Position numbers and translations under genes: made by a program | The notes under the pieces: model-generated | Databases searched by the model: none | What the model was told of the DNA's origin: nothing | What the model saw: only the letters and a program-made list of their open reading frames with translations | Shown here: positions 1 through 64,000 of the stretch, piece after piece | Layout: each line of letters starts with the position of its first letter | Numbering within the stretch: position 1 is the stretch's first letter | Origin: Dermatophagoides farinae | Lineage: Eukaryota > Arthropoda > Arachnida > Sarcoptiformes > Pyroglyphidae | DNA length: 64,000 nucleotides | NCBI RefSeq assembly: GCF_024713945.1 | Contig: NC_134678.1 | Location: 3,906,001 to 3,970,000 of the forward strand | Direction of reading: 5' to 3'

Positions 1-1489
1 TTTAATATGGAGCTTACGTAGATACCACCATCACCTTTTTTACTGGTTTGGCCCACCAACGAAATACCCAAATAATTAACAGTGTCCAAATTCAATATGA
101 CTTGTATGATATTTAACGACATTGATGATTCGGTAATTGAGCTCAACGATGATGTCTGCTTTAATAAAAGTGACAAAGGACAGAATTTTGGCATAGAACA
201 GATGAGAAAAACAATTAATGAAAATAAGACTTACCCTACTCATTCGATTACGATAGCCACCTTTTTGTCTTCGATTACGATGGCGATTACGACGTTGGTA
301 TTGACGAGAAACACTCGTTTCCTCAGTGGTAGTAGACACACGACTCGTATAATCTTCATAATCATTCTCATCATCGACTGTGGTATCATTCAAAAGGTCA
401 TCATCATCATCATCATCATCCTCGGAATCGACAAACGAAGTTGATTCTATATCTGATGTCATCACAGATGAATCCATATAGTTACCGTGATGATGACCAT
501 GGTGGCGGTGATGATGACCATGATAGTAGCCACCAGAATTCCCATATCTTCCGCCGCTGTATTTATTATTGTGGCTGTTTTTGTTGTTATTGTAACCACG
601 TCTAGGACCTTAGATTGCAGATAAAATCATGGAAATAAATTAATGATGACACAAGACAAGATGGTGGTTGAACTCACTTAGATGATGATGATGATGGTGT
701 CCATCTCGGGAATTCAATAATGACTCATTCTCCATTGGACTTGGGTCACTGATTAGTGATTTAAAAATAAGAATTGAGATTTGTGATAAACATGTCATTT
801 ATTGTATATATACATACTTAAAGCTGGATAAATGAGAATCGCCAATCAGGCCATTACATTCTTGTTGTCGCTGATGCGCATGATGATGGTGATGAGTAGC
901 ATGTACTGTACGAGCTGTGGCAGATATTTCCGTCTGACATTGAGAATTGGTACTGTCCGAAACGACTGACCCTTCCGTTGATACCAACTGAAAGACAAAT
1001 GAAATTATAGAAGGGTTAAATGTTTAAGAATAATCATACCCAAGCTACAACGCGATCCTTGAATATTGGTAATGAAGCATTATCGTCAAAGATTTCTTCT
1101 TTGACCACACCGACCTCTTTGTCATAGCTTTTGAAGAAATATTTGTAATGAGGCCTCGGCAATGAAATGGCAGATTTAAAATCACTAAGTTTGATTTGTG
1201 AGTGTGGTATTGGCAATTTGACCAGGTATGGCGTCTCCTCGTCATCGACATGATAAACAATTCGTGTTTCATTAGTAGAGGCTAATGGTCCAACCTTTAA
1301 CGGTAGCTGTTGTCCATTATTCGTTGAAATTGGTGGCGGTGAAGTCTGACTATTGTTTGCAATAGATTGGTCAACTGTAGAATCGATAATGGCAACACCG
1401 TTGGAATCGAGAATTGTTGCATCACTATCGGCAATGGCACTAGAGCCAGAATTTTTCAACATGCTGTGGTTTGGTTTACTTATCAGCAT
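1..1489 (-). CDS. dsh: Dishevelled, 5' half (DIX, linker, start of PDZ), partial at left edge
   Basis: Cytoplasmic Wnt scaffold; the DIX domain polymerises and recruits Axin, the PDZ domain binds Frizzled. Exons read leftward: 1489-1040, 987-818, 748-678, 608-235, 158-1 (open at the edge). The ATG at 1489 opens about 50 residues of Ser/Asn-rich leader, then a DIX domain with [23 protein letters not shown] and [15 protein letters not shown], close to animal Dvl. The linker carries GDSHLSSF, a His/Gly stretch (codons around 480-540), [12 protein letters not shown] followed by an Asp run, and a basic [11 protein letters not shown]. The last exon gives [21 protein letters not shown] and [11 protein letters not shown], the start of the PDZ. 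The first four exons total 1065 nt, in frame, all with GT-AG borders. The rest of PDZ and the DEP domain must lie beyond position 1. The His/Gly and poly-Asp inserts are longer than in vertebrate Dvl. Family identity is very secure; the upstream start is less so, as a 5' non-coding exon cannot be excluded. Confidence 0.95.
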
Positions 1490-3565
1490 GACATGTCGAA
1501 AATGATAACAGCCACTGTAGGCAATAAAGATGATGACGAATGAATGAATGAAAGAACGATTAATTTCACATTGTCGATTAGAATTGATCACAAAAGGACA
1601 AAACAAGAACAAACAGAAGAATGTAAACAAATCATAATTCGATTTTTTAACCTTCTCATCAATTCACCAAAAGTATTTCAAATGATGGGAGAATTTATGT
1701 GCTATAACAAAAAAACAAAAGAAAAGTATGCCAACAAATCAATGTTTGATTGTTTCTGGAACAATGAAAGATGGACGATATGGACTATACAGAGTCAGAT
1801 TAAATGTAAGATGAATATATAAATAGTTATTATAGTTAAATCCGAACCCGATGAAATAACATCAAAATATAAACAGGATAAAAAAGGACTGAGTGAAAAA
1901 AAAATAACAAAATAGCCTAGTTCTCCATAATGGTGGCAGCACTGACACTATAGTTAATGCTAAAATTTTAGTTTTTGTCGAGTTTTGATTCCGATGGAAC
2001 CAGCATTTCAGCCTACACATATACATTTTGCTCACACAGACAGAAAAATTGATAGCAGAGAAAACTATGGATCTCCCGAAATTAAGTTTGGTCGTAGTGG
2101 CATGTATTCAATCACTTTTTTTTTCTTTCTCACTCCATCTGAGAATAGCCATCTCGTCTCGTTGGTTTAAAACCCAAATCGGAGCGACGAGTTACCAGCA
2201 AAACTAATGGTCATAACAAGTTCACCTTTGCATTTATAAATCACCGACCAATGTTACTTGTGTCTTGAATAATAGAAAAAGTTGGTCAAAGATTATTTCT
2301 TGTCCATGGATAGTTTTTTGCCGTTGCATTGTTAACACATCTAAATACGATGCTTTGTTTGACCTCGGTAATACTTCATGGTGGTAATATTTTAAGGATT
2401 TGTAATGTATCACAAAATCTGGCGTTGCGAACATTGAACTTGTTATGTAGTCGTTTGATGAATGGAGAGGATTAAAACAGAAATGACCTAGCTAACCGAC
2501 GTGATCTATTAATCGACTTTGAGGATGATTTTTATTTGATGGTTTCTTGCTATGTTGTTAGCCAAAATTTACAGCTATTAATCATATGACCGGATGTACT
2601 ATAATCGATTGATCTAATTGGTCAAATTCGATACTAATGTTGAATCGACAACAGGTTATGATCATAAATATGAACATTGATTCTTAAATGATGAACTAAC
2701 AATCTAATTGCCAAAGTTTTTACCGTTTTTAATGCCAGAAGCAGATGGACAACTAAAAACATGATTGATGTTGCTCATAACACATCACTACATTATTTCT
2801 AGTAATAATAATAATAATATAATTTTGTTGATGATGAAATATTTACCAATTTGCTACTCATCACTGGAAATAGAATAATTATGGACCACAAATGGCCTAT
2901 TTTGGACAATCATAATAAATCCATATAATAATATCAACAGGAAAAATATTACGGGCTTTTTTTGGGCATTTACTTGTCATTGTCGAAATAAATGAAACCA
3001 TTCATTAACAAATCAATGATTAACGATTGGCAATTTTATTTTATTTTTTTCATTTTAAAAAAGTTCAACAACAAATTTTTAATTGATTCCCATATTTCAA
3101 TGATGATGATGATGATGATGAAAAGAAAAGATTAATAAATCAATCATTAAATATAAATCAGCCTAGTTATTGTATCAACAATATCTTAAGGGTAAGAGAT
3201 GAAGATATCGATGATGTGTATAAGGCCGTGTTTTATCAATTTATTTGCTTGAAAACACTTTGATTATATTGTTGTTATTCTTATCATCACGATGATTCGA
3301 AAATCTATGGAAATCCTCATATTTCTCTTACATCAAAAAGAAAAACAAATTGTACGTGAAATTATTGTCAATAGGCGCCGAAATTTTTCGAAACCAAATT
3401 ATGGCGACATCTATTGGATAGGATCCAAAATAACCATTTTTGAATTTTTTTGTTTTAAACAGAAACAGGGTCAGTGTTTGGTGGATAATCGTCCATTATC
3501 ACCGATAGTGATCTGATTTAGAAGGAAATTGGTTTTAGTTTTTTTTTAATTATTAATTAAGACAA
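1490..3565. other. Intergenic region between dsh start and receptor gene end
   Basis: About 2.1 kb between two genes on the minus strand. It must hold the dsh 5' UTR and promoter and the 3' UTR of the receptor. I see only AT-rich sequence, short GAT runs (about 3101-3120) and small open frames without protein-like composition. Confidence 0.5.
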
Positions 3566-6500
3566 TTAAAACAAATATAATATATACTTTTCTACCAAAC
3601 TTTGATGAAATTTAATGGGTTGAATGTTTGATAGCGAAATGTTCATCTTCAATGATTGTGAACCATTACTTTTATCACCATCACCACCATCAATCGGTTT
3701 ATTATGGTTGCTATGAGTAACAAATATAGTAGGACAGGAATGATGATCATCGTCATATTTATGCTGTGCACAATGGTAATGATTGTTCAAATTGTTTCGT
3801 ATTCTCGATCCAACAGCTGACGCTTCTGATTTGAGCCTGGTCATTCTCGATAACGACTGATCATTATCCTCAGAGAATAGATCGCTACTACGATCGCTAC
3901 TAGTGTGCATATTACGTTTAGAACAGCAAAATTCAACTTTTTTCATTGTCTTCAATGGAGGCTGTCGTGGTTGAGTTGGCTGCGATTTTGGTTTGGCACG
4001 ATGATGATGTCTGGTATTGATGGTCATCAATGAAACAGGCAGTGAAACATCCGACATGATGCCATTTGATTGATTTGTCCATGCTTTATTCATTCGATGC
4101 TCAAGCTGCTGAGATTGTGTCTGAATAGCTTGCGTTTGCTGTAATTGAAACTGTTGGCCAGCACTTTGCTGACTTAGCTTTGGACTTTGGTTACATTGCC
4201 GCTCCGAATGATGGAAATGTTGATGATGATGAAAATTGTTTCTATGTGGATAATAATGATAATGATAGTTTAGCATTCGCATTGGATTCGATTGTTGCTG
4301 GCGATTATGATGTTGATGATAATGCATGTTTCGAAATAATTTTTCACGTTTTTTGTTCTTCATCAATGTACAACAAGCACATTTCACATAGTATTTTAAA
4401 TAATTCCTCATTCTTTGTAAAACATAAAAGAGTTGATCCATTTGTCGAATGTTGTGTGATTTATATGAGGATGAGAAAAAAAATTCAAATAAAAATGGAA
4501 ATTAAACGTTTCATGTGTTATAAATAATACCTCCGATTCATGGCAAATAGGATTACAGGATTAAATAACGAATTGGCCATAGCAAACCAGTAGAAAGCGA
4601 GATAGATATGTTTGATGCCGGGTGTTTTGATCAAAGAAGGCCACCAATAAATCGAAATGAAATACGAATGATAAGGCAACCAACATAACGCAAACACACT
4701 AATCACTATTCATTCCAATTGTTTTAAAATAATAATCAGACATACATGAAAAAATTTAGTTTGAAAATGAACTAATTATTTCAAGTTGGAAAATTATTCA
4801 TTGGGGAATAATAATGCTTACCGCAAATCAATATGCAGACAACTTTTCGTTTGGAACGAATCAATATATTCTGTGGTACAGTAGTGTGTTCGCCAATCAA
4901 TTCTCGTGGCCATAATACACGAGACATTAGGGCCAAGGCTACAACCATCGTCAAAACTGGTATCACATAGAAGAATACCAAAAAAGCCATGTTGTATCTA
5001 AAAAATAAAAAAGATCATCTTATCATCGAAATGAAAACAATTAATTTATAAGGGAGTAATTTACAAAAATTCGTATGTTGAAAATCCGGAAACACCATCA
5101 GGCCATCTCATTATGCATAGTGTTCGGACAAAGACATGTGGTCCATGACCCAATGGATCGATGGATTCATTTTTCGCACTGGTCGTTGTTGTGGTCGTTG
5201 TCATTGTCGTTGTAGATGTTGTCGTCGATTGAAACAATTGATTGGAGAGATAATTTAATGTAGCATTATCAACAATGGTATTGAATACACTGGTTTCCGT
5301 TGTTGATAAAAGATTCATTGTGAATAGCCATGATTCATTGGTTGAATTATTATTAGATGATTTAAATGGTAATAACGAAAGTTCGTTATGTTCGACCTCA
5401 TCAAAAGTTTCTGCTGATAATGATTGCATGAGTTCTTCAGTATCCGAGTATAATAATGCGGGTAATGAGAACAATATTGATGAAGCCCATATGGTACCTA
5501 TTGAACAGAAGAAACGGCGTTTTGTTTGCCGTGGTTTCAACGGATGCACAATGGCATAGTATCTATCACCACATTTCATGCATGAAAAAAGAAAAAAAAA
5601 TTATGCAACATTATTGTCATTGATTATTAATCAATAGAATCGATATTGTCTTTAAAAATAGACTGATCAATATGAAGTTGCCATTTCTCCTACATAAGTA
5701 TCGATATAGAAATGCTTTCCTCATTTTTCCATCCTATTTTTCCAAGCAAAAGTTCGGACAATCCATTCAATCCAATCATTGATTGGTGTTTCTCAACCAT
5801 AGGATCACCATAAACAATCAATACAAAATGATTATTGAGATTCCGGACATGTCCGGAATAAATCTGGTAACCCTACTTTTAGTCGACAATAAGGAATCAC
5901 TATTTCACGGAAAAGAGATCGAACAAATAGCTACACTGTAATAAATGATTTTATTTTCACTCTTTGACTGGTTGATTTCAACCTAATGAGTTTTATAGAG
6001 AGAAAGATTTTACAAAATCTAACTGTCATAATAACAGTAAACCACAAAACTATCATTAAGCGTATCATGCTGTTATGTTGTTGCAATAGAATGTTCAAGT
6101 TATAACTCATAATTTCAACTTAAATTCAGGATTTATCATAAAATTAGTTTTTATTCTTTATCCATTCGTTCATACTACTAATTTCATTTTCTATTACACA
6201 ATAACCATGTTGATTGAGCTACTCTTTTTGTTTCTTTTCATTCATCAATCCCTTATTAGTGAACATGAGGAGGTCGTTTTTTATCCTTTTAATGGAATCA
6301 AATTTTGTTGTTAAAAACGATGCTAAAGCTATGCTAATAAAATCAAAAATGCAAACAAATGTTTTATTGTTGCAATCCAACATAGCTCATCATTATATAT
6401 GCACTCAGTTCATTGAAAGACACGAACAAAAAGAGAAATAAAAAGTGAGAGTGAAGCTTGATTTTACATGAGCTTTTTTTTGTTCCAAGATGCTGTAATG

Positions 6501-9500
6501 ATTTTGTCCTTGTTGTTGCCATCCAAGAAGCTAGTTTCTACTTCATATTCTTATTAGAAATTTATTCATGCATTAACATTCATTTGAGTATTAAACATCA
6601 TCTTTTTCATTAAAAAAAATGGTGACCAATTATATATTATTTCTATCATCATCGTATATTCCAAATTTATTTGAAATCTAACAAAGATAAATCTTCATGA
6701 TAAAACATGACTTTATATAGAAAAAAACAAATGAAAATCCTGTCAAAAAGAATCAACAAGAGGAAGTTACCTTGTTTCTTTTTCAATTTCTTACGTTTTG
6801 AGTTTAGGGGTGTTTGTTCTAACTAAATATAGAAATTACGATGATTCTAATTAATTTTTGACAACAGCTGTTGTTGTTGTTGTTGTTGAAATCGATAAAG
6901 AATAGCCAATACAATTGGCATTCTACTTTTTCAATTTCAATGATTTGCTGTTTCGTTTGTCGTGACGCTTTTCTATCCTCGTGATGATTAATATTTTTTT
7001 TTCGTAAAAGTCATAGTTATGATTGCAAAACGTTGTCGTTATGGCATTCATATCCTGTGACGACGAAATCCTAAACAATGTACGATTGTAACAAATCGAC
7101 AACGTATTATTCATGATGACATTGGTAAGCATAGCAATCATGGCTATTGATTACAATCATTCTCTATTTTTCCTATCTGTTTATAGCGTACATTTTTCTG
7201 TTGTTTTGCATTATGTATGAAGGAAATCTTAGTTGCTTATAACTTAGCTAATATCTTTGTGAGGTTTTCATGATCAATGACGACCACATATTTATAAACA
7301 AATATATAAACACATCAACAACAACATCAATTATCACGGTTTATATCTTTCTTTCACTAACATTCTTCTCATACGATTAAATTCTTTAGTAAAGTATAAA
7401 TCTAAAACGACGAAATAGACATAAACCTCAAGACAACAGTAGTGGTAGTGGTGGTAGCGGAAGCATCAATAACTTTGTTCCATTAGAAACAAAACAATAG
7501 AACGGCTCAACAAGGATTGATTGTCTCAAGAGAACAAGAAACATTTTCTACGACGCCATATACATGAGAGCAATAATCATCATCATCATCATCATCATTG
7601 TCAGCCATTACAAGCATTATATGTATAGATTGGGCGCTTTTTGTCGTGAATCAAATTGCTCGTCGTTATCATTGTTTTGTTTGCTTCGTACTATTGATAT
7701 TGATATTGTGTAGATAAACTTTTGAATCTTATTATCTGCTTTCATTATTATCAAATTTTTTTTTGTTTGATATCAACCTAATATATTGTTGTCGTCATCG
7801 CCATTTTCAATATATACATCAAAATAACGTCATCGACATAGCTTAAAATCGACATACCCGAGGAAAATCGCCAATCATACAATCAGTTACAAAGAATAAA
7901 AACGTCACAACCAGAAGAATCGTTTCCTCTGTCATTTATTCGATTCTATTATTTTTTTTTTTGGCCTCTTCATCATTTTTTGTTTGTTTTCCTGATTCCT
8001 TTATAATTTCACCGAATCGACACAACTTTTCTACCTTTTACTTTACGCCAATAATCTCTTGAGAATTTTTTCATCTTTTTTTCACGTATTTTTTTCTGCT
8101 TCTTTCAATTAAAAAGAAGGACATATCAAAAAAAACTTTTACTGATTAAAATGGCTATCAAAGCTGCTGTCCGAATACAACGACAACAAATCGTTCCGGA
8201 GCAACAATTCTATGGGGAAGATTTTATACTGATCGATCATCACAACTGTCATCATGATGGGCAGCAGCAAATCAATACAGGCAATCGTAATTCATTTATT
8301 TGTCGGATTAATAGAACTGGAGAAGACGATATTCTGTCTGATGTTTCATCTAATCGAAACGTATTATAGGCCAATAATTAATCAATTACCATTATCGAAT
8401 AATAAGAATAGCAATAAATCAACGATAGACATCAACAGACAACTTGATCGAACTACAACCGGCAAGGAATGGTATTGCCGAATATCGAATGCCATCAAAA
8501 CGTATTTATGGTCTCCAAAAAGCATACAAAAGACAATTCGATAAAAAATTTGACAGAGCTGCCATACTTTTAAGTGATAATTGTTATTTACAATTTCATC
8601 GTAATCACATTGATTGGCAACTAGTGTTTGCTCCAATATCGGGCTTTCCTTGCTGCCGGCAATCGAATACAACTTTAGCAAAGCAATTGGATTTTGATTC
8701 ATTGTTTGATATTGAAGATGCCATAACACAATCGGCATATTTGTTGGCTAACGCTCGTCAGCATTCTCAATTAATTGACAATCTAATCCTAAACAATGCT
8801 GAGACAAATAATGGATCAAATGATATTGAAAACGATGGCAAACAACCTTATCGACCATCCAGTCAATATGAACTAATTATGAAAGATGACTATGATGATT
8901 TCACAAGATTAGTCAAAATGATAGAAAAACTTGTCAAAATTAAAAGCGAACAAATGAAAGAATGTTTAATGATAAGTGAACATCAAAATAAACCAAAAGA
9001 ATCATTAGGTCTGCTGGACGCTTGGCTTTTTTTCAAACGAAAGTCGAGATCGTTTGATCAAACAGAAAATGAACATTGCCATGAATACGATGTTAGTCAA
9101 GTTCAAAATCTAATTGAAGATTTGCGAAAAGAAATTGCTTCTTGGGAAGAATTGATAGATGTAATCAATATTTTAAAATGCTCACCATCATTGCAATGAT
9201 GATGAATTTTGTTTTCATTTTCATATAAATTTTTTTTTGTAATAAATACTCTATAAAAACTCATGAAAGAAACTTTTCAATTATAACGGAGGAGAATTTT
9301 AAGCAGAAGCTTATTGCTTGTTTTATATAGGAAGCAAATTTCTTGAATTCAAATTTCAAAAATAACAAATGTCTTACCGGTCTATAGAAATCAACATCAT
9401 GGTCGATACGGATGAAACAATTGTCAGATTGGCGATAAAATTATTGGCAATGCAATAAATTTTGCCGAAAGGCCAATGTTGGTGTAACATGAATACGAAA

Positions 9501-9913
9501 TTAAAACTAGCATTGAATGTAACAGATAGGAAATCCGATAGTGTCAAATTCATCAAATATTGATTCATAATATTACGCATCAGTGGTTTTGTAGCTATAA
9601 TCCAGATGATTAATAAGTTACCGATGGCAGCCAATATGACCATTGGATAAAATAACAATGACCAAAGTAATGTTTCCAGAAAGGAAGCCTCCAAACTTGA
9701 TGTTGCCGTTGGTGATGTTGAAGCCGATATCGAATAAGTCGGAGTAGATGTAGTAATTATATTGATCGCAGTAGCAGCGGTTGTATCAGTTTGCGATTGT
9801 CGATCCAAATTCACTGGAAATTGACTATTTAAATAAAATTGCTCCATAACATTATTCAAATATTGAATAGTAGACGATGCGTTGACAATTGGTTTTTCAT
9901 TAAAAATGGACAT
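3566..9913 (-). CDS. TkR: Tachykinin/neurokinin-type neuropeptide GPCR
   Basis: Rhodopsin-family receptor for a tachykinin-like peptide, plasma membrane, probably Gq-coupled by family. Exons read leftward: 9913-9378, 5562-5065, 4997-4822, 4705-4531, 4412-3566; 2232 nt, 743 residues. Exon 1 has a Thr/Ser-rich N-terminus and TM1-TM3, with GNLLIIWII, NLTLSDFLSV, HWPFGKIYC and ISIDR joining YYAIVHPLKPR across the splice, so DRY is intact. Exon 2 carries TM4, a very long Thr/Asn-rich second extracellular loop and CIMRWPDG. Exon 3 gives TM5, and the junction of exons 3 and 4 gives SKRKVV then VFALCWLPYHSYF (TM6). TM7 reads YLAFYWFAMANSLFNPVIL, so the usual NPxxY tyrosine is Leu. Exon 5 starts RNYLKYYVKCACC, a likely palmitoylation site, followed by a His/Gln-rich tail of about 260 residues. 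The WPDG and YLAFYW motifs favour the insect TkR86C type. A separate gene lies inside intron 1 on the other strand. The exact end of the tail is uncertain. Confidence 0.88.
5563..8150. other. First part of the long receptor intron
   Basis: Non-coding sequence of the 3.8 kb first intron of the tachykinin-type receptor, before the nested gene. It is AT-rich with short CAT/GAT and TTG runs (about 6870-6888 and 7578-7600). The small open frames are not protein-like. The stretch just before 8151 should include the nested gene's promoter and 5' UTR; no clear core element was identified. Confidence 0.5.
8151..9199 (+). CDS. Unrecognised two-exon gene nested in the receptor intron
   Basis: Exons 8151-8360 and 8429-9199 join in phase 0 across a 68-nt GT-AG intron into 981 nt, 326 residues. 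ATG at 8151 has A at -3 (ttaaaATGG). The early part has the basic stretch MAIKAAVRIQRQQ; around the splice is a Ser/Asn-rich linker; exon 2 carries RMPSKRIYGLQKAYKRQFD, then mixed charged, probably helical sequence with LDFDSLFDIEDAITQSAYLL and a C-terminal amphipathic helix (LIEDLRKEIASWEELIDVI). There is no signal peptide or membrane span. A consensus AATAAA follows at 9241-9246. It lies wholly inside intron 1 of the tachykinin-type receptor on the opposite strand. Codon-like composition over 771 nt, the clean intron and the poly(A) signal argue for a real gene. I recognise no family; a cytoplasmic coiled-coil or helical protein is all that can be said. Confidence 0.7.
9241..9246 (+). terminator. 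Poly(A) signal of the nested gene
   Basis: Consensus AATAAA 42 nt after the stop of the nested gene, the right distance for 3' end formation. Confidence 0.55.
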
Positions 9914-12900
9914 TGTCGTTTATGATGTTTTTTATTTCGACTAGAAAACTGCTAACGAGTAGAATAACAAAATGATCATAAAATAAAATTGAACAATTTA
10001 CTCGTACCATAAACGAAATAGCTAAAAAAAAAATTCCTAATGATCTAAATTTGTCTCTTGTTTTGATGATGGTGATAAGTTTATTCAGTTAACGGCCATC
10101 GTTGATTATGATTGAATTCGGATAATAATAATGTGGTCACAGACGTCAAATGTTTCAAGTGACAAGAAATTTTCTATTTGTTTGATTCTGAGACACTTGT
10201 GACAAAGTAAGAATTGAATTTCTGACTTATAAGAACTCGAGACAATTGAAATGTAACATGGATATGCAGAAAAACACATCAATAAGGGCTGAGATGTTTG
10301 TATATATATATTAAATTTATGTCATGACTTATGATGATAACTTTGCACATTTAACATCTATGGCTTTCAAGTGTGAAGGTAGGTTTTTTTTGTTTGTCAG
10401 CTGGACAAATGAACATATGATTTGATAGAAATGATGATGATCATGATGGCCATTATAATTTGATTTGATTTTTTTTGACTATATCAATTATTAATTAATT
10501 GATGGTAAGTCGACTAACACGAGTTTAAACTAGATGTTACTATCGCTGAGTTGTTTGTTTATTGTTTAAACATAAAGTTTGCTTGAAAGCTGATTGACCA
10601 AACAATAATTTTTATGACGAATCAATACAAGGAAAATTATTCATGAATGTTGATTTTTCTTTGGCCTGATGGAATAAATTGGAAAATTAAAATAAAATGT
10701 GTATAAGTATATTAGAAATATATGGCAAGAATGGGCATTCTAGGATAAAAAAATGAAATGAAACCACTTGATACGGCACGCAGAGACACGTCATAATAAA
10801 TTTATCCATACAGCCACCAACATGATTGATATGATGATTTTCATTCATTCATCTATTCTATCTAGCTAGTCAACATAACTGGAGATGAAAATCGATTTAA
10901 AACATCGCGGATCAATGATTTAAATGGATGTTTGCTGCATTCAGGCTCTTGATCCAGAATTAATCTGATAACAATAGCGACATTTTTGAATCATGATTGA
11001 TGAACATTGTAACACAAAAGCGAACAAGCAAACTGGCCTTATGTATCTATAGCTGTTAACAAGTAATAAAATTATTACTGCATTTGTAATATATTCTATA
11101 GAACAAAGATCATAAACAATCATGAAATTATGTATTCAGCCTTGTTATTACATGGATTAAGGCGAATGTTACTTGTTGTCTATCAATCATTTTCAGCATC
11201 AAAATTTTCATCAGAGCCCAATCTTTTTCATTTGTTTCCTGTATACACTTGTGAAAAAAAATAATGCCTAAAAAAACAATCAAATTGAATGATTTTGGCT
11301 ATGGGAATATTGTTGAATATGAATATGATTCTGTGGAATCGAATGTAAACATATAAAAATCGAATTGTGAGGAAAAGAAATACTCAAAGGTAGTATACCT
11401 GATATGAGACATGGGGAGAAAAACAACCAAAACAAACAGAAAATTCTATAAAAGGGAAATTTTTAGAAGGCGATATCGAAATTGTAATGTTTGTTTGGTT
11501 CATCAAATATTAACCATACATTAGTTGTTCATTGTCCGTTTTTTAAATTTTGTCTCCTTTTGCTATCGGGCTTTCCTTTTATTTGTAAAAATATTTCCGC
11601 GAAAATTCGTGAATGAATGAATGAAAATCACAAAATTCAATGTATCTCCTTTATAATCCGATTTGAAGAATTTAGTTGTGTACATTTATAACAAGAGCAG
11701 TCTATTGTCCTAACACAAGTGGAATCCAACATGGCCACCACCAGCGAACACGGGTATGCTGTGCTGCCTTAGAAAAGACCAAAGCGCGTCTTATTGACGT
11801 GTTTCATATCTCAAAATGTCACAAGTAACCCACCAAAATATTGTTACAGTAGATGACAAAGAGAATGTTCATTTTTCAAATTATTCACGCTCAAATCGAC
11901 AATCATCGTTTTCACATTCATATACATTGGTCTTTGCTTTCGGATATCCCGGAGATTCATCTAATTTTTCATTTGCCAGATTTTAACCACCGTCATTGCA
12001 CAATAAGAAAAAATGGAAAGTGAATTCCGTTACTTACTAGGCCCAATTCTGAATAGAGACTCATTCAATCTCTGTAATCGCAATTATAAAAGTCCAATAG
12101 TGTTCATTGTTGTCGATTAGATCAAATTTCGCTAGCGTAAAGACGTCATCAACACATCGTTTCTAGATTGAACATTTTGAAAAACAGGTTTAATAAAAAT
12201 ATACTTTTGATTAAAATGAAAAGTATATCCATGTTATTACTGTGGAAACCTTACAATGAATTCTTGAAGAATAAAATAAATTTCGTGGCTAATATGCAAC
12301 AAATTATGATTCGTATGTATCTTGGTTAAACCTAGATACCACCCGGGGTTAGACAACAAAACATAATCTCAGTATTTCCTGGTGATTATTACCAGAGTTG
12401 CATTCACGCACGAATGACGATTTTCTGATGAATAAGATCGATACGTTTGATATAAACTAATTATCGAGCAAATATGATATATTTTATTAAAAAGATATAT
12501 TTTCACTCCATAGGAATTTCGCTCAACCCAAATATTGAGACAACCGTTAGGAATCGGCTGCCAAATATGGATTTGTTTTGTCAATGTGGTTTGTTTTTTT
12601 TGCGATTGAATCTCAAATTGACAGTTATTAAGAATTGATCGTGTGAGGGAGAGCTATCATTGTCTTCCCACCGCTTTCCATAACAAATGGGCCAACATTT
12701 TACGATAGATTTGTTACTCATAAAATTTCACGTTGAAAAGTGAGCAAATTTAAACTGAATTCGTCTTCCATCTTTTTCATCTATCTATTTATTAATATGT
12801 GTGTATACACAGCATAGTATATAGCCGGTATTTGAAATTGGAAGGACCGACAATGTTGGCATTTTTTGGTGTTATTTTTCAATTTTTTATCGGGTTCGAG

Positions 12901-15900
12901 AAAGGAAACTACATCAAAATATAGTCCGAAGGTAACAAAAATCACATGAATAGAGTCTATGAGAATATTCATATTTAGAATGAAAGGAATCCGTTCGGGA
13001 AATTTCATTTTTTATGAACTGTTTATATTTTTGGAACACTATTAATAAATAGTAAATCTTGACTTTATTATCGAACCATTTTTTTAAACAATGAAAATGT
13101 CTACGGTTTTTTTTATTATAGAAATAAACCCCTATACCTTTATAAATAGGGGTAAAAATTTATATACAAAAATAATAAATTAATTAGTTAATGTCTACGG
13201 TACTGTGGTTTCGAAACAAATTTTAATTTTTTGCCCGAATCAAAAAAAGATGATCTGATAGTCGATTTAATACAAACAAATATTGACATTCAGTTGTAAT
13301 AGATTTGATTAAAAATAATCCGCTTAGGATGAGTAGATAGGAATTCAAAAATGCAATAAAAACAAGAGTTTAAAATAATTCAGGTATATTTTCGGATTTG
13401 CCATTAATAAAAACGAATATAACACACATATAAGACATATATAAATTTTCAATTTGGAAATCACAAGAAAAAAGATTAAAATAAATACCTGTTAAATGTA
13501 TTTAAGAAGCGTCACAAATATAAATTATGGATGACCATTCCAATGTTATCACTGGTGTTGAAAGATGCTGCATTGGATTCAAGTTTAAAGTTTCGAGTAA
13601 AAAAATCTAAAAGTTGAAAAAAAGACAGAATTACATCTGAAAAAAATCCGATTTGCTCATAAGATTTATATATAATGTTTGTATGGTGTCATATTTGGTG
13701 ATAGCGGACACAACACTAAAATATTTGAAAAAAATTGATTCTAACTTTGAAACGTGATTAGCAAGAAGAATAATCGGCCAATTTTTTATTTTTATCTTTT
13801 GTTTAATGAACCGAGAAATAGTAAGAAAAAATTCTTTTAAAAACTTGGTATTTATGGTGTTTATTAATCAAACGAACAATCAGTATGATGACAATTACAA
13901 AGAAAAAATCGAATTGGTAAAATTATCGGTTGAAAACCAGCAGCAGCTGTAGCATCAGCAACAATAACTTTTAATGAATGAGTATCAAATTGACGGATAT
14001 CCATCGATCAGTGGATATTTTTCCAATTGTTTTCGATAATTTAACATTTGCCATATCAATCAAATAGGAAACGATGAAATAAAAGCTTTATATGAATGAT
14101 GAAGATGGTCAACACTTGAACACTTGAAAAGCAATCGGCCATTTATAATTCATGATTATCAATGACCATCATAACCATCAATAGTAAAATATTGCTGAAT
14201 TGTCCATGATTGAGCTCATCACTTTTTTTATATTGATATGAGAATGAAGAATCAATGTTTATGAAAATTTCCTCGTTTATGATGTTGATAATGAAGGGGT
14301 AATGAGAATTTCTTTTTTTTGATTCATTCGTATAAATGAAAGTAGTAAATAGTAATCATTCAAAATGGCTTGACTAATTAAATTGAAAATGAAACGATGT
14401 AACTAGAAATGAAAATCAAAACAGAATGGCTGATTTTCTGGAGGCTATCTCAAGAAATGTGAGACGGACACAATGAATCATGAATCAACCAGAATTATTC
14501 AGGCTTGGCGCGCGCCGTTTTTTTTTCTTTCTCTCTGATTCATGATTAGCAACACATGCGCGCTTTAGGAGAACAAAGAATCATCATTCGTTTTGAAAAG
14601 ACTCAAAAAAGAATAAAAAAATATTTTTCAAAAATTTTTTCATGTCATAAAAAACATTACCAGTTATCAAATAAATACAGACAGACAAACAACAACGAAA
14701 ACTGGAAACTTTTCCAACTTAACCAGAATCGGAATGAAAACATTCAATCAATGATGATCAATCAAAGAGCCTATGAACAATAAATATTCCAAGTGTTTAT
14801 GTGAAAATAATGGAAAAAAGCTCTAAATTTTCTATGCAAAAAATGAAAAATCGAAATGACTGGTTAAGAAGATATTTCTTTATTTTTGTTTTGCAATATT
14901 TTTTTTAAATAAAATTTTCGTAGAATTTCACAAAAATAAAAGAGCAAAAAAATGTCTAGTAATTATTTTTTCAATTCGGATTTTTTTTTTGTTATATGTT
15001 TTCAGTTGAAAAAACTAATTTATTATGATGGAAATAAAATAAAGTAGAGGACTTGGGTACAATTTTTTGCGTCAAGGATTAAAACTTGAATCGAGAAACA
15101 ACGTAGCAAATAGAAAAAAAGAATCATTTGTTCACATGAACACGTACGATAACCAAATGACAATCAAAGTTCAATGCGTCAATAATTGATTTTTTTCTAT
15201 TTGGGTTTCGTTTTTTTTGGGCTCAAGAAAATTCCCAAAACTCAATTTAAAAGCCACTCATGATTGTTTTTTTTCCATACTTGGACAAACGTTGTGTAAT
15301 AATGACAATTTTTTTTGTCCGGGCATTTCATATTTCACGAAAAATAGATTTCTTTCTCATAGTTTTTTACAATTACCAGATGAAAAGTTTGAATACAAAC
15401 CAGAAAAAAAAGAATTGACGATTTGTAAAGAAAATAATGATAACAATCAATCGACTTTCTTGTTATAATTCCCTTTTATTCTTAAAAGCGTGTTTGTATT
15501 AGTAATTATGAAATCAGAATTTTAGTATGAAAAATGGTCAAAATATTTGATCAGAATAAGAATGATGACGATTATTGTCGTAATAATAACAATTTCGTTG
15601 AAATTCGCGATAATACGTGCGGAATGAATAAAAATAGATTGCAAATTTAAATAGCAAATGAATTAAATTCCGTTGGCTGCTAAAAATTGCGGAAACAATA
15701 TACAGTAATGATTCAACCATGATACATTGATGTAATAATCGATAAAACAAAAATGCCATTGATGGACTATTAACAGTTACTTTGACTAAACGAATTCAAT
15801 GAACTAGTATCAGAGTCAATATAATCAATAAAATTGAATCGAAATCAATAAAAAGGACTAATAATGTTGGTGTGTGTGTTTTATGAAGACTCACATATCA

Positions 15901-17565
15901 AGCAAAACAAACAAACAAATATTTTTGAGATTAGAGTTTAGAGAGAAAAAGAGATGAATAGTTGAATTTGTAGATGAAAAAAGAAAGAAGGAAATTCTTT
16001 TACAAACAAAAGAATCGGTAAAAAAAAGTCCGGAAAAAATTCAATAAAAAATACAAACTAGAACTTTGCAAGCTATTGATAATAGTTGATAATGAATAAA
16101 TAGTATTGATTTTGCCATGGAACAAATGGCAATTATCTGTTGGACCAGGAAAATTTGGTCTAATCTGTTTATCTATTACTTTGAGTCCTTCTAAAAATCT
16201 AGCAGAATTTAAATATCTAATCAATGATATGATCATTTCAAATAGTAAATGGATCTGGGTTTGTAAACAATTCAACTTGGTTTTAGGAAACAAATTAATT
16301 TGAAATTAATGAATACAAGTTTTATTGACACATATATAGTCAATATCGACAATTAAATGGATTCAAATGAATAAAAATAGAAATTTATTGCCAGTGAACA
16401 GACAATCATTAAAGTGGAGCATTGGACCTATTGCAATTTAATAATATCCAATCGAATAGGAAAATCAATGATTCCAATCTGAACTTTTTCATAAAAAAAA
16501 TTCAGTATTCGAAATACCTGATTTGTTGAAAATGGATTATATTCCGGTAGTTATACAGACTATTCGACCTGATTTCAAACGAATCAACTTTTAAATCATC
16601 ATCTGACGTTAATGTTTAATTGGTTGACAAATGTCAAGTTATTCTGTTGTATTGATGAAAATATTGATTTGGTTATAATTCATATGAAAGGAACTGAACC
16701 ATAATATTCAAGATATTCCAAGGCTCCAGTTAGGAAAAGTTAATCCCTTTTAAATGATTGTTGATTCGTTTTTTTTCGACCAAAAATCTAAACCAAATTC
16801 AATTTTTATATAAAGAATATGAGAGAAAAACAATCGATGATGATAAGTTCTATTCAAAGTAACAATTGCAAGTTGCTTGATAAGGAAATAATTCCACAAA
16901 AAAATCAGTAAAATCACAAGCGAAAACTTTTTCCTTATAATATTATTATTTTCCACCAACACAAGTAGTTAAATAATTTTTGTTTCACAATCTTAAGAGA
17001 TTTATTCGAATGTTTGTAGAGCTAAAAAAATTATTTACCTCAAAATACTTTATAGCCATCAATTTGTTTTCGACAACAAACAAAGGTCAATGGATATATA
17101 TTCTATAATAATTATAAAAAATGTTATATATTCAGAGTCGGATAAAGGAAACTTAGCAAATCTAATCAGTAATGCTTGTTATGATTGATCCTATATATAT
17201 TAAAATTAATCTGGTGTGTATTCGATAAATCGGTGATAAAATTTGCGGAATACATTTCAATTAGTAACTTGAAATGTTGCCAGATTGGTGGTTGTGTACG
17301 AAATGAAAATTCTAGAATGGTATAACCATAACATTGTTTTTATATTTGTGTGAAAAAGTTTACAGTTTACCATACTATTGTATCAAAGGATTATGGCCAT
17401 CAATAACAGCCAATAGAAATAAAAATTCAGAAATCTCAATCGATTGCTACAACGACGACAACAACAACAAGTTGATCATAATCCTTGATTATAGATGATG
17501 GTGGTTACCACATAAAATTGAAAACAATAACAACAACAACAATTACTGGTTGTGGTGTATGTGTA
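9914..17565. other. Long region without recognisable genes upstream of the receptor
   Basis: About 7.6 kb of AT-rich DNA between the first receptor coding exon and the transposon block. Open frames here are short, rich in Lys/Asn/Phe/Ile and show no domain. It probably contains 5' non-coding exons and regulatory DNA of the receptor. A small palindrome flanked by a 12-bp direct repeat sits at 13096-13201 and is listed separately. No tRNA-like cloverleaf or ribosomal sequence was seen. Confidence 0.5.
13096..13201. repeat. 12-bp direct repeat flanking a palindrome
   Basis: AATGTCTACGGT occurs at both ends of this 106-bp stretch, and near its centre ACCCCTAT pairs with ATAGGGGT about 13 bases later. 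A direct repeat around a hairpin could mark a small insertion, but no element family is recognisable. Confidence 0.35.
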
Positions 17566-17567
17566 TC

Positions 17568-17575
17568 TTTATTAT
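17568..17575. repeat. Left target-site duplication TTTATTAT
   Basis: Identical to the eight bases directly after the right inverted end (24699-24706). Confidence 0.85.
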
Positions 17576-17592
17576 CAGCGCCGAGCCGTGGC
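17576..17592 (+). repeat. Left terminal inverted repeat of the hAT-like element
   Basis: CAGCGCCGAGCCGTGGC; matches the inverse of 24682-24698 at 15 of 17 positions. Confidence 0.85.
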
Positions 17593-18404
17593 TGTTGGGC
17601 GCCCTTGTGCAAAAAAATTTCGTCGCCCCTTGTCCAAAAAAAATTTTACGCATAACGTAAGAGGGTGTAAAATTTTTTAAGTGTGTACAAATTAAGGCGC
17701 AGGTAAAAAAATTGTCATTGTTATTTGAAAATAAAATTAATAAATTAAAAAGTGATTGATTGCGGTTTTAAATGTGGTTCATTAAGAACTTGAATTCATT
17801 ATAATTTAATTCTACATTATTTTTTTTTTGAAAAAAATCAAAATTACAAGTTTCCAAAAAAGTTTCGCTATAAGTTTGTTAGTAAGTCTGAATATTCGTA
17901 ACTCGGGTGTTCATAAGTAGAGAAAGAAAAATCCAACCTGAAACGAACAAAATAGAGAGAATGACAAATCAATTGCCAACTATATAGCTAAAGTTAAATG
18001 TCCATTCTGAATGGTACAAATATATTAATAAGTGTTGTAAAATTTAATTGAAATACAAATGTCAGGGAAATCATAACAATCACAAAAATGGATATCAAAA
18101 TTAATCATTAAAGATCCGATCATCAAAGGATGTGAGAAACATCAGAAAACATCGATATGGAAATTTTAATAAATGTAAAAACATCCTATCATGAATACAA
18201 CAAATGATACATTACTAAAATAGTAATGTGGCATTTGAACATCCGATTGTGAAAACAAAATAAATTATGAATTTCAAATTATAAAAGCTAATCTAAAAAG
18301 AATAATAAAGTACGATAATTTTACTTGTGAATGTTGTGTGTAACGTCGAATAATTTGATAAAAGAGCAAGATTATCAAGTTTGCGTGAAAATCTCAAAAT
18401 AATT

Positions 18405-18475
18405 ATCGTCAAAATAAATTATGAAGTTAAAATTATAATTCGTGAAAAAATAAAAAATTGCAGCGACAATAATAT
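18405..18475 (+). repeat. Segment with an inverted partner at about 22797-22880
   Basis: The stretch around CAAAATAAATTATGAAGT followed by AAAATTATAATT and AAAATTGCA(G/T)CGACAAT recurs, with few differences, in the reverse complement of about 22797-22880. It shows that sequence lying just before the left minisatellite was copied in the opposite orientation to the right side of the block. Confidence 0.6.
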
Positions 18476-18481
18476 ATAAAT

Positions 18482-18710
18482 AAAATGGCATGATAATGAT
18501 ATTGAACAAGAAGCAAAAATCATCACACGATTGGATTTTCTAGAAACCATGAAATCGAAATTAAGGAAAAAAATTACCGAATGTCACAAAGATATTAAAA
18601 ATAATACGTTTTCGAATACTGATTTAATTGTGAAAACACATAAATTGAATGAGGCCATCATTGAATAAAATGAAGAATTGACGAAAATCGAGAAAATGGC
18701 AAGTCCAAAC
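18482..18710 (+). pseudogene. Decayed coding fragment that merges into the minisatellite
   Basis: One frame from about 18488 reads NDIEQEAKIITRLDFLETM, KLRKKITECHKDIKNNTF, DLIVKTHKLNEAIIE, a stop, then NEELTKIEKMASPN before the array. The helical, charged composition and near-continuous frame look like a remnant of a real protein with one in-frame stop. Its last codons (AAAATCGAGAAAATGGCAAG) are the same sequence as the repeat monomer, so the array may have been seeded here. I do not recognise it firmly; a gag-type protein of an LTR or other retroelement is one guess. Confidence 0.4.
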
Positions 18711-19266
18711 TAACACAATCAATTCAGAATTCAAAATTCAAAATCGAGAAAACATCAAATCCAACCTAACACGACCAGTTCAGAATCGAGAAAATAACAA
18801 GTCCAAACTAACACAATCAATTCAGAATTCAAAATTCAAAATCGAGAAAACATCAAATCCAACCTAACACGACCAGTTCAGAATCGGGAAAATAACAAGT
18901 CCAAACTAACACAATCAATTCAGGATTCAAAATTTAAAATCGAGAAAACATCAAATCCAACCTAACACGATCAATTCAGAATTAAGAAAATGACAAATCC
19001 AACCTAACACAATCAATTCAGGATTCAAAATTCAAAATCGAGAAAACATCAAATCCAACCTAACACGATCAATTCAGAATTAAGAAAATGACAAATCCAA
19101 CCTAACACAATCAATTCAGAATTCAAAATTTAAAATCGAGAAAACATCAAATCCAACCTAACACGATCAATTCAGAATTAAGAAAATGACAAATCCAACC
19201 TAACACAATCAATTCAGAATTCAAAATTTAAAATCGAGAAAACATCAAATCCAAACTAACACGATC
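18685..19266 (+). repeat. Higher-order minisatellite, six 98-bp dimers (42 + 56 bp)
   Basis: Twelve monomers alternate strictly. The short one (42 bp) begins AACCTAACACGACCAGTTCA; the long one (56 bp) begins AAACTAACACAATCAATTCA and carries a 14-bp insertion that duplicates the TTCAAAAT region. Six dimers of 98 bp account for the 582 bp. The first copies pair AACC-short with AAAC-long; later ones drift to CGATC and AACC starts. The right edge is the 14-bp target site of the non-LTR element, and the array resumes after it at 21357. Confidence 0.9.
19253..19266 (+). repeat. Left target-site duplication of the non-LTR element
   Basis: AAACTAACACGATC, identical to 21357-21370; the minisatellite continues directly after the right copy, so this is the filled target site. 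Confidence 0.85.
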
Positions 19267-21249
19267 ATGGGGAAAATTTTCGAAGGTATTATTGCTCGTC
19301 GCTTACAATTTTTCCTTCTTTCTAATAAAAAATTATCTGGCAACCAATTCGGTTTCATCCCGCAGAAATCTACTGAACAAGCATTATATCGAATTAGCAA
19401 TAAAATCAAAGCCATTTTTGAAAAGAAAAGTTTTGCTATTCTGGTTTCTTTGGATATTACGGGTGCGTTCGACTCGGCTCGTTTTGATCTCATTTTGGAG
19501 CAATTAAGACATTTTAACATTCCACCTAATTTGTATGCCATCTTATTCAATTACTTTTGTGACAGATGGGTGGAATTACCCCTTATTGGAACATCGGCCG
19601 TGAAACAATGCTCTGGTGGTTGCCCGCAGGGTGGGAAAATTTCCCCGTTATTGTGGAATATATTAATTGACAAATTGTTAAAATTGCCTTTGCCACACAA
19701 TTGTCATCTACAAGCTTATGCGGATGATTGTCTGATTTTTTGTGAACATCCGAACGCTGATAATTGTACTTGGCTTGTTAATAATTGTTTAGAGATTATC
19801 TATGAATGGGGATTAGCCCATGGACTAACTTTTAACCCTTCCAAATCGGAAGCTATGATTATTACCAAAAAGAGAAAATTTAACATTCCATCGATATTTT
19901 TAAACGATCAGGCTATAGGACTTGTTCCTTATATCAAAATACTTGGCTTAGTCGTTGATTCGAAACTCTCTTGGAGCCATCATATCGATTATATTTCTTC
20001 CAAAGCTACTAAGATTTTCAATATTATTAAAAGAAGATTCGGTTCACTTTGGGGCTTGTCTTTTGATGTACTCCGCACCATATATTTACAGGCTATTGAA
20101 CCGATGATCCTATATGCTTGTCCGGTTTGGCATAAACATGGTACAAATATGAAACGATTATTGAGAATACAAAGGTCATTCGCAATTGGCATGATCCGTG
20201 CCTACCGAACCGTCTCTTTGGAAGCCTCATTGATCATAGCAAACATTCCTCCTATTCATTTTAAATTGGATTACCTGGTAAAAATGTTTTCTTTAAAAAA
20301 TAACTCGACCGCTATGGATTGTTCTTATGAATTTCCTATTGCTTATGATAATTTGATCCATCCAGGGAAAATCAATCTTTCGGTTACAAATGAAAATGAT
20401 ACTTGTTTTCAACATCAACATTATTATCATATATACACTGATGGATCCAAATTCGAAAATTATGTTGGTGCTGCGTTTGTTGTTTTTTCAGTCCATGAAA
20501 ACCGTATACCATTTTTGAGAAAAATGTTTCGTCTGGATAATCGTTGTTCAATTTACCAAGCCGAACTTTTGGCTGTTGTTGAGGCTATAAATTGGGTTGT
20601 TGATAATAATGTTCCTGGCGTTAAAATTATGTCTGATTCTCAAGCTGTATTGTTGTCGATTCAAAAAATCTATTCTTCCAATAGGATGGTACAGCATATT
20701 TTTCAAAAAATCGTCAATTTTAATGGACATATTTGTTTCGAATGGGTTAAAGCGCATAATGGAAATTTTGGAAACGAATTAGCGGATTATTTAGCCAAAA
20801 GAGCTGTAGAATCGCCGATTTTGAATTACGATCTTTTGCCTTTATCCTTCTTTAAATATGAATTCAAAAAACAACTATATTGTGCCTGGAATGAGATTTG
20901 GACAACATGCTCTAATGGATCCACTACTAAAAAATTTTTTCCACTGGTAAGCATCAGATCAGGAATCAATCTGTCTCCCGATTTCATTCTTACCCAATTT
21001 CTTACAAACCATGGAAAATTCAACCAGTATTTAAACAGAATGCGAATCAAAGATCAATCGTCATGTTTCTGTGGTAATCCTTCACAAACATCTTTACATT
21101 TAATTTTGGAATGTGATCGTTTTGCAGCACAGAGATGTTTTTTCGCTTGTTACTGTTCTGATATGTCTAATTCTCTATCCAATATGTTGGATGAAAATAT
21201 TAGAAAATATTTTTCAAATTTCCTTCTTTCTATTTATAATTGTTTATAA
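19267..21249 (+). CDS. ORF2 fragment: reverse transcriptase plus RNase H (I/R1-group LINE)
   Basis: 660 residues, uninterrupted. Reverse-transcriptase motifs in order: GKIFEGIIARRL and GFIPQKSTEQAL (residues 2-45), LVSLDITGAFDSA (catalytic Asp), GCPQGGKISPLLWN, AYADDCLIF (catalytic DD) and GLTFNPSKSEAMII, then IKILGLVVDSKLSW. An RNase H domain follows at about residues 390-520: IYTDGSK, YQAELLAVVEAI, IMSDSQAVL and HNGNFGNELADYLAKRA, with the D-E-D-D residues in place. The C-terminus has CFCGN...HLILEC, the cysteine/histidine cluster typical of these elements. The AP-endonuclease domain and any ORF1 are missing because of 5' truncation, so it could not transpose alone. RNase H argues for the I, LOA or R1 groups rather than Jockey or RTE. 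The ATG at 19267 may be fortuitous: the frame is open upstream into the array. Confidence 0.92.
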   Translation: MGKIFEGIIARRLQFFLLSNKKLSGNQFGFIPQKSTEQALYRISNKIKAIFEKKSFAILVSLDITGAFDSARFDLILEQLRHFNIPPNLYAILFNYFCDRWVELPLIGTSAVKQCSGGCPQGGKISPLLWNILIDKLLKLPLPHNCHLQAYADDCLIFCEHPNADNCTWLVNNCLEIIYEWGLAHGLTFNPSKSEAMIITKKRKFNIPSIFLNDQAIGLVPYIKILGLVVDSKLSWSHHIDYISSKATKIFNIIKRRFGSLWGLSFDVLRTIYLQAIEPMILYACPVWHKHGTNMKRLLRIQRSFAIGMIRAYRTVSLEASLIIANIPPIHFKLDYLVKMFSLKNNSTAMDCSYEFPIAYDNLIHPGKINLSVTNENDTCFQHQHYYHIYTDGSKFENYVGAAFVVFSVHENRIPFLRKMFRLDNRCSIYQAELLAVVEAINWVVDNNVPGVKIMSDSQAVLLSIQKIYSSNRMVQHIFQKIVNFNGHICFEWVKAHNGNFGNELADYLAKRAVESPILNYDLLPLSFFKYEFKKQLYCAWNEIWTTCSNGSTTKKFFPLVSIRSGINLSPDFILTQFLTNHGKFNQYLNRMRIKDQSSCFCGNPSQTSLHLILECDRFAAQRCFFACYCSDMSNSLSNMLDENIRKYFSNFLLSIYNCL

Positions 21250-21356
21250 TTTTTTGTTATATTTCTCATTTTTATTTTATTTTTTGTAAATCTTTATCAA
21301 CTCCTATTTTAAGGTATAGGAGCGTTTTGCTTTTTCTAAATAAATAAATAAATAAT
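19267..21356 (+). mobile_element. 5'-truncated non-LTR retrotransposon inserted in the minisatellite
   Basis: The insertion starts at the reverse-transcriptase coding region (19267) and ends in a TAAA-rich tail (about 21338-21356) after a short 3' UTR. It is flanked by the 14-bp duplication AAACTAACACGATC. Target-primed reverse transcription explains all three features: 5' truncation, simple 3' tail and variable-length duplication. The frame is unbroken, so the insertion is probably recent and younger than the array it sits in. Confidence 0.9.
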
Positions 21357-21476
21357 AAACTAACACGATCAGTTCAGGATTCAAAATTCAAAATCGAGAA
21401 AACATCAAATCCAACCTAACACGACCAGTTCAGAATCGAGAAAATAACAAGTCCAAACTAACACGACCAGTTCAGA
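21357..21476 (+). repeat. Continuation of the minisatellite right of the retrotransposon
   Basis: Begins with the right 14-bp target duplication and continues in phase with the left array (long monomer, short monomer, then partial), confirming that the retrotransposon split one array. Confidence 0.85.
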
Positions 21477-21770
21477 TGGTTAGTTATTGGAATTAGTTAC
21501 AAGAATTGGTTGGTTTCTATACCGTTTTTTAGATTTATTAAAAATTATTTTCAATGATGAATTGTGTTTTTCAAGATTCAGAGTTAAATAATGTTTGTTA
21601 CATTTAATTAATTCGATATGTATCGGATGTTCTGCCATTGAAGATGAAAATATTTATTTTCAGAATATGTTGTTGTAATTTTAAACACAATAACATTAAC
21701 AAATGATCATCAAAAAAAATTTTATCTGATTCGAAAAAATGTTGTAAAAGTCGATAATAATTCAAATTCA

Positions 21771-21864
21771 GTTTGGACTTGGTCTGAACTGGACAGTTCT
21801 GAACAGTTTGGACAGTTCTGAACTGGTCGTGTTAGTTTGGACTTGCCATTTTCTCGATTCTGAA
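21771..21864 (-). repeat. Minisatellite monomers in inverted orientation, small array
   Basis: Reads GTTTGGACTTG...CTGAACTGGTCGTGTTAG...TTTTCTCGATTCTGAA, the reverse complement of the 42-bp monomer, with a degenerated first part containing two extra short GGACAGTTCTGAA copies. Confidence 0.8.
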
Positions 21865-21884
21865 ATAAATGCTTTTTTTCATAA

Positions 21885-21949
21885 GGTGGGCCGCGAAAAA
21901 TTTTAAAATCTCATACCGGGCCGCGTTCAAAAAAGTTTGGGAAACGCTG
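21885..21949. mobile_element. Solitary hAT-like right end
   Basis: Contains GGTGGGCCGCG, CCGGGCCGCG and ends GTTTGGGAAACGCTG. Its reverse complement starts CAGCGTTTCCCAAAC with a following GCGGCCC, the form common at the ends of many hAT elements. No matching left end or 8-bp duplication of ATTTATCT was found nearby, so it is a fragment. Confidence 0.55.
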
Positions 21950-21954
21950 ATTTA

Positions 21955-22290
21955 TCTTACAAATATTCATCGGATCAAACATTCCTTATATGTTGATCAT
22001 TTATCAGATTTAAAATTTCAATTAATGTTGCCTGTTAACCAATTTCATCACCCATTTTTATCTTTCAACTTCTTAAATAACGTTCGTAACCAAAATCATG
22101 ATTTTCATATTTATACTGACTATTCAAAATTGGCTGGTCGTGTTGGATTTTCCAGGAGGAATTATTTGCAATTTTCCAAGCATCATTATGGTTGAAAAGA
22201 ACAAACCGATCTGCAAGAATTTTTATTGATTCGTACTCTTCTGTTTTTGCAATTCTGAAAATAAATCATTTTCAACGAAGATATTGATGA
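21955..22290 (+). pseudogene. Decayed RNase H fragment of a second non-LTR element
   Basis: One frame gives NHDFHIYTDYSKLAGRVGF, matching the first RNase H motif (IYTDGSK) of I/R1-group elements with Gly changed to Tyr. After a stop near 22193 another frame gives RSARIFIDSYSSVFAI, matching the later SDS motif. So at least one frameshift and deletions separate them. It begins directly after the solitary hAT-like end. It is a different family copy from the intact element at 19267. Confidence 0.6.
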
Positions 22291-22796
22291 GCAACCAGCA
22301 AAAAAAAACAAAATACGACTTACGTTGAGGCTTATATTAATTGATTTTATCGATAATTCACAATTTTCACAAATTTATAAATAAGAAAACAAATGAATTT
22401 TATTCGAAATCACCATAAAAACAAATCGGATAGAATAAATAGCACAACAGACACAGAACATATGTTCCGCTCTCTCAATGACCATATTCATACCTTGAAA
22501 GTAAATATGAATAATTTTAGAATTTCAATCACTTGTGTTATGAATCGTAATAATTCGACCAATTTTCGTATTTGAAATGAACCTTTGAAGTTTTATATGA
22601 TTTTTTAAAACAAAAAATTTTGACATGGCAAATTGAATTTTTTCAATAAAATTGTTGAGATTAAGATCTATTCCACCTATTAAATCGATTGAAAAATTTC
22701 CATGGGTTAATCGAAAAAATCTTCTATCAAGAAAATATGTCTTTACAATTTTATAATTTCTTCTTTATTTTCAATTGTCGATTCAATTTTATATTT

Positions 22797-22880
22797 TTTT
22801 CTGCTTTTTTAAATTGTCGATGCAATTTTATATTTTTTCACAAATTATAATTTTCACTTCATAATTTATTTTGAGGATTA
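22797..22880 (-). repeat. Inverted partner of 18405-18475
   Basis: Reverse complement matches the left segment (CAAAATAAATTATGAAGTG, AAAATTATAATTTGTG, AAAATTGCATCGACAATT). A nearby direct duplication repeats AATTGTCGAT(T/G)CAATTTTATA at about 22774 and 22814. Confidence 0.6.
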
Positions 22881-22906
22881 TTATTTTTTATTATTTTTAG
22901 CGCCAA

Positions 22907-23092
22907 TTAGTCGGCCAGGTTCTTGATGACTTCAACCGCATTCACATTCGGACGATAAGTTGACATTGATTCTGTAAAGATAGCTCTTAAAAAATCCATG
23001 GCCTGTAATGAATTGTACATTATGAAAATTAGGCTTAAAAAATTTCGCGATTTGCGATGTAGAAAAAAATTTTTTATAATTATCATTTGCAT
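22907..23092 (-). pseudogene. Unrecognised short coding remnant
   Basis: The C-terminal part reads MSTYRPNVNAVEVIKNLAD then stop, which looks protein-like; the upstream part is Phe/Ile-rich and may be non-coding. It lies among repeats of the composite element. No family assigned; probably transposon-derived. Confidence 0.25.
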
Positions 23093-23120
23093 TGTTGAAA
23101 TAGTTGGTTATTGACTTTTT

Positions 23121-23345
23121 TTACGAACCCAACACGACCAGTTCAGAATCGAGAAAATGGCAAATCCAACCTAACACGACCAGTTCAGAATTGGTTGGCG
23201 ATGCTTTATTGATTACTTTCCCAATGATTGTAGTGGTTTCGATTTGCTCATCGCTGTCCACAGTGATATTATGGTCCCACACCACGGCATTTTCTTTTGT
23301 CACTTCATCTTGTTCGTTTAGGACTGCTAAACAATAATTCGTCAT
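23121..23345 (-). pseudogene. Coding fragment with two in-frame minisatellite monomers
   Basis: The minus frame reads LNEQDEVTKENAVVWDHNIT, VDSDEQIETTTIIGKVIN, KASPTNSELVVLGW and then repeats SELVVLG. The acidic, mixed composition is protein-like, and the 42-bp monomer (14 codons) continues the frame. The plus frame is also open but has antisense-type composition. The fragment is flanked by arrays in both orientations: forward copies at 23128-23191, inverted from 23346. The protein family is not recognised; transposon origin is inferred from context. Confidence 0.35.
23128..23191 (+). repeat. Two forward minisatellite monomers
   Basis: AACACGACCAGTTCAGAATC followed by GAGAAAATGGCAAATCC and a second AACCTAACACGACCAGTTCA, the 42-bp monomer in the same orientation as the left array. 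Confidence 0.8.
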
Positions 23346-23768
23346 TTGTCATTTTCTCGATTCTGAACTGGTCGTGTTAGGTTGGATTTGATGTTTTCTC
23401 GATTTTAAATTTTGAATTCTGAATTGATTGTGTTAGTTTGGACTTGTTATTTTCTCGATTCTGAACTGGTCGTGTTAGTTTGGATTTGATGTTTTCTCGA
23501 TTCTGAACTGGTCGTGTTAGGTTGGACTTGTTATTTTCTCAATTCTGAACTGGTCGTGTTAGGTTGGATTTGATGTTTTCTCGATTTTAAATTTTGAATT
23601 CTGAATTGATTGTGTTAGTTTGGACTTGTTATTTTCTTGATTCTGAACTGGTCGTGTTAGTTTGAACTTGCCATTTTATCGATTGTGAATTTTGAATCCT
23701 GAACTGGTCGTGTTAGTTTGGACTTGTCATTTTCTCGATTCCGAACTGTTAGGTTGGACTTGCTATTT
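23346..23768 (-). repeat. Inverted minisatellite array
   Basis: About ten monomers in reverse complement (TTTTCTCGATTCTGAACTGG, TCGTGTTAG(G/T)TTGGA...), again mixing 42-bp short and 56-bp long forms; the long form shows the extra TTTAAATTTTGAAT. The order is less regular than in the left array. Left and right arrays could pair into a long hairpin if transcribed together. Confidence 0.85.
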
Positions 23769-23894
23769 CTAGAATCTAGCATAATGCTTTTTGTAAAACA
23801 TTGATTAATAAAAAATTGTTTAAAGAAGAATTGTTTTTATTTGTTTATTTAATTATACTTATGTATAGTTTCACCACTATAACATTTCGAATCA

Positions 23895-23991
23895 AATTTT
23901 ATTGTGGCACGTTGTAATTTTTTAAACGTTATTTAAAAAAGAATTTTTATGACTTTGTGGCACGGACATCAAAAAAGGTTCGCCATCCCTG
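23895..23991. mobile_element. Second solitary hAT-like right end
   Basis: Ends GGTTCGCCATCCCTG; the reverse complement starts CAGGGATGGCGAACC. GTGGCACG occurs twice (about 23904 and 23937), as in subterminal repeats of hAT ends of the GTGCCAC type. No left partner with duplication ATATAGTC was found; a related ATGGCGAACTTT occurs at about 24153 in the opposite sense. Confidence 0.55.
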
Positions 23992-24218
23992 ATATAGTCG
24001 GTTAATTTTTCAATGTTGCTGAGAATACAAACAATATTACATGAAACAGTACGAAAAGCACGAATTGATTCTAGCAGAATTTGATGTTGGATAGAATTAA
24101 GCTTGTTTTTTGATTCGGTAATTAATTTATCAAATATCTATAAGTGATAGCATGGCGAACTTTCACCTTAATTGATATGATAAACAAACTTCGGTTTGCT
24201 TGTATCCGGTTATCCGTG

Positions 24219-24418
24219 GTGATTGAATGAAAATCTGAATAGAAACTTTGGTCACCAAAAGGGCGCCCATCGCGATTATCCATGACAATTTAATGAAAAT
24301 CTGAATGGAAACTTTGGTCATCGAAAGGGCGCCCATCGCGATTATCCATGGTGATTGAATGAAAATCTGAATAGAAACTTTGGTCATCAAAAGGGCGCCC
24401 ATTCCGATTAGTGACAGT
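24219..24418. repeat. 66-bp tandem repeat, about three copies
   Basis: Unit GATTGAATGAAAATCTGAAT followed by AGAAACTTTGGTCA, AAAGGGCGCCCATCGCG and ATTATCCATG. Successive copies differ at few sites. 66 bp is 22 codons, and the minus strand stays open through the first two copies (GRPFDDQSF, YSDFHSITMDNRD) from about 24553, so the repeat may have grown inside a former coding region of the element. The GGGCGCCC core resembles the subterminal motif. Confidence 0.8.
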
Positions 24419-24681
24419 TGTTTTAAAATCCAAAAAAAAGAAATTTACGGAAAACAAAAAGCAGTAAAAGAAAATTCCCAAGAAAAATGCAAAACAGCTG
24501 CTCGTTTTCGCTCCTGATGCTGTAAAATTAGTTTTAGAGCCAATATTTTTCAATTTTGGCGCCTCAGACTCTTTATTTTCTCATATCACTGCCTCGATGG
24601 CTCATTGGACAATTTTTATTTTTTACGAAAAAAGCGCCCCTAATGTCCAGGCGCCCTTGTGCGCCGCACATCCTGCACAAT

Positions 24682-24698
24682 GGCACGGCTCGGCCCTG
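24682..24698 (-). repeat. Right terminal inverted repeat of the hAT-like element
   Basis: GGCACGGCTCGGCCCTG, inverse of the left end with two mismatches; followed by the target duplication TTTATTAT (24699-24706). Confidence 0.85.
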
Positions 24699-24706
24699 TT
24701 TATTAT

Positions 24707-24896
24707 CTTGGTAACACACTTTTAAAAGATAAAAAACGTTTTTGAATAACTGCGTCATCTACTGGACGCAAAAGCAACCGTAGTTAGCATAAAGTTCTCT
24801 GATGGGCGGCTATAGCCTCCCATCTGTCGGCAGCTTAGAGCTTTAAGAAATTTTTAGATAACAGCGCCACGGCAATGCGTGGCCGGGCGAATCTAG
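24707..24896 (+). mobile_element. Helitron-like 3' end (hairpin plus CTAG)
   Basis: GCCACG (24866-24871) pairs perfectly with CGTGGC (24878-24883) around a 6-nt loop, and CTAG (24893-24896) follows nine bases later before a T run. A GC-rich hairpin about ten bases before a terminal CTRR, with insertion between A and T, is the Helitron signature. The stretch is GC-richer than its surroundings. If the 5' end is the TC at 17566-17567 (preceded by A), the hAT-like element would have inserted ten bases inside a Helitron of about 200 bp; this second point is inference. No Rep/helicase coding sequence is present, so it would be non-autonomous. Confidence 0.6.
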
Positions 24897-26252
24897 TTTT
24901 TTTTTATATAAAAATACGGTCTCATTATTGGCGAAAAATGTGAAAATTGTTTTTAAACGAAAAAAAATGACAATTGAGATTGAGATTTACATCATCCCTT
25001 ATCACTTATTATCATTGTCTGGGAAATGTTGTACACAAAAAAAAACTTCATTCGAGGACAATTGAAAATTGTATCACCTGCTTGCCTGAGGCATACTAAA
25101 TGGTTTAATGTACTGCAACAAACAATTTTAATGACTTGAATGAAAATGTACCAGGTTTATTTTACTTGAAAATCATGAATGATAATACGAGACAAGATTT
25201 AAGAAACACCCTCTCTTATTAGATGGTTGTTGGTGGCACGCGACCGGAATACGATTTGTTGATGTTAATCGTTGTTCGAAATAAACGAATCGTCTTTAAC
25301 GAACAGAGGTCAAATCGGGCGTTTGTTGTGATGTTGATGATTTAAGAACTGAATCGCCAGCTGAATTTAACTATTGAAGCAATCAATCTATTCTCTCCCC
25401 TCTTTTAAGACGATCAACAATGTTGCATGACAACAGCTGCTGCCCTCACACACACACACACACTTCATAATTGTATCATTTTAGCCTCAATTGACCTTAT
25501 CATTGAACAAATTCATTGATACGTTTTTGGGTTCCATCTTTTCAGACTATGACCATTTTTATTTAGCCAATTTGAACACAATGTCAAATGAGATAATTAG
25601 GTAAAGATGTAAAAAAGTCAACTTGGAAAAAAATTGACATGAGGCACGATTATTTTTTATTTTTTCGTGTTTATAATCAAAACTAATTACATTTGGCACA
25701 TCATCATCATCATCAAAACCAAAATGACAATGGGCCTCACAAAAACAAAAGGGGCCTCAAACACTTTGTATCGATAAACAATTAAACACTCGCGAGATGA
25801 TCAAACAAGCTCGCTCTGATTTTTTGATTATTTTTTTCCTATTTTTATTTGTTTCCATTGAGCCAAGATAAGCGACATTATAACATGCCACGCCACGCCA
25901 GGTGTATCAAAATCTCTACCCTAAGTAAAAAAGGATGAGATTTGAAAATTTGGTTGTATACTCTTGGTATTCATTTTCTGACACACGTTTTCAAATGTTA
26001 ATGTTTGTATGTTTGTCTGTCTATGTATTATCCATGTTGTGCTGTTTATTGACTGAATGATCAAACTCAAAATGAAACGACAACGTCGACGCCTCGCCTC
26101 CTTCGTTCGATTCACGAATATATCCAGTCATATCAGAGCAAGCGTGTATTATTTCAAATATACATATAAACTAAGTCGATCCATTTGAATCTGATCAAAT
26201 TGCCATTTTTGTTCGTCCAATAACTTCGATCAAATTGTTATTAGAAAAATTG
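24897..26252. other. Upstream region of the bHLH gene
   Basis: AT-rich intergenic DNA with a (CA)n run at 25447-25463 and small CAT runs (about 25700). It should hold the bHLH promoter. I see no gene. Confidence 0.5.
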
Positions 26253-27353
26253 ATGAACAAAAAAAAATTCTTTACAGTTTTATTGATGGATACATTCAAC
26301 AATTCTTCGAACCTTTTTGGTATGTCAACACCGCCAGCATCAACATCCACTCCCATTCCCAATGATCATTCGTGTTTGTTCCGAGTTAAGGATCAAACAT
26401 CGAAAGAAATTATCATCTCGAATAAGAATGAAATTCACAACGCACCATTCGTTTATTCAGAATCATTTGATAACAACTATGGCTTGAAACAAGGGCCAGA
26501 TCATGAGCTTGAATGGAATATTCAGTCCATGTACGCTGTATCAAATCATAAATTATCAAATAATTCATCAATTAAAAGACAGAGATTTCGTAGATCTCCT
26601 GGATCTTCGAAACCATCAAAATCTGCGTACAAACACATTCCACATCGTGAAAAACCCGTGCATTTAGTGGCAAAACGAAATGCCCGCGAACGGCGACGTG
26701 TACAAGCAGTGAATATGGCTTTCATGCGTCTACGTCGTTGTGTTCCAGTGGAAAATCGAACAAAACGTTTATCAAAAGTTAAAACTTTACATAGAGCCAT
26801 TGAATACATTGCTGCATTGGACAGAATATTGAAACAAGATCAAACTTCGAGCACAATAACGGCTAACGAAAACACTTCGATTATCAATGAAAATGATCCA
26901 TGTACGTTTCGTTCTACATTACGGGTCCACCATTCTCATCATCAACTGAACAACCAAATTGAACCAATGATGATGATCACTAATGAAAATCATAGCTTTA
27001 TGCTCAATCCATCCAACACTATTCATGTAGAAGAACGACAAGTAATCAACGACAGTGATCAACAATATTTTCATTCAATTCCATCCACTTCCTCTTCATC
27101 TATATCATCCGATGGATTAAATTTTTCCATTGGTTATCATCGGCAACATTCACAATTAAAGGAATTGGAATCACATGAAAATGATGACCATCAATTGACG
27201 ATGGCAACTATCCGATATAACAATGACGTTTCGTCGTCTCATTCTTCATCGATGATGGTGATGTTAACATCTATGATTGATAATCAAAATCATCACTCTC
27301 ATCATAATTATTTACGCAATCAAAATATTGACAAAGAAATTTGCATCCAATAA
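26253..27353 (+). CDS. Achaete-scute-like bHLH transcription factor
   Basis: 366 residues from the ATG at 26253; a second in-frame ATG at 26286 is also possible. Single exon, as usual for achaete-scute genes. The bHLH lies at about residues 140-195: basic region VAKRNARERRRVQAVN with the E-box-contacting Glu, helix 1 MAFMRLRRCVP, a short loop, and helix 2 RLSKVKTLHRAIEYIAALDRIL. RVxxVN and SKVxTLxxAxxYIxxL are the achaete-scute family pattern; the loop is short as in Ascl3/4/5 and lacks the long loop of fly AS-C proteins. Flanks are Ser/Asn/His-rich without known domains. It should act as a nuclear DNA-binding heterodimer with Daughterless-type partners, probably in neural or sensory precursor fate. 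AATAAA follows at 27519-27524. bHLH identity is certain; the subfamily is likely, though other class A groups such as Ptf1a/Fer are the alternative. Confidence 0.85.
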   Translation: MNKKKFFTVLLMDTFNNSSNLFGMSTPPASTSTPIPNDHSCLFRVKDQTSKEIIISNKNEIHNAPFVYSESFDNNYGLKQGPDHELEWNIQSMYAVSNHKLSNNSSIKRQRFRRSPGSSKPSKSAYKHIPHREKPVHLVAKRNARERRRVQAVNMAFMRLRRCVPVENRTKRLSKVKTLHRAIEYIAALDRILKQDQTSSTITANENTSIINENDPCTFRSTLRVHHSHHQLNNQIEPMMMITNENHSFMLNPSNTIHVEERQVINDSDQQYFHSIPSTSSSSISSDGLNFSIGYHRQHSQLKELESHENDDHQLTMATIRYNNDVSSSHSSSMMVMLTSMIDNQNHHSHHNYLRNQNIDKEICIQ

Positions 27354-27518
27354 CATAGACTTTCTTTTTTTTTCAATCAATGTAGAGTTTAATTTTATTT
27401 TATTTTATTTTTTTTTTTTTTTTTTGAGAAGTGATAATATAGATAATGATAATGAGCACGAAAAATCAAATCGACTATTACTTCCACCAGTGAAAGTTAT
27501 CAACGTATTAAATTATTA

Positions 27519-27524
27519 AATAAA
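27519..27524 (+). terminator. Candidate poly(A) signal of the bHLH gene
   Basis: AATAAA 166 nt after the stop codon; another AATAAA at about 27564 is an alternative. Confidence 0.45.
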
Positions 27525-28133
27525 ATGTTTTTTTTTCTGTTCACAAAAATTCTTTTATTTTGAATAAATATTTTGGTTCTATACATCGCGTGATGATTAA
27601 ACTAAAAAGGATCAACTAAAAGGAAATGAAAACAAAATCTCTCAAAGATTTATGATTCATATGATCATTGTTACAATAAAAATGTTCAAGAATGATGATT
27701 TAAAGAAATAATGCATAAATAAATCCTACTGTGGAGAGGTGTGTGATCGATGGGTGTGTTTGCAATTTTTTTTAAACATTCTTATCTCAATCAATTATTA
27801 AAGATTCAACCAAAAAAAAAAAAAAATGAAATAAACAATAAGCATGATGATGATGATGATGATATGCGCATTGATCACAAAAAAATGAATATAATTTTTA
27901 CGAAAATATAAGATTTTCATTATCTGATCAATTATTGATAAGATTTGTCGTGTGGCAGTGATTTAATCATCATCATCATTGAATGAATAAATCTTCACCA
28001 AAATCATGATTCTAAAAAAGATCATTCCATTAGCCATCTTCAATTTGTTCTCCCACTTTCTTTTTTCTAATTCGATCTCTCTTTTTTTTTTTGATTGGAA
28101 AAAAATGTCCTCCCTTTTGCTCATTTATTCGCA

Positions 28134-28163
<30 letters not shown>
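28134..28163. repeat. (ATG)10 microsatellite
   Basis: Ten uninterrupted ATG/GAT triplets; the commonest simple repeat type in this window. Confidence 0.95.
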
Positions 28164-28165
<2 letters not shown>

Positions 28166-31100
28166 TAGTGTTCTATTGATCAAATATTCCGAAACTAATC
28201 AGAAAATAAATCCAACTAATCTTTCATTCACTTTTTTCCTTTACTTTTGGTTTATTTTCCAATATATAAAAATTAAACATTAGTATTTGTATCAAAGTTT
28301 ATTTACTATTCAAACTATATTCGTTTGATTGGGCTAATAAAATTTCAAAAAATAAAATATAAAACCGAACCACAGATGTCGTTAGTGAATTAGTAAGAGA
28401 GAGATTGAAATTTTGTCACCACGAATATATAATCATCATCATCGATCACGTGAGAATAATGATCAATCGCAGTCTGAGACTGAATCATTATTTGTATATT
28501 GTAAGAGAAAAACGTTTAGATCCGCCTATCTAAACTCAAATCAAATCTGACCATTCGATTCGATTTTAGCCGCCAGTCTCTGTGTGTTGTTTTTTTTATA
28601 TATTCAAATGACAGTTTAAACTGGAATGAATCACCTGTCGATGTATGAATGCGCATGTTCGACATTTCTTTTTTCTGTTCTATTCTGCGAAACCGAAATT
28701 CGTTGTTTTGAGTTTTCTAAAGAATGCTGATATGGGAGTTGATGATTCCTTCAATTTTTCTTCAACTGAGATTTTTTTTCGCTGTGTTCCATCAAGATTT
28801 TGTTATATTCAAGTGATTTTATTATAAAAAAAACTATTGTGACGGCGCTTCAAGCGTTCTTCATTTGACGTTCTGATGACATATGGCTGTATGTCACAAG
28901 AGAAAAAAAGTATTAAAGACAATGTTAAGAAAATAAATAAATGTGTGCTTTTTTTCCCAAAGTGATCGTGTTTTCGTTTGTTTTTGTCTTTGTCTGTGTT
29001 CCTTTTTTTCGTGTGCGAGGAAAACTGTTATTCTATGAACTTTGATTAACCACTTTTGATATGTAATCAATTCCTCTTAAAAATGTTCGAATGCAAGATT
29101 AAAAATGATCTAAACACATCGCTTAAAATGAATTTTTAAAAAAATTAGATTGGCCTCTTATCACTAATGATCCGATTGGCGTCATCATCCGAATCATCAT
29201 TATTATTATTAACAACATAGGCTTTTATATGAAACAAGCATCCGGCTTTTTTTTATCCATCAGCAATTTGTTTTTGTCAGCTCACTCATGACATTGTATC
29301 GCATCAATTTCCGTTTGTTATTTTGTTCATATGGATGGATTTCCTCTTTCGTGGATTTGTTCACAAACACCAACACGCATTTAATGTCCAATTGTCTTTT
29401 TTTTCTAGTTTGTTTTGAATCTTCATCATTCGCTGCTATTTGGTATGATTGAAAGCAAATAAACAAATTGTCATTTAATGGTATTGATTTGATTAAGCAA
29501 ATGATATGTTTATCTTTTGAAAAAGCCGAGGTTTGTTTCTAATGTGATTAACTTGATTGTCAGAATTGATAAGAATACTTGTATTGGTTTTTTTATATGC
29601 AAATCAATCTCAAAGTCAGCCACATCCATTTTTGGTCAATGAAACTGGTTAGATTATTATCGATAAACAAACGGTATGTTGTTCTTTTTATATTTATTTA
29701 ATGCTATAACACCCACACATATACATCCACAAATCGATACTTGTCAATAATTTTGCTTGGTCCAATAAATCATGTGTCATGTGAAATATAATTCGATATG
29801 ACTTAGCTTTCAACTATTATCAATAGATGATACCCCAATCGTAACATATAATTCGAACAAAAATATGTTTATGTTTTTTTTATCAATCAAAATAGCCGGC
29901 TACAACTAGATTTGTGTATGAATATCATCATCATCATTGGCTTATTGTTTGTATTTTATAAAAATCTTTTTCAATCTGGAAATGCCAATGAATTTCCGAT
30001 GATGGCTGCTATAGTTGTGGGCTTAGTTGTAGCTGAATCCACACAAACACAGAAAAATACAAGAATGATGATTCATGTGTGTTTGTGAATAATAATATAC
30101 TAATACGATACGAATTTCATTAAATCAAAAGTAAGTAGAGTGACAATTTGTTACAAATACAATATTATATATAGAAATTACAATCGTGAATTATTTTCAT
30201 TATAAATTCTATATGGAACAATTCTTGAGTAGAATGTGTATGTTTGAGCTTTTCAATTTTTTCCCAATAAATCATTACCATCATTGTGTAATACAAGATG
30301 TGCGAAAAGATTTCTTTATTGATAATGATAGCTTTTGCTGTCGTCATTATTCAGTCATAAGATTCGTTTAGACTTTGATGATAATTATTTCATCGCTCAC
30401 AGGTTTAGCAATTATTTCGAATGAGTCAATTGATTGTGTGTTTGCTTGTTTGTGAAAACTAAAAGGATTGATTTATTACAAACGATAAGATTACGAATCA
30501 ATTTTTTTTGATGACAATTAATTGAATTGATGACCTCAGGAATCTCTTAGCACCTATATCTGAGCATTATGACATATATAAAGATGGTAGCTTGTGAAAA
30601 AATTATTGAATGAACTAATGGTCATCCATTGTCGATCGAGTCGATTTCAATAGCGTTTAGAAATTCACAAAGGCAGAATCTGTTTTTCTTCCCTTCTTAA
30701 TGGTGGTGATGAAAAAGTTCAAACAGCAAGCTTGAATGATGTTGTTTTTTTTGGACATCATCCCTCTAAGCATGAAGAAGAACCAGTTAGTCTAGGTTTA
30801 TCCTCGAATAAAACATGATGAAAATGTGCACAAGCATCATTATGATCGTGTGCCTGGTGCGTGGCCATCAACGAATTGACGGGGGTGTTGAATATCTCAT
30901 TGCTTACATTGAATTTACCATTTAGCTTGGCCTTTCACAATTAAACATGGAAGTCTTTTGGTCAAGCTCAATGTCTTGATGATGATGGAGTGGTCGTTCA
31001 GGTTCTCGTTCATCATCATCATTAACTCCATGTTGATGATGAATGCTCCAAGACTTATATATCATTTGATAATGATGGTCATAATCAATGATCACTCACA

Positions 31101-34100
31101 TGTGGTTCGCATGCATAATGCAATAATCATACTCATTGACTGAATGAAAGGGGGGATTATATCATGATGTTCGATAAAGCTTCCATCATCATGATTATAG
31201 ATGGCTTTGGATTTTTTTACAATTTTTTGTTTAATTTCCCTCTCTCTCTTTCTCTGTTCAATATTATGGCTATAATCAAATCAAGTTGATTGTTAATCAT
31301 TATTATTTTAGGGAAAATTTTAAAGAACCACTAAACCAAGAAAATTGCATTTTAATCAATAAACATTTTTCAGTCCAAAACTTAAACGTCTTGTTACCTA
31401 CCCATCATGCATTTACCACGATTGCATACAAAAGCGAAAGCCAACTTAGTGTTAGTTCTTCATTGAGTTTGAATATAATTTACTTTCCATATAATTTCCC
31501 TTAGATTCGTGGGTTTCATTTTAGTTGGTAGATTTAAGGTGAATCACATTGCATACTAGATTTTTGTTGTTGCAGCCAATTTGATGAATGTAATGAAATC
31601 TTTCGTGATTAGTGTCACTTTAGTGCAACAACAATCATATAGCAATCCTGATCATTAAATGAATCATATACATTAACTATTGTTTATTGTTTTGTGCGTG
31701 TGTGGTTTGATATTTTTTTTGTTTACATCATTTGATCGATATTGAAAAATCAATTTTATTATGCAAAAATTATTATTTGCAAAAAATGAGCGTTTGGACA
31801 TTTGCAAAAATTTTATTCTCAGAATTTGTCCATATGAAATGATTCGTTTGTTTTTCCCAGATGTAATTTTTTTTCTTTTATTCTTACTGAAATATTCATT
31901 TTGCAGGATCAGTACGAGTCACTGTTTTTGTGTCATTATCAAATGGGCAGCAAAAAATTAATGTTTTGACAACAAAATTTATTACTATTTACTGGGAATT
32001 TTTTTTACAGAATTAATAGCGTCGGTCAAATTTATACGAATATTGTATATCGAATGGTTGTATATATTTTTACGTAAAAATGTTTGTTTTACATATGGCG
32101 TCGCATTATCGTATTTAGCTATTGTCAACTTCCAAAGAAACGGGATTTAAATTTCCAACAAATTTCCGGGGGTGGGAGGTTTTTTTGTTTCTTTAATCAC
32201 ATGTCAATGAGGTACACATGCACGAATGTATGTAATCTATTACAATATGGCATGCCAGTTTTATCGAGCATATGATCCGACTCATATAATGTTTTTAATG
32301 AGATCCCACTGTAATGTAATTATAGATTTTGACTGAGATATTCGATGTTACATTTCTACCGCTACACTAATAAATGTAATGCTACTTTTTTGCTCTTGGC
32401 TACTGCCGATTTTTTTTCCGTAGAAATCATTGACAGTTATCAGTTTTTTTGTTTTGTTTTTCTCGGAACCTTCAGTTGCTATATTTGCTAGGATTGATAC
32501 CGTACAATTGGCCAACATGACATTAACAATCTTCTGCTTTAAAAATTGATATTATCATTTTAAGATTAGAATTCAATATATTTCCGATCAATATTTGTTT
32601 TATTTGACTTTCAATTTTTTTCTTGTATTTACGTATGCTTTGCACGTTTGTCGAATGTCCTTTCACATTGGTCAGTCATAAAAACAAATCAAAAGAATTA
32701 GAAAAAAAAGATATGAATGAATCATTGTTCACATTCATACATATAGTTCGATCGATCAAACAAACAAGTCTTGATAATAAATACACTATACAAACTTTAT
32801 CGCCCCCGCACTTTTTTTGTTGGTTGGTATGTTTGGTTGGCCGGCTATGAAATGTGTTGTTCAACGAAAATGGGGTCATCTTTTTTTTGAAAAAAATACT
32901 TAATAAAAAGCGAGAGCTACAAGCGTTGGATTTTTTTTCTGAATGAAACTTGTTTCTGCTGGCTAAAACTTTATTGTTATAAAAAAAAAAAAATTGGCAA
33001 CTAATCAAGAGCTTTCAATACTTTCATCACATCAAGTTCAGAGATCAGACTCAAAATATAGAAAGGTGGATATAATTGGTGAGATTACACACACACACAC
33101 CTTCTTCATCTTTTACTGTCCATTATCTAAATTTAGCTTTCATATATACTTTGGTGTCGATAATGTAGGTGGTTATTTCCTTTCAATGTGATTTTCTGTC
33201 TTTTTTTCACTCTTCTTTTACTATTATATCGACCTCGATTCAAAAATGATGCCTCTGCATTTTTTATATTCTCATAAATTGTGTAAAATAAGAGAGAGAG
33301 AGGTGCTTTTGACGAATGCTGTATTTATATGCAATGTAGTGACCAATTCCATTTTCGTTCATAACAAAGTTTTTTTCTGTGATTTGTTTCTCTCTTTCTT
33401 GTCATCTTATCATCAATTGATTCTTTTATATTTGGGCAACGAAACAAATAGAAAAGAAAATTGTCGGCAAGCTTTTCTTGTTACATTCTGTCAATTAATT
33501 TTGATTTAGCTTAAAATCTTGGGTTTTGGTTCTATAAGACATTCTAAAAGAAATGAACATTTTATTACTGATGTTAATCAATCAATTTTCTATACACATA
33601 TATTATATATTATTATTAGATTATTAGACTTATTTGTAAATTAATTGACCGCAGTAGTCTTTGAGATTTTTTATTTAAGGATTATCAATTACCATTACCA
33701 ATATACGATGAAAAACGCCCAGAATTGCACAGACCACATTTTTAATAGGATAATTTTTTTTTATAGTAACTCATGACACTTTTGCAATTACGGTATTCAA
33801 GTATGATGCTCGTTTTTTTGAATGGTGTACATTGATTACGACATGATACTCATGAATGAATTGTATGAATGGACGAAGACAAAGACTTCCAGAATAAATG
33901 CATAGAGGCGCAGTCTCGTTCATAACGTGGTGTGAGAGAGAAAGAGAGCAAAAAATTCATCTTCCGATTGTTAAAAGAAATATTTGAATTCATACAACGA
34001 TGGAGCCCGGCGTTTGGTTTTTCTGCCAGTATTTTCAGCCATCTCTTAGCTATGACGACGTCGGCAAGTAGACGAACGTCATCTCACTTTGTAGGTAAAG

Positions 34101-36864
34101 AGATAAACAGAAAAAAAACAAACGTAACTTGATTTGTTTCCAAGTTTTGCCCAATCACATGCACACAAAACTTAAAACTACAATACAGTGACACCTTGGT
34201 TTACGAGGATTTATCGGAAATCATTAATCAACAAATAGCTATCTTTTATTAACAATGGTCATCCTGGAGACTCATATTTCCATGGTTTTGATTAATGATG
34301 ACTATTCTTAGATCTAATTGTCATAGTTAATTAAAAAATTGCCCCACCGGAAATGCCCTTAGCTTTACTCATAAATAATTAAACATTCGATTCGATTAAA
34401 GGTTAAAGTTCAAATATCAAGAAAGAAAGAGAGAGAGAGAGCTATGTTGAGTAATCGAACTCGTTTATGCATATGATGTCACGAATCTTAAGGTTATAAT
34501 CTTGACTTCTGGCTGCCATTATAATCCATTATAATTAAAAATAACTACATTATCAAATGAACCGAATCTGAATATGGATGTAATGATGTCAATAAATTAG
34601 ATCATTTATGATCAATAAGATGCCAAAATCATTCATTCGATTCAGCTTTAATCAGAATCTATTGGATATATAGTGTATATTTATAGCGGAACAAATCCTA
34701 ATTTTATACTGGTAAACCAAATAGACTTCATTTTTCTATTGTGAAGAATCATTAAGAAAAATCTGGTTTGATTTCTTTATTTAAAGAACACAAAAAACAG
34801 ACGCGCATAGTATAGAATTATGAATTCGCCCAGTCTCTCGGGTATTGTGTTAGCTCACAATATAGCTATGGATAGATGAAAACTCATTCATTCATTTGTT
34901 CAATTTTTTACTATACGCTTTCATTCATAAATTTTTTCCTATTGCTTCATTCATAAACTTCTTCTATATGCATACACGCAATGAAATTTTGTTCTTCATC
35001 AGTGGTTTTCATTATTTTCACTATCGTGGACCAAATTACGATGAACCATTTTTTAACGATCATGCGGTTGGAAACTACTGTTCTTTACTATTGTGAAAGC
35101 TACGACGTCTCTCTTCTTGTCCCGATCGTCGTAGTTTAAGGAAAATTGTGTCGGTCTTTCTATCAATGTCTCCCACACAATAATACACAAACAAATGAAT
35201 AGTTTTTATATCAACATCTATCTCCATGACAACAACCGCAATGCAATCCAATGGTTTTTTTAAAAACTTTTATTTCATTTGAATCATTCATTCATTCATT
35301 TATATTAGTTTATATTGCTTCAGCTTGATGAATTTGAGACCTCATTGTTTCTTTCATTCGTCGTTGAGTGGAGTTTCTCTAGTTTCTGGTCAAATGCAAT
35401 TAGAATCGATAATTCAAGCCCCATTCCACACGATTGGTTAAAATATATATAAATTTTATGAATGAAATTGTGAAACAAATTAAACGCATGCGTGTTAATC
35501 CCACGTAGTATAATAGTAGCAGTACACAGCAATGGGCGATATACTTTAGCTCATATATGTCATGTCAATAGTACCCGCCCACCTCTTCCGGCTAGCGGTC
35601 TAGAATTATTCGAAACATACCACACACAAGATGCTTGATATGTCTATTGTGTGATCTTGTTTTTTTTTCTTTTATATTTCTTGTCATTGTGATCAGGCCA
35701 TACTTGATGTGACTATAGTGATGATTGCTGGTGTTGACTGCATTCTTTTGCCTAATGTTGTTAATATCCGGATGCGCACCGGATGTTTATTGCAGTCATT
35801 CATCCATTTTTCAGTGAGATATATCTGAACAGGACGACTAGAGAATAATATGAGTGAAAGTTTATTATTGTCATCATGACTGGTTCAACATGATTAGTGT
35901 TTGTTTATTTTTGTCATTCAACCATTGAATCGACAGCTTATATAAACCAATATAATATATTATTCTGGGAGCAAAAGCTTCTGTTGTTCTTGCGATTGTT
36001 TCCACTTTATCATAATCATCAGCAATTATTTTGACATCTCAGTAAATTGTAAATTGTGATGGAAAACGAGAAAATACTGTAGCAACCACTAGCATCGACC
36101 GTTGCCGGTGTTTGTTCCGATCTCATTTCCGCGGATTCAGTCATACTGTATTACATACTGCCATCTGTCTCGTTATACGTGTATTGATTCATAAAAATTT
36201 ATTGATTTTCTTCTCAATGAATCCATGGATGTATGTAGTAGCGGCATAATTGAAAAACTTAAAACAACGATTTTATCCAATATAAGAATGCCGTTAGCAT
36301 TTAGGGTCCATGTAATCGTTGTTCAATGCTACTAGCATGATCAACAACAGTACCTGGGCTGTGTCTGTTTGTTGTTGGTTGTGTTGGCTATGTTTGCTCA
36401 TTCTATGTTTAGCTTTTGTATGTGAAGCTACCTTATATTGTGTTGAACGTTTGAATGTGGTTGCACAGTTCATCAAACACGATTCTTATCTGTTATATCG
36501 ACATGCCCAAAATCATTCCAAGCGAATTCAAGTTGTAGTGTGTTTTTATGTATCATATATTTGTTTTTTTTGTTTATATGTTTTTAAATCTGTCATTATG
36601 GCCATCAATATTTGCTGATTTGTTTGGCTGAGTTAGCCAGTTTTTTTCTTACTGTATTACACACCTAATTATATCGATCGATCATCGAATCTATTGTTTT
36701 GTTATGATTCACCAAAATCAGATTATTATGGCAAGCTAAGATTTTGTCTCATCTGTCTGTATTTCGCATTGTTTAACATCGTGATTATTATATTGTTTAA
36801 AAAGCCCCTATTGCATTCCATAAGCATCTATACGTGTGATTGTGTTGAAAGAATTTTTACAATC

Positions 36865-39800
36865 ATGTTGTTCTGTCTAGGTGCATCGGTTCCCAAAGAA
36901 GATGAATATCATTTTCTAAGCGAAGAAGACGATGAAGTTGATGATGAAGTGGTTGTTGTCGATAGTATTGGCCACCGCTTGATCGGTCATCATCATCATC
37001 ATCATCACTCGAAAGCCTGTGACATAGATTTGGAATGTGATGCGGCCAATGCTGGACAATTGATCGATTTAGCTGCCGTAGCCGCTGCCGCTGCAGCCGC
37101 TGTTTCTGATAGCAAAAGTCAAGAAGCAAATGATAATTGTATAAACGCAGGTCTACTAGCAGCAGCCGTTCAACAGCAGCACCAACAATGTTCTTGTTGT
37201 AAATCGTCGTCATCGGTCAATTGTTCTAGTCTTCGACATGTTCATCAACTAAATTATCGGCGAAAATTCCATAAATTGTCATGTTCGCCCCATCATTCAA
37301 CAACGTCAAAATTCGTCGACACTAATTCCTCGTTACCATCCTCATCGTCATCAACATCATCTTTGGCCAATCGTCAATCTGGAGGTAATACTTCGGCCAC
37401 TACAATTACTAGCACATCAGCGCCCTCATTACCTACCGGTAATACAAGTAGTGGTGGCAATAGTAGTAGTGCTGCTTCTGCATTTCTTTCCAAATTAGGT
37501 CCAATTCAGTTGGGCCGTAAACTTAGTCAGTTACGGAATTCAGCGTTGAATAACTCTTCGGCATCGCATTCGTCCGCCGTCACCAAGGGTACAGAGAATC
37601 TTCAACGTGAAGCACTACGCAAATCAAACGAACTGGGACAATATAATCTGGATAATTCACAACGTTATATACGACTACCGCCATCGCCACATTCGAAAAA
37701 ATTCTCCACAAGCATTAACGTCAGCCAGCGATCTACCAGTCCGATTGGAGAGAAATGTTCCCATAAATTGAAATGTAATAATAACAGCAACATTAATAAA
37801 AGTGGTTGCTTACCAGCAAAACAATCACCAGCATCAAACATTATTGATTCATTATTTATGTGCGATGTTCTAGCATCACCGATACAATCGATACCAACAC
37901 AGTTCAATAATCATCATTCAAACTCACCATCATTAGCATCACACACTGCATCCACACAACTAATTTCGAATCGATCTTGTATTTCGTCTCCATCATCATC
38001 ATCATTATCATCATCAACGATTTCATTGACGCCGGCACCAACACCTCCGCCCCCTTTGCCTCCACATAATCATCTGCTATCAAATTCTTCAGTTTCGACG
38101 TTAGTTCCACGTAGTGCCAACAACAATCCACCACCTCGTCCAAAAGCCGATAAGCCAAACAAACATCAGCATCAACCGTTGTCGAACATGTCTTCGACTT
38201 CAGCCACCACCAATATGAACCGGTCACTTTTAACTAATAACGTTGCCGTATTATCGTCTACAACAAGTTTGGTATCGTCGATACCATCGAATGTATCCGG
38301 TAATAATGTACATCATAGTCATGATACTACAAATGGCATTCAAATCGAATCATGTGTTCCTCGATCATGTACATGTTCTCCATCATCTTTAATTTCCTCA
38401 TCGACAACAACACAGCCATCATTAAATCAATGTGCTACTTGTTCTCCATCGACCGGAGGAAATCCCGTGAGCGCTTCCGGTTCCAGCAATGCCTCAAACA
38501 ATCAGCAAACTACAAGCAACAATCTTAATAGTCATCACCACCATCAACAACATCAACAGTTCATTAATAAACCACCACGTGGTTGGCTTCATCCTGATCA
38601 TAAGTTGACAGATACCGATGGTCCGGGTGTTACCTATACCGTCAGGGTAAGTTTTGTTTTTTTTTTTATCCACGTGTTCCAACACTGGCTATTACATCGA
38701 TTATTTAGACATTTTTTTTATTTCTATGTATTCGTTGAGCTTACATCAAGTTTCATCGACGGTCGAAAGTTGATCAAAATTGGCCTACGACCCTTAACTT
38801 ATGTTAGCAATTTGACGATAGTTATAGTTGAACGTTTCTTTGCTTTTTTGGTATATACACGATTATAATCGAGGCTTCAGCAACACGAATGAACAAACAA
38901 GCCTATCATTGAATTCGTTAAAATGATGAGTCCGTGGCCGGAAGAGATTAGACCGGTGTGTGTGAGAGAGAGAGAAACATTTTCGAATGTAGTGGTGGTG
39001 ATGGAAAACACAAGCAACTGTTGAATTGTAAATTGAATGATCACATTCGATGCATAGAGCGGCACTAATTCTACTGTGGTTGGTGGAGGTCACGCACACT
39101 GCCATCATTCAGCCAGCCAGCCAAACCAAACATTCGACTTACATTTCCCTCAAATAGCCGTCGTCGTTGAATAATAATAAGACAAAGCAAAGAAATGACG
39201 ACGAGGACTACGACGAAACAGTTTCCAACTTTTCCAGCCCCTCCAAACAAAAAAGGTTGGCTCGATTACAGCCTGTCCTGGTCCTATACGATGATGATGA
39301 TGATGATGACCTGGGGCTAAAAATACTATTCAGTGTGTCTGTGTTGTGAACCCAGAAAACATTGGCTATATCGATGATCTTCATGATGGTCTTCGTTTTT
39401 TAGCCTGTCGGTTGGTTGATAGTTTTGCTTGATCGGATGGTGATGGTGATGGTTGACTTGACATAAGTGTTCGCGTTTTTGTTTTTCTTCTGCAAAAACT
39501 TGGCTGGTATATAACTTGCAAATGCAACAAGAACACATACACAACATATGGCAGCAGATGTTTTGTTGGCTTCAATTTGCTGCTTTGTCCTTTTTTTGCT
39601 TGTTTTGTTCTTGTTCTCTTCATGCATTTATTGGGCAAACAAACAGCAATGTCGATGATAATGGGCGTCCAAGCAATCCCAAAATTTACTAACTTAATCT
39701 TTCCATCATGAGTGTATATGCATTGCAGAATTGTTCCTTTGCCTAAAAAGACAAGTCTTCCATATTTGCAATGAAATGTTCGAACCATATATGTCAGCTC

Positions 39801-42800
39801 TTTGTAAGTTGGCCGGATGTCTAATTCAATTCTACTTCAGTCTATTGGCTAATCTATATTTATATCTCCCTCGGTTACTGAGCAATGTGATCGGTCACCA
39901 CCACCTGGACCAGCTGTTGTTTGTCATGTCTAGAATGTCATAAGGGTCTTTTTGAAATGAGCACCAGAAAGCATAAACCAGTCGATTATTCTGAGTTTAT
40001 ATTTTATTCAACTCCATCTGTCCAATTGGGTTCGTTTTTCTTCGAATCGAAATGATCGTATTTGATTATACACACATGGTAAGATAGAGCTCAGAGTGAT
40101 TGGTTGTCTTGCGACTCATGAAGCATAGTTTTTAATGTTTGATAGAAGGCCAACCGGAAGTAAACTTTTTGTTTTTATTACAGCAACAACATGTAGGCAT
40201 TATATATATGCGATGATTATTGCGCTTGAACTGAACTTGCTTGTTTTTTTTAACAGTCTTTTCTTTCAATCAATCTTGTTCTCCCATATTTCGTTAATGC
40301 CCGTAATTCAATATATCCGACTAAATAACAGCTCATTTGTGTTTGTAAGTTTGTGTTAGTGTATGTGTAGGCGGCTCTCTATAGCAAAGTTGTAAAAATG
40401 AAAATTTGGGTTGCTATTTTTACAACCTTCGAGCCAACAAAGCAGTCATCATCCAGAAAAATCTTTACATCAAACATTCTTCTCTCTCACGCTCTTACAA
40501 TTGATCTTTCAGAGTCATGTGTACCATGTATTTCCGTTATTTACAAATCTTTGGTTTCTTTTTTTTGGCTGGCGATTCTGAACCGAGACACAACCTTGTG
40601 GTCATTTGAAAAGATCGAAAATTGTTTTAATGTTTGCTGGTAGTTGTTTTGTACATCTATTGAATGATAATGACTTGGGTCTGTGAATGAATATGAACGA
40701 TTGTGGAGATATGGTGTGTATTTCACATCATCATCATCATCATTCATTGTTACCGCTAAGTTGTATGGCTATATTCGACTACTATATATATACATAAAGC
40801 ATACTATTTTCGTGCTGTTGTCCATGCCTCACCCAAGGCATAAGACGGTGGTATCATCTTGAAGGCAATCAACAGCAACAGTTGATCTATTTGGCGGGTT
40901 TTCTTGATTTGCGCGCGCGATTCTTACATTAGTTTATTGATTGTTTGAATTGTGTGCATTAATCCTCCAGTCCTACACGTATGCAGTTTACCCATAGACA
41001 TTTTCGTTGTTAAAATTTGGACCTTGCCCTCTTAATTCTATGATGATCATAATCATTCTTATGGTTACCATTATTCATTCGAGTGTGCAATAGACCCATC
41101 TTGTTAATGATGATCTTAATAATGGATTATTAAGGAAGCGATAAATTCTATACACACCAATTGTCTGAGTCTCATCTGGCTCTTTATTTCGGTCACATGA
41201 AGACCATTCAATTATTCATTAGTTAAGTAAGTACGCACAAACTAGATGTCAAGGTGAAGATTCATTCATTTTTTTAGACATTCATTGTCGCGTAATCATC
41301 GTCTCGTCTCAGTTGGGTAGAAATTTTTTTTTTGATGAGAAAGGAAGTTGTTTTTCTCTTTCAAGTCATTCGCGTTAATCGACAAATAAACACACACACA
41401 TACACAATGAGCTTCTTTTTTTCTTTTATTTGGTGTGAACGGAAATGGCTTATTACAAGCGACCAAAGTGTCCGTGTATGTGTGTGCATAGGACCTTCAT
41501 TCTCCATGCTGAAATCAAACAATTACTAAAAGGCTATATTTGAATAAACGTAGTTATAAGTGTAGTTAGTATGCTTGATCTTTTGACCATTTCGGGACTG
41601 TTTCTTTTCAAAATGAATTTTCATTATTGTCTGAATGAATTATGATCACAATTGTCGTTTGACTAGCGCTCAATGGATGTTTGTGTTAAAGATGTTTCGG
41701 ACATCATAGATGAACTATTTATAAAAGAAAAAAATTGGAGCACTAAGGTGCATCCACATGGTAAATAATCGTGTGCTATGCACACGAATGTATGTTACAT
41801 TACATTACATTGTCCGATCGTAATTTTTTTTTTACTAGGATTCCCCTCTCAGATGTGGTCCATATTATTATACTTGGCTCATTTTCTGTGGGCTGTAAAT
41901 GTTTTTGTCCTGTTTGTTTGTCTAGCATATTTTTACCATTGATAACAAAAAACAGCAAAAGAGAGGGAAATTGTCCCCGAATGGTGTCTGTCTGTGTGTG
42001 TGTGTGTGCAAGATAAAAATCACTCAAAACTTAACTTGGTGTAGGTGTTTGGGCTGTTCGTTATGCTCGACATATGGCATACGTGTGCTCCATACCAACG
42101 AACACATTTGACTGAAGAATTTTCAAATTTTTAAACACTAGATTGTAAACTAAATTATACACCTATCTTTTTTCAAATAAATAAGAATGGGACCATCTCT
42201 CTTTTGTTACTTTTGTTCTTTTGTCTCTTTTGTTACTCTGAATTCATTCTGATATTCGTCTTGGCCGCTGATTCATAATGATTGTAATCCATTCGTTCGA
42301 CGACCTCAAAATAATGAAATCGATAATTATTCCTACACGTGTACGCGACACTTGTTGCTGCATGAATTGACTATATATCAGATATAAAATGCTTGTTTGT
42401 GATTGTTGAAGAGTTAAAGGATTCATTTGTTAATCCAATAGACCAGATTGTGGCTGAGATGAACTTTATTTATATTAAATATTCACTGTCAAAAATAATT
42501 AATCTATCATTCGGGCTTTTATTGCGAATTTTTGAATCAATATACTAAAGCTAAAACCTTTAGTGGTTAAATTGAATAACAAATTAATACAAAATGCGCG
42601 AATGAACAATGTATTTAAATTTAGATTTAAATCATCTGATGGCTTCGATATACACTGTTCTCTTATCGGTATCCCTAGCAATTTTCTTCAACAAGCGAGT
42701 GAGACAAATAAATAGCTATATAGTATAGTATTTATTTGTAAAACATGACTTGAATCCTTGATAAACCATTTTTTGTAGGGCGTCTTGTAAATACATATTT

Positions 42801-45424
42801 TTTCTTTTTCTTGCTCTCTCTTATAAGATGGCCTATAGATTTATCAATAAAAAATAAATTGAGCATGACCTGACCAGACTGCTCGGTTCTAGTTCCTATT
42901 TTGGTTTATAGAAATTGGTTTTTTGTTTGCATAAATTTGTGGCTGTCAATGTGGTTTGACGGATCACTGGTTTGACGGTTAAAATGTTTGTATATCTAGA
43001 GAGGCTAGAAATTTATCTTGATATCAATGAATTATGATGTTTCCAAGCTGTCTAAAATTTAGACTCTAAATGAATAGCTTCATGACAAAAAAAAATATTC
43101 CTTTTGTTGATTTGTTTGATCTAGTGTGTATTATCCAATTTTTATCTGAAGATGACACACATGTTGTATGAGACCTTTTTTTAGAGCGATCATTAAACGA
43201 TTGTCGTGGATATGCAGCTACATAACGTAATTCGATATGCTCGGATTTGAATTAGTTGTTGTGATGAAATTTTCACCATTACCAGAAAGCATCATTCAAA
43301 AACATCCGATTTTACGAGCTATTCTTACTAAAATACTACTGATTATGATTTTCTAAGTATTGATCAAGTATATTAGATAAAATTTCTCGATGAACAATGA
43401 TTAGTGATGCTATAGTTCCTCGGATACACATTTGATTGATTGCCAATCATTTGGTTTGATTATAGCAATTATTACTGACATAATGCTCGGCAGTCTTATC
43501 ATCTCTGATTAATCCAACGGATAATTTGTTTGATTTCTTTTCACCCATCGTTATTATTCACACAATCACACCGGAACTAAGATTATAATCGTTTTTTATC
43601 ATAATATTAGAGCTGTTTGAATGTTTTTGATCCGCATTTTTTTATTTTATCGATTTTTTTTATACAGTACATTGGATGTTTAGGCGTCAATACATCAATG
43701 AAAAGTTTGGATTTTCAAACACGTTCACTGATTGCCAAAGAATCCATAAATCGTGTTTGCGAATCAGCCGGGTTGAAAACGGTGGACAAAAAACGTCGCA
43801 TTGATAAAAGGATTGTAGGAATGTTGGCCGACGCTCCAAATATGGGTAAGCTGTTGTTCATTGATTGATAAATTGTTACCAATTCTATTTTGCATTCGAC
43901 CTTCAAATAGAACATGCTGGTGTCGATGCCAATCTATCTATTACGATTTCATATCTCACATTAACGTTAGCCGAAACAGGTGAACCTTTGGCCAAACATG
44001 AGATGCCAAACATTTCTTTTGCATCGGGTGGCGATACGGTAAGACGGTTAAATTGATTTTGTTCTCGTGACTACAATCGTATCAAATTTTTTTTATTGTC
44101 ACATTTCCCCATTCTTTTGGTGCATTTGTCATTATCATTGATTATGTTGAACATAACAGGATACACTTGATTTTGCCGCATATGTTGCCAAAGATACACG
44201 ATTTGAACGGGCCTGTTTCGTACTTGAATGTGAGGATGGTCGAGCTCAAGAAGTTATCACAACTATTGGTCAAGCATTCGAATTGAGATTCAATGAATTT
44301 CTCAAAAGGAATCCATTGTCTACCGAAAGGTTAGTTTTGCATGGCTTGTTATTCGTGTTTTACCCAAAAGTTTAACCATATACGTTCATAGGCTAGAACA
44401 TGGCCATCTCGGGACGAACAATAATAATAATGGACATAATCATAAAACAGCCATGGCCAACAACAACGACAATTGTCAAATAACTCCTGCACAAAGAATC
44501 GAAGATCGTGAATATTATAACGACCTGCCGGGAAAAATTCCTCCTGATATAATGGCAATAAACAACGGTAGTTCTGACCGCATGAATAAAATGATCCCCC
44601 CGTTGGCTGCACCTAGGAGCAAAAAATCAGCTATAACCACAACGACTACACCCAATAATCCGCAAGAGGAACAGATCAATCTTATCGATTTGAATGATGA
44701 TTTAAAACCACCTTTGACAACTACTTCATCAGCTTATAATAGCAACCTATTCTCTAAACAGATTCGGCCCACCGATTCTCAATATGTCAATTGTGGAGCA
44801 TCCGATACAACAACCACTTCCACTGCTAATAAAGATCCATTCGATATGCGTAAGTGTTTCGTGATAATCATGTATAATTTGACAATAACCTGGACATTTA
44901 AACAGAACCTTTCAACAATGCTCTTGCCGTTCATGTATCAGCTACGAGCATGTCTCAATCATCCAACCAAACAGGCAATTCATCAATGAGCCTGCCATCA
45001 ACATCAGGGTTGCAAAAACTGGATTATGTTTCCAATTGTGATTTAGACAAGGAGGAATGGTTTCATGGATCAATATCTCGTAAAGATAGCGAAGCCTTGG
45101 TCATAAGAGATGGTGATTTTTTGGTTCGTGAATCGCAAGCCTCGCCTGGTCAATATGTCCTAACCGGAATGCAAGGTGGTCACCGTAAACACTTATTATT
45201 GGTCGACCCTGAAGGGGTGGTAAGTGTGTCATATTTTCTTACATTTTGCACATCATATTACAACTCAATTTGTTTATTCAATTATTCAGGTACGAACGAA
45301 AGATAAGACATTCGAAAGCGTTAGCCATTTGATCAATTATCATCGAAATAATGGCCTGCCTATCATTTCTTCCGAAAGCGCTTTGGTTCTCAAGAATCCT
45401 ATTATCACATCAAAAAAACATTGA
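36865..45424 (+). CDS. Shc: Shc adaptor protein (PTB, CH1, SH2) with long N-terminal extension
   Basis: Cytoplasmic adaptor that binds phosphotyrosine on activated receptors and recruits Grb2 to Ras/MAPK. Exons: 36865-38646, 43668-43845, 43911-44038, 44160-44329, 44392-44849, 44906-45219, 45290-45424; 3165 nt, 1054 residues, all phases agree. Exon 1 (about 594 residues) is low complexity (poly-Ala, Ser, His, [10 protein letters not shown]) and ends [13 protein letters not shown]...TYTVR, the start of the PTB. PTB continues with [45 protein letters not shown] and [11 protein letters not shown]1 has both Grb2 sites: YYNDLPGK (44514 region) and QYVNCG (44778 region), then DPFDM joined to PFNNAL. 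SH2: [50 protein letters not shown]; the FLVRES arginine is present. Start uncertain: ATG 36865, or an upstream exon joined at an acceptor-like ctag ending at 36880. Confidence 0.93.
38647..43667 (+). other. Long first intron of Shc
   Basis: 5.0 kb between GTAAGT at 38647 and the acceptor tatacag ending at 43667. AT-rich, with a (GAT) run at 39289-39310, (CAT) at 40727-40743 and (TG)n at 41990-42008. Open frames inside have no domain. No nested gene is supported. Confidence 0.7.
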
Positions 45425-46146
45425 TTGATTCAAAGTTCTGTTACTACATTAGTTGTGTTAATAGTTTTCACCAATTATGATGAAAAATGATGATTATTAT
45501 TAAGATTTTAAAATTGTTGTAAATTCGCCCGAGTCATGTTTATTCATCTCATCATCCAAATTTGACCTGTTGATTTCGTTTCATATTTATTCGCATTGAA
45601 TTGTCAATTTTGTTAATTTTTCGTCCTCCATTTCTTATACTTTCAAGTGCCTTTATCCATGAATGGAATTTCATTTACTTAATGATTGTATTACTCATTA
45701 GCCATTAATATAAACAGGTCACAACAATTATTATTCATTATTCTATTTTACATTTTTGAATTAACACCAATTCACATTCAAAAGTAAATGACTCATATTA
45801 ACAATGTTCACTTGATTTTATTTCATATATCATTGGTTTACACAAGAATATTTGACATTTGTATTTTTTATCATTTGTAAAAACATTTATATTTCCGTAA
45901 ATTGATGTGTATGTGTGTTCAACATGACTCAAAAAGTAAATTATTTTATTATGTAAAATACGATAATAACGACATTGCTTGATGGATGAGCAGTAGTTGT
46001 GATCATAAACAGAATAAGCTTGAATGTGAAAACTGGCTGTTTACGAACGATGTGATAGCAAAGTTTGAGTGATTAATATCATTTGACCATAAAACAAGAT
46101 AGACTGTGAATTGAAAAAGAAATTAGTCAAATTCATTTGTTTTTTC
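45425..46146. other. Intergenic region between convergent Shc and receptor-like gene
   Basis: About 0.7 kb between two genes whose 3' ends face each other; it should contain both 3' UTRs. AT-rich, no other feature seen. Confidence 0.6.
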
Positions 46147-47553
46147 TTAAATCACTTCTACCTTGAAAAATGCATCATGTGTATATGTCATCAAATACCT
46201 ATCGAAAGTGATACCCATTTTTCGATCACTGCCAAGTATGGTTGAACCATAAGTTAAAGTTTTAATATGTAGCGAATGATTACGACTAAGTCGTACATTT
46301 TGATCATGTAAATGTAAGAATCGTAGATGAGGCCGATGTAACATGGCTGAATAATGGCTATACAGTAATTGTGAGGCAAACATTACGATAATGGTAACCG
46401 CATAGAATATATACATCATTATCTTGAGGGGATCATTACTTTTTGTTGCCAATAATTCGACAAAAAGAATCGATGATATAGGCAAAACCATTATACAATA
46501 AGCAGAAAAGGCACGTCCCATAACATGATTGTATCTAGCCACTTGTGCAGAACAAGCTTGATGCATCTTAATAAATTGGTACAATGTTCTACTCGGTTCT
46601 TCTTTATGAGACAAGAATAATCCACAACTTATCTTCCGACCATGACGTTGCAGCATATGATTTGTATCGCTCAATAAAGAAAAAATCATATGACTAAAAA
46701 GGAAGATACTAATTACTACGTTGCAAAAATGAAACACTAAAAAATGAAAGCGGATCATGCAGAATAGTGATCCGAACAGAACAAACAATATTGCCAAAAA
46801 TAATTTAAATATGGATTTTTCATCTAAATATTCGATTTGATTCAGCCACAAATGAAAGGAAATAGTTAGAAGGGAGAAATCTGTAGAGAATCGAAAGTAA
46901 TTTGTATGATAAATTATAGCCATTGTAGATATTTTACCTGTAATTATGATAAAAAATTCAATGATAATGTCCAAAAATAACTTAATTGAACCACGTGATT
47001 TATTATTGACAATGAATAATTTTAAATGGTGATTCCAGCTACTATTCCCTAGATTCCTAGTCTCATACGGCCTCCATTGTTTTTGCCGAAAGAGTTTTCC
47101 ATAATATGTCTGATTCAACAGTTGAAAATGATAAAGAGTACCTCGCGAATTTATCAAGTAAAAGAGAAAATCAGAATAAATAGCAACCGCATACAAGCCC
47201 ATGTAGATAAGATTGACGAATTTAAAATTATTATTCATAAACATGAGGTACGTAATGTCCAACATGAAGATTTGGGTGACCGAATCGAAATCCATTACAT
47301 AAAAAACGGCATGAAGCAGGAAACAATAGGTATGTATAGCCAATTTCAATCGAAAATGGTTTGTCCATTTACAATACATTTCGTGTTGTCGCTTGAATTG
47401 CCATAGATTTTTAATGAATTCTTCGATTAACTCTTGTGAATTCACCAAAGGATTTAGTTTTCTTATTGCAATATTAAAAAATTTTTTCACTCTATCCATA
47501 TGACAAGGTTTCTGATCATGATTTGCCATTTCGGTCGTTGCTGAAGAAGCCAT
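46147..47553 (-). CDS. Multi-pass membrane protein, gustatory-receptor-like
   Basis: 468 residues from the ATG at 47553 (MASSATTEM...), single exon. After a soluble N-terminus of about 75 residues there are about seven to eight hydrophobic spans, e.g. LAIHTYCFLLHAVFYVM, FVNLIYMGLYAVAIYSDFLF, LFLDIIIEFFIIITG, LFLAILFVLFGSLFCMI, FHFCNVVISIFLFSHMIF, AYCIMVLPISSILFVELL and IMMYIFYAVTIIVMFASQLLY. The loop before the last pair is long and charged (SHKEEPSRTLYQFIKMHQAC), and the C-terminus is cytosol-like (KMGITFDRYLMTYTHDAFF). Length, number of spans and a soluble N-terminus resemble arthropod gustatory/odorant receptors, in which the last spans are best conserved; the TYhhhhhQF signature of insect GRs is not seen. 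Mite genomes are known to carry divergent chemoreceptor-like families. A transporter or other orphan family remains possible. Shc lies tail-to-tail with it. Confidence 0.6.
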   Translation of the reverse strand: MASSATTEMANHDQKPCHMDRVKKFFNIAIRKLNPLVNSQELIEEFIKNLWQFKRQHEMYCKWTNHFRLKLAIHTYCFLLHAVFYVMDFDSVTQIFMLDITYLMFMNNNFKFVNLIYMGLYAVAIYSDFLFYLINSRGTLYHFQLLNQTYYGKLFRQKQWRPYETRNLGNSSWNHHLKLFIVNNKSRGSIKLFLDIIIEFFIIITGKISTMAIIYHTNYFRFSTDFSLLTISFHLWLNQIEYLDEKSIFKLFLAILFVLFGSLFCMIRFHFLVFHFCNVVISIFLFSHMIFSLLSDTNHMLQRHGRKISCGLFLSHKEEPSRTLYQFIKMHQACSAQVARYNHVMGRAFSAYCIMVLPISSILFVELLATKSNDPLKIMMYIFYAVTIIVMFASQLLYSHYSAMLHRPHLRFLHLHDQNVRLSRNHSLHIKTLTYGSTILGSDRKMGITFDRYLMTYTHDAFFKVEVI

Positions 47554-48637
47554 GTTGTTCACAAATATCTTTACTGACTATTAAAAAATATGATTAAACT
47601 AAGCAATGATAATAAACTGAATGAATCCCATGATCATTACAAGTTGTCAATATCTCAAAGTGAATTCTTTATTTCATTTCGAGAATTCCCCACTTTTTCG
47701 CCCATGATCGTTAATTATAAAAATTGTTTGTTCAAAAAAAAGTCAGTTTTGTTACAATTTTATTGATCGGTATGGTACTGAAGTAATTTAGTTAGTAGAG
47801 AAAAAAATTCTGCAGCATAATTTAGGCGTATTTCTTCGCTTGCTTTAGTAATGGCCATGGTAATTTGACAACAAAGAAATTATTTGTTATGTCGGAAATG
47901 ATATGAATGAATTACTTTTAAATGAAATATCGATCATGTTGACAAAATATCCATTTAATATTTAACCGATTGAGCGATTTTCAAACGCATTGGCAACATT
48001 TTCTTACCCAAATTGATTTATTTATGACGTTCACGGGAAGTGTTTTTATTGATTTGTGTGAGAAAAAAGTGTTCGAAAAAAACTACAATCTTGAATAGCC
48101 AGAAAAAAAATACAAATACTGGCGACTTATATTCACGATATAAAACATGGAAAAAATGCATTGTCAAAAAAAAAATAAAGTCAATCCTCTAAAAAGATTA
48201 TAATCAACAGATTCTTTTAAAAAAAATATCGCCTTCAAGATGTCATCAGGAAACTAGAAAAATCAGAAAGAAAAAACAATAGTGCAATATCGAACATATC
48301 CTCAAGTCATCGTTGTTTTTGTAATAGATTTTAATTAGGTTTTCCAACATCAAAATAGAATATGGCTATAATATCAAGAAAAGATTATAATTATTATCAT
48401 ATATCGTTCCTGTCTATGTTATGCGGTATAACAATCGAACTTTATGGTGATAATAATAATATAATATTAATCTACTCTAATCAATCATTCTGCCATATGG
48501 ACTTGTCAAACAGACAAAACCAGTTGTTTTTCTATTGTTTAAGAGAAGTTAAATGAAGGATTATCGTAAATATACACACCATATAGCTAAGGTTTGCATA
48601 TTTATCGAATCGGGAAAACAAACCATCAGATGTGAGA
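47554..48637. other. Divergent intergenic region between receptor-like and channel genes
   Basis: About 1.1 kb between two genes pointing away from each other, so it should hold both promoters. AT-rich; no gene or clear core promoter motif identified. Confidence 0.55.
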
Positions 48638-50009
48638 ATGGGCAAATTTTCAAGATTTTTGTTTGATGATCGTTTCCGTTATCAGACCTATTTATTCTTG
48701 AATCGACCTCAACATTTTTTGGGCATTTTCTATCAACTGTTTATCGCAACCTTGGCGGCACTATGTTTGATCTTGTCGATATGTTGTCCTGACATTTTAC
48801 TTTTCTGGCTTGATATCTTAATGACGATAACTTTCAGTTTAGAATTTATCATACAGATTTGGGCCTCGTCATGTTTGCCCAAATATCGATCGAGTCAATA
48901 CAGAGCTATCCGAATCATATTGGATCCCATTTGTTTATTGGATTTATTGATCATTGTCACCACTGTGATTGGTATTGTCACAAATCATGATGATATTACG
49001 ATGGTATCTTCACTTTTGCGAGGATTTCGTATCCTACAGTTCTTCGAACATAAATATCGATTATGGCGATTGATCGTTAGCGTAATTTGGAATGGAAGAT
49101 TTCAGCTTTTATTATGTTTTTATTTTGCTCTAATTCTCTTCGTTTTCTTATCGTTTGCAATGTTTCTCATCGAACAAGGTATCAACGAGCAATTCGAGAC
49201 ACTTGGTAGATCAATGTGGTTCACCATTATCACACTTTCCACTGTTGGGTTTGGTGATACGTATCCTAGTAAGTATTGCACGAATTCTAAATAAAACAAT
49301 AACCGAAAAATTGATATATGTTTGTTATTAAGTCACAACAGCCGGTAAAATCGTTACCGCTCTTGCAGTGATTATAGGCCTTTCCATTTTCAGTTTGCCG
49401 GGAGGAATCATTGGTGCCGGTCTTGCTCTAAAAGTGGAAAATGAAGAAACGATTAGAAGTGAACTACAGGAACATAATGCTGCTCATGTTATTCAAAATG
49501 CCTGGCGTGTTTATTGGTCTCGAAGACTACTTTGTCAGCCATCAATGCCATTAATTACATCGATCATAATGATGGTAAATGACCAAACATTCAAGCGGAA
49601 ACCTGCCAACTTACGAGTCATACAGTTTGTTTATCTGTTGAGATTTTCCTTATCTTGTCGTCGATTTAAGAAATCATTGCGAATGTTATCCGCAAAAAAT
49701 TTTCATGAATTATATAGTCAAAATTGCATGGAACAGATGGAAAAACTTGCAATCTTAGAAATGATTATTCGTGACCAGGAAACCATGTTGCATGAACTTT
49801 TATCGCTGTTTCATCAACGAAAACAACAACGTCGTATTAGTGAAAAAAAATCTTTGTTTAAAAAAGTGAAAAATTGTAGTCCTAAAAGTAAGATCAGACG
49901 CTTCAATGGTCATGTAAGACGTTTCAAAACTAGTAATTTGAATAAATCAACTCTTAATAATTTCGATGAAATTAAACTGACTGATGAAGATCAAAGTTAT
50001 CAAGGATAG
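48638..50009 (+). CDS. KCNQ: Short, divergent Kv7 (KCNQ)-like potassium channel
   Basis: Exons 48638-49268 and 49333-50009 (64-nt intron), 1308 nt, 435 residues. N-terminus YQTYLFLNRPQHFLGIFYQL corresponds to the Kv7 S1 lead-in (NYLYNVLERP). S1-S3 follow (ALCLILSICC; ITFSLEFIIQIWASSC; LDPICLLDLLIIV). S4 is SLLRGFRILQFF, then EHKYRLWRL. S5 and the pore give LGRSMWFTIITLSTVGFGD then TYP across the splice. S6 reads VTALAVIIGLSIFSLPGGII, followed by GAGLALKVENEE. The post-S6 helix AAHVIQNAWRVYW matches the Kv7 calmodulin-binding IQ helix A, the strongest family marker. Odd points: the region between the S4 LQ and WRL is five residues shorter than in human KCNQ1 and has lost arginines; the filter is TVGFGD, not TIGYGD; the protein is shorter than usual Kv7 (over 600). 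AATAAA lies at 50035. An upstream exon is possible because no in-frame stop precedes the ATG closely. Confidence 0.82.
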
Positions 50010-50034
50010 AATTTCTTCCAAATTAATTTAAGAG

Positions 50035-50040
50035 AATAAA
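50035..50040 (+). terminator. Poly(A) signal of the channel gene
   Basis: AATAAA 26 nt after the stop. The next gene starts 247 nt later, so the 3' UTR must be short. Confidence 0.6.
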
Positions 50041-50286
50041 ATTATTTATTATTATGTTTTGACTAAATTGAATATAGCTTCAATTTTTTTTATCATTAAA
50101 ATTTTAAATCATTCTAACCATCATCGATTGTATCGAATGAAACGATTAATTCGTCCGATTCCAAATATGTTTATAACTGCTCATTTCATTCAGTTCTATT
50201 AAATGGTACAAAAACAATTGGTCATTTCTTATGTGCGTTTCTTTCTGTTTTTTCAAGGTATAACGATTATTAAAATTTAAGAATAA

Positions 50287-52504
50287 ATGTCGGCTACCGA
50301 ACAGATGCGAGCAATGCTCGATCAATTGATGGGCACTTCCCGAGTTGGTCCAGGTACTGTTATTAAATATCTACGTCGTATTATTGACATATTTTATCTA
50401 TTGTATTTTTTTTTTACTTTAAGATGATAAGCAAAGATCGACAAAATATCGTTTCACCGATTCTCAAGTTTGTAAAAGTTTCCTGTTGAATTGTTGTCCA
50501 CACGAGATTCTTGCCTCAACAGTAAGTATAATCACTTGATAGTCATGATCGTTGACTGAACTTTATTCTGATTAGCGTATGGACATTGGTGAATGTCCCA
50601 AAGTTCATGAATTTGCTTTGCGAGCTGATTATAATAAAGCAAGTAAAACACAACATTATGGATATGAATTGAACGTAAGTTTTCCATTTATATTCCTTTT
50701 ATTTACCTTGAATTAGTTTTGATATGGACAATACTTATTTGACAAAATTGATATTCGATCCATGTTGATCTTCGGCCAACCCAATCACGTATTGTGTACG
50801 TATTCTCTTTATTGATGATCTTCAAACCTACAACCTTTCTGTTTCCTATTCATGTTTTTTTTCAAAATGAATATTTTAATTTCAACAAAAAAATTTTCGT
50901 TCAGAATCGATACCGGATATATATGATATATATTGATCTGGACATGGGTATTGCGCACCCAAAAATGGAACACATTCACACCAAAATCAATCGAGCGAAC
51001 AAATGGTCAATCTGTATGTGTATGAAAATTAATCCCAATGATGATAATTTTTTTGATTAGAGTTTAATAGAGAACTAATAATAATGATATAGAATTTGAC
51101 ATGATGATGACCATGAGAATTATATTCGTAAGTTATATCTTGCATTTATTGAGCATGAAATGCAAGCCAAAAGTGATGAGACATCTATAAATATAATCTT
51201 GTCTGTTGCTTTTTATTATTTTCTCATTCTTCCATTCAACATGGTTAGTGGTTTTGTTGGAATTAATGTTTTGTTGTTGTTGTTGTTGTTGAAACGAATT
51301 GATAACCATCGTGTTTGCTTACGTACGTATTTAATTGAATCATTTCGTTGATGACAATATCTATTAAACTCGTTCCAAACAGTTATGTCTCGGCCGTTAT
51401 ATCGACGAAACAAACCTGTAAGAAAGAAAATTTGTCAAAGAAAGACTGTTTCGGTTCCATTAATGAATCGATTCAAGGCCTGTTTTCTGTTGTGAGTTTA
51501 TTTAATTTTACTCTTGATTATTGATCTGAACAAATGCATTCGTTTCATCATTTATCACTGCTATAATTGTTCATTATTCCATTTTTTTCTTTTTATATTT
51601 GTTGTTTTGAATCATATGATCAATTTTTTATTGTGTTTCATTGACGTGCATCATGCATTGTCAATTTAGGCTTTTGAACATCTTTCTCAATTTGTCGCCG
51701 ATGCTGATCGTCGAACTGAAGTAGCAAAAAAACGTTTAGCCGAAACTCAAGAAGAACTAAGTGTTGAAGCCTCCGAAAAGGTACTCCCTTGTTTATATTA
51801 AAAATTACCAAGATTCATAATTCTACATTTAATCCTGACAGCTCAATCGAGTGCATGAATTGGCTGAAGCTATTGGAAAAAAACTAGCGGCAGCTGAAGC
51901 CGCTGGCAGTGAAGGAAATGTGGAAGAATCGCTCCGATTGATGGAGGAAGTAGAAAAAATTAAGAAGGAAAAAAATGCTGCCGAAACAGAATATAAAAGT
52001 TCAATACCGACCTCCAGCTATCAGCAACAAAAGCTCCGTGTTTGTGAAGTTTGTTCGGCATACCTGGGCATTCAAGATAATGATCGAAGATTGGCAGATC
52101 ATTTTGGAGGCAAACTTCATCTGGGTTTTATTACCATGTAAGTATTGAGAAAATTTATATTAAAATAATCATGAAAATTATCCCTCCTCTATTTCAGTCG
52201 AGAAAAACTTGAAGAATTGCGTGAATTGGTCGAAACCAATCGAAAGAAAGGCGTCTATAAACAATTAAAAAGAGATGGTAATACAAGCCATGAACGCGGT
52301 AGTAGTCGTTATGATTCAGATCGAAGTGGCCGTTCGTCCCGTTATGATAATGATAGGCGCCGCCGAAGCCGCTCTAGATCGAAGGAATATCCTGAACGCG
52401 ATAGAGATCGAAATGAACGACGGAGTCATCAAAATCGAAATCGATATAGTGATCGTGGTGGCAGCAGCCATAGAGATCGTAGCCATCGTAATGGTCATTA
52501 TTAA
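50287..52504 (+). CDS. LUC7L: LUC7-like U1 snRNP-associated splicing factor
   Basis: Nuclear protein of the U1 snRNP that helps choose 5' splice sites. Exons 50287-50353, 50424-50521, 50576-50674, 51670-51780, 51842-52137, 52198-52504; 978 nt, 325 residues, phases agree. The N-terminus MSATEQMRAMLDQLMG is nearly identical to animal LUC7L. First zinc finger: VCKSFLLNCCPHEIL...DIGECPKVHE. A coiled-coil follows (RRTEVAKKRLAETQEE through LMEEVEKIKKEKNAA). Second zinc finger: LRVCEVCSAYLGIQDNDRRL, ADHFGGKLHLGF. The C-terminus is a short RS/RD-rich domain (RRRRSRSRSKE...). It belongs to the LUC7L/LUC7L2 group, not LUC7L3. Intron 3 (995 nt) is far longer than the others (54-70 nt) and contains a possible cassette exon. 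AATAAA at 52686. Confidence 0.97.
50675..51669 (+). other. Long third intron of the LUC7-like gene
   Basis: 995 nt against 54-70 nt for the other introns. It holds a (TTG)n run at about 51269-51290 and a candidate 35-nt cassette exon at 51383-51417 (acceptor ccaaacag, donor gtaaga). An 88-codon open frame at 50794-51060 has no recognisable domain. Confidence 0.7.
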
Positions 52505-55500
52505 GTTAATACCTGTGCAAATTTATGTTATCAGTTTCTCTTTGACCGTGATCTTAAATTTTAATCATTGAGCTATTCATTTGAATTCATTTAATGACCA
52601 ATTATCACATCCATTGAAATTTTTGTCTATCTAAATTTCATATTTCATATATTAATGCTTTTTATATATAATGATTATTATTAATAATAAATGTAATTGC
52701 ATATATTTAGCAATATCTTATAAACACAACTTATAATTACGAGTACTATCAAATAGATGTCGCTTTGAAGAATTTTTAAAATCTTTCAAATTCTAAAGAT
52801 TTTTCTGAATCACTCAATGAAACTGTGTCATTACTTCTCAAAAAACCCCCCCGGTTTTTTGTGTGTTATTTTAAAATGATGATTGTCAATAACTAGTTAC
52901 AGACCAACCATTGTTGCGAGCAATAACGTTCCGTTAGTCAACTATTATGAAGTCTGGTAAGGATAAAATTTTTTTCTCTATTTCATTTAGCTATACCTCA
53001 GCCAGCAAACTAGTAAGTAGATTGAAAGATCAGAAGTAATCTGATATTTGCTAAAATGACTTGATGGTTGATGGCGGTTGTGTATGTGTCCATGTGAATA
53101 ATGGGTGCAGCCGTCTTTTCCTGATTATGATTATGATCATATTGTTGAATACTTTAAAGCTCGATTGAAAGCAGAAAATGATTGTCCAATTAGATATAAC
53201 CATTATATATTAACCAGATCATTGTCTCCATCGTACGATTCATTTTGATGATTATGGACGCTGTTCACTTGGGATTCATGTATACGAAAATTCAATATGA
53301 GAAAAACACCTATTGGGTTACATCATTGCGACATAAACCAAACTTTACTGCTGTTGGTAGAATATGTTCTTTTGTGACATTTTGACATCTCATCGAAAAA
53401 AATGCAAAAACATTAGCATGAGGCCATATCAAAATAATGTCTACTTACGGAAAAAAATAGACCACAATTTGCGGACCAAAAAGTTGCACACGCCATATAA
53501 TCACTGTTCTGGCAGCCAATCGAAGCTATAGAGTGTGTATGTTGCTACAAATGAAAAACTTTACACCATTGGACGATTTGACATTTGACAAAAGTGAAAT
53601 TGGATCTTTTACATTCTGCGTGGGTCTGTTCTGCCGCTTAACAATCATTGTCTGTCTGTTTGGACATCATTCGAAAAAAATGAAACTCTGCTAACCGTTT
53701 TAAATGTTTGTTGCACATAAACAATGAATGACATTTTCTTCTTTAAAATTAATTGGATTATAATCCGTTTCCCTTGATGGTTACATCAGCAGCAGTGTCT
53801 CATTCCATGCAATATGCAGATTGAACGAAATGAGATAATCATTTGGTGGATGATTTTCATGACAGTTCTCATTATATTCTATTCACCCACTTTTGCAAGT
53901 TGGTCGCCTTGCAAACAATGCCTTGTTGCCAGATTCTGATTTTTTTTTTATTTTTTGGTTCATTATTATTTAAAGGCGGAATATGTCTCAAAAAAATGAA
54001 ATCTAATGTCTTGACTTGACCGCCATAGTAACTAAAAAATTTTCCCATCTCTCTTTTTCTTTCACTACATTTGAGATATAACTTTTTATTGGAAAGAAGC
54101 TTTTATCGGCTGTGATATATTTTTTATATTTTTTTTTTTGAATTATTTATTATCGCTGTTGATTCGTTTGAATTATGAATTATTATCATATAACAAAAAC
54201 AACAATATGAACTATCATTACGATTATAAACATTTGTTTCGGACAATTGTAAAAAAACTAAATTCTGGAACTAAAACTGTCAAAAAGTCATTAAGATGAC
54301 GTTGTATTCTCAATATGTGGGTATGGAATTTGCATTTACAAAAAAAAATAACAGTAGCAGGTGACAGTTATAGCAATGGTCAAGTGGGAATTCATCATTG
54401 TATAAAAAACTTAGTTAACAGTTATGGTTGGAGATTGAGCATCATTGCTGACAAGGCTACGGCAAAGGCTCAATCTTGTCATCATCATTGCTTTCTTGAT
54501 AAAAATCATATTTTTGGTGATTGTATTAGATATTTGACACACACACACACACATATACCAACTGGGAGATGACATCACAATAAATGATGGAAATGAATAC
54601 AATCATTTCATTTCTATTCGTATCTATGAGTTTAATAGAGTTACATCACATCACGGAAACGGACATGAACAAAAAAAATAATGACATTTCGATTAAAAAT
54701 ATCTTTAATGAGGATCAAGAATGTCACCACAATTGACGATAAAATAGCATACTTTTCAAAGTGAAAGGTGTCAAATGTCAAAACAAATTTTCATTTTTTT
54801 TTAAAAACATTCATCATTCTTTCGTATTCGGCCGTTTTCGGGTTATTCGAATCAAATTGTCGAACTGTTCCTAGTGACGTTTGGTAATTTTATTTTCCAT
54901 CTTTTTTTGGTTGGCCCAGCAGTTACTGATTTCGAATCAAATTTGATTCATAACTATTGTTGTTGACGATTGATGATAATCTAATATAGAAATTGGAAAA
55001 ATTCTCTTGTGAGCAAAATTCATGGCTTGCAGTCATTCATTGATGAACTACTTTTCTAGGATCCTTTCAGTTAAAAATGGAACTGATTTCATCTAATAGA
55101 AAAAAAAGAAACATTTGTCCTCAAGGCGGGCTTTGGAATTCGGTTGACAAATCTGCCTAGTTCTGTTTAGTGTTTTTTCGTGACCCAAGTTCTATGATCA
55201 AACGCTGAATGCAAATCATATATTCATTCAACCATTAACAAACGTGTGCGTGGATCTTTCAATTGATTCGATTAGTTTGAATATAGTTTCGATTCGATAA
55301 AATGATACCTTCAAGTTGACAATCACATAAAAACCCTCTGGCCTGCAAAATTAAAATAAATTAACATTCCATGGGTTAGAGTTTGTCCATGATTTCATTT
55401 CGAATGAATGACTATTGAGTGTAATGTGTCGATTTGTTAATTCTCATTTTGAATCATTGATGACCATTTCTAATCAATTTTATATGTTGATATTACCTGA

Positions 55501-56557
55501 ATAATTAGTTGACGAAAATTATTTGAATAAAAAACATTTGAACTTTTGAGGCCAGCACCTATGACCTATGATCTTCAACAGTTTGGTGTGATATTGACAA
55601 CTAATATCTCATATTATGGATAGCAATGGCCAAACAGCCACCTTACAAACCAATCACTATATTTCAACATCATATCGTTCATATTCGGTAGGAGCGATGA
55701 TCTCTTGTGTTGTCATGTTTGTATGATAATAAAATCGATTGCTATGTACGTGCTGTTGTTCTTGTCGTGTAATGCTAACAACATCTGTGAACTTTGACAT
55801 GAAACCACACATAACCAAGGTCAACAGCTTCTTTCTTTTCTTAGTTTATTTCCATGAACATCTTTTTATGGATTGCTGCTGTTGATTGTCTTTGTTGTAA
55901 ACCAAGAACGTTTATTTAAGATCTGATCTCAAATATGTTTAACGACGTTACCATATATTGGAATGTGGATAGTTAAGAAATCTAGGAGCCAAAAAAAAAC
56001 TTTGGATCTTTTCATTTATACTTTATTGGTCTTTGAAAATTGGAAATTTACAATTTGAGATCTTTTGAGATTCTGTTTGTGAATAAGATAATCAGTATTT
56101 ATCATTTTGTTCAAATATTCTATCGTGAGTGAGAAAGCGGAAAACTTTGTTCAGCTAAATAATAGGAGAAGGCGAATAAACAAAAATTTATGGCACCATG
56201 CAATGACATTTAAAGTCTGACAAATTCACGAACAAACGAAACAACAAACCAAACCAAATTGCTAGAATTCATTCATGATGCATAGGATGAGAAAAACGGT
56301 AATTCAATGAGAATACCATGTTGGTATATGTATTTATCGTCTAATGAATTGCATAAAGTTATATGACAATCAAACATGTTGTTTTTATAATAAAAATGAT
56401 GTAACCGTTCTATGAGCACTAAAAGACAATCCAATTATAAGTATATAGGTAGGATGTATCTTGATTTAAGAAAAAGAGGACAACATTGCACAACAAATCA
56501 AATTACAATTATTATTTGGCGTGTAGTATGGGTGAGTGTGTTTGGATTGGAATAAAA
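52505..56557. other. Convergent intergenic region between LUC7-like and svp
   Basis: About 4.1 kb between two 3' ends. It begins with the LUC7-like 3' UTR (AATAAA at 52686-52691). No protein-like open frame, RNA gene or transposon end was recognised; a (CA)n run is at 54537-54551. Confidence 0.5.
52686..52691 (+). terminator. Candidate poly(A) signal of the LUC7-like gene
   Basis: AATAAA 181 nt after the stop codon. Confidence 0.5.
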
Positions 56558-59500
56558 TCATTGAAGAGACATGTATGGCCAGGTATAGCTATTACCACTG
56601 ACTAACATATCTCGAATTAATGTTTCGATGGGAGTTTTGCCTACTAAACGAACGAAAAACAATTGCTCAATCACATGCGAACTAACTGAACGTAACGAAG
56701 GTAAACGCAGTAACAATTTTCCAAAACGTATCGGCTGATTGGGATAATTTGTTCGGCAATATTCTTCCAATGCGCATTGAGATTTCTCTTGTATGCTTTC
56801 GATGTGGCCACCATCCTGTAATCCACAAGCATCTGTCAATATATAAATATAAAAAAATTCATTAATTACTTGTGATTATTATCAAACAATCAACAATGAC
56901 GAGACCATTCTGTTGCGACAATCGTCCCTATCCTCAACCGATTTGTCTGCACGATCCGTGAACACAAATAGTAAGCAGAAGATACAGTAGCATTAATGTG
57001 ATTTGATTCAATCAAACAAAGAGCTCTCATCCATTCATACAAATCAAATCAAATCAAATCAAACCAAAAACATATCAGAGTGGCTGACAAGAGTGAACCG
57101 TTTTGTCCAAATTTTTTCCGCTGCTGCCGGCTAGCATTGAAACAAAAATTCATCTATTCAAATTGGTGGCTTTTCACGGTTACCATTATACCATTTGGCA
57201 CAAATTCAATTTGTTTGCATCGTGCACACACAACCATTGTTTGAGTGTGTGTTTCAATTTGCAAACAAAATCATTCTCAGGGCCAGCGAACATTATTCGA
57301 TTGTGGTTGGCACAAATCATTATAAAAAATGATTCAATCCGACCGAAACAATGTCTTTCGTTATGATACATACAATGTCAATAATCAAAAGCAACAAAAA
57401 TCAAATGGAAGATTCGTCAAACGGTTTTGAGTAGTATGGTAAATCGTTTCTTATCTTTTTACTGTTGAAAATACACTAATTGCCGAAAAAACATTCATCG
57501 ATATATGGAAGGAAATTTGATGCTCAATTAAATATTGGATGGAAAATCTCTTTTTCAGAATCAATCTAATTGATAAAGAAATTTTCGTTATTCTGCATGA
57601 TGATATTTGGGTGATTGAATTTTAGGAAAGTATAATGGCGAAAATAAATTGAATGATGATGATAAAAAAAAAGTTTGCGGCTTGTCATAAAATTCAGATA
57701 AGTAATCAGTATTTTTCAACTTTTTTTCATTTGAAAAAGATGTAAAAATCTTGTTTTATTCCAAAGATTAAACTTTGATCTCGAAAAGAGTTCTGGGTTA
57801 CAACTTTGAGAACAAGAATAGTAAAGAATGATGATGATGATGATGATGATGACAAGGATAAATAAAAGCATATCATTAACATCATTAAGCAAGTAACTAC
57901 CATCCTAATAATCCCATTGCGGTAAATGTCGAATATTTTCCTCACTGTTGTTGGTTGAGGCTGCCAAATCCATTAACACCAGACATTTTTTTTTGCAATT
58001 GTGTTGAATTCAGTTTTTATTCTACCTACTCTCTCACTCATTGAATCTTTTTGGATCATTAAGGGAAAAAGTGGCATATCAAGTAGCCTCTTCATTCACT
58101 ATACGACTTATAAGAGCAAAAAAGCTTACCATTATCATTATCATCATCATCATTCACCAAAAAAACGAGTCAACTTTTTTTCAGATTTACTGGATCCACA
58201 ACAAACGACGGCAATCCATGTGGCCATATTATCGATTGCTGTGTGTTAGTGACAGTATGCTTGAGTGTGTGTGTGTGTCTATGACAATCGATCATCAAAG
58301 TCAGAGAAGCAGCAAAACTCTTTCGTTCTTTGTTTCTGATATTCGTGAACGAAATTTTGAACAAAAAAAAACTCGGGAACCAAATGACACCAACCAACCA
58401 TAAACAAACAATGCCATATCGGACCGGATGTGGTCAATCACACTAGTACGTTTGGTTTGCCCTTTGACCCGGTGACACAGTCTTTTTTTAAAAAAAGAGT
58501 TGAGTAAATGCACACGTGCAAAACGTGTTTGTTCGCGTTGACCTTTGACTTGGTCATAACAACCATTTTAACTCATCGGTATAGTAACAAAATATCATCT
58601 GCATTCAAATATTATTGGTCTGAAATATTTTGCTATAATTATAACTCACCATATATCGATGGAACAAAAAAAAATTATTATAATTCAACATTGAACCTGA
58701 CCCGACTTTTCATTATCGAAGATAGTTAGATTTTTATTATGAATTGGCTACTCGAATATTTTTCTATTCGTTTTGAATCGGTCCACAATACAATGAAAAA
58801 ATAAGAAAATGTTTGACCTCCTCAAAACATGTTCTTAACAAAAAGTTCGGTGTGGCCCCAGAGAAAAGGTCATGAACTTACTTGGTGTTTTTGAAACAGA
58901 AATAAAAAACAACTAAATCGAGTACAAAATTAATCGGCTTCGTCAATTGTAAGCACTAGGACAGTCTTAGTCAAGCTAGATTTTGTATGTACAAGACCCA
59001 AAGGAGTGTGTGTGACCTTTTTTGCGGTCACACAATAACAACAAGAGAAAATGTTACCGTGTGTTCATTCATAGCAAATGATTTCTTTTTTTTTTATTTT
59101 TATTCATCATCATAAGTTTCAATGACCCCTAACCTTAACTGTAAAGGTATGTGAATGATGATGACGACAAGGGTCAAGTGTTTGTCACACTTGTATATTC
59201 GATCACTTTGAAAATGCAAGCTTTATATGGAAAAAATATCTTAGTCATTGCTATAGTCGGGCCACAAAACGAAAGGTAAGGAAAACGTACGGACCAGAGT
59301 GGCAAAACACATATAGAAAAAATTTTGCCATTGACTTTAACCTTGTGAGTTTTGTATACAATAATGTAATTATCGACCAAATCAATTTGGGCCATTTCAT
59401 CGACACGATCGTCTATTCATGAATTGGTCATTATGAATGAAGTACTTTTCATAGATAATTTGAAATGACGATAGAGGTTTCATTGTTTTCATTTCAGTGA

Positions 59501-62500
59501 AAAGTAAGTTTGAAAGGCCATGTATTGCATCCAAACCTCAAGTATTGCCATCATTTAAATCGAGCAGACACAGGTGATCATCATGATGAGGGACATCATG
59601 AACCATGCATTTTATTTTTTGCCTATGGCTGTGTGATCATTGAAATGACCTTGTAGCCTGATTTTCGTCTCAAACAATTTGATATATTTAAACTTGCCAA
59701 GCATAAACATACCACCAACAACCCTGAATTGTACCCCTGACTTTTAGGGTCATTTGAAAACTAGAATGAAAAGCGAGAAAAACTTTCGCTTCTCGATGCT
59801 TACTTCGGTCATCCTCATCATGATGGCTCATCTTAACATTCTGCCGGCAGAATAGCAATTCACCATGCACACACCCCGCCTGCTTATCTAGAAAATAGAC
59901 TCACTCACTGACTAGCTATAAGCGATAATCAGCGACGAATATAACATTATAACCTTTGACCTTGGTCAAAAAAAAATGAAGAACAAACATGCCAATGTAT
60001 TTGGGTGAGTAGGCATCACCCCTCCGCCGCCAAAGAAATTTCGTCGTTATCACGACTATGATGGCCATCAATACATCGACACAAACACACAAATGCCTGA
60101 CACATGACCGACATTAGACTTTGATCTTTGATCAATGTTGTTGAAATTGTCGATTGCATTGCCATTCCTCCCTCACCACCACCACCACTACCAAGACGAT
60201 AAACATCATCATCATAGTGATGATAAATCGCCATTTCATGTTTGACTACAATGTATATTATTTCCAAATCAATCTATTTATGGAGGTCAGATGGCAACAA
60301 AGGTTAAATTATATAGATGAGAATGGAAACACTTTTTAAAATTGACAAAATCATTTGTTTGTGATAAACATTGAGCAACACTCACCGGTAGTGAACAAAA
60401 CGATCGCTTTCAGACAGCTATATTCGGCTGCATCCACTTGTAGGGCTTTCAATTTTTCCAAATTATCCTGAAAAATGCGAATGTGATCCATGAAGGCCAC
60501 TACACGGTCTGCTGCCATTGGACTGAATAAGTTCGAGAATTACATGTTTGAAAATTTATTTCTATGCGTTTGGACACTTACTTGGCATGAAGACCAGCAG
60601 CTGCTAATAGATGAGCGGTATGCATCGGCATTGAACATTGACTGGCGTTCAAAATGAATAATTCTGACCAGACCATTCGAAGCAGGGAAACCTGGTCTTG
60701 TACTTGAAGATCCGGAAAATGAGGAATTTTCCTCGCCCAATCAACGGCAGAAAATAATATACGGGCAGCCATTTCGCACATGGTCTCGATGCTCAACAGT
60801 CCATTGGCCGATGTACTATGAAGCTGTTGCATCGTTTGTGTCAATCTGGCTGTCGATTCAGCTTGCTGCAGTAAGGATACATAACCTTGTAAATTATATT
60901 TTCCATTCGAACCATTGACTGCCGTAGCGGCAGAAGTCGAGGCTGTTGCTGCCGATAAGCTGTTTCCACCATCCATGCTTGGTACTTGACCATTTACCGA
61001 GTTAAGAGATTGACCGGCTGCATTGTTATTAGTCGACGAAAGCATGCGACTGTTGGTGTTATTGGCAGCTTGTGATTGTTGTTGCGATTGATGATGATGC
61101 GATGATTCCATCGATGATCCATTGGCCACTGGACTTAAACCAAGAGCAGCTGCAGCAGCTGCAGCTAAAGCTGCAGGTGAATGAGCCGCTGAAGATCCAG
61201 TAAAGGATGAATGAGTTGGAGTTAATGGGACACGACCACGCTGAACCGCTGTCGACGATGATGATGAAGGGGAAGAAGAAAAAAAATGATTAGACCAAGT
61301 GTTTGCTGCATATAATGCATGCGCTGCGGCCATTTGTTGTTGCTGATATAGGAAAAGACTAGCTGCTGCCGCTAAAAATTGTTGCTGCTGTTCCGGTGTA
61401 GATTGACTTGCAGTTGGAACATTGTTGTTAACAATAGTAGCAGGATATAAGAATGGCATTGGAATTCCCAACAATGTTGGCATGCAATTGATCATTGTAT
61501 TGCTGTTATTATGAATGGAATGTCGATTTTGTTCTGATTGATTAGAAGCAACTTGTTTAGAATTGCCATTTTGATCATACGATGTCAACGATGACTGGGA
61601 AGAACGACTCGATTCCTGATTCGTAGTAACAGATGTTTGATATCCGTAATTAGCCGAACCGCTAGACGCTGGAGATGGAAGAAATAATGGCGGATAGAGA
61701 AAAGGCGGCATTAGGCCAGTGAGGGATGAATGATTTTCGCTTATAACTGGCGTGATTGCTGTTGGAGATCCACCATACATATTCAATGAGTTTTCCGTTT
61801 CAGATGTTATAGTTGTAATTGATCGATTTGGATCATAGACTACCAAAGCATTAGAATGTGTTGCATGATCCTTGGATGCCCGCCGTTTTGTATTGCTCAT
61901 TTTCGCCATCGAACTTGTAGTTTGTTTTCCTTCCGGAATTCGTGACATGATCGAAGATGACTGGCCCTTATCAATGTTTATCATTTCAGAATATTGTTCT
62001 TCGCAAGTAGAGCTGTTCAGAGGACTAGATCGACTTTGACTAGATGAAAAATGACCATCAATCGAAGGTGAAGGTGATTCATCCACTTTGACCACAACCA
62101 TCATCTCATCGTCAGCATTATCATGATTCGTAATTCGAGCTAAATTCTGATCACGATCATTTGATGAATTCTGATTCTGTGCCATAGTGATGGTGGATGA
62201 CGCAGATCGACAACGATCACGAGCCTTTATAAATGGCTCATCACTAAGAAGAATTTCGATTGACATTTTTATGACTAGAGATAAATGATTGACCAGACTA
62301 GAATAAACCAAATTCAGCCAGGATATCTGACGCGGGCAATGATCGACGCTAAACTAAAGTGACGCTTGGTTGTTGGATCTAATTTTAGCAGCAACATTCA
62401 ATCTCTCTTTATCCTCTTTCCCTCACTATATATATGTTGTGAACGTGTTCCAATTGGAACCGTGGCCAGTCCTCTTTTTTGTATTCTATCTATCATACGC

Positions 62501-64000
62501 TTGCGCCTGGATAACAATTATAGCGGATTCAAATATGGGCGGACCGTGTACCAATTGAACCAAGTTGATGTTTGTGTGTGTGTGGCCACATGTAAACTTA
62601 CAATGTTATTCAACTTGATGAAATGTAACACGCATATCTAGAGTATATCTTTGATCTTTTTTTTAAGCTAACACCAGAATCTCGATATATTTGAGTATGT
62701 GTATAAAATGGATACAAACTCACCTTCGCGACGCATACCCATCTTTAGGCACTTTCGTAGGCGGCAATATTGGCACTGATTCCTATGATGTTGATCCACC
62801 GGACAATTACGACTACCACGACATGAATATGTTAGGTTACGGCGTACTGAACGTTTGAAAAATGATTTACATCCTTCACATGTGAATTGACCATAATGTT
62901 TTCCTGAGCTCTTATCCCCGCAAACCACACACTCTACCGATATCTGATTATTGGTGGTACTACTAGCCGTAACTGTTGTCACACAGTTAGCTGACCCTTG
63001 CGGCTGTTGGACACTATTACCACCATTCATGGTGGCCATATTGCGTTGAGATTGATGTAGATTAACCCGGTTAGTATTGGATAATTTGCTTGTACTGCAT
63101 GTAGGCGTTGATGGTGATGCTTGACTACTTGTTGTACTCGATGCACGACTTGAACTGGATCGAGATCCTAATGGAACGGATCCTCCCAAACTTAACGGCA
63201 ACCCTAAATTCGTATGTGTTACACTAGTAGTCGTTAGACTTCCGGGCGAGCCATGTAGACCAGAACTAGCTGTAGATGATGTACCGGAAATTAAGGATTG
63301 ATGATGTGATGATGATGATGATGATGATGATGACCACTCACAGCCGTGGAACCCATCTGTGATATGTTAGAAGTGGGAAGAAGTTGAGTAAAATTGGCAT
63401 ATTGGCTGTATGCGTTAGTGGTCGTTCCATTTGTCATAATAGATGGTGGATGTTGAGAGGATACTGTGTTGGTCATTGCCAATTGGCCATTAGTTGTTTG
63501 ATGAGACCCGACTGGCTGAGAAGACTGTTGAAAGCCATTGGCTGTAGCATAAGCTACATGACTTTGCATCGATCCATTAGTGGAAACTGTTCCATTGGGA
63601 GGAGGAGCAATGGCAGACATTAGCAAACCCCCATCAAAGGCTTGACTTGGTATGGATGATGGAGATGAATACATTATCTGATGGGGATGATGGGGGTGCT
63701 GGTTATGACTTTGATGGTTTAGATGAGTTGTATTTCCACTTCCGCTGTGTGAATGAGATACGTAATGAGTTTGATGGCGGTGATGATGATTTTGACCAGT
63801 AGAATGAGTACCAGGATAATGTAAGGAGATGTCTTGAATATTTTGACTGCTACTGGGACTTGTTACAATAGGACTGATCGATGAGTTGGATGGTGATAAT
63901 GATGAATGATGATGAAAAGTTCCAAAAAAAGGTGCTAAGGCGGCTGCAGCAGCAACGGCAGCAGCTTGTGCTGCCGGTGCATTATTATTGCTGTTGCTGT
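56558..64000 (-). CDS. svp: Seven-up / COUP-TF nuclear receptor (NR2F), partial at right edge
   Basis: Nuclear orphan receptor that binds AGGTCA repeats and mostly represses. Exons read leftward: 64000-about 63342 (open to the edge), 63269-62724, 61248-60582, 60522-60386, 56832-56558. The first is low complexity (poly-Ala, His, Ser/Asn). The DNA-binding domain is complete: [53 protein letters not shown] and [13 protein letters not shown], then [13 protein letters not shown] across the splice, exactly the COUP-TF junction. The ligand-binding domain reads [110 protein letters not shown] and ends [20 protein letters not shown] with the helix-12 region. Phases of the last four exons agree. The hinge is about 100 residues longer than usual, with Ala, His/Gln and Ser/Asn runs. 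The join between the first two exons is unclear: the best donor is phase 0, the acceptor needs phase 1. Confidence 0.96.
56833..60385 (-). other. Last intron of svp, rich in nuclear-receptor half-sites
   Basis: 3.55 kb GT-AG intron inside the ligand-binding domain. It contains triplet runs (57828-57852; (CAT) at 58143-58155) and (TG)n at 58263-58277. The half of it next to the upstream exon (58.46-60.29 kb) has an excess of TGACCT/AGGTCA, described as a separate entry. No nested gene is supported. Confidence 0.75.
58465..60289. promoter_or_regulatory. Cluster of AGGTCA-type half-sites, including a DR1
   Basis: Exact TGACCT or AGGTCA at 58539, 58814, 58867, 59013, 59646, 59957 and 60284: seven in 1.8 kb, while I count roughly fifteen in the rest of the window. 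TGACCC/GGGTCA adds about four more. At 58539-58551 TGACCT T TGACTT is a near-perfect DR1, followed by inverted TGGTCA; at 59950-59962 TAACCT T TGACCT is another near-DR1, also followed by TTGGTCA. DR1 is the preferred COUP-TF site, so autoregulation of svp is a reasonable inference; HNF4 or RXR partners could bind too. Confidence 0.45.
61249..62265 (-). CDS. svp: Alternative svp N-terminus without the DNA-binding domain (candidate)
   Basis: The intron between the DNA-binding exon and the ligand-binding exon contains 339 codons from an ATG at 62265 ([12 protein letters not shown]) that run without a stop into the ligand-binding exon in its correct frame. The sequence looks coding: [30 protein letters not shown], two PFLYP motifs ([12 protein letters not shown] and [10 protein letters not shown]), poly-Gln/Ala ([26 protein letters not shown]). 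Used from its own promoter it would give a receptor lacking the DNA-binding domain. Alternatively an acceptor (ttatctctag, exon from 62274) in the needed phase 1 could splice it between the two domains. Vertebrate NR2F2 has such isoforms, joined at the same AVQRGR site. No transcript evidence is available here. Confidence 0.6.

Follow-up and report, generated by a model that had tools for sequence, protein, structure and literature searches.

The stretch of DNA analysed here (the window) comprises 64,000 nucleotides of the genome of the mite Dermatophagoides farinae. On its minus strand, from position 56558 to the window end, it carries a gene that we assign to the NR2F family of nuclear receptors, as the orthologue of seven-up (svp; COUP-TF), and in which four exons were recognised (Table 1). 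Exon 1 ends at 62724 (GAA G/GTGAGT) and exon 2 starts at 61248 (ACAG/CGG), so that the two are joined in phase 1 to give GMRRE-AVQRGRV; splicing of exons 1 to 4 produces GMRREAVQRGRV at the junction between the DNA-binding domain (DBD) and the hinge. As in NR2F receptors, the DBD is of the C4 zinc-finger type, and in a comparison with the structure database the spliced ligand-binding domain (LBD) was closest to human COUP-TFII (3cjw; E 9.1e-115, with the alignment reaching the C-terminus), followed by another NR2F entry (2e-87) and by NR2E3 (1.4e-48). A search of the genome with the seven-up product returned, besides seven-up itself, three further matches, which from their translations we take to be an HR51-type receptor, an HR78-type receptor and RXR; no second svp was therefore seen in the genome. 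Two introns, both of phase 1, are described as conserved in NR2F genes: the first at the 3′ end of the DBD, the second inside the LBD (PMC8608329). Compared with the text of that paper, rather than with its alignment, the mite gene has both, at the exon 1/2 (GAA G/CG) and exon 3/4 (ACC G/AT) boundaries, and the intron that hosts the open frame considered below matches the first of them in phase and place.

The coding-like N-terminal part of exon 1 (63290 to 64000 on the minus strand, and past the window to about 64360 in continued coordinates) appears to shift frame some three times within 1.1 kb. One of the breaks falls inside a (CAT)n repeat at 63299 to 63333; the 1.7 kb formed by the intron frame and exon 2 is unbroken. 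The changes may be sequence errors, short introns or genuine change; by eye, no convincing in-phase donor and acceptor were found for a short intron behind the break in the CAT repeat. Elsewhere in the window, all on the plus strand, Pfam detected reverse transcriptase and RNase H domains in a retrotransposon-like frame (19204 to 21246) and a helix-loop-helix domain within one long frame (26175 to 27350), and a long Ser/His-rich frame that has no Pfam match lies, together with an SH2 exon (44902 to 45303), between 36637 and 45303. The SH2 exon looks to us like that of a Shc-type adaptor, and its belonging to one gene with the Ser/His-rich frame is a guess. A separate stretch of the genome (L027) contains, at 6814 to 9763 (+), three similar adjoining frames with a WQDEF motif, presumably beta-glucanase genes.

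Table 1. Features of the svp locus, in window coordinates, with the product concerned and the supporting evidence
Feature	Position	Strand	Product, evidence and scores
Exon 1, part from M63039, zf-C4 DBD	62724..63039	-	Canonical form only; Pfam PF00105, E 1e-30
Remaining intron, candidate leader and promoter region for the short form	62267..62723	-	No coding signal at 62723-62354; TATATATA at 62434
Weak in-frame acceptor AG/T, candidate 342-residue hinge insertion	62274..62276	-	Score -1.7, rank 32 of 71 AGs (crude model); product of 806 aa
Intron ORF, 339 codons, predicted new Ser/Asn/Thr/Ala/Gln-rich N-terminus, ATG at 62266-62264	61250..62266	-	Open frame and coding score
Canonical acceptor AG/C	61248..61250	-	Score 1.8, rank 14 of 71 AGs (crude model); GMRREAVQRGRV on splicing; short form would read through
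Exon 2, AVQRGRV, hinge and LBD start	60582..61248	-	Both forms; Pfam PF00104, E 4.6e-13; COUP-TFII 3cjw match
Exon 3, LBD	60386..60522	-	PF00104, E 0.00017, alone under the curated cut-off; COUP-TFII match once spliced
Exon 4, LBD end and stop	56558..56832	-	COUP-TFII match of the spliced product

The intron between exons 1 and 2 holds an open frame that continues into the second of these exons. From stop to stop the frame measures 591 codons (62353 to 60578) and takes in exon 2, which encodes AVQRGRV and in which the LBD starts; from the ATG at 62266 to the canonical AVQRGRV acceptor it measures 339 codons. The frame stayed open in 0/3000 dinucleotide-preserving shuffles; for the longest run without a stop across the three sense frames of each shuffle, the median was 91, the 99th percentile 170 and the maximum 270 codons. 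Chance opening of a 339-codon frame is thus excluded, and in this genome a frame so long generally belongs to a gene: 200 kb contain 17 ORFs of 339 codons or more, and of the 10 that were tested with Pfam seven had a match at E <= 0.001, six of those above the Pfam cut-off. Repeats in this region are short. The composition of the frame is unlike that of an AT-rich intron, its GC content averaging about 0.40 over the three codon positions as against 0.277 in 81,518 bases that were treated as noncoding, and its translation contains two PFLYP motifs. The genome has at least 17 matches to the LBD family, three of which share an open frame with a DBD match (800, 219 and 317 codons), sharing being judged by equal frame length and nearness and the counts being lower bounds; among the other 14 matches listed, two of them svp's own, the 591-codon svp frame is the longest, the next being of 295 and 290 codons.

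Coding potential was scored with a codon model. Its training set consisted of 42 ORFs, each of 200 codons or more and with almost no overlap among them, drawn from 20 stretches (200 kb) of the same genome; these are inferred rather than annotated genes. The intron frame reached +91.8 bits, or 0.271 per codon (mean of the 42 training ORFs 0.165, SD 0.095), with all three thirds positive (+33.9, +28.6 and +29.3 bits); scored against its own base composition it reached 0.125 per codon, which is below the training mean of 0.173 but within one SD (0.079). Over the same stretch the remaining five frames, with 15 to 30 stops each, ranged from -53.2 to +47.9 bits, the latter belonging to one antisense frame with 18 stops. 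The 29 open codons immediately upstream of the ATG scored -0.4 bits, and the codon score of 62723-62354 was negative in all six frames. When the frame was divided from 62353 into 14 full bins of 25 codons, the first lying before the ATG and the second across it, two post-ATG bins were negative (-1.8 and -7.9). Shadow ORFs of at least 80 codons (n = 59, the longest of 182 codons) had a mean of -0.155 and a maximum of 0.320.

Because amino-acid composition could raise a codon score, a synonymous-only test was carried out with the amino acids held fixed. The intron frame scored +28.7 bits, whereas the base-composition null lay at -77.9 (SD 15.7; z 6.8), the highest of its 2000 draws being -23.5; the expectation under the genome's coding usage was 65.2 (SD 12.1), and the frame lies 3 SD under it. 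The controls of this test were mixed: the other frames of the stretch gave -63.2, -72.4, -48.1, -19.0 and +15.1, the last being one antisense frame, and the undoubted svp exons scored -1.3 (LBD part) and -5.5 (DBD), with -10.0 for the N-terminal stretch of exon 1. Judged from the codon signal together with the open frame, the 339-codon stretch is very probably coding. A preliminary description of this DNA had reported 339 open codons that share the frame of the LBD exon, a composition that looked coding rather than random, and two PFLYP motifs; the count is exactly 339, the codon score and the GC content bear out the composition, and both motifs are in the translation. The position 62265 given there is one base off, the ATG occupying 62266-62264.

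Several features of the intron bear on how the frame might be expressed. A TATA-like TATATATA starts at 62434 (-), which is weak evidence, such sites being cheap in AT-rich DNA. The ATG at 62266 stands in the context CATAAAAATGTC, with A at -3, and is preceded, between 62723 and 62267, by four upstream ATGs, one of them in frame yet closed by a stop. By eye, a palindrome, GTTCCAATTGGAAC, was noticed just upstream of TATATATA, at 62447-62460 (-), and a similar GGTTCAATTGGTACAC about 100 bases farther upstream, at 62546-62561 (-); the two are a possible regulatory pair. Splice donors were scored with a model built on general donor frequencies, and acceptors with a crude one, built from 20 of 22 inferred introns (the two lowest-scoring were dropped) plus svp exon 3, that is, from 21 inferred sites, and scored on its own training sites. 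The exon 1 donor came out at the top of the 116 GTs scanned (12.7); the leader has two middling donors, with last exon bases at 62602 (6.0) and 62427 (5.8), and the best donor inside the frame scored 4.8. A transcript started in the intron would read through the acceptor at 61248 because it would have little donor to splice from. The pyrimidine tract of this canonical acceptor lies farther upstream than usual.

We consider that the intron frame is, with a probability of roughly 0.7, a genuine alternative first coding exon of seven-up that starts within the intron and continues into exon 2 with no splice between; this is the simplest reading and accounts for the whole of the coding-like stretch. 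Transcription would begin inside the intron, or else a noncoding 5′ exon would be spliced in just ahead of 62266; translation would begin at the ATG at 62266 and, with no strong donor ahead of it, the acceptor at 61249/61248 would be read through as exon. The product would be a seven-up of 698 residues, with 339 new residues followed by the hinge and a complete LBD, and it would have no DBD, as the preliminary description had proposed and as the sequence supports well; in this it would resemble variant 2 of vertebrate NR2F2. The gene thus probably makes an additional form of seven-up that is unable to bind DNA, for which we infer a promoter, a transcript, a protein, dimerisation and a regulatory effect.

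The new N-terminus is rich in Ser (19%), Asn (9%), Thr (8%), Ala (7%) and Gln (7%), and it is probably disordered. AlphaFold, run without an alignment on the first 561 residues of the short form, gave a mean pLDDT of 37.4, which is compatible with disorder but is weak evidence of it, because the LBD part was low too. An A/Q-rich stretch ahead of AVQRGRV was modelled, at low confidence, as a helix, which we regard as speculative, and it is likewise speculation that a basic stretch, TKRRASKD, could serve as a nuclear signal once the DBD is gone. In the same 561 residues Pfam (E <= 0.1) found PF00104, the LBD, alone, with nothing in the new N-terminus, and the best 60 of 364 PDB matches were all in the LBD. 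A search of the mite's own genome with 331 of the 339 new residues returned, at E <= 10 and with three candidates scored, the frame itself alone. Relatives of the product were also sought in a collection of genome contigs (79 pattern-matching stretches) and in one of viral contigs (36 such stretches), in neither of which mites are expected, and 0 were confirmed in either.

The frame could instead serve as an insertion into the hinge, which we think unlikely: exon 1 would then be spliced to 62274, 61668 or 61533 and a DNA-binding Svp would gain 342, 140 or 95 residues, respectively. Each of these acceptors preserves the frame when joined to the phase-1 donor, and the complete products have 806, 604 and 559 residues from M63039 (the canonical product from the same Met has 464, hence the 342 extra with 62274), although an AG falls in frame by chance one third of the time. 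The two acceptors inside the frame, 61668 (8.5) and 61533 (7.4), outscore the canonical one at 1.8; the scores are those of a crude splice model of 21 inferred sites, however, and both acceptors would leave the coding-like stretch ahead of them unexplained. The sole acceptor that uses the whole frame is that at 62274, which the preliminary description had offered as a second possibility; it exists, is in frame and would add 342 residues, but it scores poorly (Table 1). Moreover, an insertion would separate the DBD from the AVQRGRV extension, and the RXR of the same genome has the corresponding KREAVQEERQR directly after its DBD. An insertion is known in the COUP-TF of a sea urchin; the literature searched yielded nothing relevant on it. 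In all, a 342-residue hinge insertion is less likely than an intronic start exon. Less probable still is that the gene makes both products from one long exon 2, entered by the intronic start or from the upstream donor: a single open frame would serve either, and the crude model gives the canonical acceptor a low score, but two regulated events would be required. That the frame is a chance opening in an intron, at most a retained one, is very improbable, for although a low-complexity S/N/T/A/Q composition can favour open frames and the synonymous test fails to single out the undoubted svp exons, none of the 3000 shuffles stayed open, the synonymous-only z is 6.8, and the signal is present in all thirds and absent from the 29 codons ahead of the ATG.

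An intronic start exon in seven-up would have its nearest counterparts among other nuclear receptors. Variant 2 of vertebrate NR2F2 (Iso2), as described, shares with the mite form the gene family, an alternative first exon, the absence of the DBD and an LBD as in the long form. Its new N-terminus is very short, and we take it to be joined at the same residue as in the mite. It differs in that its first exon is spliced on, whereas the 339 mite residues run unspliced into exon 2, and in that its transcript and protein have been detected, whereas the mite form is a prediction from sequence. For the architecture, a close arthropod precedent, which the preliminary description did not mention, is beta-FTZ-F1, for which transcription is described as starting in an intron, with a start exon that extends into the downstream coding exon and gives a unique N-terminus; this type of start exon is called general in arthropod FTZ-F1, a potential frame extending the exon being reported in four chelicerates too (PMC8136749). 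In mite svp, exon 2 is likewise prolonged on its 5′ side by an open frame that reaches into the intron. The FTZ-F1 start exon, however, lies before the DBD exon, and the DBD is kept, whereas the mite frame follows the DBD exon; the mite short form would lose the DBD because its start exon extends the exon after it. The receptor families also differ (NR5A for FTZ-F1, NR2F for mite svp).

Another ecdysozoan DBD-less isoform is that of the FTZ-F1 orthologue of C. elegans, which is described as arising by alternative splicing together with new translation initiation (PMC8136749); it belongs to a different receptor family and, in contrast to the product proposed for the mite, is made by alternative splicing. 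Arthropod seven-up isoforms have been described in Blattella, where, according to the results section, Svp A and B differ in the C-terminal LBD and have the DBD in common (the discussion has one sentence with N-terminal instead, apparently a slip) (PMC5225475), whereas in the mite the N-terminus would differ and the LBD be kept. An arthropod DBD-less seven-up was found in none of the titles and abstract openings listed, a weak negative, with most subscription journals outside the literature searched, and the word seven-up is absent from the main text of a stage transcriptome of D. pteronyssinus (PMC12105342).

As to function, the 11-residue dimer-helix motif of the LBD is identical in the mite and in human COUP-TFII (3cjw). 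We assume, from the numbering, that the two leucines that human Iso2 needs to bind Iso1 lie in this motif, and because the mite shares this leucine-bearing motif unchanged, our best guess is that the short form pairs with full-length Svp. The human DBD-less NR2F2 isoform is reported to bind full-length NR2F2, with two leucines required, and, according to context, to inhibit, enhance or redirect it: inhibition is reported in one setting and enhancement in another, and the action in melanoma is context-dependent (PMC10073109, PMC7016888). The mite short form would most likely act by LBD-mediated pairing with full-length Svp, and possibly also with RXR/USP (dimerisation of Drosophila Svp with USP is mentioned in PMC1847479), and by binding Svp cofactors, so that it might tune the activity of Svp while making no DNA contact of its own. 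A dominant-negative or cofactor-sequestering action, as suggested in the preliminary description, would be an extrapolation from work on vertebrate NR2F2. DBD-less forms can be minor, since expression of canonical NR2F2 is reported to exceed that of the other isoforms nearly 1000-fold in human bipotential gonad-like cells (PMC10768475).

That mite seven-up encodes a DBD-less COUP-TF which is dedicated and under selection, carries a large N-terminal domain of its own and is made from an intronic start exon at the ancient phase-1 intron, has in our judgement about an even chance of being correct; in this reading, vertebrate NR2F2 makes its DBD-less variants at the same ancient intron. Automatic gene models of mites may miss the intronic exon or force it into the hinge. 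If the reading is true, the splitting of LBD from DBD in NR2F was either invented twice or is ancient, and arthropod NR2F signalling has a built-in regulator that does not bind DNA. DBD-less COUP-TF isoforms are already known in mammals, where published accounts of what they do disagree. A case in an arthropod could be tested in an animal in which only one NR2F gene was seen, and it would help to decide whether a non-DNA-binding partner is a general feature of the NR2F family.
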